Source of the DNA: Gordonia namibiensis NBRC 108229
GTDB taxonomy: Bacteria; Actinomycetota; Actinomycetes; Mycobacteriales; Mycobacteriaceae
Assembly (NCBI RefSeq): GCF_000298235.1
Contig: NZ_BAHE01000023.1
Location: 1-64,000 of the forward strand
Length of the DNA: 64,000 bases
Reading direction: 5' to 3'
Under the pieces are notes generated by a model. That model did no database searches. It was not told the DNA's origin and was given only the letters and a program-made list of their open reading frames with translations. This document shows, in pieces, positions 1-64,000 of this stretch. The translations under genes and the position numbers were made by a program. Position 1 is the stretch's first letter; the number at the start of each line of letters is the position of its first letter.

Positions 1-45
1 CCGACGGGTGGTGATTCTGCCGAATAAGGGTGGGTTTGCAGGTGG

Positions 46-369
46 TCAGGCGACGCCGAGCGCCCGTAGGCCGGCGGCGGTCGCCGCGGCGAGGATGACC
101 ACGATCGCGATCGGGGCGCGAAAGATCGCCGCGAGGATGCCGACGGCGACCCCTGCCGGTCGTGCCCATCCGGCGAAGTCGTGGTCGACGAAGAATGCGC
201 CGGTCAGGGCCACTGCAACCAGCAGTACCACGGTGGCGCGGTCCATCAGCTTCTCCGCATTCGCCGACACGGACAGGCGGTTACGGAGCAACGGTCCGGC
301 CAGCCGGATCACGTAGGTGCCGACGGCGAGAACGGCGATTCCGATGCCGAGGGACAGTCCGGAGGTCAT
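46..369 (-). CDS. azlD: AzlD-family branched-chain amino acid exporter, small subunit
   Basis: This 107-residue, very hydrophobic protein has three to four predicted membrane helices and the length and pattern of AzlD (Pfam AzlD), the small partner of AzlC. In the family the pair exports branched-chain amino acids or their analogues across the inner membrane. Its ATG overlaps the stop codon of azlC by 4 bases, so the two are translationally coupled. Nothing in the sequence fixes the exact substrate. The protein is complete and ends 45 bases from the window edge. Confidence 0.85.
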   Translation of the reverse strand: MTSGLSLGIGIAVLAVGTYVIRLAGPLLRNRLSVSANAEKLMDRATVVLLVAVALTGAFFVDHDFAGWARPAGVAVGILAAIFRAPIAIVVILAAATAAGLRALGVA

Positions 370-1094
370 CGAAGTACCTCGCTGTCGACGAGAGTGTGGG
401 CTGGGGCAGGGGTCCGACGTGGCAGAAGGCTCCGAACGACTTCGACAGCGGCGAAACCCGCCAGCGCGCAGAGAATCGGCAACCCGGCCGGTAGAAATGG
501 TGTCGACGCCAACGCGATGGCACCGCCGACGGCGACCGCTGCCCAGGTCGCGCGCGTTTTCAGCGCCGGAATGGCAAGTGCGGCAAGCAGAGCGGGGAAT
601 GCGGCGTCGAGCCCGAGGATCTCAGGGCTCGCGACGCTGCTGCCGAGCAGGGCGCCCAGTCCGGCGCCGGCCGGCCAGCAGATGAGGATTCCCAAGCCGC
701 ACAGCAGAAATGCGGCGCGCGCACGACGCGGCTCGGATTCCGCGGTGGTCATCGCCGCCGTCTCGTCGTTGATCAGGTGCGCACCGAAGAGGATCTCCGG
801 GAGTCCGCGTAAGTGCTTGCCCACCGCGAGTCCGTAACCGAAGTTCCTCGTGTTGACCAGAAGTCCGGCGAGGGCTGCGACGACGGGTACGCCACCGGCG
901 GCGAGCACCCCGACGAAGACGAACTCCGACGACCCGGCGAGCACGACGGTCGCGATCAGCACGATCTGCCACAGGGCCAGCCCCGCGCTGTGGGCCGCGA
1001 CGCCGTACGACGCGCCGATCACGAGTACCGACAGGCACATCACGATCACGGCGCGCAGGGTCGCCGAATCGAGTGTTCTCCATGCCGAACGCAT
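366..1094 (-). CDS. azlC: AzlC-family branched-chain amino acid exporter, large subunit
   Basis: AzlC forms the membrane channel of the AzlCD exporter. The protein is almost entirely hydrophobic with about seven helices and contains the family-type stretch NTRNFGYGLAVGKHL in its first half. Usual family length is 230-250 residues. I chose the ATG at 1094 (242 residues, MRSAWRTL). A TTG at 1130 and an ATG at 1103 are in frame, but they overlap a -10-like box (TATGAT, 1104-1099) and an inverted repeat that look like promoter and operator. The gene is divergent from the XRE-cupin regulator, which probably controls it (inference). Confidence 0.85.
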   Translation of the reverse strand: MRSAWRTLDSATLRAVIVMCLSVLVIGASYGVAAHSAGLALWQIVLIATVVLAGSSEFVFVGVLAAGGVPVVAALAGLLVNTRNFGYGLAVGKHLRGLPEILFGAHLINDETAAMTTAESEPRRARAAFLLCGLGILICWPAGAGLGALLGSSVASPEILGLDAAFPALLAALAIPALKTRATWAAVAVGGAIALASTPFLPAGLPILCALAGFAAVEVVRSLLPRRTPAPAHTLVDSEVLR

Positions 1095-1106
1095 GACTAT
1101 CATAGT

Positions 1107-1125
1107 GAACACACGACGAGTGTTC
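1107..1125. promoter_or_regulatory. Inverted repeat, candidate operator between azlC and XRE regulator
   Basis: GAACAC (1107-1112) and GTGTTC (1120-1125) form a perfect dyad with 7 bases between. It lies in the short divergent gap, immediately upstream of a minus-strand -10-like TATGAT at 1104-1099. This position suits autoregulation and repression of azlCD by the adjacent XRE-cupin protein. Binding is inferred. Confidence 0.45.
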
Positions 1126-1151
1126 GTCAAGATGGACGATCGGACGGTTCA

Positions 1152-1715
1152 ATGAACAATGCTGGGCAGGCGAACCCGAAAGAGCTGGTCGCGGCGTCGC
1201 TGAAGCGCGAACGGAACCGCGCCGGACTATCGCTCACCGAGCTGGCCCGACGAGCGGGGATCGGTAAGTCGACGCTGTCCCAGCTCGAGTCGGGGGAGGG
1301 AAACCCCAGCGTGGAGACGTTGTGGGCGCTCTCGACGGCCCTCGGCGTGCAGTTCTCGGCGTTACTGGACTCGCCGGCGCCGACCGTCGAGGTGATCAGA
1401 TTCGGGGAGGGGCGGGTGATCCCGGCCGCCGATGCTGACTATTCGGCGACGCTGCTGTCGACCGCCGCACCCGGTTCCCGCCGCGACATGTACGTCATCC
1501 GGGCAGAGCCCGGCAAGCCGCGGGTGTCCGCGCCGCATGCGCGCGGGGTCCTCGAACATGTCGTCATCAGTGCAGGTCGCGCCCGTCTCGGACCCATCGA
1601 CGCCGCCGAGATCCTCGGCCCCGGTGACTACATCTGTTACCCCGGCGATGTCGAGCACGTCTTCGACGCCGTGGAACCCGGCACGGTCGCGGTCATGCTG
1701 AGTGAGGCGTTCTAG
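1152..1715 (+). CDS. XRE-family regulator with C-terminal cupin
   Basis: This 187-residue regulator has an N-terminal lambda-repressor-type helix-turn-helix (about residues 12-66; TELARRAGIGKSTLSQLESG is the recognition region). A cupin beta-barrel follows (about 105-180; VLEHVVISAGRARL and GDYICYPGDVEHVF). This is the HTH_3 plus cupin_2 layout of the SutR/PuuR type, in which the cupin senses a small ligand. The ATG at 1152 gives the natural family length; in-frame upstream sequence runs into the divergent promoter. It is divergent from azlCD, the likely target. No clear Shine-Dalgarno precedes the start, so a leaderless mRNA is possible. Confidence 0.85.
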   Translation: MNNAGQANPKELVAASLKRERNRAGLSLTELARRAGIGKSTLSQLESGEGNPSVETLWALSTALGVQFSALLDSPAPTVEVIRFGEGRVIPAADADYSATLLSTAAPGSRRDMYVIRAEPGKPRVSAPHARGVLEHVVISAGRARLGPIDAAEILGPGDYICYPGDVEHVFDAVEPGTVAVMLSEAF

Positions 1716-1774
1716 CGGGACGTCCCGGGTCGCGACCTCCGTCACAACAATTCGCTTCTTTCGCTACCGGCGCG

Positions 1775-2017
1775 TAGTGTCGGTCGCAGTGATGCACCTT
1801 GATGGATGCATCTCCGCGTCGTAGAACGCCTCTCTCGCAGGTCGGGGCCCACTGAAGGTGGTCGCCGAGGTAGGACACTTCAGATGTCCACCGCCTGCCA
1901 TTGACTTCATACGGCGAACGAGCCCGCGTACCCGCGTGTTCGCCATCGGCACCGACCTTCGGCAGTGATCTGCCGTCCTGCTCGCGTGCCACGCACAGGA
2001 AGAGCTCCGCTCACACA
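1775..2017 (+). promoter_or_regulatory. Structured 5' leader of the DEAD-box helicase gene
   Basis: The 302-base gap before the helicase holds no gene. It contains a -10-like TAGTGT (1775-1780) with TTCGCT 18 bases upstream. Four dyads follow: GATGCA/TGCATC (1791-1796, 1807-1812); GGACA/TGTCC (1873-1877, 1885-1889), flanked by further pairing; GGCGAAC/GTTCGCC (1913-1919, 1938-1944); and CGGCAG/CTGCCG around a 4-base loop (1960-1975). A long structured leader is a known feature of cold-shock helicase and RNase mRNAs in other bacteria. A regulatory role here is inferred. Confidence 0.5.
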
Positions 2018-3655
2018 ATGACTGCTGTCCTCGAGACCCCCTCGGCCACTGCAACCCAGATGGTCGAGACCATTCCCGCCGGCACCACCGCACCCCAGGT
2101 TTCCTTCGAATCTCTCGGCGTGCCAAGCAAATTGGTCGAGGTCCTGACCTCGCAGGGCAAGGCCAACGCCTTCCCGATCCAGGCCGACACCCTCCCCGAC
2201 ACCCTCGACGGCAAGGACGTCCTCGGCCGCGGCAAGACCGGCTCGGGTAAGACCCTCGCCTTCTCCATCCCGCTGGTCGCCGGACTCGCCGAGATGGAGG
2301 TCAAGCGCTACGTCGGTGCCCCCACCGGCCTGATCCTGGCTCCGACCCGCGAGCTGGCCACCCAGATCGCAGCTGTCGTCGAGCCGCTCGCGGCCGCCGT
2401 CGGGCTCACCGTCACCACCGTCTTCGGCGGCGTCAAGCAGATGCGTCAGGAACAGGCCTTCCGCCGCGGCGTCGACATCGTCGTCGCCTGCCCGGGACGC
2501 CTCGAAGACCTGATGCGCCAGGGCATCGTGAAGCTCGACGAGGTCGAGGTCACCGTCATCGACGAGGCCGACCACATGGCCGACCTCGGCTTCCTCCCGG
2601 TCGTCACCAAGCTTCTCGCCGCCACCCCGTCCGACGGTCAGCGCCTGCTGTTCTCGGCGACCCTCGACAACGGGGTCGACAAGCTGGCCAAGCGCTTCCT
2701 CGACAACCCGGTCCTGCACTCGGTCGACTCCGCCGAGTCCCCGGTGGCCGCCATGACCCACCACGTCTTCGAGGTCTCCTCGGCAGGCAAGGCCGACCTG
2801 GTCGCCGAACTCGCCTCCGGTACCGGTCGTCGAATCCTGTTCATGCGCACCAAGCATCAGGCCAAGAAGCTCGCGAAGAAGCTGACCGAGCAGGGCATCC
2901 CGGCAGTCGACCTGCACGGCAACCTGAGCCAGGCCCAGCGCGACCGCAACCTCGCCGCCTTCGGTGAGGGAGACGTCCGCGTCCTCGTGGCCACCGACGT
3001 CGCCGCCCGCGGTGTGCACGTCGACGGCATCGAGTTGGTCGTCCACGTCGATCCGCCCGCCGAGCACAAGGCATACCTGCACCGCTCGGGCCGCACCGCG
3101 CGTGCCGGCAGCTCCGGTGACGTCGTCACCGTGTGCCTGCCCGAGCAGCGTCGTGAGGTCTCGCAGCTGCTGCGGAAGGCCAAGATCAAGGTCACCCCGA
3201 AGCAGGTCGACGCCAAGGCCGACGCCGTCGACGAGCTCGTCGGCGAGCGCGCACCCCGCGTCTCCGCTGCCGAGCGTGCGGCCGCCGAGGCCGCTCGTGG
3301 CGGTCAGCGCGGTGGTTCGCAGGGCGGTCGCTCGCAGGGTGGCCGTTCGCAAGGTGGTCGTCGTGGCGGCGGACGCCCGGGACGCGCTCGCGGTGAAGGG
3401 CGTGGCAACGGTGCCGCTCGCGGGGAGAGCCGTGGCGGCGCACGCGGTCAGGGCGGAGAGTCGCGCTCCGGTGGGCAGCGTTCCACCGACGGTCGCTCGG
3501 CCGGCCAATCCCGTTCGGCGGGTCAGTCGCGTTCGGCAGGGCAGGGTCGCTCGGCGGGTCAGCCCCGCACCGGCGACCAGCATCGTGCCGGTGGACGCGC
3601 ACAGGGCGGACGCCGTTCCTCCAGCCGTCCGGCCGGCTCACCGACCAACCGCTGA
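2018..3655 (+). CDS. DEAD-box ATP-dependent RNA helicase with RG-rich tail
   Basis: All helicase motifs are visible: Q motif near FPIQ, motif I GRGKTGSGKT, Ia PTRELA, motif II VIDEADHMAD, motif III SAT, and motif VI HRSGRTARAG. The first roughly 400 residues form the two RecA domains. Residues from about 425 to 545 are a low-complexity tail of GGRSQ, RSAGQS and RGGG repeats, typical of RNA-binding extensions in RhlE/DeaD-type enzymes that remodel ribosomal RNA or mRNA at low temperature. The ATG at 2018 is used because earlier in-frame codons lie inside the leader hairpins; AGGA at 1997-2000 is a distant Shine-Dalgarno. A large open frame on the other strand is a composition artefact. Confidence 0.93.
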   Translation: MTAVLETPSATATQMVETIPAGTTAPQVSFESLGVPSKLVEVLTSQGKANAFPIQADTLPDTLDGKDVLGRGKTGSGKTLAFSIPLVAGLAEMEVKRYVGAPTGLILAPTRELATQIAAVVEPLAAAVGLTVTTVFGGVKQMRQEQAFRRGVDIVVACPGRLEDLMRQGIVKLDEVEVTVIDEADHMADLGFLPVVTKLLAATPSDGQRLLFSATLDNGVDKLAKRFLDNPVLHSVDSAESPVAAMTHHVFEVSSAGKADLVAELASGTGRRILFMRTKHQAKKLAKKLTEQGIPAVDLHGNLSQAQRDRNLAAFGEGDVRVLVATDVAARGVHVDGIELVVHVDPPAEHKAYLHRSGRTARAGSSGDVVTVCLPEQRREVSQLLRKAKIKVTPKQVDAKADAVDELVGERAPRVSAAERAAAEAARGGQRGGSQGGRSQGGRSQGGRRGGGRPGRARGEGRGNGAARGESRGGARGQGGESRSGGQRSTDGRSAGQSRSAGQSRSAGQGRSAGQPRTGDQHRAGGRAQGGRRSSSRPAGSPTNR

Positions 3656-3682
3656 ACCAACGCAGTACATAACTGAATCAAG

Positions 3683-3700
3683 CCCGCCGAACTAGGCGGG
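3683..3700. terminator. Short hairpin between convergent genes
   Basis: CCCGCC (3683-3688), a 6-base loop and GGCGGG (3695-3700) form a perfect dyad 27 bases after the helicase stop, spanning the stop codon of the convergent isomerase-like gene. There is no U tract. It may act together with the much stronger hairpin 11 bases further on. Confidence 0.45.
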
Positions 3701-4498
3701 TAGGAACTTCGAAGCAAGCCGTGGCGCAAGCCACGGCTTGCTTCCCCATGCGAAGGCCCTTCCGGTCAGCGCGGCCCAGGTGGGGGAGAGCCGCCCGTAG
3801 CCGGTCAGCAGTGCGGCAGTCGGGTCGACGCTGATGTGGACATCGGGGCGTCGGGGCTCGTCGGGGTTGATGACCAGCTCGCCGTCGGTGAACTCGTAGA
3901 CGTAGCGTTCCGAACATCCGCGCAGCCGGATGTCGTAGGTGGCCTGGTGTCCCGCCGCCGTCGTCGTGTCCACCCAGCTGGGCAGGATCTGCTGTCGTCC
4001 GCGGACGATCATCAGCACCACCTCGGGCTCGACCCACCAACGGGCGCCGATCGCTCGCGCGACGTCGAAGCCGTGCACCACGAACTCGCCGATGAGGATG
4101 CCCAGTGCGGCATCGGCGCGGATCAGCCGGTCACCGTCGAACCGCATCTTGGGGACCTGCGCGTTGAAGTGTGAGACGGCGTCGACCAACGTGTCGAGGT
4201 CTTCCCTCAGCTGGCGGGCCAGAACCGACACCTCACGGGTCGGCAGGTTCGCGATCTGCTTCGCATTGAAGTCCGGGACGTCTACCGCCTGGCGACACCA
4301 TTCCCCCTCACCGCGCGCGAGTTCGAGAAATCGGGTCGGCGCCAGGGCAACGTGCCCCAGACAGTCGACCAGCGTCCATCCCGGTGTGTCCGGCACACGC
4401 GTCTCCGGCTCGTCGACCCCCTCGACGAGTTCCAGAAAGCGTTCCCCGGTGGTCAGCGCGGCGTCGGTGTAGTCAAACCTCGAGAACATCCCCGTCAC
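3692..4498 (-). CDS. Mycothiol-dependent maleylpyruvate isomerase-like protein
   Basis: The N-terminal half matches the DinB-like four-helix fold of the MDMPI_N / TIGR03083 family (DTPGWTLVDCLGHVA, with the metal-ligand type His; VVHGFDVARAIG). The C-terminal half is a small alpha/beta domain of the SCP2-like type. Characterised relatives use mycothiol to isomerise maleylpyruvate; most homologues have no known substrate. I start at GTG 4498 (268 residues) because GGGAGGA lies 7 bases upstream. An ATG at 4489 is the alternative. The C-terminal coding sequence contains a 15-bp hairpin. Confidence 0.75.
   Translation of the reverse strand: MTGMFSRFDYTDAALTTGERFLELVEGVDEPETRVPDTPGWTLVDCLGHVALAPTRFLELARGEGEWCRQAVDVPDFNAKQIANLPTREVSVLARQLREDLDTLVDAVSHFNAQVPKMRFDGDRLIRADAALGILIGEFVVHGFDVARAIGARWWVEPEVVLMIVRGRQQILPSWVDTTTAAGHQATYDIRLRGCSERYVYEFTDGELVINPDEPRRPDVHISVDPTAALLTGYGRLSPTWAALTGRAFAWGSKPWLAPRLASKFLPA
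3711..3744. terminator. 15-bp perfect hairpin with GCAA loop inside a coding tail
   Basis: The arms GAAGCAAGCCGTGGC (3711-3725) and GCCACGGCTTGCTTC (3730-3744) are perfectly complementary, with loop GCAA, a GNRA tetraloop in the plus-strand RNA. It lies in the last codons of the minus-strand isomerase-like gene and just beyond the helicase stop. It could terminate or stabilise the helicase transcript. That it also encodes conserved protein sequence on the other strand is notable. Confidence 0.6.
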
Positions 4499-4565
4499 GC
4501 GTGGTTCCTCCCCCACATGGGGCGCAAGACTACTCGTGCGTAATGCGACGTGCGACACATACTTT

Positions 4566-4582
4566 GGAACCGGCCGGGTTCC
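4566..4582. promoter_or_regulatory. GGAACC/GGTTCC inverted repeat upstream of the isomerase-like gene
   Basis: GGAACC (4566-4571) and GGTTCC (4577-4582) form a 6-bp dyad with 5 bases between, in the 155-base gap upstream of the isomerase-like gene. It could be an operator or a leader stem; no regulator is assigned. Confidence 0.25.
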
Positions 4583-4653
4583 GGTGCCGATAGGGAACGC
4601 GCACAACGGCATCCGATGTGGCGTCGCGCTGATCCGAGGTCTGGAGTCCAGGT

Positions 4654-5607
4654 TCAGGGTGCCTCGCCCAATCGGACGAACACGACACCCGCGACGATCA
4701 GCAGGCCACCGAGAAGCTGGATCGGCGCCGGGAGTTCGTCGAGGGCGAGCCAGGCGAACAACACCGCGAACAACACCTCGGACAGGGCGACGAACGACAT
4801 CACCCGGGCGCCGAGTACCCGGCCGGCCGCGATGCCGAAGGCATAGGCCATCGCGGCTGACACGACACCCAGCATCAGCAGGGGAGCCCACCAGGGCAGC
4901 GAGAGGTCGCCGATGCGGACCTGCGAGGTCGACGCGGTCATCGGCAGCGCCCCGACGAGCCCGGCCGCGGCGAGCGTGATCGCACCGATCACGAGACCGC
5001 CGGCCGCGAGCGCGAGGGGCGGCAGGCCGGTTCGTTCGTCGGCGGAGATCACGAAATAGGCAGCAGCACCCACCATCGCGGCCAGAGCCCACAGAACGCC
5101 CACGACGCTGATCGAGACCTCCCCGGTCAGGTCGAGGACCAGGGCGAGTCCGGCGATCGCAAGAGCGGCCCCGAACACGGTGACGCGGGTGGGTCGCTGG
5201 GCGTGCCGCAGCCACATCCACACCAGGACCGCGACCGGTGCGGTGTACTCGATCAGCAGCGCCACCCCGACCTGCAGGTAGGTGACGGCATAGAAGTAGG
5301 CCAGCTGACATCCCGCGACGGCCAGTAGTCCGTAGGCGATCAGCACCCACCAGGATCGCGCGGCGGATTGCGGAGGCACCGGCGGAGGCAGCAGGGGCTG
5401 CCGGTCACGGAAGGCCAGGAACCCGGGAATCGCCAGTACGGCAGCGCCCACCGCGATGCGCACGGTCACAGTCGCGCCCGCCGACCACCCGGAGTCGATC
5501 ATCGCCCGGGCCAGGACACCGGAGATGGCGAAGCAAGCCGACGAGATCAGCGCCAGCGCGATACCGACCGACGGCCGGTGGCCACGCGTCCGGACCGGAC
5601 CGCTCAC
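4654..5607 (-). CDS. EamA/DMT-superfamily transporter
   Basis: This 317-residue protein has about ten hydrophobic helices arranged as two EamA repeats, as in RhaT/YdcZ-type metabolite exporters (first repeat from ALISSACFAISGVLARAMI, second from VGVLWALAAMVGAAAYFVI). Its last helix, AGVVFVRLGE, is typical of the family. It probably exports a small metabolite or amino acid; the substrate is unknown. The GTG at 5607 overlaps the upstream stop in a GTGA junction, which favours this start over ones further upstream. Confidence 0.85.
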   Translation of the reverse strand: MSGPVRTRGHRPSVGIALALISSACFAISGVLARAMIDSGWSAGATVTVRIAVGAAVLAIPGFLAFRDRQPLLPPPVPPQSAARSWWVLIAYGLLAVAGCQLAYFYAVTYLQVGVALLIEYTAPVAVLVWMWLRHAQRPTRVTVFGAALAIAGLALVLDLTGEVSISVVGVLWALAAMVGAAAYFVISADERTGLPPLALAAGGLVIGAITLAAAGLVGALPMTASTSQVRIGDLSLPWWAPLLMLGVVSAAMAYAFGIAAGRVLGARVMSFVALSEVLFAVLFAWLALDELPAPIQLLGGLLIVAGVVFVRLGEAP

Positions 5608-6077
5608 GGGTTCTTCGCGGCCACGATCGCCGCACGTACCGCTTCCCGGCATTCCTCGCCGTGTGGTTCCCCGACGCCCAGGTAGTAGCTGCCCGGACGG
5701 CCGCTCTCGCCGGCGAAGCCGACCACTGCGAACCCGTCCGGGGATTCCGGTGTCTCGATCGAGGCGATCGCCAGCGGCACCGACAGCGCCGAGATCCCGC
5801 GCTTCGCCCCGGAGTTGGCGATCAGAAGGTGCGTCGGATGCAGGACGACGAGCGTCTGGTTCTCGGAGTCGGGGTCGACGGGGTTCGCGCGCCGGCCGAG
5901 CAATCTGCCGATCGTGGAGGAAGCGGGCGGGTTGATGCTCCGGGTGCTCCAGGCCGGCAGGTCGTCGGTGACGGTCAGTTGCCGCGACTCGGCATGGTCA
6001 CGCAACGCCGCCGCGACGTCGGCCGGAAGAGCGGACAAATCGGCGCGCACGGTGGTGCGCTGGTACGCGGGCCCCAT
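5604..6077 (-). CDS. Conserved protein of unknown function
   Basis: I do not recognise this 157-residue soluble protein. It has a charged N-terminus, a basic middle (IGRLLGRRANPVDPDSE) and a beta-rich C-terminal half (LVVLHPTHLLIANSGAKRG, FAVVGFAGE) that could be a PH-like fold. There are no membrane segments. Its ATG lies 80 bases inside the end of fprB in another frame. A later start inside fprB is possible, so the N-terminus is uncertain. Its stop overlaps the DMT transporter start. Confidence 0.6.
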   Translation of the reverse strand: MGPAYQRTTVRADLSALPADVAAALRDHAESRQLTVTDDLPAWSTRSINPPASSTIGRLLGRRANPVDPDSENQTLVVLHPTHLLIANSGAKRGISALSVPLAIASIETPESPDGFAVVGFAGESGRPGSYYLGVGEPHGEECREAVRAAIVAAKNP

Positions 6078-7593
6078 GGTCGATCAATCTATCCGAGAGT
6101 GCGCCGGTTTCGAGATCGGTGAGCAACGACGCCACCGTCTCCGCGGAGTCGGTCTTGTTGGTCCCGATGAAGCCCGACGGTCCACGCTTGATCCAACCGG
6201 TCACGTAGACGCCCGGAACCGGTTGCTCGCCGTCCATGACCCGGCCGGCGCGGTGCGGGATGACGCCGGTCGCGTCGTCGAAGGGCAGACCTGGCACGGC
6301 GACCCCGCGGTAACCGACCGAGGTCAGCACGAGTCCGGCGTCGACGGTGGTGGTCTCACCGGTCGGTTCGATCCCGGTCACGACACCCGCATCGTCGACC
6401 GTCAGCCGATTGCGGCCCACGACGACGCCGGTCGCGCGTCCGTGGTCGCCCGTCACCTCGAGCGGAGAACCGAAGAACGCCAAGCGGATTCGACGACCCT
6501 TCGGTTCGGCGGCGGCGCACTCGGCCAGGATGTCGAGCTTGGCGCGGATGGTGGCGTCGAGTTCGCCGTCCACCTGGGCGGATTCGAGATCGGCGGGATC
6601 CACGGTCACCGCGACACCCGAATCGACGAGCCCGATCAGCTCGGGCAGGGTGAACGCGGCGTGGGCGGGTCCGCGTCGTCCCAGCACGACCACCTCGCGC
6701 ACCGACGATTCGGCCAGCGCGGCCAGCGCGGCCGGCGAGATGGACGTGTCGGCGAGTGCCGCCGGGTCGGCGACGAGGATACGAGCGACGTCGAGCGCGA
6801 CGTTGCCGTTGCCGATGACCACCACGCGGTCGGTGGACAGGTCGACGTCGAGGTCGGTGAAGTCCGGATGGCCGTTGTACCAACCGACGAACGACGTGGC
6901 AGAGGTGACAGCCGCCTGATCGATCCCCGGCAGGTCCAGCGTCTTGTCGGTGGGGGCGCCGCCGGCCCAGATGACGCCCTGGTGGCGGGACCGCAGGTCG
7001 TCGAGTGTGATGTCGCGTCCCACCTCGGTGTCGAGCAGGATTTCCAGGTTCGGGTTGCGTGCGATGTCGTCGAACAGGCGCATCACCTTGCGGGTGTGCA
7101 GGTGATCCGGGGCGACGCCGAAGCGTGCGAGGCCGAACGGCCGGTCGAGGCGCTCGTACATGGTCACCGACACCTGGGGCTGCCGCAGTAGTTCGTCGGC
7201 GGCGTACATCGCCGACGGACCCGACCCGACGATGCCGATCGACACCTTTGCGTCGACCGCGAGCTGACGTGGCCGGTCGATCGGGGCGAGCGGAAGCCGG
7301 CGCGCGGGGTCAACCGGGAAACGTGCTGCCCCGTCGACGGTTTCGCGGTACTGCGCGGCGTTGACCTCCGCGAACCGCTCCTGGCCCTCGGGCAGCCGGT
7401 GGCCGGGAACGATGGCGCCGACGGGGCAGGCGCTGACGCAGGCGCCGCAGTCGACGCAGGTGGCCGGGTCGATGTAGAGCATCTCGGCGATGCCGAAATC
7501 CGGCTCTTCCGGGGTGGGGTGGATGCAGTTGACGGGGCATGCGTAGACGCACGACGCGTCGCCGCAGCACGCCTGGGTGACGACGTGAGGCAT
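5998..7593 (-). CDS. fprB: Ferredoxin-fused ferredoxin--NADP+ reductase FprB
   Basis: Residues 1-60 carry two cysteine clusters (CVYACPVNC and CVDCGACVSACPVGA), a 7Fe/8Fe ferredoxin domain. From about residue 115 comes an adrenodoxin-reductase-type oxidoreductase with the FAD motif GIVGSGPSAMYAADELL and the NADP motif VVVIGNGNVALDVARIL. This is the domain order of mycobacterial FprB, which moves electrons between NADPH and an iron-sulfur carrier. It is 531 residues, slightly shorter than the roughly 575 of FprB. It starts 36 bases after the diiron oxygenase on the same strand and is a plausible electron donor for it (inference). The last 25 residues are Arg-rich. Confidence 0.92.
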   Translation of the reverse strand: MPHVVTQACCGDASCVYACPVNCIHPTPEEPDFGIAEMLYIDPATCVDCGACVSACPVGAIVPGHRLPEGQERFAEVNAAQYRETVDGAARFPVDPARRLPLAPIDRPRQLAVDAKVSIGIVGSGPSAMYAADELLRQPQVSVTMYERLDRPFGLARFGVAPDHLHTRKVMRLFDDIARNPNLEILLDTEVGRDITLDDLRSRHQGVIWAGGAPTDKTLDLPGIDQAAVTSATSFVGWYNGHPDFTDLDVDLSTDRVVVIGNGNVALDVARILVADPAALADTSISPAALAALAESSVREVVVLGRRGPAHAAFTLPELIGLVDSGVAVTVDPADLESAQVDGELDATIRAKLDILAECAAAEPKGRRIRLAFFGSPLEVTGDHGRATGVVVGRNRLTVDDAGVVTGIEPTGETTTVDAGLVLTSVGYRGVAVPGLPFDDATGVIPHRAGRVMDGEQPVPGVYVTGWIKRGPSGFIGTNKTDSAETVASLLTDLETGALSDRLIDHGARVPAHHRARRFVRSSGRRRGGVA

Positions 7594-7629
7594 GAGGGTC
7601 GGTTCGCTACCTGTGGGTGAGAGGGGAGA

Positions 7630-8673
7630 TCAGGCGGCCGTGTAGGTGGGCTCGCTGCGGAAACGCGAAGGGCGGCCGTAGATTCCGAGCGCACGCCAGA
7701 GCAGGCGCGACACCGGGTTCATCAGACCGCTCTGGTCGGCGAGCATCCGGACGTCGCCGAAGACGTTGCGCAGGAAGCGCTTCGACTCCTCGGACCGCCA
7801 GAAGATGTCCTTCATGACCTCGCGCGGGACGTCGAACTCCTTGGCGAAGGAGCGCGGCGGCACCACGATCGCGCTGCACAGGGTACGCATGGTCAGCGGG
7901 AGCATGAGCGACAGCAGAAAACGCTGGAAGCGGTTGCGCTGCGGGACCTGCTCGCGGATGAAGTGGTGGGCGAAGGAGATGTGCCGCGCCTCTTCGGCCA
8001 CGTGAAGCTGCATGACCGCGGCCATCGTCGGGTGCAGGCGGGCGCGGGTCCGCAGGAAGTCTTTCTGGATGTGGTCGATCGGCTCTTCGCCGCCGAGGAC
8101 GCCGAAGAAGAACACGATCGGGAAGACCGTCGAGACCAGCGGGACGAACGGCGAGATCAGGCGGTATCCGATCTTCGCGCCGGGAACGTCCATGCCCACC
8201 CGGTTCACGAACTCCTGGAACATCAGGGTGTGGTTGCACTCCTCCTTGGATTCGTGCGTGGTGTACCGGAATTCGCGTGCACCATTGGGCAGTTTGAAGC
8301 TGTACTGCATCAGGCCGCGGATCAGGACGGACTCGAACTGCAGGCCGACCTTGGCGACGTTGGCCTGACGCCACATGCCGATCTCGATCTGCTTGCTCTC
8401 CGGAAGCTGCTGGTACCAGGGATGGCGGCCGATCGGGTCGACCTCGTAGGAGAGGATCCAGCGCGGATCGTTCTCGGTGATCGCCATGTGCGGCGCATCC
8501 CAGTCGATGTCCACGTAGGGATCGAAGTTGCGGTGAACCGAGGCCGAGGACAGGTCGTCGAGCACCTGTCCGTAGTCCTGCTGGCCGCCCGTTTTGTCGT
8601 GTTCGGGAACGTAGCGGGCCGGGCCGTCGCCGGCGGTGTGCAGGGAGTTCGGATTTGTCAATGCTTTGGTCAT
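7630..8673 (-). CDS. AurF-type diiron oxygenase
   Basis: The 347-residue protein matches the p-aminobenzoate N-oxygenase AurF / diiron-oxygenase family. Helix-borne metal ligands appear as ESKEECNHTLMF and HVAEEARHISFAHH, the EEARH signature. Relatives oxidise aryl amines or other small substrates using O2 and two electrons. The gene is first in a minus-strand operon with fprB next, a logical reductant. The ATG at 8673 has AAGGA 8-9 bases upstream. A promoter with TTGACA lies about 60 bases upstream. The native substrate cannot be deduced. Confidence 0.85.
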   Translation of the reverse strand: MTKALTNPNSLHTAGDGPARYVPEHDKTGGQQDYGQVLDDLSSASVHRNFDPYVDIDWDAPHMAITENDPRWILSYEVDPIGRHPWYQQLPESKQIEIGMWRQANVAKVGLQFESVLIRGLMQYSFKLPNGAREFRYTTHESKEECNHTLMFQEFVNRVGMDVPGAKIGYRLISPFVPLVSTVFPIVFFFGVLGGEEPIDHIQKDFLRTRARLHPTMAAVMQLHVAEEARHISFAHHFIREQVPQRNRFQRFLLSLMLPLTMRTLCSAIVVPPRSFAKEFDVPREVMKDIFWRSEESKRFLRNVFGDVRMLADQSGLMNPVSRLLWRALGIYGRPSRFRSEPTYTAA

Positions 8674-8731
8674 CGTCGCGTCCTTCGAGGTGGGCCGGGC
8701 TGCGTGAGGGCGGCCACAGCGGATGACTCGA

Positions 8732-8760
8732 ACGTATTTCGACGCTCCGCTATTTGTCAA
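8732..8760 (-). promoter_or_regulatory. Promoter of the diiron oxygenase-fprB operon
   Basis: On the minus strand a consensus -35 TTGACA (8760-8755) and -10-like ATACGT (8737-8732) are 17 bases apart. The flanking TGACATTGACTGTTGACA contains three TTGAC-like repeats, which may be operator half-sites. The rest of the 269-base divergent gap has only a weak -10 (TAGAGT, 8895-8900) for the plus-strand gene. Confidence 0.55.
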
Positions 8761-8942
8761 CAGTCAATGTCACGTTCCGCGGCCGAGGTGCCTGCGCGGG
8801 CTGCGCCCGATCGTGTCCGGTTCACCCGCTGACCTGCCGAGACGGCCGTAATTCGATCGGCTGGTTTCACCCTGTTCCGGACCACTTCGCGCGTTAGAGT
8901 GACCGCACCGTCCCGTGCCACCCGACCTCATCGGAGGAAGCG

Positions 8943-10583
8943 ATGTCCCGTCGTGTCCCGTACGCGCCGGGACCGTTCCCGCCGCGTCGGCCGGAGCAGT
9001 TCCCGGCACGTCCCGCCGCGCGACCCGGCCCCGGCGGCCTCGGTGATCTCACGCCGCAACTGGTCGCCACCGACGTCTGGACCGAGGCGATGGTGGAGGC
9101 GGCGGGTATCCCGATCGTCGACGTCCCGTTCGTCACCGTCGGTTCGGGGATCGGTTCCTTCGTCACGGTCGACTATCTCCGGATCTGCGGTGTCCCGCTC
9201 GAGCAGATCGCGGTCCTCGGGCCGCAGGACGTGCCGTGGCACAGCTACGAGTACCTGACCCGGGTGTCACAGATCCCGCGCGGCGAACGACTCCGATCGG
9301 ATTCGGCCTCGACCCCCGACAACATCTGGGGGTTCCCGTCCTACGCCGTCCGCGAGGCGTGGGCCGACAAGACGATCAAGCCGCTGTGGAACGTCCTGGT
9401 GGAGCCGATCTTCGCGAACTACTACACCCCGAAGGCGGGACAGGCGTTCGAGTCGATGGAGAAGGAGTGTCAGCGCATCGGCTACCTGAAGTGCCTGCAC
9501 CGTGGGCAGGTCCGCATGATCCGACGCCGCGCGGGCGGCGGCTACTTCACGATCCTCACACCGCCACAAGGAAGTTCACCGACCAAGCGGGTGGCGTTCC
9601 GCAGTCGCTGGGTGCACGTGGCCATCGGGTACCCGGGGATCAAACTGTTGCCGGACCTGCAGGCGTTCCGTGAGACCTATCGCGACGCCAGCAAGGTCGT
9701 CAACGCCTACGAATCCCACGAACACGTCTACCAGTCCCTGCAGCGCAAACCGGGCACCGTCCTGATCCGCGGCGCCGGGATCGTCGCATCCCGTGTGCTG
9801 CAACGCCTCATCGACGACCGGGATGCGCTCGGCCTGCAGACGCAGATCGTGCACCTGTTCCGCACGTACTACGACAAGCCGCACGGCCCGCACATCTTCA
9901 TGCGGCGCAAGGGCAAGGACGGTTGGGCCTACCAGGGCTTCAACTATCCGAAATCGGTGTGGGGCGGCCAGCTCAAGGCGCGCATGCGCAAACTCGAGGG
10001 TCACGACCGCGCCGAGGCCTACAAACAGATGGGCGGCACCAACACCCCGATCCGTGACGACTGGCAGGAACAGCTCGCTCGTGGACGCCGCGAAGGCTGG
10101 TACCGCGCCGCGGTCGGCAAGGCCGAGAGCCTGGTTCCCGGGCCGGGCGGCCAGGGCGTGGTGACGACGGTTCGCGTAGACCCCCACGCCCCGATCAGGC
10201 AGGAGCACCGTCCGGACGGCACCTTCGAGCTGTACGCCGACTACGTCATCGACTGCACCGGGCTCGAGGCCGACGTGCGCGAACACCGGTTGCTGCGCGA
10301 TCTTCTCGACCACACCGGGGCGGGGATCAACCCGGTCGGCCGGATGGACGTCGAACGCGACTTCGAGCTGAAGGGCACCCGAAACGGCGACGGGAAGCTG
10401 TACGCATCGGGTAGTGCGACGCTCGGCGGGTACTTCCCGGGTGTCGACACCTTTCTCGGTCTGCAGATCGCCGCTCTCGAGATCGTCGACGACCTCGCGC
10501 GGCAGGGCTTCTGCAAGCGACTGACCCCGTGGCGTTCGACTGCCCAGTGGTGGCGATGGATGAACAACAAGGGAGTCGACTGA
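8943..10583 (+). CDS. FAD/NAD(P)-dependent oxidoreductase of unknown substrate
   Basis: This 546-residue protein starts with a Pro/Arg-rich tail (about 40 residues), then a Rossmann motif VTVGSGIGSFVTVDYLR and a second dinucleotide-binding motif VLIRGAGIVASRVLQRLI near residue 280. Late conserved motifs YVIDCTGLEAD and SATLGGYFPG resemble class B flavin monooxygenases and lysine N-hydroxylases. GGAGGAAG precedes the ATG. It is the first gene of a five-gene operon encoding a membrane protein, a zinc-ribbon/FHA protein, an antiporter and a kinase-like protein. Its stop overlaps the next start by one base (TGATG). A redox sensor or enzyme coupled to the antiporter is an inference. Confidence 0.7.
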   Translation: MSRRVPYAPGPFPPRRPEQFPARPAARPGPGGLGDLTPQLVATDVWTEAMVEAAGIPIVDVPFVTVGSGIGSFVTVDYLRICGVPLEQIAVLGPQDVPWHSYEYLTRVSQIPRGERLRSDSASTPDNIWGFPSYAVREAWADKTIKPLWNVLVEPIFANYYTPKAGQAFESMEKECQRIGYLKCLHRGQVRMIRRRAGGGYFTILTPPQGSSPTKRVAFRSRWVHVAIGYPGIKLLPDLQAFRETYRDASKVVNAYESHEHVYQSLQRKPGTVLIRGAGIVASRVLQRLIDDRDALGLQTQIVHLFRTYYDKPHGPHIFMRRKGKDGWAYQGFNYPKSVWGGQLKARMRKLEGHDRAEAYKQMGGTNTPIRDDWQEQLARGRREGWYRAAVGKAESLVPGPGGQGVVTTVRVDPHAPIRQEHRPDGTFELYADYVIDCTGLEADVREHRLLRDLLDHTGAGINPVGRMDVERDFELKGTRNGDGKLYASGSATLGGYFPGVDTFLGLQIAALEIVDDLARQGFCKRLTPWRSTAQWWRWMNNKGVD

Positions 10584-11032
10584 TGCTGCCCACCCTGTGG
10601 GGACGTATCCAGACCCGCGTGCTGGTGCTGGGCGTCCTCGGCGGGGCGTGGACCGTCGTGTTGGCTCCGTTCCTGTGGCTGATCTCGTCGGGTGACCCCA
10701 CCGTCTTCGAGGTCTACCGCGTCGCGTTCACGGTGTTGTTCACCGTCATCGTGCTCGGTGTCGCCTGGGAGTTCGTCTACCACTTCCTGCAGCAGTTCCG
10801 CTGGGAGAAGGACTGGCCCATCCTGCTCGGTCTGCTCACCGCGATCAACGAGGGCATCGTGGTGTGGCTCGTCGTCGACAAGACAGGTCTGCTGCCGGCG
10901 GAGCTGCGACCGTCGCCGTTGGTGTTCACCGTCCAGTTCCTCACCACCTGGCTGCTGGTGTGGGTCGCGGTCAACGGTCCGCTGCGAGTGATCTTCCCGC
11001 ACTGGCGATTCCAAGGAGGCCGGTTCCTGTGA
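10583..11032 (+). CDS. Four-helix membrane protein of the FHA/antiporter operon
   Basis: I do not recognise a named family. The 149-residue protein has four predicted membrane helices (about residues 12-33, 46-66, 78-98 and 113-133) separated by short loops. One loop, FLQQFRWEKDWP, is charged. The ATG lies in a TGATG junction with the upstream oxidoreductase, and the stop overlaps the next GTG in GTGA, so all three are co-translated. It could anchor the soluble partners or be a subunit of the downstream antiporter (inference). Confidence 0.7.
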   Translation: MLPTLWGRIQTRVLVLGVLGGAWTVVLAPFLWLISSGDPTVFEVYRVAFTVLFTVIVLGVAWEFVYHFLQQFRWEKDWPILLGLLTAINEGIVVWLVVDKTGLLPAELRPSPLVFTVQFLTTWLLVWVAVNGPLRVIFPHWRFQGGRFL

Positions 11033-12381
11033 CCATCCCGGGTGACATCCCCAGCGTGACCCCGACGGTGACGCTGATCCCCGGTGCGGGGATGGTGATC
11101 CGCAAACCGGCGTTCCTCTGCCTGATCTCCGACACCGTGCCCGCGGCGTTCATCACCGACCTGCTCGACGTCGAATCCGCGGTGTCCGTCCCGGATTCGG
11201 CACCCCGGCGTGGTCGTCATCTCGTCCGCGCGCTGGCGCAGCTCGTGCTCACCGCCGATGAACAGATCGACATCGCGTTCGCCGCGCCCGACAACGTCGG
11301 GATCGCGATCTTCATGTCGGGGCGGGTCTACGGCGAGACCGACGGAAAGCGGATCGGACCGCCCCCCGGCGACACCTACGACAAGGCCATTCCGTGGCCG
11401 TTCGAGGGACTCGGTCTCTACCTCGAGGGCACCGTCCCGGCGGAGGTCGGCGAGGAGCGTTTCGACCTGGTCGACGGTGTCGTGCCCGCCGCAGGGGCGT
11501 TGCTGCACACACCGCTCGGGTTGCGCGGCACCGAATTCCACCCGCTGCCCGCGTCGACGCAGACCCCGGCGACCGAGCCGGAGCCGGAGCCGGAGCCCGA
11601 ACCCGAACCCGAACCCGAACCGAAGCCAGAACCGGAACCCGTTGCCGGCGACCCCGATCCGATGGGGACGACCGAGCGGATGCGACCGGAGGTCGCCGAG
11701 CCACTGCCGTTCACGTCGACCCCGCTCGGCGGGACGCCGGTCGGGCAACCGGACCCGGTCGAACCTCTCCCGACGGATCCGATGCCGGCCGCACCCGTTG
11801 TCCGACCGAGCCCGTTCGCCGAGCCCCTCGAACCGCGCGCCCCGCTGCCGAAGGAAGAGCATCAGCGTCCCGCGACCGAGGTCGTGAAGATCGAGGCGTC
11901 GCGGGCCAAGGTGCACGGGATCCGTTGCTCGCGAGGGCACCTCAACCACCCACAGTCATGGCTGTGCGGCGTTTGCGGCATCCGGATGGATCAGCTGACG
12001 ACCTTCCTGGTGGAAGGGGAGCGGCCGCCGTTGGGTTGGCTGCTGCTCGACAACGGCTTCACCTTCCTGCTCGACGAGGACCTGGTCATCGGGCGCGAAC
12101 CCGGGTCGTCCGGCGGTGGACGGGCGGGTTCGCCGAAACCGATTCGCGTGCAGGACGAGACCGGCCAGCTGTCACGCCGGCACGTCGAGATCCGGTTGGT
12201 GGAGTGGACCGTCCAGCTCGTCGACCTCGGCTCGGCGAACGGCACCTTCGTCGCCGACCCGAGCAGTGGGAACCGCGAGGTGCGCCTGCTCCCGCACCGT
12301 CCACACGTCCTGGTCCCGGGGTCGCATGTACGAATCGGAGGGCGCCACTTCATCTTCGAGTCGCACCATGCGCGGATCTGA
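11029..12381 (+). CDS. Zinc-ribbon and FHA domain protein with Pro-Glu linker
   Basis: The 450-residue protein has an unassigned N-terminal alpha/beta domain (about 1-170) and an acidic proline-rich linker of repeated Pro-Glu (about 180-205), followed by more proline-rich sequence. A putative zinc ribbon follows (CSRGHLNHPQSWLCGVCG, about 300-317), then a C-terminal FHA domain (about 345-445). The FHA phosphothreonine-binding motifs are intact: IGRE, LSRRHVEI and DLGSANGTFV. FHA domains read threonine phosphorylation made by Hanks-type kinases. The GTG start is preceded by AAGGAGG at 9 bases and overlaps the upstream stop. With a kinase-fold neighbour two genes away, it is probably the signal adaptor of the operon. 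Confidence 0.85.
   Translation: MTIPGDIPSVTPTVTLIPGAGMVIRKPAFLCLISDTVPAAFITDLLDVESAVSVPDSAPRRGRHLVRALAQLVLTADEQIDIAFAAPDNVGIAIFMSGRVYGETDGKRIGPPPGDTYDKAIPWPFEGLGLYLEGTVPAEVGEERFDLVDGVVPAAGALLHTPLGLRGTEFHPLPASTQTPATEPEPEPEPEPEPEPEPKPEPEPVAGDPDPMGTTERMRPEVAEPLPFTSTPLGGTPVGQPDPVEPLPTDPMPAAPVVRPSPFAEPLEPRAPLPKEEHQRPATEVVKIEASRAKVHGIRCSRGHLNHPQSWLCGVCGIRMDQLTTFLVEGERPPLGWLLLDNGFTFLLDEDLVIGREPGSSGGGRAGSPKPIRVQDETGQLSRRHVEIRLVEWTVQLVDLGSANGTFVADPSSGNREVRLLPHRPHVLVPGSHVRIGGRHFIFESHHARI
11566..11645 (+). repeat. Hexamer tandem repeat coding a Pro-Glu linker
   Basis: About twelve copies of a GAGCCG/GAACCC-type hexamer lie in frame inside the FHA-protein gene and encode alternating Glu and Pro. Early units are GAGCCG, later ones GAACCC, suggesting block-wise growth by slippage. 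Length may vary between strains. Confidence 0.75.
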
Positions 12382-12398
12382 GACGGCCGGGACCTGAG

Positions 12399-14522
12399 AT
12401 GGACAAGCACACGGTCGCATTCCTCCTCCTGGACGTCGCGGTCATCATCGCGGTCGCCCGCGTCGGCGGGATGATCGCGCGTGCGGTGCGGCAACCGGCC
12501 GTCGTCGGCGAGATCGCGGCCGGGATCGCCCTCGGGCCGAGCCTTCTGGGGCTCCTCCCCGGAAACCCCGACCAGTGGCTGTTCCCCGAAGAGGTACGGC
12601 CACTCCTCGGTGGCCTCGCCCAGATCGGGCTCGTGCTGTTCATGTTCATCGTCGGGCTCGAACTCGACATGCGACTGACCCGCGGCCGTGAGCGGGCGGC
12701 GGCGAGCATCTCCGCATGCTCGATCGTGCTTCCGTTCGGACTCGGTGCGGCACTCGGGCTTCTGCTGTACCCGTCGCATGACACCGTCGGCGGAGTCGAG
12801 ATCGAACGGCTCGGCATGGTCCTGTTCATGGGCGTCGCGATGTCGATCACCGCGTTCCCCGTGCTGGCGCGCATCCTCGCCGACCGCGGGATGATGCGGA
12901 CCGTCCCCGGCGTCTTCAGCCTGGCAGCGGCCGCGGTCGACGACATCCTCGCCTGGACGTTGCTCGCGTTCATCATCGCGATCATCGAGGGCGGCAGTCC
13001 GCTGGAAGTCGCGAAGATCGTCGGGATGACCCTGGTGTACGCGGTCATCATGTTCGGGATCGTGCGTCCGCTGCTGGCCAAGCTGGTCGAGTGGCGCGAC
13101 GCGGCGGGACGCCTGACCCCGGACATCCTGGCGGTCATCCTCATCGGTGTGTTCCTGTCCTCGGCTGCCACCGACGTCATCGGCATCCACCAGATCTTCG
13201 GTGCCTTCATGTTCGGTGCGGTGATGCCCAAGGTCGGTGCCGAGCAGCTGCACCGCGAGATCCTGGAGCGGCTCGAACAGGTCAGCGTGCTGCTGTTGTT
13301 GCCGATGTTCTTCGTCGTCACCGGCCTGAGCGTCGATCTCGCGGGGATCGGACTGTCCGGGCTCTGGCAACTGGGCCTGGTGCTCGTCGTCGCGATCGCC
13401 GGCAAGTTCCTCGGCGCCTACGCGGGCGCCCGGGTCTCGGCGATCCCCACACGTCAGAGCGCGGCCATCGCCGTGCTGATGAACACCCGCGGTCTCACCG
13501 AGCTGGTGATCCTCTCGGCGGGACGCGATCTCGGTGTCCTCAGCGACGACCTCTTCGCGATGCTCGTGGTGATGGCACTGGTGACGACGGTGCTGACCGA
13601 ACCCCTGCTGCGGCTCGTCTACCCGGACACGGTGGTGGCCAACGACATCGCCGCGGCCGAACGTCGGGCCCTGGCCGCGGCGACCGCCCCGCGGGTGCTG
13701 GTGGTGTTACGCGACCCCGACGGCACGGTCGAGGACCTCCGCGCACGACACCGTCGATTGCTGGACTGCGCAACGGGTTACGACGTCGTGCTGGCCGGAC
13801 TGCTCACCATGACGGACAAACCGGCCCGACGTCTCGAGGTCGGCGTGCCGGTGGTACCCGATTTCGCGGCCATGGCCTCCGCCGTCGAGAAGCTGAACCT
13901 GCTCGGTGCCTCGCTGACCGGAGCCGGATCGGTGTCGGTCCTGTGCCGCTTCGGATCCGACCCGGCCGCCGACCTCGACGCGATGGCCCGCAACGCCAAC
14001 GCCGACGTGATCGTCATCGACGCCGCCGACCGCGCCCTCGGCGAGATGTTGCGCGCGGCACCGGTGGCGATCGTCGACGAGAACGCCGCAGCCGGTGCGG
14101 CACCCAGCCGCAGCGTCATCACCTGCGAGGTCGCGGACAGTCGCAGCGGTCGGACCGCCGCCGTGGTGGGCGCCGGACTGGCGTTGTTCGGGTCTCGTTC
14201 CCTCACGATCGTGTCCACCGGTTCACGGCGGCGCTGGCTCGCCGACCTGCGGCCCGTGATCGAGCGCGGTGTCCGGGTCTCCCTCGTCGAGCCGAAGCGT
14301 CACCGCGGCGAGGACGCCGCCTTCACCGTCGCCGCCGCTGCCGACGACCCCACTCACATGCGTGGTCCGGACATCCCGGTGACCGTCGTCGACAACACCG
14401 AGACCAGCGAAGAAGCACTGGGTGACCGGATGACCACGCTGTACGCCGAGGCGACGGCACCGACCGACCCCACGCCGAGCGCCGGCACCGGTTCCACCAC
14501 GTCATCACCAGAGAGGCACTGA
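12399..14522 (+). CDS. CPA2-family cation/proton antiporter with large cytosolic tail
   Basis: Residues 1-420 hold about twelve membrane helices of the Na+/H+ exchanger fold, with the family stretches GEIAAGIALGPSLLG and FIVGLELDM. A paired acidic motif VDD (Asp181-Asp182) matches the ion-binding site of electrogenic CPA2 exchangers. Residues 430-707 form a soluble tail with two stretches resembling UspA-like nucleotide-binding folds (PRVLVVLRDPDGTVED; RTAAVVGAGLALFGSRSL). Expected role is K+ or Na+ for H+ exchange, gated by the tail. It lies 17 bases after the FHA gene, and its stop is one base before the kinase-like gene. The ion is not certain. Confidence 0.85.
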   Translation: MDKHTVAFLLLDVAVIIAVARVGGMIARAVRQPAVVGEIAAGIALGPSLLGLLPGNPDQWLFPEEVRPLLGGLAQIGLVLFMFIVGLELDMRLTRGRERAAASISACSIVLPFGLGAALGLLLYPSHDTVGGVEIERLGMVLFMGVAMSITAFPVLARILADRGMMRTVPGVFSLAAAAVDDILAWTLLAFIIAIIEGGSPLEVAKIVGMTLVYAVIMFGIVRPLLAKLVEWRDAAGRLTPDILAVILIGVFLSSAATDVIGIHQIFGAFMFGAVMPKVGAEQLHREILERLEQVSVLLLLPMFFVVTGLSVDLAGIGLSGLWQLGLVLVVAIAGKFLGAYAGARVSAIPTRQSAAIAVLMNTRGLTELVILSAGRDLGVLSDDLFAMLVVMALVTTVLTEPLLRLVYPDTVVANDIAAAERRALAAATAPRVLVVLRDPDGTVEDLRARHRRLLDCATGYDVVLAGLLTMTDKPARRLEVGVPVVPDFAAMASAVEKLNLLGASLTGAGSVSVLCRFGSDPAADLDAMARNANADVIVIDAADRALGEMLRAAPVAIVDENAAAGAAPSRSVITCEVADSRSGRTAAVVGAGLALFGSRSLTIVSTGSRRRWLADLRPVIERGVRVSLVEPKRHRGEDAAFTVAAAADDPTHMRGPDIPVTVVDNTETSEEALGDRMTTLYAEATAPTDPTPSAGTGSTTSSPERH

Positions 14523-14523
14523 C

Positions 14524-15336
14524 ATGGCCACAGTCGAGATTCCGCAGCAGCTCGCGGATTTCACCGTGCTCCAGAAGCTCGGAGTCGGCGGCAACGGAAC
14601 GTTCTATCTCGCCGTGCCGCCCGCGCGCCTCGGGCTGGCCACCGACCGCGTGGTGGTCAAGGTGTTCAGCGGGGTGTGCAGCGACGACGCCTACCGTCGC
14701 GGCGTCCGGGAACTGCGTGCGTTCGCCGCGGTCGCCTCGCCCTACCTGGCCGGTCTTTACGACGCGGTGCTACAGGGCCAGTTCATGTACGCGATGGAGT
14801 TCTTCCCGATGGGATCGCTCGGCACACCTGCACGTCCCCTCAGCCGGGACGAACGTCTGGCCGCGGTCGCCGACGCGGCGCGCGGTGTCGATGCCCTGCA
14901 CGAGGCCGGCATCGCCCATGCCAACATCACCCCGTCGAGCATCATGGTGACCGAGACGGGCGGGAAGATCTCCGATCTCGGGCTCGCCCGCGTGCTCGCG
15001 GCCGACGAACCGATCACCAGCTTCGCCCAGCCCGGAGCCGTGCAGTACATGGACCCGGCACTGCTGGCCGGTGACGTGCCGTCCCGCGCGACCGACATCT
15101 GGTCTCTCGGAGCATGTCTGCACCGTGCACTCACCGACGAAGGGGTGTATGGAGAGGTGCCCGACGCCCAGCCGCTGCTGGCGATCCGGGCCGCCCTGTC
15201 GACGCCACCCGCCCTGTCGGAGAAGCTCGACCGCGACGAGCGCACGCTGATCGCCAACTGTCTGGCGCTGGCCGGGACCCGGCCGTCGACCGCGCTGCAG
15301 GTGGCCGAACGGATCGACGCCCTGCGGGGTCGTTGA
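14524..15336 (+). CDS. Cytosolic kinase-fold protein lacking the catalytic Asp (pseudokinase)
   Basis: The 270-residue protein spans a single Hanks-type kinase domain with no membrane segment. It keeps the glycine loop GVGGNG (20-25), Lys46 (VVVKVF), a helix-C Glu63 and the metal-binding Asp151 in DLG. The catalytic loop reads HANITPSS (132-139) where active kinases have HRDLKPxN, so the catalytic Asp, Lys and Asn are Asn134, Thr136 and Ser139. It may bind ATP but should phosphorylate poorly or not at all. It begins one base after the antiporter stop. Pseudokinases commonly act as regulated scaffolds; control of the antiporter with the FHA protein is inferred. Confidence 0.85.
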   Translation: MATVEIPQQLADFTVLQKLGVGGNGTFYLAVPPARLGLATDRVVVKVFSGVCSDDAYRRGVRELRAFAAVASPYLAGLYDAVLQGQFMYAMEFFPMGSLGTPARPLSRDERLAAVADAARGVDALHEAGIAHANITPSSIMVTETGGKISDLGLARVLAADEPITSFAQPGAVQYMDPALLAGDVPSRATDIWSLGACLHRALTDEGVYGEVPDAQPLLAIRAALSTPPALSEKLDRDERTLIANCLALAGTRPSTALQVAERIDALRGR

Positions 15337-15348
15337 CATCGTTGCCGG

Positions 15349-16839
15349 TCATCCGAGGGGCGCGGTGCGCCACCAGCCGTCGAGGATCTGCCGGCCGGAA
15401 TGGCCCGGCCACGTGGTGATCACCGTGAACGGCTCGCGCACCGGTTCGACGAAGTTGGTGACCACCCAGCCGTCGGCGAGGCTGTCGCGGCTCGACGATG
15501 CGGGGCCGTCCCGCCACTGGATCTTGTCACCCGGATAACCCTCGAGCGGTGCAGTGACGCTGTCCCGGGCGCCAGGGGTGGCGGTGTGCCAGACGACGTA
15601 GGTGACCTCCTCGGCGTCGGAGCAGGCGATGGCGTCGAGACCGTCGCGGAACATGGCCTGACAGGACGCATCCCGCCATCCCTGCTGATCGGGGGAGTCG
15701 GGCAGCAGTCGTGGGAAGGCATCGGCGATCGGTGCGACCGTCGACGGCCACGGCGGTGGCGCGTTGCGCGCGCCGAGGACGACCACCGCGCCCACACAGA
15801 CCGCGACCACGACGAGCGCCACCAGGACCGGTGCGATGTTCTGGCGTCGTCGCGCGGCAGCAGAACCGGAAGTCGGCCGGCCAGAACGGGACTCGACATC
15901 CCGGTGGTGACCCCCGGGGTGTGCGACGACGACCTCGGTCGGCCGATCGGGATGCCCGGCGGGGTGGAAGACCCGCGGTGCGGGATCGATGTTCTCGGTC
16001 GGTGGCTCCCCGTCGGTGTGGGTGAGGTGGAGAGCGAGGTCGGCGGCCCGGACGAACTCGGCGCAGGTCCGATACCGGTGATCGGGGTCCGGATCGAGAG
16101 CCCGTGCCAGGACAGAATGGAAAGCGGGTGAGACGTCGCCGGAAACACGGTGCCGGGCAACCGATGTGGTCCCGGTCAGGAGTTCGACGAGTGTGCGTCC
16201 GAGGGCGGCCACGTCGGAGTCCGGGTGCGGGGTGTCCTCTCCGGCGGCGGGTGGCGACAGGCCGAACCCGCGCAGCGTGACCGCACCCGGGTCGGTGATG
16301 TCGGATGCGGTGATCTCGGCGGCGGGATCTCGGCCGGTCGTGATCAGGATGTCGGCGGTGGTGACACCGCCGTGCACCAACCGTCGACGATGGGCGGCGT
16401 CGAGTGCCTCCCCGACCGCGGCCACGATCCGCACGGCCAGATCGATGTCGATGCCGTCGGGGTGGCGTCGGAGGAGTTCGGCCGCGTCGGTGGTGGGCAC
16501 CGGCACAGTGGCGACCCACAACCGGCCATCGGTGAGGCCGTGTCCGGCGATCCGGGCGATCGCGGGATTCCTGATGCCCGAGGCCAATTCATTGGAGTGG
16601 GCGAACCAGCTGCGGAACCGGGCATCGGCGGAACGCGCGGGGTCAACGACGGTGAGCACGACCGGGTCGGGTGCCGACCGACCCGGGGGAGTGGGAGTCG
16701 GCGGCACCGGGACCGCGCGACAGGTCGTGCCGAAGTCGGATCTCCGGAGCACCCACTCGATGCGATGCGCGGCGATGATCGACCCCGGAACGACCGAGCC
16801 GCGCACGGGCGAAGCGCCGCGGGTGACGTCGAAGGACAC
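15349..16839 (-). CDS. Membrane-anchored degenerate kinase with extracytoplasmic domain
   Basis: Residues 15-270 follow a Hanks-type kinase fold but lack key residues. The ATP-anchoring Lys is replaced (VVLTVVD), the catalytic loop reads HGGVTTAD instead of HRDLKPxN, and DFG is GFG. A low-complexity linker (270-330), one membrane helix (about 335-355) and an outside domain of about 140 residues with two Cys follow. This is the receptor-kinase layout of PknB-like proteins, but inactive. GGGAG lies 6 bases before the GTG at 16839. It converges on the cytosolic pseudokinase gene with only 12 bases between their stops and probably belongs to the same system. Confidence 0.8.
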   Translation of the reverse strand: MSFDVTRGASPVRGSVVPGSIIAAHRIEWVLRRSDFGTTCRAVPVPPTPTPPGRSAPDPVVLTVVDPARSADARFRSWFAHSNELASGIRNPAIARIAGHGLTDGRLWVATVPVPTTDAAELLRRHPDGIDIDLAVRIVAAVGEALDAAHRRRLVHGGVTTADILITTGRDPAAEITASDITDPGAVTLRGFGLSPPAAGEDTPHPDSDVAALGRTLVELLTGTTSVARHRVSGDVSPAFHSVLARALDPDPDHRYRTCAEFVRAADLALHLTHTDGEPPTENIDPAPRVFHPAGHPDRPTEVVVAHPGGHHRDVESRSGRPTSGSAAARRRQNIAPVLVALVVVAVCVGAVVVLGARNAPPPWPSTVAPIADAFPRLLPDSPDQQGWRDASCQAMFRDGLDAIACSDAEEVTYVVWHTATPGARDSVTAPLEGYPGDKIQWRDGPASSSRDSLADGWVVTNFVEPVREPFTVITTWPGHSGRQILDGWWRTAPLG

Positions 16840-16890
16840 GCTTGGCTCCCTGTGGTGTGAGAGCTCGGATTCTACCGGCCGCCCGCGGCG

Positions 16891-17205
16891 CTATTCGGTG
16901 TTCGACTCGAACAGCACGGGTGCGGAATTGAACAGCATCACGATGAAGAACACCAGCAGGAACCAGGCCCCGCCCTGCCACATCTGCCACCGTCCACCGG
17001 ATTTCCAGACCCGGTAGGCACGCACCAGCATCGCGATCGCGCCGATCAGTACGACGACAGGTGAGGCGATGACGAGGACGTTCTGCACCGAGTCCGACGC
17101 CCCGAGTCCGACGAGGAGGAGGCCGAGTCCCAACACGACGGTGATGGCGACGTGGATCACGATCGCACGAAAGTCGTTGGAGTTCTGTGGAGTCGGGGAG
17201 GTCAT
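16891..17205 (-). CDS. Small membrane protein of unknown function
   Basis: This 104-residue protein has a short polar start (MTSPTPQNSND) and three predicted membrane helices (about 15-37, 43-66 and 80-97). I do not recognise a family. It lies 51 bases upstream of the receptor-like pseudokinase gene on the same strand and could be co-transcribed with it. ATG 17205 is chosen over an upstream in-frame start that adds a poorly supported MACSVVVT extension. Confidence 0.65.
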   Translation of the reverse strand: MTSPTPQNSNDFRAIVIHVAITVVLGLGLLLVGLGASDSVQNVLVIASPVVVLIGAIAMLVRAYRVWKSGGRWQMWQGGAWFLLVFFIVMLFNSAPVLFESNTE

Positions 17206-17320
17206 GGTGACCACCACGCTACACGCCACGGCGTGAAGGACTTAGTGCTCATTGATGCCGCCGGTTCCCGGGAGCAGGATGGAGGTCGAGGACCCGGCCT
17301 CCATCAGGCGGTCGTGGCCA

Positions 17321-17345
17321 GAGGAGATGAGCCCAGAGGAGATGA
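17321..17345 (+). repeat. Duplicated GAGGAGATGA motif at the ribosome binding site
   Basis: GAGGAGATGA occurs at 17321-17330 and 17336-17345. The second copy provides the Shine-Dalgarno GAGGAG 9 bases before ATG 17351. Each copy also contains an in-frame ATG too close to its own GAGGAG to use it, which is why 17351 is taken as the start. Confidence 0.6.
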
Positions 17346-17350
17346 CCGAC

Positions 17351-18214
17351 ATGAACGCGATACTCGTCGGCGTGGACGGTTCGGACGCGGCCACCGGCGC
17401 GGTGCGATGGGCGGCCAAGGCCGCGGCGGCGGAAGGCCTCGACCTCAAGATCGTCGGCGCCTACGACGCGAGCACCAGCGACTACGCGCCCGGCCTGATC
17501 ATCCCGCAGGACGTCGTCGACGCCATCCGGCAGGACGCCTCGGATGCCGTACATGCCGCGAACGACGTCGCCAAGGCGGCAGCACCGAACGTCAGCGTGA
17601 CCACGTCGATCGTCGACGGCGACGCGGCGCGCGTGCTCCTCGAACTCGGCAAAGACGCCGCGATGATCGTGATCGGAACCCGCCGGCTGGGAAGTGTGAA
17701 GGGCCTGTTCCTCGGTTCGGTGAGCATCAACGTGGCGGCCCACGCACACGGCCGCGTGGCCGTCGTCGCCGCGGAGGGCTCCGACACCGGCCCGGTCGTG
17801 GTCGGCGTGGACGGTTCGCCGATCAGCGACGTGGCCGTCGCCGAGGCGTTCCGGCAGGCGTCGCTCCGCAACGCCCCGCTCGTCGCGGTCCACACCTGGA
17901 CCCCGCTCGACGCCGACGCCCTGCACGGGTACGGGATCGGGCACGACGAGGTCGAACGGATGACCCAGGACGCGGTCGAAGTGCTCGCCGAGCGGCTGGC
18001 CGGGTACGCGCAGGACTACCCGGACGTCCGGGTGGAACGCCGCGTACTGCCCGAGGAGCCGGCCAAGGCGCTGCTCGACGCGGCCGGAACCGATGCCCAG
18101 CTCGTCGTCGTGGGCAGCCGCGGACGCGGCGGATTCCGCGGACTCATGCTCGGCTCGACCAGCCAGAAGGTCATGCACAACGCCGAATGCCCGGTGCTGG
18201 TGGTGCGCAACTGA
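17351..18214 (+). CDS. Tandem-domain universal stress protein
   Basis: The 287-residue protein contains two Usp domains (about 1-140 and 150-287). Each begins with VGVDGS and ends with the nucleotide-binding pattern (GTRRLGSVKGLFLGSVS; GSRGRGGFRGLMLGSTS). In mycobacteria such ATP-binding tandem Usps are induced in hypoxia or stasis. Upstream, GGACTTA near 17238 resembles half of a DosR box, but the other half does not match. SoxR follows 25 bases later, transcribed separately or together. Confidence 0.92.
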   Translation: MNAILVGVDGSDAATGAVRWAAKAAAAEGLDLKIVGAYDASTSDYAPGLIIPQDVVDAIRQDASDAVHAANDVAKAAAPNVSVTTSIVDGDAARVLLELGKDAAMIVIGTRRLGSVKGLFLGSVSINVAAHAHGRVAVVAAEGSDTGPVVVGVDGSPISDVAVAEAFRQASLRNAPLVAVHTWTPLDADALHGYGIGHDEVERMTQDAVEVLAERLAGYAQDYPDVRVERRVLPEEPAKALLDAAGTDAQLVVVGSRGRGGFRGLMLGSTSQKVMHNAECPVLVVRN

Positions 18215-18227
18215 GCACTCCGGTGCC

Positions 18228-18233
18228 TACCAT
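18228..18233 (+). promoter_or_regulatory. -10-like box for a leaderless soxR mRNA
   Basis: TACCAT ends 6 bases before the soxR ATG at 18240. That spacing puts the transcript start on the start codon itself, and no Shine-Dalgarno is present. Leaderless mRNAs are common in this order. Confidence 0.4.
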
Positions 18234-18239
18234 CGACGC

Positions 18240-18686
18240 ATGACGCTGAAGAGACTCGAGCTCTCGGTCGGGGAGCTCGCGCAGCGGGCGGGCATCGCGC
18301 CGTCGGCGGTCCGGTTCTACGAGGAGCAGGGCCTGATCTTCAGCCGTCGGACAGCCGGCAACCAGCGGCGCTACCACCGGGCGATGTTGCGCCGGGTCGC
18401 GTTCATCCGGGCCTCGCAGGTCGCGGGCATCCCGCTGTCGGTGATCGGCGAGGTGCTCGCCGAACTCGGTGACCACGAATCCCCGTCGAAGTCGATGTGG
18501 GAGGCGGCGTCGAAGCGCTGGGTGGACGACATCAACCACCGCATCGCACTGCTGGAGAACATGCGCGACATGATGGGGTCGTGCGTCGGGTGCGGATGCC
18601 TGTCGCTCGGCGAATGCCACCTGCTGAACCCCGGAGACGAGTTGAACAAACTCGGTCCCGGTCCCCGTCGCCTCATGGGCGAGTGA
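18240..18686 (+). CDS. soxR: Redox-sensitive MerR-family activator SoxR
   Basis: The 148-residue protein has a MerR winged helix (GELAQRAGIAPSAVRFYEEQGLI), a dimerisation helix and the SoxR [2Fe-2S] ligand pattern CVGCGCLSLGEC near the C-terminus. In actinobacteria SoxR senses redox-cycling compounds and switches on small regulons of oxidoreductases or transporters rather than soxS. The downstream patatin-MFS genes are candidates, but no 18-bp SoxR box was identified by eye. Confidence 0.93.
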   Translation: MTLKRLELSVGELAQRAGIAPSAVRFYEEQGLIFSRRTAGNQRRYHRAMLRRVAFIRASQVAGIPLSVIGEVLAELGDHESPSKSMWEAASKRWVDDINHRIALLENMRDMMGSCVGCGCLSLGECHLLNPGDELNKLGPGPRRLMGE

Positions 18687-18724
18687 TCGGCGTCCCGCGA
18701 TCTCGGCGGGACAACCTGCGGCGG

Positions 18725-18730
18725 TAGGGT
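18725..18730 (+). promoter_or_regulatory. -10-like box for a leaderless patatin mRNA
   Basis: TAGGGT ends 6 bases before ATG 18737, with no Shine-Dalgarno between; this fits a leaderless transcript for the patatin gene and its operon. Confidence 0.4.
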
Positions 18731-18736
18731 TGCGGC

Positions 18737-19786
18737 ATGGCTCGACCGTCGCGCGTGGCGCTGGCTCTGGGAAGTGGCGGCGCTCGCGGGTACGCGCACA
18801 TCGGCGTGATCGCCGAGCTCGAGGCACGCGGATTCGAGATCGTCACCGTCGCGGGATCATCCATGGGTGCACTGGTCGGGGGCCTGTACTGCGCGGGCAA
18901 ACTCGACGACTACGTCGACTGGATCTCGGGCCTGTCCCAGCTCGACGTCGTGCGGCTGCTCGACGTCTCCCTCACCAAACCGGGGGTCATCGGTGCCGAA
19001 CGCATCCTCACCCGGGTGCGGGAGATCCTCGGCGACACCGTGATCGAGGACCTGCCGATCCCGTTCACGGCCATCGCCACCGACCTGTCCGCCGGTCGTG
19101 CGGTGTGGTTCCAGCGCGGCAATCTCGCCGACGCGTTGCGTGCGTCGATCGCGATCCCCGGAGTGATCAGCCCACACGAACACAAGGGGCGGCTCCTCGC
19201 CGACGGCGGCATCCTCGACCCGCTGCCCGTCGCGCCGACCTCGGGCGTCCCGAGTGACGTGACGATCGGCGTGATCGTCGGCTCCGACGGTGGGCCCGAG
19301 ACGGGTGCCAGTCGGCAGCCCAAAGCGAGAGGCCTGCTCCGACGCAACGTCGCGCCCATCCTCGACAACGAGTTCGTGCGCTCGGTGCGTGACCGCTTCG
19401 GCTCGGAGGCCGGCGACCTGGCGGGTTCGGAGTCCGCGAACACCCAGCAGGTGAGCACCGAGGCCGCCGCCGACGGCGCCGACCAGGTGGCTCCGGCTGC
19501 CGCCCCCCACGAGGAGGGCGCGGTCGTGGTCGACACCGCGGCGGTGTCGACGGACACCGCCGACGAGCCCCAGCGGATGGGTCGCGTCGAGGTGCTCAGC
19601 CGGTCGCTCGACATCATGCAGGATGCGCTCACCCGCTACCAGGTCGCCGGCTATCCGCCCGACGTCCTGATCCGGGTGCCTCGCCGCACGGTGCGCACCC
19701 TCGACTTCCACAAGGCCACCGAGATGATCGATCTCGGCCGCGAACTCACCGCGAAGGCCCTCGACGATCTGCCCGAGCTGCCATGA
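18737..19786 (+). CDS. Patatin-like phospholipase (RssA/NTE type)
   Basis: The N-terminal roughly 190 residues carry the patatin signatures: oxyanion loop LGSGGARGYAHIG, nucleophile elbow GSSMG and catalytic Asp in DGG (LLADGGILDPLP). This is a serine lipid acyl hydrolase with a Ser-Asp dyad. Residues about 218-280 form an acidic, alanine-rich, probably disordered insertion (SEAGDLAGSESAN and on) before a C-terminal helical segment. There is no signal peptide, so it acts in the cytosol or at the inner membrane face. Its stop overlaps the MFS gene (ATGA). Confidence 0.88.
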   Translation: MARPSRVALALGSGGARGYAHIGVIAELEARGFEIVTVAGSSMGALVGGLYCAGKLDDYVDWISGLSQLDVVRLLDVSLTKPGVIGAERILTRVREILGDTVIEDLPIPFTAIATDLSAGRAVWFQRGNLADALRASIAIPGVISPHEHKGRLLADGGILDPLPVAPTSGVPSDVTIGVIVGSDGGPETGASRQPKARGLLRRNVAPILDNEFVRSVRDRFGSEAGDLAGSESANTQQVSTEAAADGADQVAPAAAPHEEGAVVVDTAAVSTDTADEPQRMGRVEVLSRSLDIMQDALTRYQVAGYPPDVLIRVPRRTVRTLDFHKATEMIDLGRELTAKALDDLPELP

Positions 19787-21018
19787 GGCAGATCCCCCGC
19801 GGCATCTGGGTGCTGCTGTCGGCCAACGTCGTCATCGCACTCGGTTACGGCTTCATCGCGCCTGCCCTGCCGAGTTTCGCTCGCGCGTTCAACGTCTCGT
19901 TCACCGCGGCCACCGCGGTGGTGTCTGCTTTCGCGATCATGCGGCTGCTGTTCGCGCCCGCGGGCGGACGGCTCGTGTCGGTGTTCGGCGAACGGCGCAT
20001 CTACCTGACCGGGTTGCTCATCGTCGCGGCCAGCACGCTGGCTTGTGCCTTCGCACAGTCGTATTGGCAGCTGCTGGTGTTCCGCGGTCTGGGTGGCATC
20101 GGGTCGACGATGTTCAGCATCTCGGCGATGGCGTTGCTGATCCGGATGGCGCCCAGCGACATTCGCGGCCGGGTATCGGGCCTGTTCTCCGCGGGATTCC
20201 TGATCGGTTCCATCACCGGACCGCTGATCGGCGCCGCGCTGGTGGGCTTCGGTCTGCGCGTGCCGTTCGTCGTGTACGCCGTCGCCCTCCTGGTGGCGTC
20301 GGCGGTCGTGGCCACCCAGCTGCGCGAGGTCATCGCCCCGGACCAGGCCGAGGGGCCGACAGCCGGACTCATCGGCTTCCGTACCGCCCTGCGGGACAGC
20401 GCCTACCGGGCCATCCTCGCGTCGAACTTCACGCAGGGTTGGGCGTCGATGGGCGTGCGCGTGGCGGTGGTCCCGCTGTTCATCACCGAGGGGCTCGGTG
20501 CGGGCGCGGGGATGGCCGGGATCGTGCTGGCGGTCTACGCGGCGGGCAACGTCCTCGCGATCCTCGTCGCCGGCAGGCTCTCCGACCGGTTCGGTCGTCG
20601 GCCGATCATGCTGCCGGGCCTGACGATCACCGTCGTCGCCACCATCGCGCTCGGTTTCTCGCCCAACGTCCCCGTCGCGCTGGCATTGTCGGTGCTCGCG
20701 GGTGTCGGGTCCGGATTGTTCGCGCCCACCCATCAGGCCGCGCTGGCCGACGTCCTGGGCAACCGCCAGCAGGGTGGGTCGGCGCTCGCCGCGTTCGGCA
20801 TGTCCTCCGACCTCGGTGCGGTGACCGGGCCGGTGATCGTCGGGTTCGTGGCCGATCGGGTCGGCTTCGGTCCCGCGTTCGTGCTGACCGGTGTGGTCGC
20901 ATCGATTGCCCTGGTCACCTGGTTGTTCGCCCGGGAGACCGCGCCGGCGATCGTCGGTCAGGGTCCGACGTTGACCCACGATGAGGCGACCGATCGTGAC
21001 GGAACGAATTACGGTTGA
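19783..21018 (+). CDS. MFS drug/metabolite efflux transporter
   Basis: This 411-residue protein has twelve hydrophobic helices and MFS motifs, including the loop GRLSDRFGRRP between helices 8 and 9. Its pattern resembles TCR/Tet-type multidrug exporters. It is translationally coupled to the upstream patatin gene by an ATGA overlap and lies 3 bases before arginine deiminase. The substrate is unknown; coupling to a lipid hydrolase suggests export of a lipophilic compound (inference). Confidence 0.88.
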   Translation: MRQIPRGIWVLLSANVVIALGYGFIAPALPSFARAFNVSFTAATAVVSAFAIMRLLFAPAGGRLVSVFGERRIYLTGLLIVAASTLACAFAQSYWQLLVFRGLGGIGSTMFSISAMALLIRMAPSDIRGRVSGLFSAGFLIGSITGPLIGAALVGFGLRVPFVVYAVALLVASAVVATQLREVIAPDQAEGPTAGLIGFRTALRDSAYRAILASNFTQGWASMGVRVAVVPLFITEGLGAGAGMAGIVLAVYAAGNVLAILVAGRLSDRFGRRPIMLPGLTITVVATIALGFSPNVPVALALSVLAGVGSGLFAPTHQAALADVLGNRQQGGSALAAFGMSSDLGAVTGPVIVGFVADRVGFGPAFVLTGVVASIALVTWLFARETAPAIVGQGPTLTHDEATDRDGTNYG

Positions 21019-21021
21019 GCG

Positions 21022-22320
21022 ATGATGCGTGACGGGCAGCAGGATGCTGCACAGGGGTCAGACGCAGCAGGGTCTGGCGCAGCGGGGTCTGCCGCAACCG
21101 GGTGGGACTATGCGCTGGGAGCGAATTCCGAGGTCGGCACGCTGCGTGCGGTGATGCTGCACCGTCCCGGTGACGAATTGCGACGCCTCACGCCCCGCAA
21201 CAACGATCAACTGCTCTTCGACGGTCTGCCCTGGGTCGACCGTGCGCAGGAGGAACACGACGCGTTCGCCGCGGTGCTGCGGGATCGCGGGGTCGACGTC
21301 TACCTGCTCGGTGACCTGCTCACCGAGACGATCGCGCACAGCGGGGCCGCCCGCATCCAGGGCATCGCGGCGGCCGTCAGCGCACGCCGTCTGGGGACAC
21401 ACCTCGCCGAGGACCTCGCGAGGCACCTCCGCGGACTCGCGCCCGCGGATCTGTCGCACGTCCTGACGGCCGGGATGACGTTCGACGAACTGCCGATCAC
21501 GCCGTCCGCGGAGCGGTCGTCGCTGGTGCGCCGGATGCATCACGGCCCTGAGTTCGCCATCGAGCCGCTGCCGAATCTGCTGTTCACCCGCGACAGCTCG
21601 TTCTGGATCGGTTCGCGGTTCGCGATCACCTCCCTGGCACTCCACGCGCGGACACGCGAGACGTCGCTGACCGATCTCATCTACGCGCATCACCCCCGTT
21701 TCACCGGTGCCCGGCGCGCCTACGAGTCGCAGGTCGCGCCGGTCGAGGGCGGTGACGTGCTGCTCCTCGCGCCGGGTGTGGTGGCCGTCGGGGTGGGGGA
21801 GCGCACCACGCCGGCCGGTGCGGAAGCTCTGGCGCGCAGCCTCTTCGACGATCATCTCGCCCACACCGTGCTCGCCGTACCCATCGAACAGGCGCGGGCG
21901 TTCATGCACCTCGACACCGTGTGCACCATGGTCGACACCGATGCGGTGGTGATGTACCCCAACATCCGCGACCACATGTCGGCGTTCACCCTCGTCCACG
22001 ACCCGGACACCGACGCCGTACACGTCACCGGGGAGCGGCCGTTCGTCGAAGCGGCCGCCGAGGCAATGGGTATCGGCAAGCTCAGGGTGATCGACACCGG
22101 TCTCGACCCGGTGACCGCCGAGCGCGAGCAGTGGGACGACGGCAACAACACCCTCGCCCTGTCGCCGGGGGTCGTCGTGTCCTACAACCGCAACGTGGAA
22201 ACCAATCGTCGCCTGCGTGATTCGGGCATCGAGGTCATCGAGATCGAGGGCCGCGAACTCGGCTCGGGTCGTGGTGGGCCCCGGTGCATGTCGTGTCCGC
22301 TGGCGCGGGATCTGTTGTGA
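21022..22320 (+). CDS. arcA: Arginine deiminase
   Basis: The protein converts L-arginine to citrulline and ammonia, the first step of the ADI pathway. After a low-complexity N-terminus (residues 2-27), family blocks are clear: [25 protein letters not shown], the acidic [16 protein letters not shown] and the terminal catalytic Cys in [10 protein letters not shown]. Length is 432, against about 400-420 for the family. The extra length is a 15-bp tandem repeat at 21048-21107 encoding [14 protein letters not shown]-type sequence. No carbamate kinase or ornithine transcarbamylase gene lies nearby, so arginine may be used for nitrogen or acid resistance rather than ATP. Confidence 0.93.
21048..21107 (+). 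repeat. 15-bp degenerate tandem repeat in the arcA 5' end
   Basis: Four units with 15-bp period (21048, 21063, 21078, 21093) resemble CGCAGCRGGGTCTGS and encode an Ala/Gly/Ser-rich leader of arginine deiminase. It looks like in-frame slippage in a dispensable N-terminus; the enzyme fold begins after it. Confidence 0.6.
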
Positions 22321-22330
22321 GGGGCCGACC

Positions 22331-22708
22331 ATGAGCTCATCGCTGTTGGACCATCTGACGGTGGACCCGGCATCCGACCGGCCACCCTTCGAGCAGGTGC
22401 GGCTCCGGGTCATCGAACTGATCGCCGACGGCACGCTGCTCACCGGTGATCGCCTGCCCACCGTCCGGGCACTCGCCGCCCACCTCGACCTCGCCCCCAA
22501 CACGGTGGCGAAGACCTACCGCGAACTCGAGGCGGCCGGCGTCATCGAGACGCGCGGACGGTCGGGTTCGTTCGTCAAGGCGGGTCGGCACGATGCGCAC
22601 GACGCCGGCTTCACCGCTGCGTCGACCTACGTCGAGACCGCCCGTGACCTGGGTCTCGACGACGAAACGATCGTCGCTCTGGTGCAGCGCGCAGTGCGCG
22701 CGACTTGA
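22331..22708 (+). CDS. GntR-family (YtrA-type) regulator
   Basis: The 125-residue protein contains a GntR winged helix (PPFEQVRLRVIELIADGTLLTGDRLPTVRALA, recognition helix in LDLAPNTVAKTYREL) and only a short C-terminal helical tail. This is the YtrA subgroup, which usually represses adjacent transporter genes. It begins 10 bases after arcA and sits just before a BCCT transporter, likely regulating one or both. Confidence 0.88.
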   Translation: MSSSLLDHLTVDPASDRPPFEQVRLRVIELIADGTLLTGDRLPTVRALAAHLDLAPNTVAKTYRELEAAGVIETRGRSGSFVKAGRHDAHDAGFTAASTYVETARDLGLDDETIVALVQRAVRAT

Positions 22709-22740
22709 AATAGCGGCACCGACGTTGCTTTGGTGGACTC

Positions 22741-24516
22741 ATGACAAGTGAACAGAACGTGCCGTCTGGCCGTGCGCAGGACTCCTCGCGCGGACCTGGT
22801 GGGGGGAGTCGGCCCGCACGACCACGCTTGGATCCCGTGGTCTTCTCGGTCACTGCCCTCATCGTCATCGCCTTCGTCGCCTGGGGTCTTGCCGACAAGG
22901 ACGGCCTCAACTCGACCAGTTCCGACGTCCTGGGGTGGATCACCACCAACCTCGGTTGGCTGTTCATCCTGTCCGCGACCGGCTTCGTCATCTTCGCGGT
23001 GTTCCTGGCGGTGTCCAAGTACGGCCGCATACCTCTCGGCCGTGACGACGAGGCACCCGAGTTCCGCACCGTCAGCTGGATCGCGATGATGTTCAGCGCC
23101 GGAATGGGTATCGGCCTGATGTTCTTCGGCGCCTACGAACCGCTCTTCCACTTCGTCAGTCCGCCACCGGAGATCGCCGCCGAGGACGTTCGCGCCGCGA
23201 TGGCCACCACGATGTTCCACTGGGGATTCCATCCCTGGGCGATGTACGCGGTCGTCGGATTGGCGCTGGCGTACAGCACATTCCGCCTCGGTCGTACGCA
23301 GCTGATCAGCTCGGTGTTCGAGCGCCTGTTCGGCCCGAAGGTGTCCACCGGCCCGGCCGGCAAGGTCATCGACATCCTCGCCATCTTCGCGACGCTGTTC
23401 GGTACGGTCGCGTCGCTGGGTCTCGGTGCGCTGCAGATCGGTTCGGGTCTGGACAAGGTCGGCTGGGTCCACGAACCCACGAAGCTCCTCCTGGTCGGGA
23501 TCATCGCGATCCTCACCGCCGCCTTCGTCGCGTCCGCGGTCTCGGGCATCGCCCGCGGTATCCAGTGGCTGTCGAACATCAACATGGTGCTCGCCGTCGT
23601 ACTCGCGGCCTTCGTCTTCGTCGTCGGCCCGACCATCTTCATCCTCAACCTGCTGCCGACCACGCTCGGTGCCTACTTCACCGACCTGACGACCTTCGCC
23701 GCGCGTTCGGATGCGACGGTCGCGACCGAGGCCGGGGAGCAGTGGCTGGCCGACTGGACGATCTTCTATTGGGCGTGGTGGGTTTCGTGGACCCCGTTCG
23801 TCGGCCTGTTCCTGGCCAAGATCAGTCGTGGGCGGACCATCCGCGAGTTCGTGATCGGCGTGATGGTGGTCCCGACGACGGTGTCGCTGGTCTGGTTCTG
23901 CGTGTTCGGTGGTACCGCGATCCGGGAGCAGATGACCGGCGTGCTGAACTTCGACGCGGCGAACGACGCCAGCGAGGACACCCTGTTCGACGTGCTGGCG
24001 AACCTGCCGTGGACCGGTGTCGCCTCAGCGCTGGTGATGATCCTGGTGGCGATCTTCTTCGTCTCGGGTGCCGATTCCGCTTCGCTGGTGATGGGGACGC
24101 TGTCCCAGCGCGGAGCGGAGGAACCGTCACGCCTGATCACGGTGTTCTGGGGTGTGCTCACCGGCGTGGTGGCCGCACTGCTGCTGGCGATCAGCGGTGA
24201 CGACGCCCTCGACGGGATCAAGACGATGGCGATCATCGCGGCCCTGCCCTTCGTCCTGGTCATGATCGGCATGTGCCTGTCGCTGTACCTGGATCTCCGG
24301 CACGATCCGCTCATCGTCTCCCGCACCGTCCTGTCCGCACGCGTCGACGAGCATGTCCGGGAGCAGGCCGAGGCGATCGCCACCGGTGAGCTCGACTCGA
24401 TCCACGCCGACGCCGTGCGGCACCTGGAGATCATCGAGCCCGACATCGTCGAACAGGCCGGGCTCAACGGCGACGGGACGACGCCGGCCGCCGACAAGGA
24501 CGGTTCACCGGCCTGA
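22741..24516 (+). CDS. BCCT-family betaine/choline/carnitine transporter
   Basis: The 591-residue protein has twelve membrane helices and the BCCT tryptophan signature in YWAWWVSWTPF, plus the conserved MGIGLMFFGAYEPLFHF stretch. These transporters import trimethylammonium compounds such as glycine betaine with Na+ or H+, for osmoprotection or catabolism. The C-terminal tail of about 70 residues after the last helix is acidic, as in osmosensing members. It is the last gene of the plus-strand run and lies 32 bases after the GntR gene. Confidence 0.92.
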   Translation: MTSEQNVPSGRAQDSSRGPGGGSRPARPRLDPVVFSVTALIVIAFVAWGLADKDGLNSTSSDVLGWITTNLGWLFILSATGFVIFAVFLAVSKYGRIPLGRDDEAPEFRTVSWIAMMFSAGMGIGLMFFGAYEPLFHFVSPPPEIAAEDVRAAMATTMFHWGFHPWAMYAVVGLALAYSTFRLGRTQLISSVFERLFGPKVSTGPAGKVIDILAIFATLFGTVASLGLGALQIGSGLDKVGWVHEPTKLLLVGIIAILTAAFVASAVSGIARGIQWLSNINMVLAVVLAAFVFVVGPTIFILNLLPTTLGAYFTDLTTFAARSDATVATEAGEQWLADWTIFYWAWWVSWTPFVGLFLAKISRGRTIREFVIGVMVVPTTVSLVWFCVFGGTAIREQMTGVLNFDAANDASEDTLFDVLANLPWTGVASALVMILVAIFFVSGADSASLVMGTLSQRGAEEPSRLITVFWGVLTGVVAALLLAISGDDALDGIKTMAIIAALPFVLVMIGMCLSLYLDLRHDPLIVSRTVLSARVDEHVREQAEAIATGELDSIHADAVRHLEIIEPDIVEQAGLNGDGTTPAADKDGSPA

Positions 24517-24679
24517 CGGGTCGGTCACCGGCCCTTCGTGGCTCGTCGACTTCGATACGCTCCTCCGTCGCTACTCAGCCCGGCGGCTTGCGCTCTTCGC
24601 ACCTCAGGCATCGGACCTGGGGGCGTCACGCTCTTTCGGATCAGGGAGCAACGGGTTGCCGAGGACTCTGGCGGCGCGC
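24517..24679. repeat. Convergent intergenic gap with a TTCGATACG-type element
   Basis: This 163-base gap between two gene ends contains ACTTCGATACGCTCCTCC and GCTACTCAGCCCGGCGG. These are a degraded copy of the element seen at 45576-45641 and 60178-60520. No gene is visible. The location between convergent genes fits a role in transcript 3' ends, or simple accumulation of repeats there. Confidence 0.5.
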
Positions 24680-26263
24680 TCAGCCCCAGCTGGGTAGCCA
24701 GATCTGCTGCCGCCAGAGTCCCGGCGAGATCGGGGACGCGGTGAGGATCGGCCACAGCCACACGAAGTTGGTGACCACCAGCGCCACGTAGACGGCGACC
24801 ACGATGATCGACAGCACCCGTCGTTCGGGCCGGGCGCGGGCCGTGGCCGCCGTCGAGCGCAACAGATCACCGCAACACAGGGCGAGGCCCATCACCAGGA
24901 ACGGGGCCAGCGCCGTCGCGTAGAAGAAGTACATCTGGCGGTCGAGGGCCAGGAACCACGGCAGGATGCCGGCGCAGTAGCCGACGACGACCGCGGCGTA
25001 GCGCCAGTTGCGGCGGACGATCCACGACCACAGGCCCCACAGCAACATCGGCAGGGTGAGCCACCACAGGGCCGGGGTCCCGATCAGCATCTGGGCGCGG
25101 ACGCACTCGCCCGTGCCGCACTGGTCGGGCCCGTTCTCGAGGGCGTAGAGCATCGGCCGCAGGCTCATCGGCCAGGTCCAGGGCTTGGACTCCCAGGGAT
25201 GTTGGTTTCCCGCGGAGTTGGTCAGCCCCGAATGGAACTGGAGGATGCCGGACTCGTAGTACCAGAGCGAACGCCACGCCCCGGGTACCCACGAGAAGGT
25301 TCCGCCGGTCCCGATCGCATTGCCTTCCGAATAGCGGTAGACGGCGGTCTCGCTGTTGAACCACGGGATGTAGGTCAGGAAGTAGATGACCACCGGCATC
25401 ACCGCGAGGCTCGCGCCGGCGGGCACGACGTCGCGGACGAGCGTGCCGACCCACGGTCGCCGCACGTGATACGCCCGGCGGGCCGCGACGTCGAAGCCGA
25501 TGGCGAGCGCCGTGAAGAAGATGACGTAGTAGACGCCCGACCACTTGGTCCCGCAGTTGAGCCCGAGCATCACACCGGCGGTGAAGCGGTACCAGCGGAA
25601 ACCGAGGCGCGGTCCGAACGGACTGTCGTCGATCCGGCCCTCGAGGTAGACGCGGTACATCCGTTCACGGACCTGGTCACGGTCGGCGACGAGCGCGGCG
25701 AAGGCGGCGACGATGAACAGGGCCTGGAAGATGTCGAGCATCCCCATCCGGGACTGCACGAAGAGCACGCCGTCGCAGATCGCGAAGATGCCGGCGATCG
25801 CACCGACGAGTGTGGACCGCGTCAACCGCCGCACGACGCAGTAGACCAGGACGACGATGAGGACGCCGGAGATCGCCGGTGCGACCCGCCAGCCGAGCGG
25901 CCCGTATCCGAAGACGGCCTCCGACGCGGCGAGCATCCACTTGCCGACCGGGGGATGCACCACGAGCCCGTAGGCCGGGTTGTCCTCGATCCAGTTGCCG
26001 CCGGTGAGCACCTGCCAGCCCTGCGGCACGTAGTGCTTCTCGTCGAAGACCGGGGTGCCCTTGTCGGTGGGATGGCTCAGGTTCCAGAACCGGGTCAGGG
26101 CGGCGATGAGCGTGATGACGACACCGACCAGACGGCCGCGACCCCGATCCGGGGCGCCGAACAGCGGGGCCGGGACCTCCGGTCCGAGGCGGGTCGGCGG
26201 GACCACGGCGGGGACCGGGACACCGGCGGGCACAGAGGTGTCACGCGCGGCGGTGATGGTCAC
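24680..26263 (-). CDS. Dolichyl-phosphate-mannose--protein mannosyltransferase
   Basis: The 527-residue GT39 enzyme has a cytosolic N-terminus, about ten membrane helices and the catalytic first-loop motif FDEKHYVPQ. HPPVGKWML and a PMT C-terminal region (NQHPWESKPWTWP) follow. It transfers mannose from a polyprenyl carrier to Ser/Thr of exported proteins, as Rv1002c does in M. tuberculosis, where the neighbour is also rsmI. GTG 26263 (VTITAARD) is chosen because a minus-strand -10-like TAGGAT lies 7 bases upstream. An in-frame extension to 26512 would run through the divergent rsmI gene. Confidence 0.92.
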   Translation of the reverse strand: MTITAARDTSVPAGVPVPAVVPPTRLGPEVPAPLFGAPDRGRGRLVGVVITLIAALTRFWNLSHPTDKGTPVFDEKHYVPQGWQVLTGGNWIEDNPAYGLVVHPPVGKWMLAASEAVFGYGPLGWRVAPAISGVLIVVLVYCVVRRLTRSTLVGAIAGIFAICDGVLFVQSRMGMLDIFQALFIVAAFAALVADRDQVRERMYRVYLEGRIDDSPFGPRLGFRWYRFTAGVMLGLNCGTKWSGVYYVIFFTALAIGFDVAARRAYHVRRPWVGTLVRDVVPAGASLAVMPVVIYFLTYIPWFNSETAVYRYSEGNAIGTGGTFSWVPGAWRSLWYYESGILQFHSGLTNSAGNQHPWESKPWTWPMSLRPMLYALENGPDQCGTGECVRAQMLIGTPALWWLTLPMLLWGLWSWIVRRNWRYAAVVVGYCAGILPWFLALDRQMYFFYATALAPFLVMGLALCCGDLLRSTAATARARPERRVLSIIVVAVYVALVVTNFVWLWPILTASPISPGLWRQQIWLPSWG

Positions 26264-26270
26264 CCGCTCG

Positions 26271-26293
26271 ATCCTAGTGGGCCCTCGTAAGCT
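26271..26293. promoter_or_regulatory. Back-to-back -10-like boxes for leaderless divergent genes
   Basis: The 38-base gap holds minus-strand TAGGAT (26276-26271), 7 bases before the mannosyltransferase GTG, and plus-strand TAAGCT (26288-26293), 8 bases before the rsmI ATG. There is no room for 5' leaders, so both mRNAs are probably leaderless and the two promoters overlap. Confidence 0.5.
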
Positions 26294-26301
26294 GGCTGAC
26301 G

Positions 26302-27216
26302 ATGAATGCCGCCGAGCCCGACACGCACCCCACCGACGACGCCGCACTCGACCTGTCCGCACCCGACACCGGGACGACCGGACGACTGGTGCTGGCCGCC
26401 ACACCCATGGGGCAGGTCGGCGACGCGTCGCCGCGGTTGCGCGAGGCCCTGCAGACGGCCGACATCGTCGCCGCCGAGGACACCCGCCGCACCCGTGCAC
26501 TGGCCGCCGCACTCGGCGTCGAGATCGGCGGCCGCGTGGTCAGCTACTACGACCAGGTGGAGGCCGCGCGTACCCCGGGGCTCGTCGAGGCGATCGCCCG
26601 CGGTGAGACCGTCCTGCTGGTCACCGACGCCGGAATGCCGTCGGTCAGCGACCCCGGCTATCGGATCGTGGTGGCCTGCGCAGAGGCCGGTCTGCCGGTG
26701 ACGGCATTGCCCGGCCCGTCGGCGGTGACGACGGCACTCGCGGTGTCGGCACTGCCGTCGGAGCGGTTCTGCTTCGAGGGATTCGCGCCGCGGAAGCCCG
26801 GGGCACGCGCGGACTGGCTGCGCGAACTCGTTGCACAGCCGCGCACGGCCGTGTTCTTCGAGTCGCCGCACCGGCTGGCCGACACCCTGGCGGCAGCGGC
26901 CGAGATCCTCGGACCCGACCGTCGTGCCGCCGTGTGCCGGGAGATGACGAAGACCTACGAGGAGGTCCGCCGCGGCGGACTCGCCGAACTGGCCGAATGG
27001 GCCGCCGAGGGCGTGAGGGGTGAGATCACGGTCGTCATCGCCGGTGCCGTGGCCGCCGAACCCGACATCGAGGAGCTGGCCGACCGCGCCGAGGAGCTGG
27101 TGGCCGGCGGGATGCGCCTCAAAGACGCCTGCGCAGAGGTCACGCAGGGTTCGGGTGCCTCGCGGCGCGACGTCTACCAGTCGGTTCTCGATAGGCGTCG
27201 AGCTGATCCGAGCTGA
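26302..27216 (+). CDS. rsmI: 16S rRNA (cytidine(1402)-2'-O)-methyltransferase
   Basis: This SAM-dependent tetrapyrrole-methylase-fold enzyme modifies C1402 of 16S rRNA. Typical motifs are LVLAATPMGQVGDAS, AAEDTRRTR, LLVTDAGMPSVSDPGYR and ALPGPSAVTTAL, with FEGFAPRKPGAR and the late REMTKTYEEVRRG. Length 304 includes a roughly 25-residue variable N-terminus. Its last 77 bases overlap the end of the convergent GAF regulator gene. Confidence 0.95.
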   Translation: MNAAEPDTHPTDDAALDLSAPDTGTTGRLVLAATPMGQVGDASPRLREALQTADIVAAEDTRRTRALAAALGVEIGGRVVSYYDQVEAARTPGLVEAIARGETVLLVTDAGMPSVSDPGYRIVVACAEAGLPVTALPGPSAVTTALAVSALPSERFCFEGFAPRKPGARADWLRELVAQPRTAVFFESPHRLADTLAAAAEILGPDRRAAVCREMTKTYEEVRRGGLAELAEWAAEGVRGEITVVIAGAVAAEPDIEELADRAEELVAGGMRLKDACAEVTQGSGASRRDVYQSVLDRRRADPS

Positions 27217-28387
27217 CCCGCAGCTCGACGCGCGGCGCCAACCGGTAGGGCCGGCTCGAGACGAGCGCCCCCACGACGCGGCGTAGCCGCGACAGCTCGG
27301 CGCGCACGCTGACGGTGTGGTTCTGGTCGCCGAAGAGCAACTGGCTCAACTGCTGTGAGGTGAGACCCTGGTCGCCAGCATCGGCGAGCAGCAGCAGGAT
27401 CTGCGCGTGGCGCCGCGTGAGGACCGTCCGCCACGGGGCGTCGTCGCCGGTGACCGTGATCGTCGGCTCGCCGTCGAGGTCGAGTTCGGCGATGACCGGG
27501 CCCGAGGGCCCTGCCGGGCGCACCAGCCAGCCCGTCCCGAGCCGTTCGACGACGCACATCCCGAGTCCGGGTACGAACTGACGCATGTCCTCGGTGGGCG
27601 CGGCCACCCGCACCGGCGGCGTGCACCCGCGGCCCTCGGCCACCCAGCCGTTGTCGTCGATGAGCAGACCGGGCCCGTGCAGGCCGGCCAGCTGGGCGGC
27701 CCCGTGATAGCGGAGGTCGGCGAGAGTGCGCTGGTGGGCGAGCGTCACCTCGTGCTCGCTCAGCATGGCCAGGGCAGCCGTGAACGCCGAGACCGCGGGC
27801 TGCATCTGCATCGCCGGGCCGGCGAGTCCGGCGACCGCGATCATCTCGCCGGTGCGCGGGTCGTGGACCGGCGTCGCGGTGCAGTACAACCCGTGCAGGG
27901 ATCGGCTGTAGTGCTCGGGGCCGAAGAGCCGACTGGGTCGCCGGTTGCGGATCGCCAGGCCCACCGCGGTGGTCGCGGCGGAATCCTCGTCCCACCGGCT
28001 CCCCTCCACGAGTCCGAGACGGTTCGCCTCGGGGATCACCGCGCGTGAGCCGCCGCGCCACAGCATCACGCCGTCGGCGTCGAAGATGCCCAGGGCCATC
28101 AGCGGGTCGTCGGTCGACTGCGCGAACACCCGCTTGAGGGAGTCCACCGCGTGACGGAGCGGATGGGCCTCCCGACGGGCTTCGAGCTCGTCGCGACCGA
28201 TGCGTCCGCGATGGTGGTCGTCGAGCGTCGAGGGATGGTCTCCAGCCTGTACGCGGCTCCAGGACTCGGCGACCTCACCCGCGAATCCGGGAGGCGGCGT
28301 CGCACCGGACATGATGGCCTCGCGGTCGCGATTGATCTCCCGGACGAGCTCCGAGAGATCGGTCGTCGCCTGGATGGACAGAGTCAT
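27140..28387 (-). CDS. GAF-domain transcriptional regulator with C-terminal winged helix
   Basis: The 415-residue protein has an N-terminal helical segment, a central GAF domain (about 90-215; LMALGIFDADGVMLWRGG, DEDSAATTAVGLAI) and a C-terminal DNA-binding region (about 315-390; RRHAQILLLLADAGDQGLTSQQLSQLLFG). It resembles AcoR/DhaR-type sensors without the sigma-54 ATPase domain, a form common in actinobacteria. ATG 28387 sits 7 bases after a -10-like TAATAT (28400-28395). Its final 26 codons overlap the rsmI 3' end on the other strand. The ligand is unknown. Confidence 0.8.
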   Translation of the reverse strand: MTLSIQATTDLSELVREINRDREAIMSGATPPPGFAGEVAESWSRVQAGDHPSTLDDHHRGRIGRDELEARREAHPLRHAVDSLKRVFAQSTDDPLMALGIFDADGVMLWRGGSRAVIPEANRLGLVEGSRWDEDSAATTAVGLAIRNRRPSRLFGPEHYSRSLHGLYCTATPVHDPRTGEMIAVAGLAGPAMQMQPAVSAFTAALAMLSEHEVTLAHQRTLADLRYHGAAQLAGLHGPGLLIDDNGWVAEGRGCTPPVRVAAPTEDMRQFVPGLGMCVVERLGTGWLVRPAGPSGPVIAELDLDGEPTITVTGDDAPWRTVLTRRHAQILLLLADAGDQGLTSQQLSQLLFGDQNHTVSVRAELSRLRRVVGALVSSRPYRLAPRVELRVSSDQLDAYREPTGRRRAARHPNPA

Positions 28388-28394
28388 GTACGAA

Positions 28395-28400
28395 ATATTA
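28395..28400 (-). promoter_or_regulatory. TAATAT -10-like box, leaderless start of the GAF regulator
   Basis: A near-consensus TAATAT on the minus strand ends 7 bases before ATG 28387, inside an AT-rich patch that stands out in this genome. No Shine-Dalgarno is present, consistent with leaderless translation. Confidence 0.5.
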
Positions 28401-28449
28401 CCGAAATCAACGATCAAGTCCGGTATTTGGGATGGCGCAGCGTATGCAG

Positions 28450-29598
28450 TCAAATGTTAGCGACGATGCTGGCCGCCTTGTCGAGACATTCCTGCCACTC
28501 GTTCTCCGGGACGGAGTCGATGGTGATGCCGCCCCCGACGCCGAGCCCGAGACTGCCGTCCGGCGCGATCTCGACCGTTCGGATGGCCACGTTCAGATCG
28601 AGGGCCCGGCCGGGTCCGGCGATGCCGATCGCCCCGCAGTAGACGCCGCGGGCGTCGCGCTCCCAGCCGGCGAGCAGTTCCATCGCGCGCAGCTTCGGGG
28701 TGCCGGTCACCGATGCGGGCGGGAAGGTGGCGTCGAGTACGGCGTCGTTGCCCGTGCCGGGCCGCACGATCGCCTCGACCCGCGAGACCAGATGCCAGAC
28801 GCCGGGCGCGGGCACCACCGACAGGAGTTCCGGAACCCGCACGCTGCCGGTCACGGCGATGCGGCCCAGGTCGTTGCGGGCGAGGTCGACGATCATGATG
28901 TTCTCGGCGACGTCCTTCGCGGAGGCGGACAGTGCGTCGGGGTCGGCGTGGGCGGGGAGTGTCCCCTTGATCGGTGAGGAACTGATGATGTTGCCGGTAC
29001 GACGCAGGAAGGTCTCCGGCGAGAGGCTCGCCACCGCGCCCCAATCACCTTGCAGGAAAGCGGCTTTCGCAGGTGCTGTGGCGGCGGCGAGGTCGGCGAA
29101 GAAGTCCACCGGGGCTCCCGACAGCGTGCCGGTGAAGCGGGTGCACACGCATGCCTGGTACACCTCGCCGGCGCGGATCGCGTCGAGACAGTGCTCGATC
29201 GCGGTCAGATGCGGGGCATGCGCCGGGGGGCGCCACCGCGTCGTCGTGGGTTGGCCGGCAACCGTGTCCGGGGCGTCGAGCACCGCGTACGCCCAGTCCG
29301 GGACGCCGGTGCCGAGAGTCGACCACTCGCCGTCGCGAAGGACGAGGACACCGTCGGTGAGACCGCCGGCATTCGTCGGCAACACCGACTCCTCCGCGCG
29401 CACCGGAAAGCCGAGGTGGCCCAGCCAGAAGCGGTCCGGGTCATCGGGCGGGGTGCAACCCGGCACGATCTCGATACTCGGCGCCACCACCGCGTCGGCG
29501 TCGAGCCAGTCGCCGATCAGCGCCGCGGGCGGCGGGAGTCCGCGGGTGAGGGTCTCGGCGTGGAGAGCCCGGAGTGCATCGAGCGCGGACGCGGCCAT
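28450..29598 (-). CDS. pabB: Aminodeoxychorismate synthase component I
   Basis: This chorismate-binding enzyme converts chorismate and ammonia to 4-amino-4-deoxychorismate for folate synthesis. The diagnostic SSPIKGTLP (PIKGT at 209-213) carries the PabB lysine, whereas anthranilate synthases have PIAGT. Other family motifs are MIVDLARNDLG, FPPASVTGTPKLRAMELL and GGGITIDSVPENEWQEC. At 382 residues the N-terminal tryptophan-pocket subdomain is short. It lies 15 bases after metG, and Rv1005c is the positional counterpart in M. tuberculosis. Confidence 0.92.
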   Translation of the reverse strand: MAASALDALRALHAETLTRGLPPPAALIGDWLDADAVVAPSIEIVPGCTPPDDPDRFWLGHLGFPVRAEESVLPTNAGGLTDGVLVLRDGEWSTLGTGVPDWAYAVLDAPDTVAGQPTTTRWRPPAHAPHLTAIEHCLDAIRAGEVYQACVCTRFTGTLSGAPVDFFADLAAATAPAKAAFLQGDWGAVASLSPETFLRRTGNIISSSPIKGTLPAHADPDALSASAKDVAENIMIVDLARNDLGRIAVTGSVRVPELLSVVPAPGVWHLVSRVEAIVRPGTGNDAVLDATFPPASVTGTPKLRAMELLAGWERDARGVYCGAIGIAGPGRALDLNVAIRTVEIAPDGSLGLGVGGGITIDSVPENEWQECLDKAASIVANI

Positions 29599-29613
29599 GT
29601 GTGGCGGGATCGG

Positions 29614-31203
29614 TCAGTTCTCGTAACGCGGGAACACGGGGGACGGCTTCGGCAGCGCGGTTCCCGCCGCGAGGCGGGTGGCAACGGCGCTGAACTGACG
29701 GTCGTCGCCGACCGCGAGCAGGTCGAGGATCTTGTTCGACGACTCCGGCATCACCGGCTGGCTCAGCACCGCGACGATGCGCACTACCTCGGCGCACACG
29801 TAGAGCACGGTGCCGGTGCGGTCGAGGTCGGTCTTCGCGAGCTTCCACGGCTCCTGCGAGGAGATGTACCGGTTCGTCTCGGCCAGCGTCGACCACAGTG
29901 CCTCGAGCCCGAGGTGGATGGCCTGGTTGTCGAAGTGCTCGCGGACGGTCCCGAGCAGCGAGTCGGCTCGGTCCAGCAGGGCCTTGTCGGTGTCGGTGAG
30001 GTCGGCGGTCGCCGGCACCACGCCGTCGAAGTACTTGCCGATCATCGACAGGGTGCGCTGGGCGAGGTTGCCGAACTCGTTGGAGAGGTCGGCGTTGATG
30101 CGGGACACGATCGCCTCGGCGGAGTACGAGCCGTCCTGGCCGTAGGACACCTCGCGCAGGAAGAAGTAGCGCACCGGGTCGAGGCCGAACTCGTCGATGA
30201 GGTTCTCCGGGTCGACGACGTTGCCGACCGACTTGGACATCTTCTCGCCCTTGTTGAACAGGAAGCCGTGCGCGAAGACCCGCTTGGGCAGTGCGACGCC
30301 CGCGCTCATCAGGAAGGCCGGCCAGTAGACGCAGTGGAACCGGATGATGTCCTTGCCGATGATGTGCAGGTCGGCGGGCCAGAAACGCTCGAAGGTCGCT
30401 GCGTCGTCGGGGAAGCCGACACCGGTCAGGTAGTTGGTCAGCGCGTCGACCCACACGTACATGACGTGCTCGGGATGGTCGGGGACCGGGACACCCCAGT
30501 CGAACGTCGTGCGCGACACCGACAGGTCGGTGAGCCCACCCTTGACGAAGCTGATGACCTCGTTGCGGCGGACGTCGGGACCGATGAAGTCGGGCTGCGC
30601 CTCGTACAGCTCGAGGAGCTTGTCCTGGTAGGCCGAGAGCCGGAAGAAGTAGGTCTCCTCCTCGGTCCAGGTCACCACGTGCCCGGTGTCGGAGGCGACG
30701 CGCTCGCCGGCGTCGTTGACCTCGGTGTCGGACTCGGCGTAGAAGGTCTCGTCGCGGACGTCGTACCAGCCGGAGTACTTGTCGAGGTAGATGTCACCGC
30801 GGTCGCTCATCCGCTTCCACAGTTCCTCCGACGCCCGCTTGTGGTCCTCGTCGGAGGTGCGGATGAAGCGGTCGAAGCTCGAGCCGAGACGCTCCTGCAG
30901 CGACTGGAATCGGTCGGAGTTCCGGTTGGCGAGTTCGGCGGTGGGGATGCCCTCGGCCTGCGCGGTCTGCTGCATCTTCTGCCCGTGGACGTCGGTGCCG
31001 GTCAGGAACCGGACGTCGAAACCGTCGAGGCGCTTGAACCGCGCGAGAGCATCGGCGGAGATGTACTCGTAGGCGTGCCCGATGTGCGGCGCGCCGTTGG
31101 GATACGCGATCGCGGTGGTGAGGTAGTACGGCCGCCCCGCACCGTACGAGGTGCCGTCCTCGGTCGTGCTGGACAGATCAGGGCTGGTCAGATCGGGTGC
31201 CAT
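29614..31203 (-). CDS. metG: Methionyl-tRNA synthetase
   Basis: This class I synthetase charges tRNA-Met. The HIGH motif appears as PHIGHAY (HIGH 40-43) and KMSKS at 321-325; [12 protein letters not shown] and [12 protein letters not shown] are family blocks. Length 529 matches the mycobacterial form without a C-terminal dimerisation domain, and the zinc-knuckle insert appears reduced. GGAG lies just upstream of the ATG. It is followed closely by pabB. Confidence 0.96.
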
Positions 31204-31261
31204 AGTGCTCCACAGAGTACCGACCGGCAGCCGCCGACAGCCAATCGCGGGTCGGCTCCGT

Positions 31262-32242
31262 TCAGCGGGATCGCAACGACCCGATCGCCCGCGCGGTACG
31301 GGCGACCGTCACGTCGGCGTCGTCGCCGAGCTCGGTCAGGGCCTTCGACGCAGCGCCGCCGGTGATCTCCGCCAGGGCCTGGACCAGCCGCAGCCGCACC
31401 GACGGGTCCGGATCGGCGCCCAGGCGGTAGACGAGCCGCCCGACGATCCCGTCGTCGTCGTACTGCGTAGCCAGGATCTCGGCGGCCTCGACATCGCGGT
31501 CACCGGCGGCGACGAGTTCGACGAGGACGTCCACCGCGGCCTCGACACCGCGACGGCCGAGGGTGAGGGCGACCGTTCGCCGGACTTCGGGGTCGGGGTC
31601 GGTCAGCGACGCCTCGAGCACCGCGGTGGTCCGGGCGTCGTGAAGCGCGGAGAGTGCGGTGGCCGCGCGTCGCCGGACCGTCGCGTCGCCGTCGGTGACC
31701 CGGGGGGCGAGCTGGTCGAGGGCACCCGGGGTCTGCGCGAGCGCCCAGCGGAGCGCGCCGGCGACGTTCTCGTCGGATTCGGCGACCAGGGCATCGGTCA
31801 GCGCCCCGGCGGACAACCCGGCGTCTCCCGCCCGCAGCGCCGCGCGCTGGCGGTGGGCGGGGTGTTCGGAGTGCACCGCACGGAGCAGGCCGACCACGTC
31901 GAGCACGGCCGGCCAGTCCCCGGCGCCGGCCACCTGGATCTGTTCCAGTCGATCGAGTAACCGGGCGTCGGCGGCCATTCGGTCCCGCGTGTCCTGGATC
32001 AGCTTCTCCATCAACGTATCCGGGGCGAAGTCCGGGTCGTCGAGGGCGCGGCCGACGTCGCGCAGCGACAACCCCAGCGACCGTAGACTTTCCACGTGCA
32101 ACAGACGCTCGATGTCGGCATCGGAGTACTCCCGGTAGCCGCCCGTCGTGCGGCCGGTCGGGCGGACGAGACCGAGCGTGTCGTAGTGGCGCAGCATCCG
32201 GGAGCTGACACCCGAACGCCGCGCCACCTCGCCGATCAGCAC
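31262..32242 (-). CDS. MerR-family regulator fused to HEAT repeats
   Basis: The N-terminal 70 residues are a MerR winged helix ([37 protein letters not shown]), followed by a dimerisation helix to about 120. Instead of a small ligand domain, the remaining roughly 200 residues are HEAT-type helical repeats ([43 protein letters not shown]). The GTG at 32242 overlaps the upstream HEAT gene by 7 bases, so the two are coupled. The repeats probably bind a partner protein, perhaps the upstream HEAT protein (inference). No usual MerR effector Cys residues are present. Confidence 0.88.
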
Positions 32243-32892
32243 GGCGGACTCGAATCCTGAACGGATACAACAGTGTTCGTCATCCGAGTGGCTTGCTCGA
32301 GCTCGTAGGCGAAGTCGTTGTCCGGGTCGTCGATGATCCGGGCGGTCGCCTCGGCATGCGCGCGGACCGGGGGATCCCGATGTCGACGAGCCGTGGCGAG
32401 CGCATCGACGGCTGCCTCGCCCAGTGCGGCCAGCGCCCGACTCAGGCTGCGCTGCACGTCGATCGGGCCTCGCCCGAGTTCCCGGGCGAGTTCGCCGGCG
32501 AGTGCAGTCTCCTCGCCCGGCGGGACGAGGGCCACCGCGGCGCGCCATGCGGTCCGCGCGACCTCGGGATCGGCGTCGTGCAGCAGATCAGCGGTGACGG
32601 CCGGCCATGCCGACCGGTCGCCGACCTTCGACAGCGTGTGCAGTGCCTGGCTGCGGGCCTGCGGCAGCTCCGAGACCAGCTCGCCGACGAGCCGCGGCAC
32701 CGTCACCTGCGCGGGCAGCCTGGTCAGCGCCCACGTCAGCATGTCCCGGACGAAGAAATCTTCTTCGACGCGGCAGCGCGCGATCAGCTCGTCGGTCAGG
32801 AGCGGGTCCGGTTGGGTACCCGCCGCCATCGCCGCACGCAGACGCGTCGACGGGTCGGGTGCATGCAGTGCGGCCGTGATCGCCTGGGTCAT
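32236..32892 (-). CDS. HEAT-repeat protein partner of the MerR-HEAT regulator
   Basis: The 218-residue protein is made of about five HEAT-like helical pairs (PSTRLRAAMAAG, FVRDMLTWALTRLP, QARSQALHTLSKVG, PEVARTAWRAAVALV, PVRAHAEATARII). No catalytic motif or membrane segment is visible. GGAGG lies 8 bases before ATG 32892. It is the first gene of a two-gene operon with the MerR-HEAT regulator and sits behind a MerR-type promoter. It might present or mask the regulator's repeats; its function is unknown. Confidence 0.8.
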   Translation of the reverse strand: MTQAITAALHAPDPSTRLRAAMAAGTQPDPLLTDELIARCRVEEDFFVRDMLTWALTRLPAQVTVPRLVGELVSELPQARSQALHTLSKVGDRSAWPAVTADLLHDADPEVARTAWRAAVALVPPGEETALAGELARELGRGPIDVQRSLSRALAALGEAAVDALATARRHRDPPVRAHAEATARIIDDPDNDFAYELEQATRMTNTVVSVQDSSPPC

Positions 32893-32915
32893 GGTCAACA
32901 CCTCCTCGGGCACCC

Positions 32916-32946
32916 ACTACAGACCCTGTCACAGTGTCAAGGTCAA
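32916..32946 (-). promoter_or_regulatory. MerR-type promoter with 19-bp spacer and palindromic operator
   Basis: On the minus strand the -35 TTGACC (32946-32941) and -10 TGTAGT (32921-32916) are separated by 19 bases, the long spacer typical of MerR-activated promoters. A 23-bp imperfect palindrome (32922-32944) has outer half-sites GACCTTG and CAGGGTC and fills the spacer. It drives the HEAT/MerR-HEAT operon, so autoregulation is expected. Confidence 0.7.
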
Positions 32947-32993
32947 GAGGCGTGTTGCCGAGGTGTCGGTGTTGCAGAGGTATCGGGGCCCGC

Positions 32994-35345
32994 TCAGATC
33001 TCGCGCCGGTAGGGCTCGCAGCCCGGAGGCGCCTTGGGCGGTTCCCGGTACTCGAGGTCGGGGATCTTCATGCTCACCGGTGCCGACGTGAGGGTGAACT
33101 TCTCGCCGTGATGCGAGAGATCGATCGGAGGTCCGGACAACAGCCGGTAGGTGGCGTGTTCCTTGTCCACCGCGACCACGAACTTCGACTCCCGCACGAT
33201 CATGCGGAAGGACATGTACGTCAACCGGCTCGGCAACCGCGGCGCGAAGGTGATCTGCCCGCCGAAGTCGCGCATCCCGCCGAAGCCGGCGACACAGTCG
33301 GTCCACGCGCCGGCGAGCGCGGCGATGTGGAGACCGCTGCTGACGTTGTTGTGCAGGTCGTGCAGATCGGTGAACACCGACTCGGCGAGCAGGTCGTAGG
33401 CGAGGTCGAGATAACCGACCTCGGCGGCCGTCACCGCCTCGCAGCACGCCGAGAGCGAGGAGTCGCGCACGGTGATCGGGTAGTAGTAGTCGAAGTTGCG
33501 GAGCTTCTGCTCCGCGGTGAACGAGTCGCCGAACAGGTAGGTCGCGAACACCAGGTCGGCCTGTTTGACCACCTGTTTCCGGTAGAGGTCGTAGTACGGG
33601 TAGTTGAGCAACAGCGGATAGCGACCGACGGACGATTCGAAGTCCCAGGCACCGAGCAGCGTGAACGACTCGCACTGCTGGTGCACGCCGAGCGCGTCGT
33701 CGTAGGGGATCGACATGTCGTCGGCGCACGACTCCCAGTGCGCCGCTTCGGCTGTCGTCACCCCGAATTGCTCGGCGAGGTCGGGACGCCGATGGACGGC
33801 GGCCACCGCGTCGCGCAGGTTCTGCTGCGCGGCGAGATTGGTGAAGGTGTTGTTGTTGACCACCGCGGTGTACTCGTCGGGGCCGGTGACGCCGTCGATG
33901 CGGAACCTGCCGTTGACGTCGTGGTGTCCGAGGCCGGCGAACAACCGGGCGGTCTCCACGAGAAGTTCGACGCCGCACTCGGTTTCGAACTGTTCGTCGT
34001 CGGTGGCGCGCAGGTAGCGGGCGGTGGCGTTGGCGATGTCGGCGGACACGTGCACACCGGCCGTGCCCGCGGGCCAGTAGCCCGAACACTCGTCGCCGTT
34101 GATCGACCGCCACGGGAACATCGCGCCGCGCTGCCCGAGCTCGGCGGCGCGGGCCTTCGCCTTGTCCATGGTGGCGTGGCGCCAGCGGAGTTCCTCACCG
34201 GCCGCCGCGGGCACCGTGTAGGTGAGCATCGGCAGGATGAAACTCTCGGTGTCCCAGAAGGTGTGGCCGTCGTAGCCGGGACCGGTGAGTCCCTTGGCCG
34301 GGATCGCGCGCGACTGCCCGCGGGCACCGGCCTGCAGGACGTGGAACAGTGCGAACCGAACCGCCTGCTGGAGTTCGGGATCCCCGTCGAGCTCGATGTC
34401 GGCGTCGCGCCAGAAGTCCTCGAGGTAGCGGACCTGGTCGGCCTTGAGCGAGTCCCAACCGGTCTCCATCGCCATCGCCAGCGCGGCGTCGACCTGTGCG
34501 CGCAGCGCCGGGACCGAACGTCGTGCCGACCAGCCGTAACCCATGTACTTGGTGAGGGTCAGGCTCTTGCCCTTCGGCACGTTCGCCGCGATGGTGAGGC
34601 GGGCGAGGTCGCCGTCGGCACGGATGAAGGTGTCGGCCTTGTCCGGGAAGTAGATCTCGTGATCCATGCCGGCCGCGATGTGCAGGCCGGACTGCTTGGT
34701 GTGGTGGACCAGCATGCCCCAGTAGTTGCGGCAGGTCGCGAGGTCCGACACCAGCGGGGCGTCGAGCGCCGCCGCGAGACGCGGGTCGTTGCCGGGGGCG
34801 GGGACCGGCTCGTTGGCCAGCAGGTCGGACTGCAGGACGAGCTTCATGTCCTCGTCGACGGGCTCCACCTCGTAGCGGATGGCCGCGATGGTGCGCTTGG
34901 TGAACGAGACGAGTCGTTCGGATTTGATGCGCACGGTCCGGCCCGTCGGCGACGTCCACAGCGTGTGTCGACGCAGCGTGCCGGTGCGGAAGTCCAGGGT
35001 CCGTTCGTGCTCTTCGGTACGGCCGTACCGAAGATCCATCGGCTCGTCCTCGACGAGCAGACGGATGATCTTGCCGTCGGTCACGTTGACGACGGTCTGG
35101 CCCGATTCGGGATAGCCGTAGCCGCTCTCCGCGTAGGGGAGGCCGCGCAATTCGTAGAAGCCGTTGAGGTAGGTGCCCGGGTGGTCGACCGGTTCACCCT
35201 CCTCGAAGGTGCCGCGTAAACCGATGTGTCCGTTCGACAACGCGAACAACGTCTCGGTGCGGCCGAGCATGTCGAGATCGACTCCGCCGCTCCACTTCAG
35301 CTGCCACGGGTGGATCTCGAACCCGTGTGGCTTGTCCGCGCTCAT
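32994..35345 (-). CDS. Glycoside hydrolase family 65 disaccharide phosphorylase
   Basis: This 783-residue GH65 enzyme is related to maltose/trehalose/kojibiose phosphorylases and to Rv3401. An N-terminal beta-sandwich leads to an (alpha/alpha)6 barrel with the catalytic-acid region GVTGPDEYTAVVNNN and phosphate-binding type residues near the C-terminal SSGLHIAALAGAW. Substrate phosphorolysis would release beta-glucose 1-phosphate. Its ATG overlaps the stop of the upstream HAD gene by 4 bases, a pair that converts beta-glucose 1-phosphate to glucose 6-phosphate. FWDTESFILPML is another family block. The exact disaccharide is not determined. Confidence 0.92.
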   Translation of the reverse strand: MSADKPHGFEIHPWQLKWSGGVDLDMLGRTETLFALSNGHIGLRGTFEEGEPVDHPGTYLNGFYELRGLPYAESGYGYPESGQTVVNVTDGKIIRLLVEDEPMDLRYGRTEEHERTLDFRTGTLRRHTLWTSPTGRTVRIKSERLVSFTKRTIAAIRYEVEPVDEDMKLVLQSDLLANEPVPAPGNDPRLAAALDAPLVSDLATCRNYWGMLVHHTKQSGLHIAAGMDHEIYFPDKADTFIRADGDLARLTIAANVPKGKSLTLTKYMGYGWSARRSVPALRAQVDAALAMAMETGWDSLKADQVRYLEDFWRDADIELDGDPELQQAVRFALFHVLQAGARGQSRAIPAKGLTGPGYDGHTFWDTESFILPMLTYTVPAAAGEELRWRHATMDKAKARAAELGQRGAMFPWRSINGDECSGYWPAGTAGVHVSADIANATARYLRATDDEQFETECGVELLVETARLFAGLGHHDVNGRFRIDGVTGPDEYTAVVNNNTFTNLAAQQNLRDAVAAVHRRPDLAEQFGVTTAEAAHWESCADDMSIPYDDALGVHQQCESFTLLGAWDFESSVGRYPLLLNYPYYDLYRKQVVKQADLVFATYLFGDSFTAEQKLRNFDYYYPITVRDSSLSACCEAVTAAEVGYLDLAYDLLAESVFTDLHDLHNNVSSGLHIAALAGAWTDCVAGFGGMRDFGGQITFAPRLPSRLTYMSFRMIVRESKFVVAVDKEHATYRLLSGPPIDLSHHGEKFTLTSAPVSMKIPDLEYREPPKAPPGCEPYRREI

Positions 35346-36064
35346 GCGGGCAGCAATTCGTCGAGATCGTTGACGACGATGTCGGCGCCGGCGGCGCGCA
35401 TCGCCTCGGCCTGTCCGCCGCCGACCCGATCGACCCCCACGACGTAGCCGAACTTGCCTGCGCTACCGGCCTGTACGCCGGAGATGGCGTCCTCGAACAC
35501 CGCGGCCGCCGTCGGCTCGACACCCATGAGTTCGGCCCCGAGGAGATAGGAGTCGGGGGCGGGTTTGCCGTTGAGTCCACGCGCGGCGATCTCGAGACCG
35601 TCGACGCGGACCTCCACGAATTCCGACAGGTCGGCAGCTTCGAGCACTGGTCCTCCATTCTTCGACGACGTCACCACCGCGATGCGCAGACCCGCCTCGC
35701 GTGCCGCATTGAGGTATCGCACCGAACCCGGATAGGCATGACCACCGTCTTCGGCGAGGCTGACGAGGAACATGTCGTTCTTGCCGTTCCCGATCGCGGT
35801 CACGGTCGCGGGATCGACGTCGGTGATCCCGCGCGACGCCAGAAAGGCCCGCACACCGTCCTCCCGGGGGCGTCCGTCGACATAGTCGAGGTAGTCCTGG
35901 TCGGTGAACTCCGCGAAACCGGGCGCGTCGACGCCGCCCGCCCGTTCGGCGAGGAAGGCGTCGAACGTCTTCTTCCATGCCTTGCGGTGGAGCACCGCGG
36001 TTTCGGTGAGGACCCCGTCGAGATCGAAGAGCGCGACAGTGATCACTTCTGGCAATCCCAACAC
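35342..36064 (-). CDS. Beta-phosphoglucomutase-like HAD phosphatase
   Basis: HAD motif I is FDLDGVLTETA, motif II is in VVTSSKNGG, the motif III lysine is in GKPAPDSYL and motif IV is VFEDAISG, with a helical cap between. The ordering and partner gene match beta-phosphoglucomutase (Rv3400 type), which isomerises beta-glucose 1-phosphate. GTG 36064 (VLGLPEVITV) is preferred because, from my memory of the mycobacterial homologue, VLGLPE precedes the first HAD motif there too. A GTG at 36046 is the alternative. Confidence 0.88.
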   Translation of the reverse strand: MLGLPEVITVALFDLDGVLTETAVLHRKAWKKTFDAFLAERAGGVDAPGFAEFTDQDYLDYVDGRPREDGVRAFLASRGITDVDPATVTAIGNGKNDMFLVSLAEDGGHAYPGSVRYLNAAREAGLRIAVVTSSKNGGPVLEAADLSEFVEVRVDGLEIAARGLNGKPAPDSYLLGAELMGVEPTAAAVFEDAISGVQAGSAGKFGYVVGVDRVGGGQAEAMRAAGADIVVNDLDELLPA

Positions 36065-36122
36065 GATTCGCAACGCTACCCGCCCGAGTCGGGTAAGTCG
36101 CGGTGAAGCGCGATAGCGCGCG

Positions 36123-36836
36123 TCAGGCGGAGCCGACGGTGTGTGCTTCGGTTGTCGGTGAACGGCCTTCATCCCAGAAACCGATCGATTCCAGTTGCGC
36201 GATCAGGCGGTCGCGCGCGTCCTCGAAGGCGGCGACGATCTCGGCCTTGATGCCCGCGGTGTCGCCCGTGCGCAGCAGCTCGATGAGGCGTCGGTGGCTG
36301 GCCGCCGCGGACCGGCCCCACTCCGTGTCGCTCGAATACAGCTGTAGCGGATTGTATTTGCTGGCGGAGTACTGGAACCAGGCGAGTTTTCTGCTCTCGG
36401 CCATCAGGTGCACCTTGCGGTGGAAGGCGAATTCCGCGGACAGCACCTCCTCGGCGCGTCCGGAGTCGACGGCTGCGTCGAGGTCGTCGGCGAGTGCGGC
36501 CAGTTCGCCCAGATGCTGCTCCAGGTCTGGGTTCTCGGCGGCATGACTCGCGAGGCGCGCGGAGAGTTCGGCCTGTATCCAGAAGATGTCGACGATGTCG
36601 CCTCGGGTGAGCGTCTCGACGATGAAGCCGCGGTGCAGGGCCTGCTTCACCAGTCCCTCACCACGGAGGGTCGCGAGCGCCTCGCGGACCGGGGTGACAC
36701 TGCACCCGAGTGCCGACGCCGTCTCGTCGAGCCGGACGAAGTCTCCCGGTCGCAGGATTCCGGTCATGATCCGGGTGCGCAGGTAGTCGGCCACCTCGAC
36801 GGCCAGCTGTGTCCTGTGTAGTGGTCCGGGCGTCAT
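36123..36836 (-). CDS. GntR-family regulator with FCD domain
   Basis: The 237-residue protein has a GntR winged helix (VADYLRTRIMTGILRPGDFVRLDETASALGCSVTPVREAL) and an all-helical FCD ligand domain (about 90-225) of the FadR/VanR type. The FCD metal ligands look partly replaced (HRKVHLMAE, ASHRRLIELL). GGAAGAG lies close to ATG 36836. It is divergent from the PhzF-like gene and 58 bases downstream of the HAD gene start; either could be a target. Confidence 0.88.
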   Translation of the reverse strand: MTPGPLHRTQLAVEVADYLRTRIMTGILRPGDFVRLDETASALGCSVTPVREALATLRGEGLVKQALHRGFIVETLTRGDIVDIFWIQAELSARLASHAAENPDLEQHLGELAALADDLDAAVDSGRAEEVLSAEFAFHRKVHLMAESRKLAWFQYSASKYNPLQLYSSDTEWGRSAAASHRRLIELLRTGDTAGIKAEIVAAFEDARDRLIAQLESIGFWDEGRSPTTEAHTVGSA

Positions 36837-36959
36837 CGACTCTTCCGTCCGTGTGCGTCGGTCAATCGACCTTAACCGCCGCAGGGCCCTACCGGCCGGT
36901 ATCCGTTCACCCGGGAAACTCCGTGGCCGATGCGTGAACCCCTTTGAGACGATGGCGCC

Positions 36960-37799
36960 ATGACTCGTCGTTTCGCTCAGGTCGATGTGTTCTCCTCCAC
37001 CGGCACCGAGGGCAATCCCGTGGCGGTGGTCGTCGACGGCGGTGGGCCCGGCGCTCCCATCGCCGAGGACCGGATGGCGGCGTTCGCCCGCTGGACCAAT
37101 CTCTCGGAGACCACGTTCGTGCTGCCGCCCACTGATCCGGCCGCCGACTACAAGCTGCGGATCTTCACCCCGGACGGGGAGCTGCCGTTCGCCGGTCACC
37201 CGACCCTGGGATCGGCGCACGCCTGGCTGACCTCGGGCGGCCGGCCGAAGGGGGAGGACGTCGTGCAGGAGTGCGGCGTCGGACTGGTCCGCATCCGCCG
37301 ATCGGGTCCACGACTCGCCTTCGCCGCGCCGCCGCTGCGCCGGTCGGGTCCGGTCGCCCCGGAGACCGTCGACGAGGTCGTCGCCGCACTCGGCGTCGAT
37401 CGGGATGAGGTGCTCGCGGCGGAATGGGTCGACAACGGTCCCGGGTGGATGGTGATCCAGCTGGGATCGGGGGAGCGGGTGCTCGAGGTCCGCCCCGACA
37501 TCCCGGCCCTCGGCGGCCACGAGGTCGGCCTGCTCGGTCTCTACTCGTCCGGCGACGTCTTCGCCGAGGTCCGCGCCTTCGTCCCGGGCATCGGCGTGCC
37601 CGAGGACCCGGTCACCGGCAGCCTCAACGCGGGGATCGCGACCTGGCTGCGGGCGACGGGGCAGGCGCCGGAGAGTTATGTCGCCGCCCAGGGTGGGGCC
37701 ATCGGTCGCGCCGGTCGCGTCCACGTCCACGACGACGGGGAGAACATCTGGGTCGGTGGCGACACCGCTACCGTGATCGAGGGCACAGTCGCGCTGTAG
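36960..37799 (+). CDS. PhzF-family isomerase
   Basis: The 279-residue protein has the two-lobed diaminopimelate-epimerase-like fold. Its motifs include VDVFSSTGTEGNPVAVV, the catalytic Glu region LSETTFVL, LPFAGHPTLGSAHA and EDPVTGSLNAG. Known members isomerise trans-2,3-dihydro-3-hydroxyanthranilate, but most are uncharacterised. No phenazine genes are nearby, so a general metabolite isomerase is more likely. Confidence 0.88.
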   Translation: MTRRFAQVDVFSSTGTEGNPVAVVVDGGGPGAPIAEDRMAAFARWTNLSETTFVLPPTDPAADYKLRIFTPDGELPFAGHPTLGSAHAWLTSGGRPKGEDVVQECGVGLVRIRRSGPRLAFAAPPLRRSGPVAPETVDEVVAALGVDRDEVLAAEWVDNGPGWMVIQLGSGERVLEVRPDIPALGGHEVGLLGLYSSGDVFAEVRAFVPGIGVPEDPVTGSLNAGIATWLRATGQAPESYVAAQGGAIGRAGRVHVHDDGENIWVGGDTATVIEGTVAL

Positions 37800-37840
37800 T
37801 CGGGCACGAGACGTCGCGTATCTGTGCCAAGGTGTTTGCC

Positions 37841-40936
<3,096 letters not shown>

Positions 40937-41013
40937 CGAAACCCGCTGGCCCGCCCCTCGAGTGCGGTCGTACCGTGGTAGGGACAACGAACGATCCCCG
41001 ACCGAGGTCTGTC

Positions 41014-41622
41014 ATGTCCGAAGCGCCCACCCTGACGACGCCGCGCCTGCGGTTGCGCCCACCCGAGGACCGTGACATCGACCCGATCGTCGAGGCCTGT
41101 CAGGACCCCGGAATCCAGCGGTTCACCCTGCTGCCGAGCCCCTTCACGCGTGCCGATGCCGAGAAGTTCGTACGCGAGATCTCGCGCGCGGAGGGCTCGC
41201 GCGTGTGGACGATCGAACTTCTCGACGGCGGATTCGTCGGCGTCACCGGACTCCATTCCCGCGGTGAAGGCGTTGCGTCACTGGGTTATTGGTGTGCCGC
41301 GTGGCAGCGTGGGCGCGGTTATCTGGGTGAGGCGCTGCGCGCGGTCCTCGACCACGCCTTCGACCCCGACGGCGCGGATGTGCGACGTGTGGAGTGGATG
41401 GCGCGCACCGACAACGTGGTATCGGCGCGCCTGGCGGCGTCGGCCGGATTCCGTTTCACGGGTACTCGATTCGAGGATTTCAGCCAGTACGGGCGGGAGG
41501 CGGTGGCAGAGGTCCACTCAGCCGTACTCCGCGTCGACGACGACCGCTCGCCGCAACGGTGGCGCTGTTCGATCTGGAAAACCACGGAGGCGTCTGAGTT
41601 CTCAGCTCGACGCCGCGCGTAA
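41014..41622 (+). CDS. GNAT-family N-acetyltransferase (RimJ/RimL type)
   Basis: The 202-residue protein has the RimJ/RimL-like opening LTTPRLRLRPPEDRD and the acetyl-CoA pyrophosphate loop region WQRGRGYLGEALRAVLDHAF. The late strand RLAASAGFRFTGTR is also typical. It probably acetylates a protein N-terminus or small amine; the substrate is unknown. The 3' end overlaps the convergent LLM gene by 21 bases. This gene starts the three-gene insertion between rsmA and ispE. Confidence 0.85.
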   Translation: MSEAPTLTTPRLRLRPPEDRDIDPIVEACQDPGIQRFTLLPSPFTRADAEKFVREISRAEGSRVWTIELLDGGFVGVTGLHSRGEGVASLGYWCAAWQRGRGYLGEALRAVLDHAFDPDGADVRRVEWMARTDNVVSARLAASAGFRFTGTRFEDFSQYGREAVAEVHSAVLRVDDDRSPQRWRCSIWKTTEASEFSARRRA

Positions 41623-42594
41623 CTTCTCCAACAGCTCCGGGGCGGCGTCCCGCAGGAAGTCGTCCTGCGTCTCGCCGCCGATCTGGACGAGTGCGACGTC
41701 GGTGAATCCGGCCTCCCAGTAGGGCTTCACGGCCTCGACGATCTTGTCGAGGTCGGGCCCGCACGGGATGTTGGCGGCCACGTCGTCGGGGGTGACGTAC
41801 TGGGTCGCGGCCGCGAAGCCCGCGGTGGTGCGGAGGTCGGCGTTGACATCCCAGCCGCCGGCGAACCATCGGAACTGGTCGTGGGCCCTCTCGACGGCGG
41901 CATCGCGGTCCGGGCCCCAGCTGATCGGGATCTGCCCGATGGCGCGGGTGCCCTTGCCGTCGATCGTCCCCGTGGCCGCCTGCGCGTTCCAGGAGGAGAT
42001 GAGGTCGGCGTTCGGTTCGACCGCGATCAGATGATCCGCCAGCGGACCGAAGGTCTCGATCCCGGCGTCGCCGGCCACCGCGACGCCGATCGGCACGGGC
42101 TGCTCGGGGAGATCCCAGATGCGCGCGGCGTCGACCTGGAAGAACTCGCCGCGGAAGTCCACGAGGTCGCCGGAGTGCAGTTTGCGGATGATCTCGATCG
42201 CCTCGGCGAGCATGTCCTGGCGGTCGGTGACCGCGGGCCAGCCCGCACCGACGACGTGCTCGTTGAGGTTCTCGCCCGAACCCAACCCGAGGGTGAAGCG
42301 GCCGTCGGCGAGGATCTGCAGGGTCGCGGCCTTCTGCGCGATGATCGCCGGGTGATAGCGGATCGTCGGGCAGGTCACGTAGGTCATCAGCTCGACGCGT
42401 TCGGTCGCGTGGGCCACCGCGCCCAGCACCGACCACGCGTACGGGGCGTGCCCCTGCGAGGACAGCCACGGGAAGTAGTGGTCGCTGGACACCTCGAAGT
42501 CGAAACCGGCGCCCTCGGCGCCGACGGCAAAGCGGACGAGGTCCTTGGGGCCGGCCTGCTCGGTCATCAGGGTGTACCCGAATCGGGTTGGCAT
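41602..42594 (-). CDS. LLM-class F420-dependent oxidoreductase
   Basis: This 330-residue TIM-barrel luciferase-like protein resembles F420-dependent glucose-6-phosphate dehydrogenase relatives (TIGR03557-type). It has FEVSSDHYFPWLSSQGHAPY near the start, and PTIRYHPAIIAQKAATLQIL with LGLGSGENLNEHVVG, the F420-binding region. Coenzyme F420 use is typical of this order. AGAGGAG precedes the ATG. The substrate is unknown. Confidence 0.88.
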   Translation of the reverse strand: MPTRFGYTLMTEQAGPKDLVRFAVGAEGAGFDFEVSSDHYFPWLSSQGHAPYAWSVLGAVAHATERVELMTYVTCPTIRYHPAIIAQKAATLQILADGRFTLGLGSGENLNEHVVGAGWPAVTDRQDMLAEAIEIIRKLHSGDLVDFRGEFFQVDAARIWDLPEQPVPIGVAVAGDAGIETFGPLADHLIAVEPNADLISSWNAQAATGTIDGKGTRAIGQIPISWGPDRDAAVERAHDQFRWFAGGWDVNADLRTTAGFAAATQYVTPDDVAANIPCGPDLDKIVEAVKPYWEAGFTDVALVQIGGETQDDFLRDAAPELLEKLRAASS

Positions 42595-42698
42595 GGGGAC
42601 TCCTCTGGCGGTACGTCTCTACGATGATCGGTCGTTGCGGTGTAGCCCCCGAGCCGGTTGGGTAAACCGGATTCTCTCTATCCGGAAGGAAAGCGCAG

Positions 42699-43364
42699 AT
42701 GCCAGACACCACCTCGAGTGATGTGGACACCGTGCTGCTCGACGTCGACGGGACGCTGATCGACACGACCTATCTTCACGCGCTCGCCTGGATGCAGGCC
42801 TTCACCGCGCGCGATCTCACGCCGCAGTGGTGGGAGGTCCACCGCGCCATCGGGATGGGTGGGGACCGGCTCGTCGGCGAGATCTGCGGCGATGATGTCG
42901 AGGAGTCGCTGGGCGACACCCTTCGTGACGACTGGGAGCGGCACTACCGCAAGCTGTTACCCGACGTCCGGCCGCTGCCTGGCGCCGTCGACTTCGTCCG
43001 GGGACTGCTCGACGCCGGCTACCGGGTCGCGCTCGCCTCGTCGGGCAAGGCCGAATTCACCGACGCCGCACTGGAAGTGATGGGTTTCGAGCGGGCCGAT
43101 CTCGCGGCGGTCACGTCGTCGGACGACGCGGACGATTCGAAGCCGGCACCCGACATTCTCGAGGTGGCGTTGAAGGAGGCCGGCGGCGCGCGGGCGATCG
43201 TCGTCGGGGACACGGTGTGGGATGTCGCCTCTGCTCATCGGCTCCCCGCCGCGTGCGTCGCGGTCCGATCCGGGGGATTCGCCGAGGCCGAACTCCGCGA
43301 TGCCGGTGCCGTCCTGGTCGTCGACCACGTCGGGGAACTCGCGCGACGTGGATGGCGGCCCTGA
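42699..43364 (+). CDS. HAD-superfamily hydrolase
   Basis: The 221-residue protein has HAD motif I LLDVDGTLIDTT, motif II LASSGK, motif III KPAPD and motif IV VGDTVWD with a helical cap, resembling phosphoglycolate-phosphatase-like and beta-PGM-like enzymes. AAGGAAAG lies about 7 bases upstream of the ATG. It precedes ispE on the same strand with a 58-base gap. The substrate is not predictable. Confidence 0.88.
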   Translation: MPDTTSSDVDTVLLDVDGTLIDTTYLHALAWMQAFTARDLTPQWWEVHRAIGMGGDRLVGEICGDDVEESLGDTLRDDWERHYRKLLPDVRPLPGAVDFVRGLLDAGYRVALASSGKAEFTDAALEVMGFERADLAAVTSSDDADDSKPAPDILEVALKEAGGARAIVVGDTVWDVASAHRLPAACVAVRSGGFAEAELRDAGAVLVVDHVGELARRGWRP

Positions 43365-43422
43365 GTCGCCGCGCAGCAGCCCTGAGCGCGTATCCGCACC
43401 GGCCCGACTAGTCTGACTCACT

Positions 43423-44373
43423 GTGTCGCGAACGTCGCTGTCGGTGGTAACCGACTCGGTCACCGCGCGCGCCCCCTCGAAGGTGAACCTCCACCTCGGT
43501 GTCGGCCCGCGCCGCGATGACGGCTACCACGATCTGGTCACCGTGTTCCAAGCACTGTCGTTGCACGACGACATCCGGGTGGCCCGCGCTCACGAGCTGT
43601 CCGTGACGGTCCGGGGTGAGGGCGCCGGTTCGGTGCCCGCCGACGCCTCCAACCTCGCGGCCCGTGCGGCACAGGCCCTGGCCGGGTGGGCGGACCGTGC
43701 GGGGCACGTCGCCATCCAGATCGAGAAGACGATCCCGGTCGCCGGGGGTATGGCCGGCGGCAGCGCAGACGCGGCCGGTGCGCTCGTCGCGCTCGCGCAC
43801 CTGTGGAAGCTCGACATCTCCCGTGACGAACTAGCCGAGATCGCCGCCGATCTCGGGAGCGACGTCCCGTTCGCCCTCCACGGCAACACCGCGCTGGGCA
43901 CCGGCCGCGGTGAGCAACTGATGCACGTGCTCTCCCGCGGCGAATTCCACTGGGTGCTCGCCCTTGCACGCGAGGGTTTGTCGACCCCGGCGGTGTACAA
44001 GGAGCTGGACCGGCTGCGCGACAGCAGGTCCGGTGACGTCGACGACGACGGCGACTTCCTGCGTTCCCCCGACGACCTGATGCAGGCCCTCGCCTCCGGT
44101 GACCCCCGCGCGGTGGCACCGTTGCTGCACAACGACCTCCAGCCGGCCGCGCTGAGCCTCCAGCCGACGCTGCGTCGCACACTGCGGGCCGGTGTCGACG
44201 CAGGTGCCCTCAACGGGATCGTGTCGGGGTCGGGCCCGACGTGTGCGTTCCTCTGTGCGGACGAGCAGTCCGCGGTGAACGTGGCCGCCGAGCTGTCGGG
44301 AGCGGGTGTCGCCCGCGCGGTCCGCACCGCGAGTGGCCCCGCACCGGGAACCCGCGTCCTCGGCACGAACTGA
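43423..44373 (+). CDS. ispE: 4-diphosphocytidyl-2-C-methyl-D-erythritol kinase
   Basis: This GHMP kinase of the non-mevalonate isoprenoid pathway phosphorylates CDP-methylerythritol. Substrate-contact motif [14 protein letters not shown] (Lys20), ATP loop [17 protein letters not shown] (105-121), [10 protein letters not shown], and terminal [13 protein letters not shown] are all present. GTG 43423 is used; a -10-like TAGTCT lies 8 bases upstream, suggesting its own leaderless transcript. That would matter because it is no longer adjacent to rsmA. Confidence 0.95.
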
Positions 44374-44428
44374 GACCGCCGCGACTCCCTGACCTCGTCT
44401 TCTCGCGGGAGTCACTACAGTTGTCCGG

Positions 44429-45574
44429 GTGCTCCGCAGACTCCTGACCGCCGTGGTGACGTTCGTCGTCGCAGTGCTCGTCGGCGTCGGGTCGCTCGCG
44501 TCGACGCCGCCGTCGTCGGCCGCGGCCCCCGACAACGGATTCGTCTTCACCACCACCGACGTCCCTGACGACCAGCTCCCGTCGGCAGCGGCCGCCGGAA
44601 CCCGTCTGACCTACGCCACGCGGGATCAGCGTGGCCGTCCGGCGATGGCGACCGGTGTCTACTGGGTCCCGCGCGGCACACCGCCGGCCGGGGGTTGGCC
44701 GGTGGTCTCCTGGGCACACGGCACCGTCGGTATCGCCGACGAGTGTGCGCCGACGAAGCACCGACTGGGGGACGGGGTCGAGGCACCCGTCCGGGCCGCG
44801 CTCGACGCGGGTTACGCGGTGACCGCCACCGATTACGCCGGACTCGGATCGGCCGGGGAAACCGACTATCTCGGCGGTGCCGCCGCGGCGTACTCGATCA
44901 TCGACATGATCCGCGCCGCCCGTTCGGTGGACGCCGCGCTGGGCAGCTCCTGGGTGTCGGTCGGACATTCCCAGGGGGGTCACGCGGCACTGCATGCGGC
45001 GCACCGTCAACCGGCGTACGCCCCGGAGCTCCCGGTCAAGGGTGCGGTCGCGATCGCCCCGGTCTCGAACCTGGAGAATCTGTTCGGCCTGTTCGGACCC
45101 CGGATTCCCGGGCTCGGCGCCCTGAACGGCTTGAGTGCGCCGTTCCTGTACACCCTCGCGGGCCTCGACCATTCGCAGCCGGAGCTGAAGATCGGGGACT
45201 TCCTCACCGACAGCGGCAAGCGGTTCCTGGACCGGTCCCGCGCCCGCTGCAACGGCGACGTCGTCGCCGCGCTGAGGTCGGTATCGCCGGGATCGCTTGT
45301 CGCGTCGTCGTTCACGAAGGACCAGAAATTCCGCGACGCGCTACGGGCCTACGCCGAGGTCCCCACCGCCGGCTACCCGGCGAAGGTCACCATCGCCCAC
45401 GGCATGCTCGATCCGATCCTGCCGTACCCGTTGAGCCGTTCGCTGCGGTCGTCGATGGAGCGCGGCGGCACGAACGTCGACCTGAAGACCTACGCCCGCG
45501 CAAACCACAGCAGCGTCGTCGACGGGTCGCTGCCCGATGTCATGACGGCGGTCCGGGAAGCTTTCGGGCGGTAG
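44429..45574 (+). CDS. Secreted alpha/beta-hydrolase lipase
   Basis: The 381-residue protein has an N-terminal signal peptide (RRLLTAVVTFVVAVLVGVGS, cleavage near SSAAA). A lipase-family fold follows with the nucleophile elbow VGHSQGGHAAL, acidic residue in AHGMLDPILP and catalytic His in RANHSSVVDG. Such secreted lipases hydrolyse acyl esters outside the cell. A -10-like TACAGT lies 7 bases before the GTG at 44429 (leaderless type). Confidence 0.88.
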   Translation: MLRRLLTAVVTFVVAVLVGVGSLASTPPSSAAAPDNGFVFTTTDVPDDQLPSAAAAGTRLTYATRDQRGRPAMATGVYWVPRGTPPAGGWPVVSWAHGTVGIADECAPTKHRLGDGVEAPVRAALDAGYAVTATDYAGLGSAGETDYLGGAAAAYSIIDMIRAARSVDAALGSSWVSVGHSQGGHAALHAAHRQPAYAPELPVKGAVAIAPVSNLENLFGLFGPRIPGLGALNGLSAPFLYTLAGLDHSQPELKIGDFLTDSGKRFLDRSRARCNGDVVAALRSVSPGSLVASSFTKDQKFRDALRAYAEVPTAGYPAKVTIAHGMLDPILPYPLSRSLRSSMERGGTNVDLKTYARANHSSVVDGSLPDVMTAVREAFGR

Positions 45575-45575
45575 C

Positions 45576-45641
45576 GGTTTCGATACGCCTCGTCGCAGGC
45601 TCCTCGGCTCCTCGACCAGCGGGATCTGCTCGGTATCGAGG
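45576..45641. repeat. Intergenic TTTCGATACG element with inverted ends
   Basis: This element fills the gap between convergent lipase and ABC-F genes. It reads GGTTTCGATACGCCTCGTCG, then GCTCCTCGGCTCCTCGACCA, and ends with GGTATCGAGG, so TCGATAC and GTATCGA form 7-bp inverted ends. The same order appears reverse-complemented at 60367-60412 and 60474-60519. Confidence 0.65.
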
Positions 45642-47447
45642 TCACTCGATGGCTTCGCCGAGCTCCATCCAGCGTTCCTCGATCTCGGCGAGCTCGGACT
45701 CCATCTCCCGGATGCGTTCGGTCTCGGCGGCCAGACCCTGATAGTCGGACTGGTCGTGGTCGGCGAGAGCGGTGCGGGCCTCGTCTATCTTGCTGTGCAG
45801 CTTGTCGATCCGACGTTCCAGTGACGCCAGCTCCTTGTTCGCCGCCCGTAGTTCCGCACCGCTGAGTGCAGAGGTGGGTTCGCTCGACGAGCCGCTCGAG
45901 CCGGACGCCGTCGCGGAAGCCGTTTCTTTCTGTTGTGCCGCACGGAGTTTCAGGAACTCGTCGACACCGTTGGGGAGGTGGCGCAACTTGCCGTTCATCA
46001 CGGCGAACTGCTGGTCGGTGACACGCTCGAGGAAGTAGCGGTCGTGCGAGACGACGATGAGGGTGCCGGGCCAGGAGTCCAGGAGGTCCTCGAGGGCGGC
46101 CAGCATGTCGGTGTCGAGGTCGTTGGTCGGCTCGTCGAGGATCAGCACGTTGGGGGCGTCGAGCAGGATGAGCAGCAGCTGCAGACGACGCTTCTGCCCT
46201 CCGGACAGGTCCTTGACCGGAGTGGACAGCTGGGCACTGTCGAAGCCGAGGCGTTCGAGCAGCTGCGAGGGGGAGAGCTCCTGTGCCTTCGAGCCGGCGC
46301 CGAAGGTGTAGGTGGTCTGCAGGTCGGCGATCACCTTGCGGACCGGGTCGTCGAGGAAGCGGTTCAGGTCGTCGAGCCGCTGGGTGAGAGTGGCGACCTT
46401 GACGGTCTTGCCTCGCTTCACCTTTCCCGCGGTCGCCTCGACCGTGCCCGCGATGAGCCCGAGCAGCGTCGACTTGCCTGCACCGTTCACTCCGAGGATG
46501 CCGGTCCGTTCACCCGGGGCGAGACGCCATTCGACTCCGTCGAGGACGTCGCGGTCACCGTAGGAAACCGACACGTCGAGGAGGTCGACGACGTCTTTGC
46601 CGAGGCGCGCGGTGGCCAGTGACTGGAGTGCGACCTTGTCCCGGACGGGCGGGACGTCGGCGATGAGTGCGTTGGCCGCGTCGACGCGGAACTTCGGCTT
46701 GGAGGTACGGGCCGGAGCCCCGCGACGCAACCAGGCGAGTTCCTTCCGCGCGAGGTTCTGGCGGCGTGCCTCGATGGTCGCGGCCTGCCGGTCACGTTCG
46801 ACGCGCTGCAGGATGTAGGCGGCGTATCCGCCCTCGAAGGGTTCGACGATCCGGTCGTGGACCTCCCAGGTCACCGTGCACACCTCGTCGAGGAACCAGC
46901 GGTCGTGGGTGACGACCAGCAGTCCGCCGGCGTTGGCGGGCCAGCGGCGCTTCAGGTGATCGGCCAGCCACGTGATGGCCTCGACGTCGAGGTGGTTGGT
47001 CGGCTCGTCGAGCGCGAGGACATCGTGTTCGCCGGCGAGAAGCCGGGCGAGCGAGACGCGTCGGCGCTGACCGCCGGACAGGGAGCTCGTCGTAGCGTTC
47101 CAGTCGACGTCGCCGAGCAGTCCGCCGATCACGTCGCGGACCTTCGCGTCGCCCGCCCACTCGTGTTCGGGACGGTCGCCGACGACGGCGTGGCCGACGG
47201 TCTCGTCGTCGTCGAAGCGGTCGACCTGGTCCAGGACGCCGACGCGCACCCCGCCGCGAACGGTGACGCGGCCGGAGTCGGGTTGCTTGCGGCCGGCGAG
47301 CATCGCCAGCAGGCTCGACTTACCGTCGCCGTTGCGCCCGACGATGCCGATCCGATCGCCCTCGTTGACGCCGAGGGAGACCGAGTCGAAGACCTTGGTC
47401 GTCGGGTATTCCAGACCTAGGGTTTCCGCGCCGAGAAGATGAGCCAC
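45642..47447 (-). CDS. ABC-F family ATPase (Uup/EttA-like)
   Basis: This 601-residue soluble protein has two ABC domains and no membrane segment. Domain 1: Walker A GRNGDGKSS, signature LSGGQRRR, Walker B LALDEPTNHLD. Domain 2: GVNGAGKST, LSGGQKRR, LILDEPTNDLD. An interdomain P-site linker is rich in basic residues, and a C-terminal coiled coil occupies about 515-601. ABC-F proteins act on ribosomes or, in Uup, on DNA intermediates. The GTG start lies 7 bases after a -10-like TAACCT (47460-47455). Confidence 0.92.
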   Translation of the reverse strand: MAHLLGAETLGLEYPTTKVFDSVSLGVNEGDRIGIVGRNGDGKSSLLAMLAGRKQPDSGRVTVRGGVRVGVLDQVDRFDDDETVGHAVVGDRPEHEWAGDAKVRDVIGGLLGDVDWNATTSSLSGGQRRRVSLARLLAGEHDVLALDEPTNHLDVEAITWLADHLKRRWPANAGGLLVVTHDRWFLDEVCTVTWEVHDRIVEPFEGGYAAYILQRVERDRQAATIEARRQNLARKELAWLRRGAPARTSKPKFRVDAANALIADVPPVRDKVALQSLATARLGKDVVDLLDVSVSYGDRDVLDGVEWRLAPGERTGILGVNGAGKSTLLGLIAGTVEATAGKVKRGKTVKVATLTQRLDDLNRFLDDPVRKVIADLQTTYTFGAGSKAQELSPSQLLERLGFDSAQLSTPVKDLSGGQKRRLQLLLILLDAPNVLILDEPTNDLDTDMLAALEDLLDSWPGTLIVVSHDRYFLERVTDQQFAVMNGKLRHLPNGVDEFLKLRAAQQKETASATASGSSGSSSEPTSALSGAELRAANKELASLERRIDKLHSKIDEARTALADHDQSDYQGLAAETERIREMESELAEIEERWMELGEAIE

Positions 47448-47479
47448 GCCGACCAGGTTAGTGACCGGTCATGCGCGCG

Positions 47480-48361
47480 CTACCGGCGGATCGCGCCGTT
47501 GACCATCATGGCGATCGCCAATGCTCCCGCCTGGTTGACGTGATACGGCATCGCGATCCGGTTCGACAGCGCGCTCTCGTACCAGGGATTGATCAGATTG
47601 CACGGATCATGTCCGAGTGACCCGCGATTGGCGTCGACGAAACGGCCCTCGACCTTGGTCGTGGCGCGCAGGAGAGCGTCGTTGGCGCGATGGAAGACCT
47701 GTCGCATCCACCGGGCGTCGGGGTCGCTCAGCGGGATCAGCGGCCAGCATCCGCTGTTGCCGATGAAACCGCCGAGGCCGACGACGATGATCTGCGCGCG
47801 GGGCGCCTTCTTGCGGATCGCCCGGAGCGCCGGGGTGACGCGGTCCTCCATGCGCTGCACGCGCCACCGGACCTCGTTCTCGAGCTGCGGATTGTTCCGG
47901 CAGCGTCGGTCGGTGAGCGGCTGACGGATCTTGCACTGCGCGAGGATCGCGGCCCATTGCATGTCGTTGCCGCCGATGCTGACGGTGATGAGCTGGGCGT
48001 CGCGGGGGACCAGGTTCAGCTGCACCGCCTTCGCGCCACGCGGGGTGTGCTGCACGGTGCGATAGAGGTGCGTCGACTGCGCCCCGGCACACGAGATGTC
48101 GACGAAGCGCCGCGGCAGCGTCATCGCCGCCACGTACTTCGGGTAGTTGAGCGCCGACCGCTTGCAGCCGTCGAAGTAGTCCGGCGTCGGCGTGAAGAAC
48201 CCGCCCGACGCACGTGAGTCGCCCATCGCGATGTACGGGCCGCCGGAGTAGCGGACGGGTGCCGCCTGCGCAGGGGATGCGGTCGCCGCCACCAGTGCCG
48301 TCACGAATGCGGTGATCAAGACCGCCGCCAGGACGCGTACCCCGCGCTTAGACTTCCGCAC
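47480..48361 (-). CDS. Secreted SGNH/GDSL-family hydrolase
   Basis: The protein has a signal peptide (RKSKRGVRVLAAVLITAF, cleavage after PAQA) and SGNH blocks: I AMGDSRASGG (Ser), III SIGGNDMQ (Asn), V with the Asp/His pair ending in YHVNQAG. It is probably a secreted esterase or lipase with two or three disulfides. GTG 48361 gives a compact signal peptide. In-frame GTGs at 48385 and 48397 add a Gly/Lys-rich extension and cannot be excluded. A minus-strand -10 TAATAT lies near 48415. Confidence 0.82.
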   Translation of the reverse strand: MRKSKRGVRVLAAVLITAFVTALVAATASPAQAAPVRYSGGPYIAMGDSRASGGFFTPTPDYFDGCKRSALNYPKYVAAMTLPRRFVDISCAGAQSTHLYRTVQHTPRGAKAVQLNLVPRDAQLITVSIGGNDMQWAAILAQCKIRQPLTDRRCRNNPQLENEVRWRVQRMEDRVTPALRAIRKKAPRAQIIVVGLGGFIGNSGCWPLIPLSDPDARWMRQVFHRANDALLRATTKVEGRFVDANRGSLGHDPCNLINPWYESALSNRIAMPYHVNQAGALAIAMMVNGAIRR

Positions 48362-48514
48362 CAACTGTTTCCCGCACTTTCCCACGTCCCGACCCACTGC
48401 TTCGCTCAGCGAATATTAAGGCAAGCAGATCACGCGCGTGCGCAGAGTGCGTCATCGGTGCTGCTTCTCGGCACTGATTTCGCATTCGGGAGGGTCGGCG
48501 TTACGGCGCCGGGT

Positions 48515-48563
48515 GATCACGTTGCGTTTTGTCCCGGAAAGCGACACAAAACGCAACGTGATC
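48515..48563. repeat. 18-bp perfect inverted repeat
   Basis: The arms GATCACGTTGCGTTTTGT (48515-48532) and ACAAAACGCAACGTGATC (48546-48563) are perfectly complementary with a 13-base loop. The element lies 14 bases beyond the stop of the minus-strand acyl-CoA dehydrogenase and could end its transcript, though no U tract follows. It is immediately adjacent to TGAGCGGAAA, a string shared with the inverted repeat at 52803-52883 (reverse strand). Confidence 0.7.
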
Positions 48564-48576
48564 GCTGAGCGGAAAC

Positions 48577-49734
48577 CTAGAGTCCCAGATCCTTCGCGAT
48601 GATCGTCTTCATGACCTCGCTGGTGCCGCCGTAGATGCGCGTGACGCGGGTGTCGGCGTAGAGACGGGCGATCGGGTACTCGAGGACATAGCCGTAGCCG
48701 CCGTGCAGCTGCAGGCACTTGTCGATGACCTTGCCCGCGGTCTCGGTCGCGAACAGCTTGGCGCGTGCGGCGTCGGGGACGGTCAGCTCGCCCTCGTTGT
48801 GCAGCTCGAGGGCACGGTCGACGATGGCGCGGATCGCCTCGACCTCGGCCGAGCACTCGGCGAGCACGAACTTGGTGTTCTGGAACGCCGCGACCGGCTT
48901 GCCGAAGACGTCGCGTTCCTTGGTGTAGGCGATGGCGTGCTGAACGGCTGCGGCGGCGGTGGCCGACGCGCCGATCGCGATGGTCAGACGCTCCTGGGCG
49001 AGATTGTGGCTGAGGTACTTGAAGCCGGCACCCTCCTCGCCGAGGAGATCCTCGACCGGCACCTTCACCGAGTCGAAGGACAGCTCGGCGGTGTCGGACG
49101 CCTTGAGGCCGATCTTCTCGATCTTGCGGCCGACCGCGAAACCCTCGGACTTGGTGTCCACCACCAGGATCGACAGACCCGCACGACGGTTCTCGGGATC
49201 GAAGGGGGTGGTGCGGGCGACGACGAGGATGCGGTCGGCGAGGGCGCCGCCGGTGATGAAGGTCTTCGCGCCGTCGAGCACGTAGTGGGAGCCGTCCTCG
49301 GACAGCTTCGCGGTGGTGGCGATGTTCGCGAGGTCCGAACCGGTGCCGGGCTCGGTCATCGCGATCGCGAACATGATGTCTCCGGAACAGAATCCGGGGA
49401 TCCAGCGCTCCTTCTGCTCCTGGGTCCCGTACTCCATCAGGTAGGGGAGGATCAGGTTCGAGTGCACCGAGTAGCTGCCGAAGGTGACGCCGGCCGCGGA
49501 GGTCTCCTCGGCGATCACCAGGGAGTAGGTGAAGTCGCTGACCCCGCCGCCGCCGAACTCCTCAGGGGCCTCGATACCCAGGACGCCGAGATCGCCGAGC
49601 CGGTTGTAGAACTCGCGCGGGGGATGGCCCTGCTTCTCCCAGTCGTGGTAGACGGGCGTGACCTCCTTGGCGATGAAGTCCCGGATCGTCTTGCGGAAGG
49701 CCTCGTGGTCCTCGGTGAAGATGCGACGCTGCAT
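48577..49734 (-). CDS. Acyl-CoA dehydrogenase A
   Basis: This 385-residue flavoenzyme has ACAD motifs FAIAMTEPGTGSDLA (FAD/substrate) and QLHGGYGYVLEYPIARLYADTR. The C-terminal active-site string reads RIYGGTSEV: the Glu used by short/medium-chain enzymes (YEGT) is Gly. The catalytic base is therefore expected elsewhere, as in isovaleryl- and long-chain-type enzymes. It oxidises an acyl-CoA to the enoyl-CoA in the first beta-oxidation step. ATG 49734 gives the family length. It follows acyl-CoA dehydrogenase B by 38 bases. Confidence 0.92.
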   Translation of the reverse strand: MQRRIFTEDHEAFRKTIRDFIAKEVTPVYHDWEKQGHPPREFYNRLGDLGVLGIEAPEEFGGGGVSDFTYSLVIAEETSAAGVTFGSYSVHSNLILPYLMEYGTQEQKERWIPGFCSGDIMFAIAMTEPGTGSDLANIATTAKLSEDGSHYVLDGAKTFITGGALADRILVVARTTPFDPENRRAGLSILVVDTKSEGFAVGRKIEKIGLKASDTAELSFDSVKVPVEDLLGEEGAGFKYLSHNLAQERLTIAIGASATAAAAVQHAIAYTKERDVFGKPVAAFQNTKFVLAECSAEVEAIRAIVDRALELHNEGELTVPDAARAKLFATETAGKVIDKCLQLHGGYGYVLEYPIARLYADTRVTRIYGGTSEVMKTIIAKDLGL

Positions 49735-49772
49735 ATCGGTTCCTAAAGGTGTTGGTGAAGAGGAGGATTGGG

Positions 49773-50969
49773 TTACTGCTCGCGGTACTCGCGCAGGAGT
49801 CCCTTGGAGATGATCTGCTTCTGGATCTCGCTGGTGCCCTCGCCGATGAGCAGGAACGGCGCATCGCGCATCAGGCGTTCGATCTCGAATTCCTTGGAAT
49901 AGCCGTAACCGCCGTGGATGCGGAACGACGCCTGGGTGACCTCCGCGCAGTACTCGCTGCACAGGTACTTGGCCATGCCGGCCGCGACGTCGTTACGCTC
50001 GCCGGAATCCTTCAGGCGGGCGGCGTTGACCATCATCAGGTGCGCGGCCTCGACCTTGGTCGCCATCTCGGCCAGCGAGAAGGCGATGGCCTGGTGCTCG
50101 GCGATGGGCTTGCCGAAGGTGGAGCGCTGCTGGGCGTACCTCACGCCGAGTTCGAAGGCGCGCTGGGCGATTCCGCACGCCCGGGCGGACACGTTGACGC
50201 GGCCGACCTCGACCCCGTCCATCATGTGCACGAAACCCTTGCCGGGCACGCCGCCGAGGATGTCGGTGGCGGGCGCGCGGTACCCGTCGAAGATGAGCTC
50301 GGTGGTGTCGATTCCCTTGTAGCCCATCTTGTCCAGCTTGCGGGGGATCGTCACGCCCGGGACCACCTCGCCGAAACCGGCGGGCTTCTCCACCAGGAAG
50401 GTGGTCAGGTTCTTGTGCGGGCGCTCCTCGCCCTCCTCGGTACGGACAAGGGCCGCAACAAGAGTCGACGACCCGCCGTTGGTCAGCCACATCTTCTGGC
50501 CGTTGATGACGTAGTTGTCCTCACCGTCGCGCTTGGCGGTCGTCTTGATGGCCGCGACGTCGGAGCCGAGTTCGGGCTCGGACATGGAGAACGCGCCGCG
50601 GACCTCGCCGGTGGCCATCCGCGGCAGGAAACGCTGCTTCTGCTCGTCGGTTCCGTGCTGGCGCAGCATGTACGCGACGATGAAGTGGGTGTTGATGACG
50701 CCCGAGACGCTCATCCAGCCGCGAGCCAGTTCCTCGACGCACAGTGCGTAGGTGAGCAGTGATTCGCCGAGGCCGCCGTACTCCTCGGGGATCATCAGGC
50801 CGAACAGGCCCATCTCGCTCATGCCGTCGACGATGGCCTGCGGGTATTCGTCCGCATGCTCGAGTTCCTGCGCATTCGGGATGATCTGTTTGTCGACGAA
50901 AGACCGCACGTTGGCGACGATCTCGGTCTGGATCTCGGTGAGGCCCAGGGTCTGCGCGAGACGGGTCAT
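49773..50969 (-). CDS. Acyl-CoA dehydrogenase B
   Basis: This 398-residue ACAD has FSMSEPELGSDVAAIKT and MWLTNGG, typical of the mid-domain. The C-terminal motif is RIHGGYGYSKEFEIERLMRD with LIGEGTSEIQ, which keeps the Glu position. It is the promoter-proximal gene of the pair with dehydrogenase A, and the two may handle different chain lengths or branched substrates. GGGAGAG precedes ATG 50969 by about 11 bases. Confidence 0.92.
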   Translation of the reverse strand: MTRLAQTLGLTEIQTEIVANVRSFVDKQIIPNAQELEHADEYPQAIVDGMSEMGLFGLMIPEEYGGLGESLLTYALCVEELARGWMSVSGVINTHFIVAYMLRQHGTDEQKQRFLPRMATGEVRGAFSMSEPELGSDVAAIKTTAKRDGEDNYVINGQKMWLTNGGSSTLVAALVRTEEGEERPHKNLTTFLVEKPAGFGEVVPGVTIPRKLDKMGYKGIDTTELIFDGYRAPATDILGGVPGKGFVHMMDGVEVGRVNVSARACGIAQRAFELGVRYAQQRSTFGKPIAEHQAIAFSLAEMATKVEAAHLMMVNAARLKDSGERNDVAAGMAKYLCSEYCAEVTQASFRIHGGYGYSKEFEIERLMRDAPFLLIGEGTSEIQKQIISKGLLREYREQ

Positions 50970-51360
50970 GGTGGTGTGTTCTCTCCCGTGAACGGGCGGT
51001 GCGGGGTCGCACCGACGGGTGGATGTGGGACGCAACGTAACCAAGCATGCCGTCCGGCGGCCGCCCGAAGTAGACGCGATGCGCTAAGGGTGCGATAGCG
51101 CGGGCCAATGACAGACGCCGTCTCCGAAGGCGGATCGAACAGTGTTCGCGCCTAACCCTCCGATAGGGCCGACCAATGAACGCTGCTCAGGGCGTTGTGA
51201 TCGCTGACACATAGGCTGTGGCAGTCGGAGCGTTCACCGAGCGCCTGTTGCGGCGACGGGATCACGGCCCGTTCAATCAGGTGCAGATGTGATCCATCCC
51301 ACTGGATCGGCATCGTCCTCAGACCCCCCGATTCCATTCCCCCTGGAAGAGGTAACCCTC
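50970..51360. promoter_or_regulatory. 391-base divergent control region with paired dyads
   Basis: There is no gene in this gap between the dehydrogenase pair and the MFS importer. It contains two copies of a CTA-N9-TAG dyad (51084-51098 and 51152-51166), each followed by CCAATGA. A CGAACAGTGTTCG palindrome (51136-51148) lies between them. CTA-N9-TAG fits the T-N11-A box of LysR regulators, two of which are encoded at 60.5-62.3 kb. Confidence 0.55.
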
Positions 51361-52782
51361 ATGACGGTCACGACCGCCTCCGGCTCCGGCTCCGGCAGGA
51401 AGCCCTCGGCGTCCGCTGCTGCCGACGCCCCCATCACCTCCGACTTCGAGAGTGTTCCCACCCCGCGCGGCGGCTACGGCCCGCTCGGCGAACGCCGCCT
51501 CACCGCTTGGGGGCTCACATCCCTGCTGGTGAGCCTGTACGTCATCAACTACGCCGACAAGGCCGTGCTGGGCATCATCGCCAAGCCGCTCCGTGTCGAG
51601 CTCGGCCTCACCGCAGCTCAGATCGGTCTCGTGGGCAGCCTGTTCTTCCTCACCTTCACCATCGGCGGCTTCTTCGCCGGTCTGCTCAACCGCTGGATGA
51701 CGCTGCGCTGGTCGCTGGTCCTCCTCGGCCTGTGCTGGGCGGCGGCCATGCTGCCGATGATCGCGGTGGCGGGCTTCGCGGTCCTCCTCATCAGCCGGCT
51801 GTTCCTCGGCCTCGCCGAGGGGCCGTCGTCGGCGCTGCTGCACACCGCCGCCTACGCGTGGCATCCGCCTGCCCGCCGCGCACTGCCCGGTGCACTCCTC
51901 GCCGGTTCCGCATCGATCTCCAAAATCGCGATCGCCCCGCTGCTCACCGTGATCACGGTCAGCTTCGGCTGGCGCTGGGCGCTGTTCTCGCTGGCCGCCG
52001 CCGGTATGGTCTGGGCCGTCGCATGGCTCACGGTCTGGCGCCCGGGCCCGTACATCGCAAGCGGCAAGACCAAGAAGGTCGACGACACCGAGAAGGCCGA
52101 GGCCTCCCCGGCCGACGCCGAACCGGCCACCCCGTGGATCAAGATCTTCCTCGCGCCGACCTTCATCACCGGCGCCCTGCTGGTCATGAGCGTCTACGCA
52201 CTGGTGTCCGTCGTGCTGACCTGGCTGCCGTCGTACTTCGAGGACGGCCTGGGATACAGCCAGCTGCAGTCCGGTTCGATGTTCGCCTTCCCGTCGATCG
52301 TCGGCCTCGCTCTCATGCTGCTGAGCTCGGTCACCAGCGACCGCATGATCACCAAGGGTGCATCCCCGCGGGTGCTCCGCATCGTCGTCCCGTCGGTCGG
52401 CGTCCTCATCTCCGGTGTCCTGCTCTTCCTGCTGCCCTCGATCAGCGCCCCGATCGTCTGCGTCCTGATCCTGTCGGTCGGCTATGGCTTCGCCGCCATG
52501 GTGTTCCCGCTGCTCAACGCCGCTGTCGCGGAGATCTGCCCGCCGCGTCAGACCGCAGGCACCCTCGGTGTGTTCCTGGCGATCATGGCCATCGGCGGCC
52601 TCGTCGCGCCGTACGCCACCGGCGTCATCGTCGACGCCGCGGCCACTCCGGCCGAGGGATATGCCACCGCGTTCCAGGTCCTCGGACTGGTCGCCTCGGT
52701 CTGTGCCGTGCTGGCGCTGGTCTTCGCCAACCCCGTGCGTGACCGCAAGCGTCTGCGCCCGAACGCGGTCCTGACCGCCTAG
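51361..52782 (+). CDS. MFS transporter, ACS-like carboxylate importer
   Basis: This 473-residue protein has a roughly 50-residue polar N-terminus and twelve helices. The first helix carries YVINYADKAVLG, resembling the NYxDR motif of the anion:cation symporter family, and the 2-3 loop is LNRWMTLRW. It probably takes up an organic anion feeding the flanking beta-oxidation genes (inference). GGAAGAGG precedes the ATG by about 8 bases. A 35-residue charged central loop lies near residue 240. Confidence 0.85.
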   Translation: MTVTTASGSGSGRKPSASAAADAPITSDFESVPTPRGGYGPLGERRLTAWGLTSLLVSLYVINYADKAVLGIIAKPLRVELGLTAAQIGLVGSLFFLTFTIGGFFAGLLNRWMTLRWSLVLLGLCWAAAMLPMIAVAGFAVLLISRLFLGLAEGPSSALLHTAAYAWHPPARRALPGALLAGSASISKIAIAPLLTVITVSFGWRWALFSLAAAGMVWAVAWLTVWRPGPYIASGKTKKVDDTEKAEASPADAEPATPWIKIFLAPTFITGALLVMSVYALVSVVLTWLPSYFEDGLGYSQLQSGSMFAFPSIVGLALMLLSSVTSDRMITKGASPRVLRIVVPSVGVLISGVLLFLLPSISAPIVCVLILSVGYGFAAMVFPLLNAAVAEICPPRQTAGTLGVFLAIMAIGGLVAPYATGVIVDAAATPAEGYATAFQVLGLVASVCAVLALVFANPVRDRKRLRPNAVLTA

Positions 52783-52802
52783 GCCCATAGGCAGCACCTC
52801 AT

Positions 52803-52883
52803 CGTCCGTGAGCGGGAATCGACTTGTCCGCCAGACCTGTTCATGGTCGGCTCGATAGGACGGGTGATTTCCGCTCACGGACG
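52803..52883. repeat. 18-bp inverted repeat with 45-base loop
   Basis: CGTCCGTGAGCGGGAATC (52803-52820) and GATTTCCGCTCACGGACG (52866-52883) are complementary at 17 of 18 positions; the odd pair is G-T, which still pairs in RNA. It lies just after the MFS stop and 53 bases before the thiolase start. It shares TGAGCGG with the repeat near 48563. Confidence 0.65.
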
Positions 52884-52936
52884 TCCTCGGTTCCATCCAC
52901 AACGCAATCCACTGCCCGACCTTCTTAGGAGACCTC

Positions 52937-54070
52937 ATGCGCGATGCAGTGATCGTCGACGCCGTCCGCGCCCCGATCGGACGCCGCCGCGGAGCCCTGT
53001 CCGGAATCCACCCGGCCGACCTGTCCGCCCACGTCCTCGAGGCTCTCGTCGAGCGGACCGGGCTCGATCCCGCAGTCGTCGACGACGTCGTCTGGGGCTG
53101 TGTCAGCCAGTCGTCGGAGCAGGCCGGCAACATCGCCCGCACCGCGATCCTCGCGGCCGGATGGCCGGAATCGGTGCCCGGCACCACCGTCACCCGTGCC
53201 TGCGGTTCGAGCCAGCAGGCCGTCAGCCAGGCCGCCGCCGCGGTCATCTCGGGCCAGCAGGACATCGTCATCGCCGGTGGCGTCGAGTCGATGAGCCGCG
53301 TCGCGATGGGCAGCTCGGCCCCCAACGGCGAGCACCAGCCGGCCACCGTCCTCGACCGCTACGGCATCGACAAGTTCAGCCAGGGTCTCGGGGCGGAGAC
53401 CATCGCCTCCAAGTGGGGCTTCGACCGCACCCGTCTCGACGAGTACTCCCTGCGCTCACATGAACTCGCGGCTGCTGCCGTCGACCGCGGTGCCTTCGAC
53501 GGACAGCTCGCCCCGATCTCCGGTGTGCTCGAAGGTGACGAGGGCATCCGCCGTGGCGGCACCCTGGAGTCGCTCGGCAAACTCAAGCCGGCGTTCGCCG
53601 AGGACGGCGTCATCCACGCCGGCAACTCCTCGCAGATCTCCGACGGTTCGGGTGCACTGCTGATCATGTCGTCGGAGACGGCGAAGTCGCATGGGCTGAC
53701 CCCGATCGCGCGCATCCACACCGCTGTCGTCGCCGCCGACGACCCGGTCGTCATGCTGACCGGCCCCATCCCGTCGACGGCCAAGGCTCTCAAGCGTTCC
53801 GGTCTGTCGATCGACGACATCGGCGCCTTCGAGATCAACGAGGCCTTCGCACCGGTGCCGCTGGCCTGGCAGGCCGAGACCGGCGCCGACATCGAACGGC
53901 TCAACCCGCTCGGCGGCGCGATCGCCGTCGGCCACCCGCTCGGTGGTTCGGGCGCCATCCTGATGACCCGCCTCGTGCACCACATGCGCGACAACGGGAT
54001 CCGCTACGGACTCCAGTCGATGTGTGAGGCCGGCGGCATGGCCAACACCACCATCCTCGAACTCCTCTGA
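52937..54070 (+). CDS. Thiolase 1 (acetyl-CoA acyltransferase)
   Basis: This 377-residue thiolase has nucleophile Cys89 (TRACGSSQQA), NEAF as EINEAFAPVPLAW, the His loop GHPLGGSGA and the second Cys in MCEAGGMANTTI. The last motif lacks the usual GGG and recalls FadA5-type thiolases (CEGGGLANVTI). It cleaves 3-ketoacyl-CoA with CoA. TTAGGAGA lies about 7 bases upstream of the ATG. An SDR dehydrogenase and an acyl-CoA ligase follow. Confidence 0.93.
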   Translation: MRDAVIVDAVRAPIGRRRGALSGIHPADLSAHVLEALVERTGLDPAVVDDVVWGCVSQSSEQAGNIARTAILAAGWPESVPGTTVTRACGSSQQAVSQAAAAVISGQQDIVIAGGVESMSRVAMGSSAPNGEHQPATVLDRYGIDKFSQGLGAETIASKWGFDRTRLDEYSLRSHELAAAAVDRGAFDGQLAPISGVLEGDEGIRRGGTLESLGKLKPAFAEDGVIHAGNSSQISDGSGALLIMSSETAKSHGLTPIARIHTAVVAADDPVVMLTGPIPSTAKALKRSGLSIDDIGAFEINEAFAPVPLAWQAETGADIERLNPLGGAIAVGHPLGGSGAILMTRLVHHMRDNGIRYGLQSMCEAGGMANTTILELL

Positions 54071-54145
54071 CCCCTCTGCTCGAAGCCGGCCGGCTCCACG
54101 CCGGCCGGCCAGAAGTCAGCCAGCACTGAAAGGCACATCAGCACA

Positions 54146-54910
54146 ATGGAACTCAAGGGACTCTCGGTCGCCATCACCGGCGGCGCCTCCGGTCTGGGCC
54201 TCGCCACCGCCAAGCGTGTCCTCGACGCCGGCGGCCTCGTCACCCTGATCGACCTCCCGACCTCCGACGGCCAAGCCGTCGCCGACGGTCTCGGCGCGTC
54301 GGCGAGCTTCGCCGCCGCCGACATCACCGACGCCGAACAGTTCGCGGCCGCCCTCGACGTCGCCGACGAGCGCGGTGGCCTGCGCGGCCTCGTGCACTGC
54401 GCCGGCGCGGGCCGTCGTATGCGCATCCTCGACAAGGAGGGCAAGGCCGGGTCGGCGGAGGACTTCGAGTTCGTCATCAAGCTGAATCTCGTCGGCTCGT
54501 TCCATGCACTGTCGCTGGGTGCCGAGCGCATCGCGCGCCTCGAGCCCATCGACGGCGAGCGTGGCGCCATCGTCATGACCGCCTCCGTCGCCGCGTTCGA
54601 GGGCCAGATCGGCCAGATCAACTACTCGGCCTCGAAGGCCGGCATCGTCGGGATGACCCTCGTGGCCGCCCGCGATCTGGCCAGCAAGCTGATCCGCGTC
54701 AACACCATCGCGCCCGGCACCATGGACACCCCGCTGCTGGCCCGCCTGCGTGACGACGTGCGCGAGTCGCTTGCGGCGAGCATCCCCAACCCGTCGCGCC
54801 TCGGCCGCCCCGAGGAGTTCGGGCAGCTCGCGGCGAACATCCTGGAGAACGCCTACCTCAACGGCGAGACCATCCGCCTCGACGGCGCGATCCGCATGGC
54901 ACCGCGATGA
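54146..54910 (+). CDS. SDR 3-hydroxyacyl-CoA dehydrogenase (HSD10-like)
   Basis: This 254-residue short-chain dehydrogenase has the nucleotide motif TGGASGLG (11-18) and catalytic Tyr160 and Lys164 in NYSASK. DLP after beta-2 favours NAD. VNTIAPGTMDTPLL is the HSD10 (3-hydroxyacyl-CoA dehydrogenase type 2) pattern. It would oxidise 3-hydroxyacyl-CoA to the 3-keto form cleaved by the neighbouring thiolase. AAAGGCAC lies upstream. Its stop overlaps the next ATG (ATGA). Confidence 0.9.
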   Translation: MELKGLSVAITGGASGLGLATAKRVLDAGGLVTLIDLPTSDGQAVADGLGASASFAAADITDAEQFAAALDVADERGGLRGLVHCAGAGRRMRILDKEGKAGSAEDFEFVIKLNLVGSFHALSLGAERIARLEPIDGERGAIVMTASVAAFEGQIGQINYSASKAGIVGMTLVAARDLASKLIRVNTIAPGTMDTPLLARLRDDVRESLAASIPNPSRLGRPEEFGQLAANILENAYLNGETIRLDGAIRMAPR

Positions 54911-56568
54911 GCGCCGGGGCGCCGACGACGCTCAACTACCCGGACACGAGCATGGCGGTGCTGCCGGCCAGCATGGCCGCGCTGTACGGCGATCGTGCCG
55001 CGGTGGTCGACGGGGACACGACGCTGACCTACGCCGAACTCGACGCGCGTTCGGCGGCGGTGGCTTCTGCGCTCCGTTCGGCGGGTGTCGCCGAACGTGA
55101 CGTCGTGCTGATCTACCTCACCAACAGCATCGAATTCGTTGTCTCCTACTACGGTTCGCTGCGGGCCGGTGCCACGGTCACCCTCGTCAACCCGTTGCAG
55201 CCGATTCCCGGCCTGCATCGCCAGATCGTCGAGACGGGCGCGGTGGCCGGTTTCACGCAGGTCGAGCAGTCCGATCGGCTCCTGTCGGCCGCCGCCGACT
55301 CGCCACTCTCCACCGTGGTGGTCGTCGACGGTTCGGCCGCGGCGGTCGAGGGCGTGCAGGTCGAGGGCGTGCGGGTCACCTCGCTCGACGAGTTCGTCGT
55401 CGGACACAGTGAGGCGCCCGCCGTCACCGTGACCACCGAGGACGTCGCGCACCTGGCGTTCACCGGCGGGACGACCGGTGTGTCGAAAGGTGTTCGGGTA
55501 CTTCATCGCAACGTTCTCGGCAACGCCACCCAGATGATCGGCTGGCGTGCCGGGCATGCGGTCGAGGTCGGCGACGACGGCCTGCTGCGGTTGACTCCGC
55601 GCCCGGGCTCCGATCGCGGAGTGGTTCCGGGTGACGCCGCGACCGTCGTCGTGTCACCACTGTTCCACGCCCACGCGCTGATCAACATGACGTTCCTGTT
55701 GCTGTGTGGTGCAACGCATGTGCTCGCCGGACGATTCGAACCCGGCCGGATGCTCGCGCTGATCGAGCAGTACCGGGCGTCGTATGTGACCGGTAGCCCG
55801 GCGATGTGGCATGCGCTGGCCGTCCACCCCGATGTCGAGTCACGCGACCTCACCTCGGTGCGGGTCGTGTCCTCGGGCGCCGCGCCGATCGACCTGGTGA
55901 CGCTCGAACAGCTCGAGAAGGCATTCCCCGCCGCGGCGATCATCGAGGGCTACGGCCTCACCGAGGCGACCTGCCTGGTGTCCTCGGCGCCGCTGACCGC
56001 CGAAGGTCAGTACCGGCTCGGCAGCGTCGGACTCCCGACCTTCGACACCGAGGTCGAGATCCGCGCCGCACACGACCCGACCGTCGTCCTGCCGGCGGGG
56101 GAACGGGGACAGCTCTGGGTCCGTGGACCGCAGGTCACCGACGGTTACCTCGGACATCCCGAGAAGACCGCGGAACAGTTCGTCGACGGCTGGCTCGACA
56201 CCGGCGACATCGCCTTCCGCGACGAAGACGGTTACATCTACATCTGCGACCGCGCCAAGGACATGCTGATCTACAAGGGCTACAACGTGTATCCGCGTGA
56301 GCTCGAGGAGATCCTGGTGACCCACCCCGATGTCGCGGCCGCCGCGGTGGTCGGACGCGAGGCCGGACCCATCGGCCAGGAACCGGTGGCGTTCCTGGTC
56401 CCCAAGGACGGCCACGTTGTCGACGAAGATGCGGTAGCCGCGTTCGTCGCCGAACAGGTGTTGCCGTACAAGAAGATCCGCGACGTCGTCGTCGTGGACG
56501 AACTGCCGACCTCGGCAGCCGGCAAGATCCAGAAGGTCGCCCTGCGCGAGCGTCTGACGCACGCCTGA
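54907..56568 (+). CDS. Acyl-CoA synthetase (AMP-forming)
   Basis: This 553-residue ANL-superfamily ligase activates a carboxylic acid with ATP and CoA. Motifs: P-loop LAFTGGTTGVSKGVRVLH, GYGLTEATC (A5), WLDTGD (A7), IYICDRAKDMLIYKGYNVYPRELE (A8) and the catalytic Lys in SAAGKIQK near the C-terminus. It resembles 4-coumarate/medium-chain acyl ligases. Coupled translation with the SDR gene and the upstream thiolase suggests one catabolic operon, in which this enzyme makes the entry step. Confidence 0.93.
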   Translation: MSAGAPTTLNYPDTSMAVLPASMAALYGDRAAVVDGDTTLTYAELDARSAAVASALRSAGVAERDVVLIYLTNSIEFVVSYYGSLRAGATVTLVNPLQPIPGLHRQIVETGAVAGFTQVEQSDRLLSAAADSPLSTVVVVDGSAAAVEGVQVEGVRVTSLDEFVVGHSEAPAVTVTTEDVAHLAFTGGTTGVSKGVRVLHRNVLGNATQMIGWRAGHAVEVGDDGLLRLTPRPGSDRGVVPGDAATVVVSPLFHAHALINMTFLLLCGATHVLAGRFEPGRMLALIEQYRASYVTGSPAMWHALAVHPDVESRDLTSVRVVSSGAAPIDLVTLEQLEKAFPAAAIIEGYGLTEATCLVSSAPLTAEGQYRLGSVGLPTFDTEVEIRAAHDPTVVLPAGERGQLWVRGPQVTDGYLGHPEKTAEQFVDGWLDTGDIAFRDEDGYIYICDRAKDMLIYKGYNVYPRELEEILVTHPDVAAAAVVGREAGPIGQEPVAFLVPKDGHVVDEDAVAAFVAEQVLPYKKIRDVVVVDELPTSAAGKIQKVALRERLTHA

Positions 56569-56575
56569 CCCTCTT

Positions 56576-56644
56576 CGCCGGTTGAGCCCTCGCGGTTCCG
56601 CCGGTTGAGCCCTCGCGGTTCCGCCGGTTGAGCCCCGTCGAAAC
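56576..56644 (+). repeat. 23-bp tandem repeat, about 2.7 copies
   Basis: Units begin at 56576, 56599 and 56622 and contain CCGGTTGAGCCCTCGCGG. The third diverges into GTCGAAACC. GGTTGAG and GTCGAAACC match parts of the intergenic element seen elsewhere, so this looks like an expanded fragment of it. Confidence 0.6.
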
Positions 56645-56647
56645 CTC

Positions 56648-56684
56648 ATAGCCCGAAACCGCGCTCAGCGCGGTTTCGGGCTAT
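56648..56684. terminator. 17-bp perfect hairpin terminator of the ligase operon
   Basis: ATAGCCCGAAACCGCGC (56648-56664) and GCGCGGTTTCGGGCTAT (56668-56684) flank a 3-base centre TCA and are followed by ATCTTTCT. It is a strong candidate intrinsic terminator for the plus-strand thiolase-SDR-ligase operon, and its symmetry would serve both strands. Confidence 0.75.
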
Positions 56685-56705
56685 ATCTTTCTCCGGACCT
56701 GCACA

Positions 56706-56754
56706 GACAAAGCGGCCGGCCCACCTCTGAGGAGGATGGGCCGGCCGCTTTGTC
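56706..56754. terminator. 18-bp perfect hairpin terminator of acyl-CoA dehydrogenase C
   Basis: GACAAAGCGGCCGGCCCA (56706-56723) and TGGGCCGGCCGCTTTGTC (56737-56754) pair perfectly. The 13-base loop CCTCTGAGGAGGA can pair further. It begins 6 bases after the stop of the minus-strand dehydrogenase and reads into TTTGTC on that strand. Confidence 0.75.
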
Positions 56755-56760
56755 ATGAGC

Positions 56761-57960
56761 TCAGCGCTGGGCGTTCTTGGTGCCCTGCTTGTAGAGGTTG
56801 CGTCCGATGATGAGGCGCTGGATCTCACTGGTGCCCTCGTAGAGGCGCAGCAGGCGGACCTCGCGGTAGATGCGCTCCACCGGGACGTCGCGCATGTAGC
56901 CGCTGCCGCCGTGGATCTGGACGGCGAGGTCGGCGACCTTGCCCACCATCTCGGTGCAGTACAGCTTGGCGGCCGACGGTGCGACGCGCCGGTCGGTGTT
57001 GTCGACCCAGGCCCGGGCGGCCTCGCGCACCAGGGCGCGACCGGCCATCACGCCGGTCTGCTGGTCGGCCAGCATGGCCTGGACCAGCTGGAACTCGCCG
57101 ATCGGGTTGCCGCCCTGGGTGGCGGTCGCGGCCCAGGCGATCGACTCGTCGAGCGCGCGCTGGGCGGTACCGACCGACAGTGCGGCGATGTGCACGCGAC
57201 CGCGGGCGAGGGACATCATCGCGGCCTTGTAGCCGACGTCCTCGCTGCCTCCGATGAGTGCGGCGTTCGGGACGCGCACACCGTCGAAGTGGACGTCGGC
57301 GGTCCAGGCGCCCTCCTGGCCCATCTTGCGGTCCTTGGCGCCGACAGTGAGTCCGGCCGAGTCGGCCGGGACGAGGAACACCGCAATGCCGGTGCCGTTC
57401 TCGTCGGCCGGGCGGGTGCGGGCGAACACGACGAACAGGTCGGCCAGCGGCGCGTTGGTGATGAAGCGCTTCTCGCCGGAGATGACCCAGTCGTCGCCGT
57501 CGCGAACGGCCTTGGTGCGCAGGCCCGCGGGGTCCGAGCCGGCGCCCGGTTCGGTCAGTGCGAAGGATGCGACGACCTCACCGGAGGCGATCTTCTCCAG
57601 CCAGGCGGCCTTCTGCTCGTCGGTGCCGAAGTTCACCAGCACCTGGCCGGCGATGCCGTTGTTGGTGCCGAACATCGAGCGCAGTGCCAGTGAGGTGTAG
57701 CCGAGCTCCATCGCCAGTTCGGCGTCCTGGGTCAGGTCGAGTCCGAGCCCGCCCCACTCCTGCGGGATCGCGTAGCCGAAAAGGCCCATGTCCTTTGCGG
57801 TTTGGCGGATGTCCTCGGGAATCGCATCGGTGTCGAGGATTTCCTGTTCGCGGGGCACGACGACCTCGCGCACGAATTCTCGAGTCGCCGCCAGGATGTC
57901 GGCGAAGTCTTCCGCGCTCACCTGCGAGGTGGCGGTCGGTTGTTGCATCACTCCGGTCAT
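56761..57960 (-). CDS. Acyl-CoA dehydrogenase C
   Basis: This 399-residue ACAD has FALTEPGAGSDPAGLRT, KRFITNAPLAD, QIHGGSGYMRDVPVERIYRE and the C-terminal YEGTSEIQ with the Glu base of short/medium-chain enzymes. It is the most canonical of the three dehydrogenases here. It is divergent from a FabG-like SDR across a 179-base gap with a CGAACGCGTTCG palindrome. The ATG at 57960 (MTGVMQQ) gives full length; a second ATG lies four codons in. Confidence 0.92.
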   Translation of the reverse strand: MTGVMQQPTATSQVSAEDFADILAATREFVREVVVPREQEILDTDAIPEDIRQTAKDMGLFGYAIPQEWGGLGLDLTQDAELAMELGYTSLALRSMFGTNNGIAGQVLVNFGTDEQKAAWLEKIASGEVVASFALTEPGAGSDPAGLRTKAVRDGDDWVISGEKRFITNAPLADLFVVFARTRPADENGTGIAVFLVPADSAGLTVGAKDRKMGQEGAWTADVHFDGVRVPNAALIGGSEDVGYKAAMMSLARGRVHIAALSVGTAQRALDESIAWAATATQGGNPIGEFQLVQAMLADQQTGVMAGRALVREAARAWVDNTDRRVAPSAAKLYCTEMVGKVADLAVQIHGGSGYMRDVPVERIYREVRLLRLYEGTSEIQRLIIGRNLYKQGTKNAQR

Positions 57961-58036
57961 GGTGCCACTCTTGCGCGTCCACGGTGAGGGGTCCAATACG
58001 AAACCGGGATCGCTCCGATAGCCGTTGCGTATGAAA

Positions 58037-58048
58037 CGAACGCGTTCG
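58037..58048. promoter_or_regulatory. CGAACGCGTTCG palindrome in a divergent promoter
   Basis: A 12-bp perfect palindrome lies between dehydrogenase C and the FabG-like SDR, upstream of a plus-strand -10-like TAGATT (58066-58071). Its CGAAC/GTTCG half-sites match the palindrome at 51136-51148, suggesting one regulator for both promoters. Confidence 0.45.
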
Positions 58049-58139
58049 ACACCGGATTCGCGGGTTAGATTACTGACATCACCCGGCGCCTCCAGCCGCT
58101 GGTGTCTGCACCAGAACCCCCCATGGGAAGGACCCGAAG

Positions 58140-58898
58140 ATGTCATCCACCACCGCCCAGCCGCTCCTCGAGGGACGTACCGCCGTCGTGACCGGTGGCG
58201 CCCAGGGCATCGGCTTCGAGATCGCCCGGTCCTTCGTGGACGCGGGCGCCAAGGTGGTCCTGGGTGATCTCAACCTCGACGCCGCGCAGGCCGCCGCCGA
58301 CAAGCTCGGCGGCCGCGACGTCGCCCGCGCCGTGAAATGCAATGTGGTCAACGGTGACGAGGTCGACGCGCTGCTCGCCGAGGCGGTCGACGGCTTCGGC
58401 TCGCTCGACGTCCTGGTGAACAACGCCGGCATCACCCGCGACGCCACCATGCGCACCATGACCGAAGAGGACTTCGACCTGGTCATCTCGGTCCACCTCA
58501 AGGGCACCTGGAACGGCACCCGCAAGGCCGCCGCCATCATGCGCGAGGCCAAACGCGGAGCGATCGTCAACATCTCGTCGCTGTCGGGCAAGGTCGGCAT
58601 GGTCGGCCAGACCAACTACTCCGCCGCCAAGGCGGGCATCGTTGGCATGACCAAGGCGGCGGCCAAGGAGATGGCCCACCACGGCGTGCGCGTCAACGCG
58701 ATCCAGCCCGGCCTGATCCGCTCGGCGATGACCGAGGCGATGCCGCAGAAGGCCTGGGACCAGAAGATGTCGGAGATCCCCATGCACCGTGCAGGCGAGG
58801 TCGGCGAGGTCGCCAGCGTCGCACTGTTCCTCGCCTCGGACATGTCGTCGTACATGACCGGCACCGTGCTCGAGGTGACCGGCGGCCGCTTCATGTGA
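58140..58898 (+). CDS. SDR-family 3-oxoacyl/3-hydroxyacyl dehydrogenase (FabG-like)
   Basis: This 252-residue SDR has TGGAQGIG (18-25), NNAG, catalytic Tyr160/Lys164 (NYSAAK) and VNAIQPGLI. The sequence resembles FabG4-like or HSD-type 3-hydroxyacyl-CoA dehydrogenases rather than the FabG of fatty-acid synthesis, given its position before a thiolase. DLN after beta-2 suggests NAD preference. GGAAGGA lies about 9 bases before the ATG. Confidence 0.88.
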
Positions 58899-58949
58899 GA
58901 CCTGTTCTCACCCAAACTCTTCCACCCCGAATTCCGCGAAAGGTCAACC

Positions 58950-60173
<1,224 letters not shown>

Positions 60174-60212
60174 CGGACCTCGATACGCGGCGCCCTCGCT
60201 CCGCTCGGTCGA

Positions 60213-60350
60213 CGCTACTCGGCCGGCGGGGTGGGGGCGTCGTGTTGCTCTGCTGGGGCGCCGCTACTCGGCCGGCGGGGTGGGGGCGTCGTGTTGCTCT
60301 GCTGGGGCGCCGCTGCTCGGTCGGTGGGGTGGGGGCGCCGCTACTCGGCC
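60213..60350 (+). repeat. 49-bp tandem repeat
   Basis: Units starting at CGCTACTCGGCC (60213), again at 60262 and as CGCTGCTCGG at 60311 have a 49-bp period. A shortened fourth start lies at 60339. Each has a GTGGGGGCG-type core, and the first two contain TCGTGTTGCTCTGCTGGGG. The block sits inside the intergenic element whose left end is CTCGATACG (60180) and right end CGTATCGAAACC (60403), with no gene. Confidence 0.75.
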
Positions 60351-60355
60351 GGGGC

Positions 60356-60569
60356 GGGCGTACCTTCTGCTGGTTGAGTAGGCGAGGAGCTTGCGATGAG
60401 CCGTATCGAAACCGCTAACCCACCTGTGCGCGAATGAGTTCCACGAAGGCCTGGCCCACCGGGGGCGTACCTTCTGCTGGTTGAGTAGGCGAGGAGCTTG
60501 CGATGAGCCGTATCGAAACCGCTAACCCACCTGCGCGCGAATGAGTTCTACGAAGGCCTGGCCCACCGG
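60356..60569. repeat. 107-bp tandem duplication covering the LysR gene tail
   Basis: Bases 60356-60462 and 60463-60569 are the same sequence with two differences seen (60427/60534 and 60442/60549). Each copy contains the CGTATCGAAACC element and the end of the LysR reading frame. The distal copy (60356-60462) therefore carries a relic of the last 15 codons and stop. The functional stop is at 60522. Confidence 0.8.
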
Positions 60570-61394
60570 GGACAGGGATGCGGGGTCGAAGGCGATCGCG
60601 AACGGTCGTACGAAGCGGGGTTCGGTCTCGCGGATGACGACGCGGTCGACGGCGGTGTCGGCCATCGAACGTTCCAGCAGGGTGCCGCCGATTCCCGCCA
60701 GCACCATGGGGAGTCGCTCCTCGCGATGTTCGGACAATACGGCGAGGGGCGGTCGGATCCCGCCCACGCGGATGGCCTCCTCGAGTTCGTCGGCCACCGA
60801 CTGTCCGCGCGGCACGAACACCATCGGGTACGTCGGGAGATTGCCCAGCGGGATCGGCCCCTCGGGGACCTCGGCTCCCTCGGGGTAGACGAGGACGTAC
60901 TCGTGTTCGCCGAGTTCGATGACCTCGAGCGCGTCACCGGCGATCGGCAGGTGGGCGACGGCGAACTCGCAGTGTCCGTCCTCGATGGTGGACGCGGCCC
61001 GGGTCTCGTCGCGTAAGTCGCCGAGCCGCACCGACACTCGCGGATAGATGTCGCGGAAGCGGGCGATGAGGTCGACGACCGGGCCGACGGCCGTGGCCGG
61101 GGACGCGAGCAGATCGAGGTGTCCGGTCAGTTCGTCCTCCTCGGCGGCGAGGAGATCGCCGACGGCATCGACGTCGCGGATGATCTGGCGGGCCGGACCC
61201 ACCATCGTGCGGCCGGCCGCCGACAGCACCATGCCGCGGCCGATGCGGTGGAACAGCTGCACGCCGAGTTCGCGTTCGAGCGCCCGCAACGCCTGCGAGA
61301 CCGTCGGCTGCGCGACGCCCAGCGCGGTGGCAGCACCGCCGATGCCCTGGTTCTCGACGACGGCGAGGAAGTACTCGACCTGGCGTAATTCCAT
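60522..61394 (-). CDS. LysR-family regulator 1
   Basis: This 290-residue LTTR has an N-terminal winged helix (MELRQVEYFLAVVENQGIGGAATALGVAQPTVSQALRALE) and a two-lobed periplasmic-binding-like effector domain from about residue 90. It starts 6 bases after LysR regulator 2, so the two share a transcript. The gene's last 48 bases are duplicated downstream. It probably controls the beta-oxidation genes through T-N11-A sites (inference). Confidence 0.9.
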   Translation of the reverse strand: MELRQVEYFLAVVENQGIGGAATALGVAQPTVSQALRALERELGVQLFHRIGRGMVLSAAGRTMVGPARQIIRDVDAVGDLLAAEEDELTGHLDLLASPATAVGPVVDLIARFRDIYPRVSVRLGDLRDETRAASTIEDGHCEFAVAHLPIAGDALEVIELGEHEYVLVYPEGAEVPEGPIPLGNLPTYPMVFVPRGQSVADELEEAIRVGGIRPPLAVLSEHREERLPMVLAGIGGTLLERSMADTAVDRVVIRETEPRFVRPFAIAFDPASLSPVGQAFVELIRAQVG

Positions 61395-61400
61395 GGTGGC

Positions 61401-62312
61401 CTACCAGTCCGCTGTCTCGGTCGGCTCCTGGCTCAGACCGGAGTGGGCCCGGGCCGCGGAGATGAAGGCGAGTGCCGCCGGGGAGGGAAGACCCGAACGC
61501 AGCACGAGTCCCCACGGTCGCGTCAACGGCGGATCGAGTACGAGCTGCCGGGTGCCGGCGAGCTGCTTGCCGGCCACGGTGCGCGGGACAACCGTTGCGG
61601 CCGTTCCACGTTCGACGAGATTCCAGACGGCCGCGGGTAACGGGCAGTCGACGACCACGTTGCCGGCGGCGTCGTCGAGCAGATCGGCGAGCAGGGCCGC
61701 GGTGTGCTGATCGCTGTGGTCGATGACCAGCGGGACCGACCGAATCGCACTGCGCGGCACGGTGTCCGGAAGCCCGGCGACCAGGGCGTCGGGCGCCGCC
61801 ACCACGAGCTCCTGCTCCGTCATCGGGATGGCCGAGAACGTCGCGTGTTCGGCCGAGGAGTCGATGACCCCGATCTCCGCGTCGCCGGAACGCAATGCGG
61901 AGAGGACGCCGGCCGGGCCGTCGGCGGCGAGGACGCGAACCGCGAGCCGGGGGAAGCGCTCCCGGAACAGTCGGACGACGTCGACGAGCGGGTCGATGCT
62001 GAAGGCCGCGTAGGTCACCACGTCGACGCGTCCGGACCGCAGCTCCCGGACCGCGTCGACCTTGCGCTTGGCGCGCTCGACGTCGGCGAGGATGCGTCGC
62101 GCCGCGTCGTCGAGCTTGCGGCCCGCCTCGGTCAGTTCGAGGCGGCGTCCGGTCCGGTCGAACAACGTGACGCCGAGACGCTTCTCGAGGGTCCGGATGG
62201 CCTGCGACAGGGAGGGCTGAGAGATGTAGAGCGACTGGGCGGCCTTCGTGATCCCACCGTGGTCGACGACTGCGACGAAGTAGGTCACGAGGTGCAGGTC
62301 CACACCGGTCAC
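61401..62312 (-). CDS. LysR-family regulator 2
   Basis: This 303-residue LTTR has winged helix LHLVTYFVAVVDHGGITKAAQSLYISQPSLSQAIRTLE and effector domain from about 92. It is distinct from its neighbour (divergent effector half), so the pair probably senses two ligands. GTG 62312 is used; no Shine-Dalgarno is obvious. It lies 48 bases after the enoyl-CoA hydratase on the same strand. Confidence 0.9.
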   Translation of the reverse strand: MTGVDLHLVTYFVAVVDHGGITKAAQSLYISQPSLSQAIRTLEKRLGVTLFDRTGRRLELTEAGRKLDDAARRILADVERAKRKVDAVRELRSGRVDVVTYAAFSIDPLVDVVRLFRERFPRLAVRVLAADGPAGVLSALRSGDAEIGVIDSSAEHATFSAIPMTEQELVVAAPDALVAGLPDTVPRSAIRSVPLVIDHSDQHTAALLADLLDDAAGNVVVDCPLPAAVWNLVERGTAATVVPRTVAGKQLAGTRQLVLDPPLTRPWGLVLRSGLPSPAALAFISAARAHSGLSQEPTETADW

Positions 62313-62360
62313 TCTAGTGATCGCCCTTTCCCACAGTCAGCGGCCCGTCCGCAGTGATGG

Positions 62361-63122
62361 TCAGCGGCCCCGCCACTGGGGTGCGCGCTTCTCGGCGAAC
62401 GCCTTGGCACCCTCCTGCGCGTCCTCCGAGGAGAAAACCGGGGTGAGGTACTCCCACTGCTTCTTGATCAGGTCTTTGTCGGTGTAGTTGATCGCCATCG
62501 AGGTGACCTGCTTGGTGGCCTTGACCGCGAGCGGACCGTTGGCGGCGATCGTCGCGGCGAGCTCACGGGCACCGGCGAGCGCCTCACCGGGCGCTGTGAC
62601 CTTGTTGACCAAGCCGAACTGGTGGGCGCGCTCGGCGGTGAGCGGATCACCGGTCAGGGCCATCTCCATCGCGACCTGGTAGGGGAGGATCTTCGGCAGG
62701 CGCAGGAGGCCGCCCGCTGCCGCGGCGAGACCGCGCTTGACCTCGGGGATGCCGAACTTGGAGTTGTCGGCGGCGACGACGAGGTCGGCGGACAGTGCGA
62801 GCTCACAGCCTCCGGCCAGGGCCCAACCCTCGACCGCGGCGATCAGGGGCTTGCTCGGCGGGGCCTCGGTGAGGCCGCCGAAACCGCGGTCCTTCAGCGA
62901 GACCTGCTCGCCGCGCGAGAACGCCTTGAGGTCCATGCCTGCACAGAACGTGCCGCCGGCGCCGGTGAGGATGCCGATCGTGAGATCGTCGCGCGACTCG
63001 AGCTCGTCGATGGCGGCCGCGATGCCCTCGGATACTTCGAGATTGACGGCGTTCTTCGCCTCGGGACGGTTGATCGTGATGACGGCGACTCCGTCGGCGA
63101 ACTCGGTGAGCACGGCGCTCAT
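62361..63122 (-). CDS. Enoyl-CoA hydratase (crotonase family)
   Basis: This 253-residue crotonase-fold enzyme has an oxyanion-hole region in FCAGMDLKAFS and AVEGWALAGGCELALSADLVVAAD. Of the two catalytic acids of classic hydratases, the second is conserved near FGIPEVKRGL (Glu). The first position reads GGCELALS, with a Glu available. It hydrates the enoyl-CoA made by the dehydrogenases, completing the beta-oxidation set. AGAGGAGATC precedes the ATG at 63122. Confidence 0.88.
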   Translation of the reverse strand: MSAVLTEFADGVAVITINRPEAKNAVNLEVSEGIAAAIDELESRDDLTIGILTGAGGTFCAGMDLKAFSRGEQVSLKDRGFGGLTEAPPSKPLIAAVEGWALAGGCELALSADLVVAADNSKFGIPEVKRGLAAAAGGLLRLPKILPYQVAMEMALTGDPLTAERAHQFGLVNKVTAPGEALAGARELAATIAANGPLAVKATKQVTSMAINYTDKDLIKKQWEYLTPVFSSEDAQEGAKAFAEKRAPQWRGR

Positions 63123-63189
63123 GGGGGATCTCCTCTGTTGATCGGTGGGGCAGCCGGTGAGACGTTCACCGGCGGAGTCTCGTTCGGGG

Positions 63190-64000
63190 TCAGTCCGGCA
63201 GCGACAGGGTCGACGCCGCGGTGCGGTGTTCGGACACCGTCGCCAGCGACCATCGGACGGGTTCGATCGTGGTGTCGGCGAGGTCGGTCACGGTCGGGGC
63301 TGGTGTCGAGGTGAGGATGCCGCGCTCGCTGAGGACCAGCAGATGCGCGTCGGTCTCGCGCAGTGCGAGACGCTTCATCGTCAGGTTGAGGTCGCTGAAC
63401 GGGCGGGACCAGCCGACGTTCTGGGTGATCTCCCATGCCGTGGACTCCGGGCGCGCGGCGACCGCCTCGGTGATCTCGGTGAGACGCTCCTCGTGATGCG
63501 ACAGGAGCCCGGTGACCCGAGCGCCCAGACCGCGGAACCGGTACTCGTGCGACGGCAGGGCCTCGTGTTCCCGCATCTTCTCGGTGTTGGCCAGCGAGAC
63601 CAGATAATCGGCGAGCGGGCTCTCCGTCTGCATCGGACTGGTGGACACATTCGGACTGATCCGCGGCAGCAGGTGATCGCCGGTGAAGATGATCCCCGCA
63701 TCGTCGTCGGCGAAGCACAGGTGGCCCGGGGTGTGACCGGGCGTCCAGATGGCACGCAGATTCCAGCCCGGGATGTCGAGCGGGGCATCGGCGGTCAGCT
63801 CCGTGTCGATGGTCCGACCGTCGGGGAGACGGACGAAGTCGACGAGCCCCAGGCCCGCGACGTCGGCCGGGGCGCCGAGAACCCGCAACTCCCACCGCGC
63901 CTCGTCGAGCTGGCTCTCGACCTCGTCGTCGGAGTGGTAGCGCAGGTGGCTGGCATCATCACGGTGCATCAGCAGCTCGACATCGGTGTGCTCGAGCAGC
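63190..64000 (-). CDS. MBL-fold hydrolase, 5' end beyond the window
   Basis: The open frame continues through the window edge (VELLMHRDDAS is read in from 64000), so the N-terminal HxHxDH half is missing here. What is seen is the second half of a metallo-beta-lactamase fold: TPGHTPGHLCFADDD with a metal His, and IIFTGDHLLP with Asp. A roughly 100-residue helical C-terminal domain follows, as in LACTB2-like or thioesterase-like members. It may hydrolyse a CoA thioester or lactone in the adjacent pathway; this is not certain. Confidence 0.8.
   Translation of the reverse strand, partial: LLEHTDVELLMHRDDASHLRYHSDDEVESQLDEARWELRVLGAPADVAGLGLVDFVRLPDGRTIDTELTADAPLDIPGWNLRAIWTPGHTPGHLCFADDDAGIIFTGDHLLPRISPNVSTSPMQTESPLADYLVSLANTEKMREHEALPSHEYRFRGLGARVTGLLSHHEERLTEITEAVAARPESTAWEITQNVGWSRPFSDLNLTMKRLALRETDAHLLVLSERGILTSTPAPTVTDLADTTIEPVRWSLATVSEHRTAASTLSLPD

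Follow-up and report, generated by a model that had tools for sequence, protein, structure and literature searches.

The six-gene cluster described here (genes A to F) appears to be new as a combination, while the pairing of an FHA protein with a pseudokinase and the assistance of a CPA2 antiporter by a flavoprotein both have precedents. The first is known from mycobacteria, where the pseudokinase MviN has a flippase domain and acts in peptidoglycan synthesis. MviN and the FHA protein FhaA are described as a phosphorylation-dependent pair to which PknB supplies the phosphate (PMC3989709). The second is known from KefF-KefC, in which a flavin oxidoreductase gene lies upstream of a CPA2 antiporter gene and the oxidoreductase is described as ancillary to transport (PMC10224563). 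The same source reports that the enzyme activity of KefF is itself not required to activate KefC, so that an analogy with Kef needs no redox activity of protein A. In the Rv1747-PknF system (PMC3908365), a phosphothreonine of the universal stress protein Rv2623 is reported to dock on the FHA of the transporter (PMC5549992). GarA and OdhI are presented as FHA proteins of Actinobacteria that regulate metabolism under Ser/Thr kinase control (PMC12321487), and an archaeal operon is described as combining a zinc ribbon-FHA protein with a calcineurin-like phosphatase and a vWA protein, a like domain pairing in another setting (PMC7016017).

The cluster was found in a 64,000-nucleotide stretch of Gordonia namibiensis NBRC 108229 (contig NZ_BAHE01000023.1, positions 1 to 64,000), here called the window. 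As in MviN-FhaA, it contains a candidate pseudokinase paired with an FHA protein, for which phosphate would come from another kinase, the C-E pair being known here from sequence. The differences are that E is a free cytosolic protein, that C carries a new N-terminal domain as well as a zinc ribbon, and that the neighbours encode a putative flavoprotein, a four-helix protein and an antiporter. As in KefF-KefC, a gene for a putative flavoprotein lies upstream of a CPA2 antiporter gene. However, KefF is a ~20 kDa FMN quinone reductase whereas A has 546 aa and belongs to another family, KefC has an RCK/KTN domain whereas D has no RCK match, two genes separate A and D, and Kef, as described in PMC10224563, has no phosphorylation components. 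In Rv1747-PknF with Rv2623, an FHA domain, a Ser/Thr kinase and a universal-stress-type module regulate a transporter through phosphothreonine, and the cluster likewise has an FHA domain, kinase-like proteins and possibly a Usp-like module around a transporter. Rv1747, in contrast, is an ABC exporter that itself carries FHA domains, whereas in the cluster the FHA domain and the transporter belong to different proteins, and the Usp-like part, should it prove real, forms the tail of D. GarA and OdhI are small, single FHA proteins that, to our knowledge, have no zinc ribbon and neither a membrane partner nor a neighbouring pseudokinase; C, in contrast, has a zinc ribbon and is encoded near a membrane protein (B) and a pseudokinase (E).

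Gene order and conserved residues

The sequence-only reading had described five plus-strand genes coupled by TGATG and GTGA overlaps or gaps of 1-17 bases, with a membrane-anchored degenerate kinase converging on them. Direct reading of A-E confirmed this layout, with a TGATG overlap between A and B, a GTGA overlap between B and C, 17 bases between C and D, and a single base between D and E. The sixth gene, F, lies on the minus strand, convergent with E and 12 bases from it, and its product has the expected membrane segment and lost kinase motifs. The final codons of D (GAG AGG CAC) resemble a Shine-Dalgarno sequence for E, which accounts for the ERH end of the D tail in 9 of the 11 named Gordonia listed. 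A promoter and terminator scan gave nothing exceeding chance.

Gene A (8943-10583, plus strand) encodes a member of an unnamed family, putatively an FAD/NAD(P)-dependent flavoprotein on the basis of two glycine-rich dinucleotide motifs (about residues 67-72 and 276-280), whose glycines are invariant among the relatives aligned, and a TG motif at 439-440. No match above cut-off was found in Pfam, NCBIfam, PADLOC profiles or PDB sequences, and no KefF-type family match was obtained; the best database hint was a weak one to Trp_halogenase (E 0.0012), present in 8 of 34 members. Gene B (10583-11032, plus strand) encodes a four-helix membrane protein of 149 aa, with four hydrophobic segments in a simple hydropathy scan, the conserved motifs GR.QTR, WE..YH...Q.RW.KDWP, NGP.R and WR..G.R, and no match in Pfam, NCBIfam or PADLOC profiles. 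B was also considered as a heme-b protein, but bis-His heme is unlikely because a single His (H67) is invariant. A and B stand for two orphan families, one of putative flavoproteins and one of membrane proteins, which occur together and which the cluster links to phosphothreonine signalling and ion exchange.

The product of gene C (11029-12381, plus strand) is a 450-aa adaptor composed of an N-terminal domain, a Pro/Glu linker, a CHCC zinc ribbon and a C-terminal FHA domain, the latter matching Pfam PF00498 with 36.9 bits against a cut-off of 20.7 (E 4.9e-9). Among the 38 of 77 C sequences that were aligned, the zinc ligands C300, H304, C313 and C316 were invariant, as were the FHA residues R356, S382, R383, H385, N404 and G405, including in the Gordonia members. 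With the Arg, Ser, His and Asn-Gly of the phosphopeptide site kept, C is a predicted phosphothreonine reader. The best PDB sequence matches to its FHA part were GarA and OdhI.

Gene D (12399-14522, plus strand) encodes a 707-aa CPA2 cation/proton antiporter with a NapA-like core and a cytosolic tail, which matched Na_H_Exchanger PF00999 (179.6 bits against a cut-off of 26.2, E 1.1e-52). It aligned with Thermus thermophilus NapA across 392 residues, including an Asp-Asp pair and a Lys that we take to be ion-site residues. The second Asp and the Lys were invariant in 19 of 19 relatives, and the first Asp is Val or Ile in members from Thermomonospora, Planomonospora and Streptosporangium. D scored below the curated NCBIfam cut-off of TIGR00932 (146.7 against 238.3 bits) and far under the Kef equivalog cut-offs (KefC, 49.2 against 752; KefB, 58.5 against 804), and no RCK-type match was found in Pfam. 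A UspA-like tail had been proposed for D; Pfam Usp (PF00582) was absent from the tail of the window protein but present in that of a deep homologue (locus L191; 34.3 bits against a cut-off of 24). The Ser/Thr-rich tail was also considered as a conserved phospho-acceptor and rejected, since it appears to be Gordonia-specific; no cross-genus conserved Thr was noticed in the tail among the relatives aligned.

The kinase-like protein E (14524-15336, plus strand, 270 aa) matched Pfam Pkinase (E 1.8e-21), and no membrane segment was detected in a hydropathy scan. The window protein retains VVVK and DLG, and its counterpart of HRDxKPxxN is HANITPSS, with HAN for HRD. Across 65 E proteins, in which some species are counted twice, the ATP-site Lys and the DFG Asp were kept in all, while the catalytic Asp was Asn in 13 of 13 Gordonia proteins and Asp in 52 of 52 from other genera. 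Gordonia E is therefore not predicted to be an active Hanks-type kinase, having lost the HRD Asp and kept the VAIK Lys and the DFG Asp. It is nevertheless strictly conserved, being found in 23 of 23 Gordonia loci with 58-99% identity to the window protein and dN/dS values of 0.02-0.08 over five Gordonia pairs (estimated within the length of the window protein), the lowest among the six cluster genes in four of the five. This suggests that Gordonia E works as a docking platform and not as an enzyme. The same FHA partner thus occurs in three states, beside an intact kinase in other genera, beside a dead but conserved kinase in Gordonia and without that kinase in Nocardia, a natural experiment that makes the role of pseudokinases replacing active kinases directly testable.

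Gene F (15349-16839, minus strand) encodes a pseudokinase of 496 aa anchored in the membrane, for which the hydropathy scan gave a single strong transmembrane segment at 331-362 and whose C-terminal domain is predicted to be extracellular. It scored under the Pfam Pkinase cut-off (17.7 against 23.1 bits) and matched NCBIfam and PADLOC kinase profiles (best 7.4e-17 and 1e-24) through generic kinase similarity. In the window protein the VAIK Lys is absent, HRD is HGG and DFG is GFG, and catalytic activity is not predicted from these residues. The F proteins of G. oryzae and G. polyisoprenivorans retain both HRD and DFG, and in Geodermatophilus the kinase motifs of E and F are intact. E consists of a kinase domain alone and F has no flippase match; neither is a MurJ/MviN-fused pseudokinase.

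Linkage and distribution

Strong matches to A and B were found in the same 23 of 200 genomes of the order, and the two genes were adjacent in all 23; a weak A match in genome G018 (E 4.4e-4) and a weak B match in G171 (E 4.1e-5) were removed before counting. The long ORFs at the G018 site were not A-like by eye. Strong E matches (at least 384 bits, with the best 12 candidates per genome scored) were found in 20 of the 23 A-B genomes and in none of the other 177. Over 80 loci, the gene content was A-B-C-D-E in 51, A-B-C in 24, A-B-C-E in two and A-B in three, the last at contig ends. The recurrence of the linkage across genera and the exact co-occurrence of strong A and B matches in the 200 genomes indicate more than chance. 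Twenty Nocardia loci carried A-B-C only, and neither E nor a full-length D was found in any of the 13 Nocardia genomes searched, so that D is not an obligatory member. In Antrihabitans stalagmiti, D-E is located apart from A-B-C, and D is oriented opposite to A in 32 of the 51 A-E loci, indicating that a single transcript is not universal. A-B-C is the core of the cluster and D-E a separable module.

A was found in 14 of 396 genomes of the phylum, two of them with distant relatives, and in 22 of 59 Gordonia genomes, a patchy distribution. At all eight A-lacking Gordonia sites examined (matches >55 bits), the flanks were kept, with the ferredoxin-reductase/AurF side and the Usp-MerR side in place, and A-F were all absent. 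The sequence-only reading had depended on whether the gene families lie together or scattered in related genomes, and they lie together in most of the 80 loci and are jointly absent from these empty sites. Where flanks are available, most Gordonia copies share one chromosomal site. The phage collection gave no match and the plasmid collection one, in a chromosome-sized record of 11.85 Mb. The unit is chromosomal and, apparently, mostly vertically inherited in Actinomycetota.

Proposed role and alternative explanations

Tentatively, and with a little less than even confidence, we propose that A-F form a phosphothreonine-regulated membrane redox/ion-exchange unit in which the FHA adaptor and the (pseudo)kinase are a portable control pair; the coupling to the antiporter and all physical interactions are inferred, as are the ion transported, what A acts on, the signal and which way control runs. 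In a first module, the soluble flavoprotein A would act with its four-helix partner B, and C would link both to threonine phosphorylation. The second would comprise the NapA-like antiporter with its regulatory tail, the cytosolic kinase E and the membrane kinase F. Genera whose kinases are intact would use F and E to write phosphothreonine marks; C would read these and dock on the A-B complex, the antiporter tail or both, so that redox or water/osmotic stress switches ion exchange. In Gordonia, by analogy with MviN and FhaA, E would most likely serve the FHA domain of C as a docking platform that can be phosphorylated or that senses ATP. If Gordonia E is a pseudokinase, the phosphate must come from other kinases, and 16 further Pkinase matches were found in this Gordonia genome. 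The sequence-only reading proposed that the FHA protein and the pseudokinases gate the antiporter in response to redox or cell-envelope signals. Such gating, which may or may not respond to these signals, would not be the sole job of C, since A-B-C persists without D or E in the 20 Nocardia loci.

Paralogous pairs of C and E (C' and E') suggest a broader role. They adjoin glycogen genes (GlgB, GlgE, GlgX, GlgP, maltokinase-like), trehalase-like or ABC-exporter-like genes, and a profile comparison of C with six C' proteins gave a probability of 100 and E 8.5e-44, with almost the full length aligned. The catalytic Asp was missing in eight of eight E' kinases. No description of the cluster or of the GlgE-linked FHA-kinase pair was found in the open-access literature searched. 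C-E could be a cartridge of FHA adaptor and kinase that is portable among Actinomycetota contexts, a view we consider somewhat less likely than not: catalysis would have been lost at least twice, probably three times, with the kinase still beside its FHA partner and, in Gordonia, under strong constraint, serving in essence as a docking and ATP-sensing platform phosphorylated by other kinases and steering membrane redox/ion exchange or alpha-glucan/trehalose metabolism according to context. The earlier proposal of an FHA-pseudokinase system gains from these E' kinases and from conserved Gordonia E, but does not extend to the E proteins of other genera, with their active-site Asp. A rival explanation takes C-E as a general cartridge for water/osmotic stress acting on varied effectors, ion exchange here and trehalose/alpha-glucan storage elsewhere, with the redox part as one effector. 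The neighbours of C'-E' and the profile match point to it, but the stress theme is drawn from neighbour genes alone, the glycogen-group C' proteins have no zinc ribbon, and Nocardia retain C without E; it is a possible explanation, though one we would not expect to hold.

It is somewhat doubtful, but possible, that A-B-C alone is the functional unit, a phospho-regulated membrane-bound flavoenzyme acting on, for example, a quinone, a lipid or another membrane substrate, with D, E and F as accessories helping indirectly through ion balance or sensing. Besides the strict A-B pairing and the Nocardia loci, this would fit the identity of A to the window protein, which spans 62-87% in 33 relatives and thus lies higher and varies less than that of B (43-89%), D (37-67%) or E (43-97%), the split A gene of G033 (locus L048) being excluded from the alignments. 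A second distant version (L192) likewise has A', B' and a kinase within 6 kb and no antiporter. Against it, D and E accompany A-B-C in the 51 loci, the whole block is absent from the eight empty Gordonia sites, and in the very distant version at L191, where A' is ~24% identical, the neighbours are a kinase, the antiporter with Usp tail, B' and an FHA protein.

That the dead Gordonia kinases are a decaying control layer, in a cluster maintained solely for A, B and D, is improbable. F does fit such decay, with 10 dead, nine missing and four intact copies across the 23 Gordonia loci (species partly counted twice) and a faster evolution (dN/dS 0.14-0.32 in Gordonia pairs), but E is present in all of them under its low dN/dS, and the FHA residues are invariant in the aligned Gordonia C proteins. 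An anti-phage or conflict system with kinases is very improbable: E and F match the PADLOC kinase models PD-T4-6 and mad6, but such matches are scattered over many kinase models, as expected from generic kinase similarity, A-D match none, Gordonia copies with available flanks are found mainly at a single chromosomal site, and the phage and plasmid searches gave nothing beyond the one chromosome-sized record.

Arrangement and conservation of the six genes

The six-gene arrangement proposed in the sequence-only reading was borne out when coordinates, overlaps, gaps and the convergent gene were re-read. Gene A (8943-10583, + strand), encoding a putative FAD/NAD(P) flavoprotein, overlaps in TGATG with gene B (10583-11032, +) for a four-helix membrane protein, which in turn overlaps in GTGA with gene C (11029-12381, +), coding for a zinc-ribbon/FHA adaptor (Pfam FHA). 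A 17-base gap leads to the CPA2 antiporter gene D (12399-14522, +; Pfam Na_H_Exchanger), and one base separates it from E (14524-15336, +; Pfam Pkinase), for a cytosolic kinase-like protein; F (15349-16839, - strand), for a membrane-anchored kinase-like protein, converges on A-E. No Pfam family matched A or B, and no PDB chain matched A by sequence or by profile. The closest named loci by A identity belong to Gordonia amicalis (95%) and G. alkanivorans (97%), placing the window in Gordonia. The Shine-Dalgarno-like sequence of gene E (14511-14526, GAGAGGCACTGACATG) doubles as the codons for the C-terminal ERH of antiporter D in Gordonia (nine of the 11 named species listed) and so illustrates overlapping constraint.

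The glycines of the two dinucleotide-binding motifs in A are invariant even in distant homologues, and B has many invariant residues at the ends inferred to be cytosolic. The four zinc ligands and the FHA phosphopeptide residues of C are kept in all 38 sequences aligned, out of 77. D aligns with NapA, Asp pair and Lys included; of 64 D sequences, 53 have DD as the motif and one has ND, and ten did not match the search pattern, several of them with the first Asp replaced.

Distribution of the cassette and its two modules

Co-occurrence across the Mycobacteriales was checked for A, B and E. A and B each gave 23 strong matches among 200 genomes (plus one weak match each, dropped), in the identical 23 genomes and with the genes side by side. 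All 20 matches to E of at least 384 bits, with the 12 best candidates scored per genome, fell within the A genomes; one of the three A genomes without a strong E is 74% complete. This co-occurrence is far from chance if genomes are counted as independent, a figure that relatedness inflates. The spread is patchy, with an A match in 14 of 396 Actinomycetota genomes, two of them distant.

Scanning genome contigs yielded 226 A relatives. The best 80 of these come from Gordonia, Nocardia, Antrihabitans, Geodermatophilus, Blastococcus, Klenkia, Pseudonocardia, Nocardioides, Occultella, Thermomonospora, Planomonospora, Dactylosporangium and others, and carry A-B-C-D-E (51 loci), A-B-C (24), A-B-C-E (2) or A-B (3), with D called present at profile scores above 500 and E at scores above 250; the contig ends less than 3 kb after A in all three A-B and two A-B-C loci, and at 6 kb in another A-B-C locus (Plantactinospora). 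In the 51 A-B-C-D-E loci, D lies on the same strand as A in 19 and on the opposite strand in 32. At one locus (L026, genome G130) there is a second, short piece of A interrupted by an in-frame stop, and in another (L048, genome G033, 74% complete) A is split into two frames, reflecting either decay or assembly error.

Twenty Nocardia loci contain A-B-C without D or E in the 10 kb downstream. In all 13 of these Nocardia genomes searched whole, E was absent at E <= 1e-40 and full-length D was absent, 12 matching the transport domain only (<=450.6 bits) and one giving no match. In Antrihabitans stalagmiti, D and E are adjacent at a different place from A-B-C. A-B-C therefore forms the core, with D-E as a partner module that can be separated from it.

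Other lineages yielded two A homologues that are very distant (~24% identity). Locus L191 (1-6532) brings together, in a span of 6.5 kb, the A and B homologues, a kinase, an FHA protein and a CPA2 antiporter with a Pfam Usp match in its tail; L192 (1-6000) holds the B and A homologues and a kinase. These B homologues, without a Pfam match, were identified by position and a GR.QTR start. The gene combination therefore looks old.

Presence and absence as a block in Gordonia

A is present in 22 of 59 Gordonia genomes. Eight of the 37 lacking it were examined at the same site: the flanking genes are kept on both sides (on one, those for a ferredoxin-fused reductase and AurF; on the other, those for a small membrane protein, Usp and MerR), with no match to any of A-F between them. 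Gain and loss at these sites concern the cassette as a whole. Where flanks are available, the block of A-bearing Gordonia occupies this site; the exceptions are G. jinhuaensis (L058) and loci L178 and L179. The empty sites (L164-L171) hold ~4.4-7.3 kb of other sequence between the AurF and small membrane-protein genes.

In Gordonia the cluster is flanked by a gene encoding a ferredoxin-fused NAD(P) oxidoreductase and another encoding an AurF-type N-oxygenase (window 5998-8688); being kept at the eight empty sites, they are not members of it. The tandem Usp protein gene just past F in Gordonia (window 17252-18214) is likewise a neighbour, since it was found at the examined empty sites too. Docking of a USP on the FHA domain of a transporter in mycobacteria is described in PMC5549992.

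Catalytic loss in the kinases and a possible mechanism

The ATP-binding Lys and DFG Asp are kept in all 65 E proteins (some species counted twice). The catalytic Asp is Asn in 13/13 Gordonia and Asp in 52/52 others; the Gordonia loop reads HANITPSS versus HRDxKPxxN, neighbouring residues being lost too. In five Gordonia pairs, dN/dS of E was nevertheless 0.02-0.08, compared with ranges of 0.04-0.10, 0.10-0.30, 0.08-0.18 and 0.11-0.18 for A, B, C and D, respectively; E was lowest in four pairs and A in one.

The F proteins of G. oryzae and G. polyisoprenivorans retain HRDVKPANI and DFG. Among 23 Gordonia loci, with some species counted twice, four have an intact F, ten a degenerate one and nine no F match next to E; dN/dS of F is 0.21-0.32 in three dead-F pairs versus 0.14 in the intact-F pair. 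In an A+D+E tree the 16 Gordonia used form a single clade (support 84) with the intact-F species nested inside it, so the loss of the Asp in E probably came first, followed by more than one decay or disappearance of F.

Eight Mycobacteriales genomes, seven of them lacking A, have weaker E relatives (228-288 bits), and all eight relatives (L182-L189) adjoin a C relative; six of these C relatives, compared with C by profile, gave a probability of 100 over 398 columns. Five pairs have glycogen genes around them, confirmed above cut-off for GlgB and GlgE in L184 (with a maltokinase-like protein below cut-off), GlgX in L185 and alpha-glucan phosphorylase in L188; similar genes in L186 and L187 were identified only by eye. 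L182 and L183 adjoin a trehalase-like gene, which scored below the curated cut-off in L182 and was identified by eye in L183, and L189 adjoins an ABC-exporter-like gene (below cut-off). The catalytic Asp is missing from each of the eight kinases, which have HRN, HRA or HRG in its place in the motif. In the tree these kinases fall into two clades (support 100 each), both distinct from that of Gordonia (support 94), with weak deep placement (support 60), so the Asp appears to have been lost independently at least twice, probably three times.

C would read phosphothreonine and tie the A-B pair, and antiporter D where present, to kinase input, with Gordonia E as a putative docking platform. Precedents are MviN-FhaA (PMC3989709), Rv2623-Rv1747 (PMC5549992) and KefF-KefC (PMC10224563). 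FHA/kinase control of membrane transport is of an already known kind. In the open-access library searched, no description was found of this gene set, of families A and B, or of the repeated conversion of the FHA-paired kinase to a pseudokinase. The antiporter gating put forward in the sequence-only reading is the weakest step, since Nocardia have A-B-C without D. The other C-E contexts suggest, at most, an osmotic or water-stress theme.
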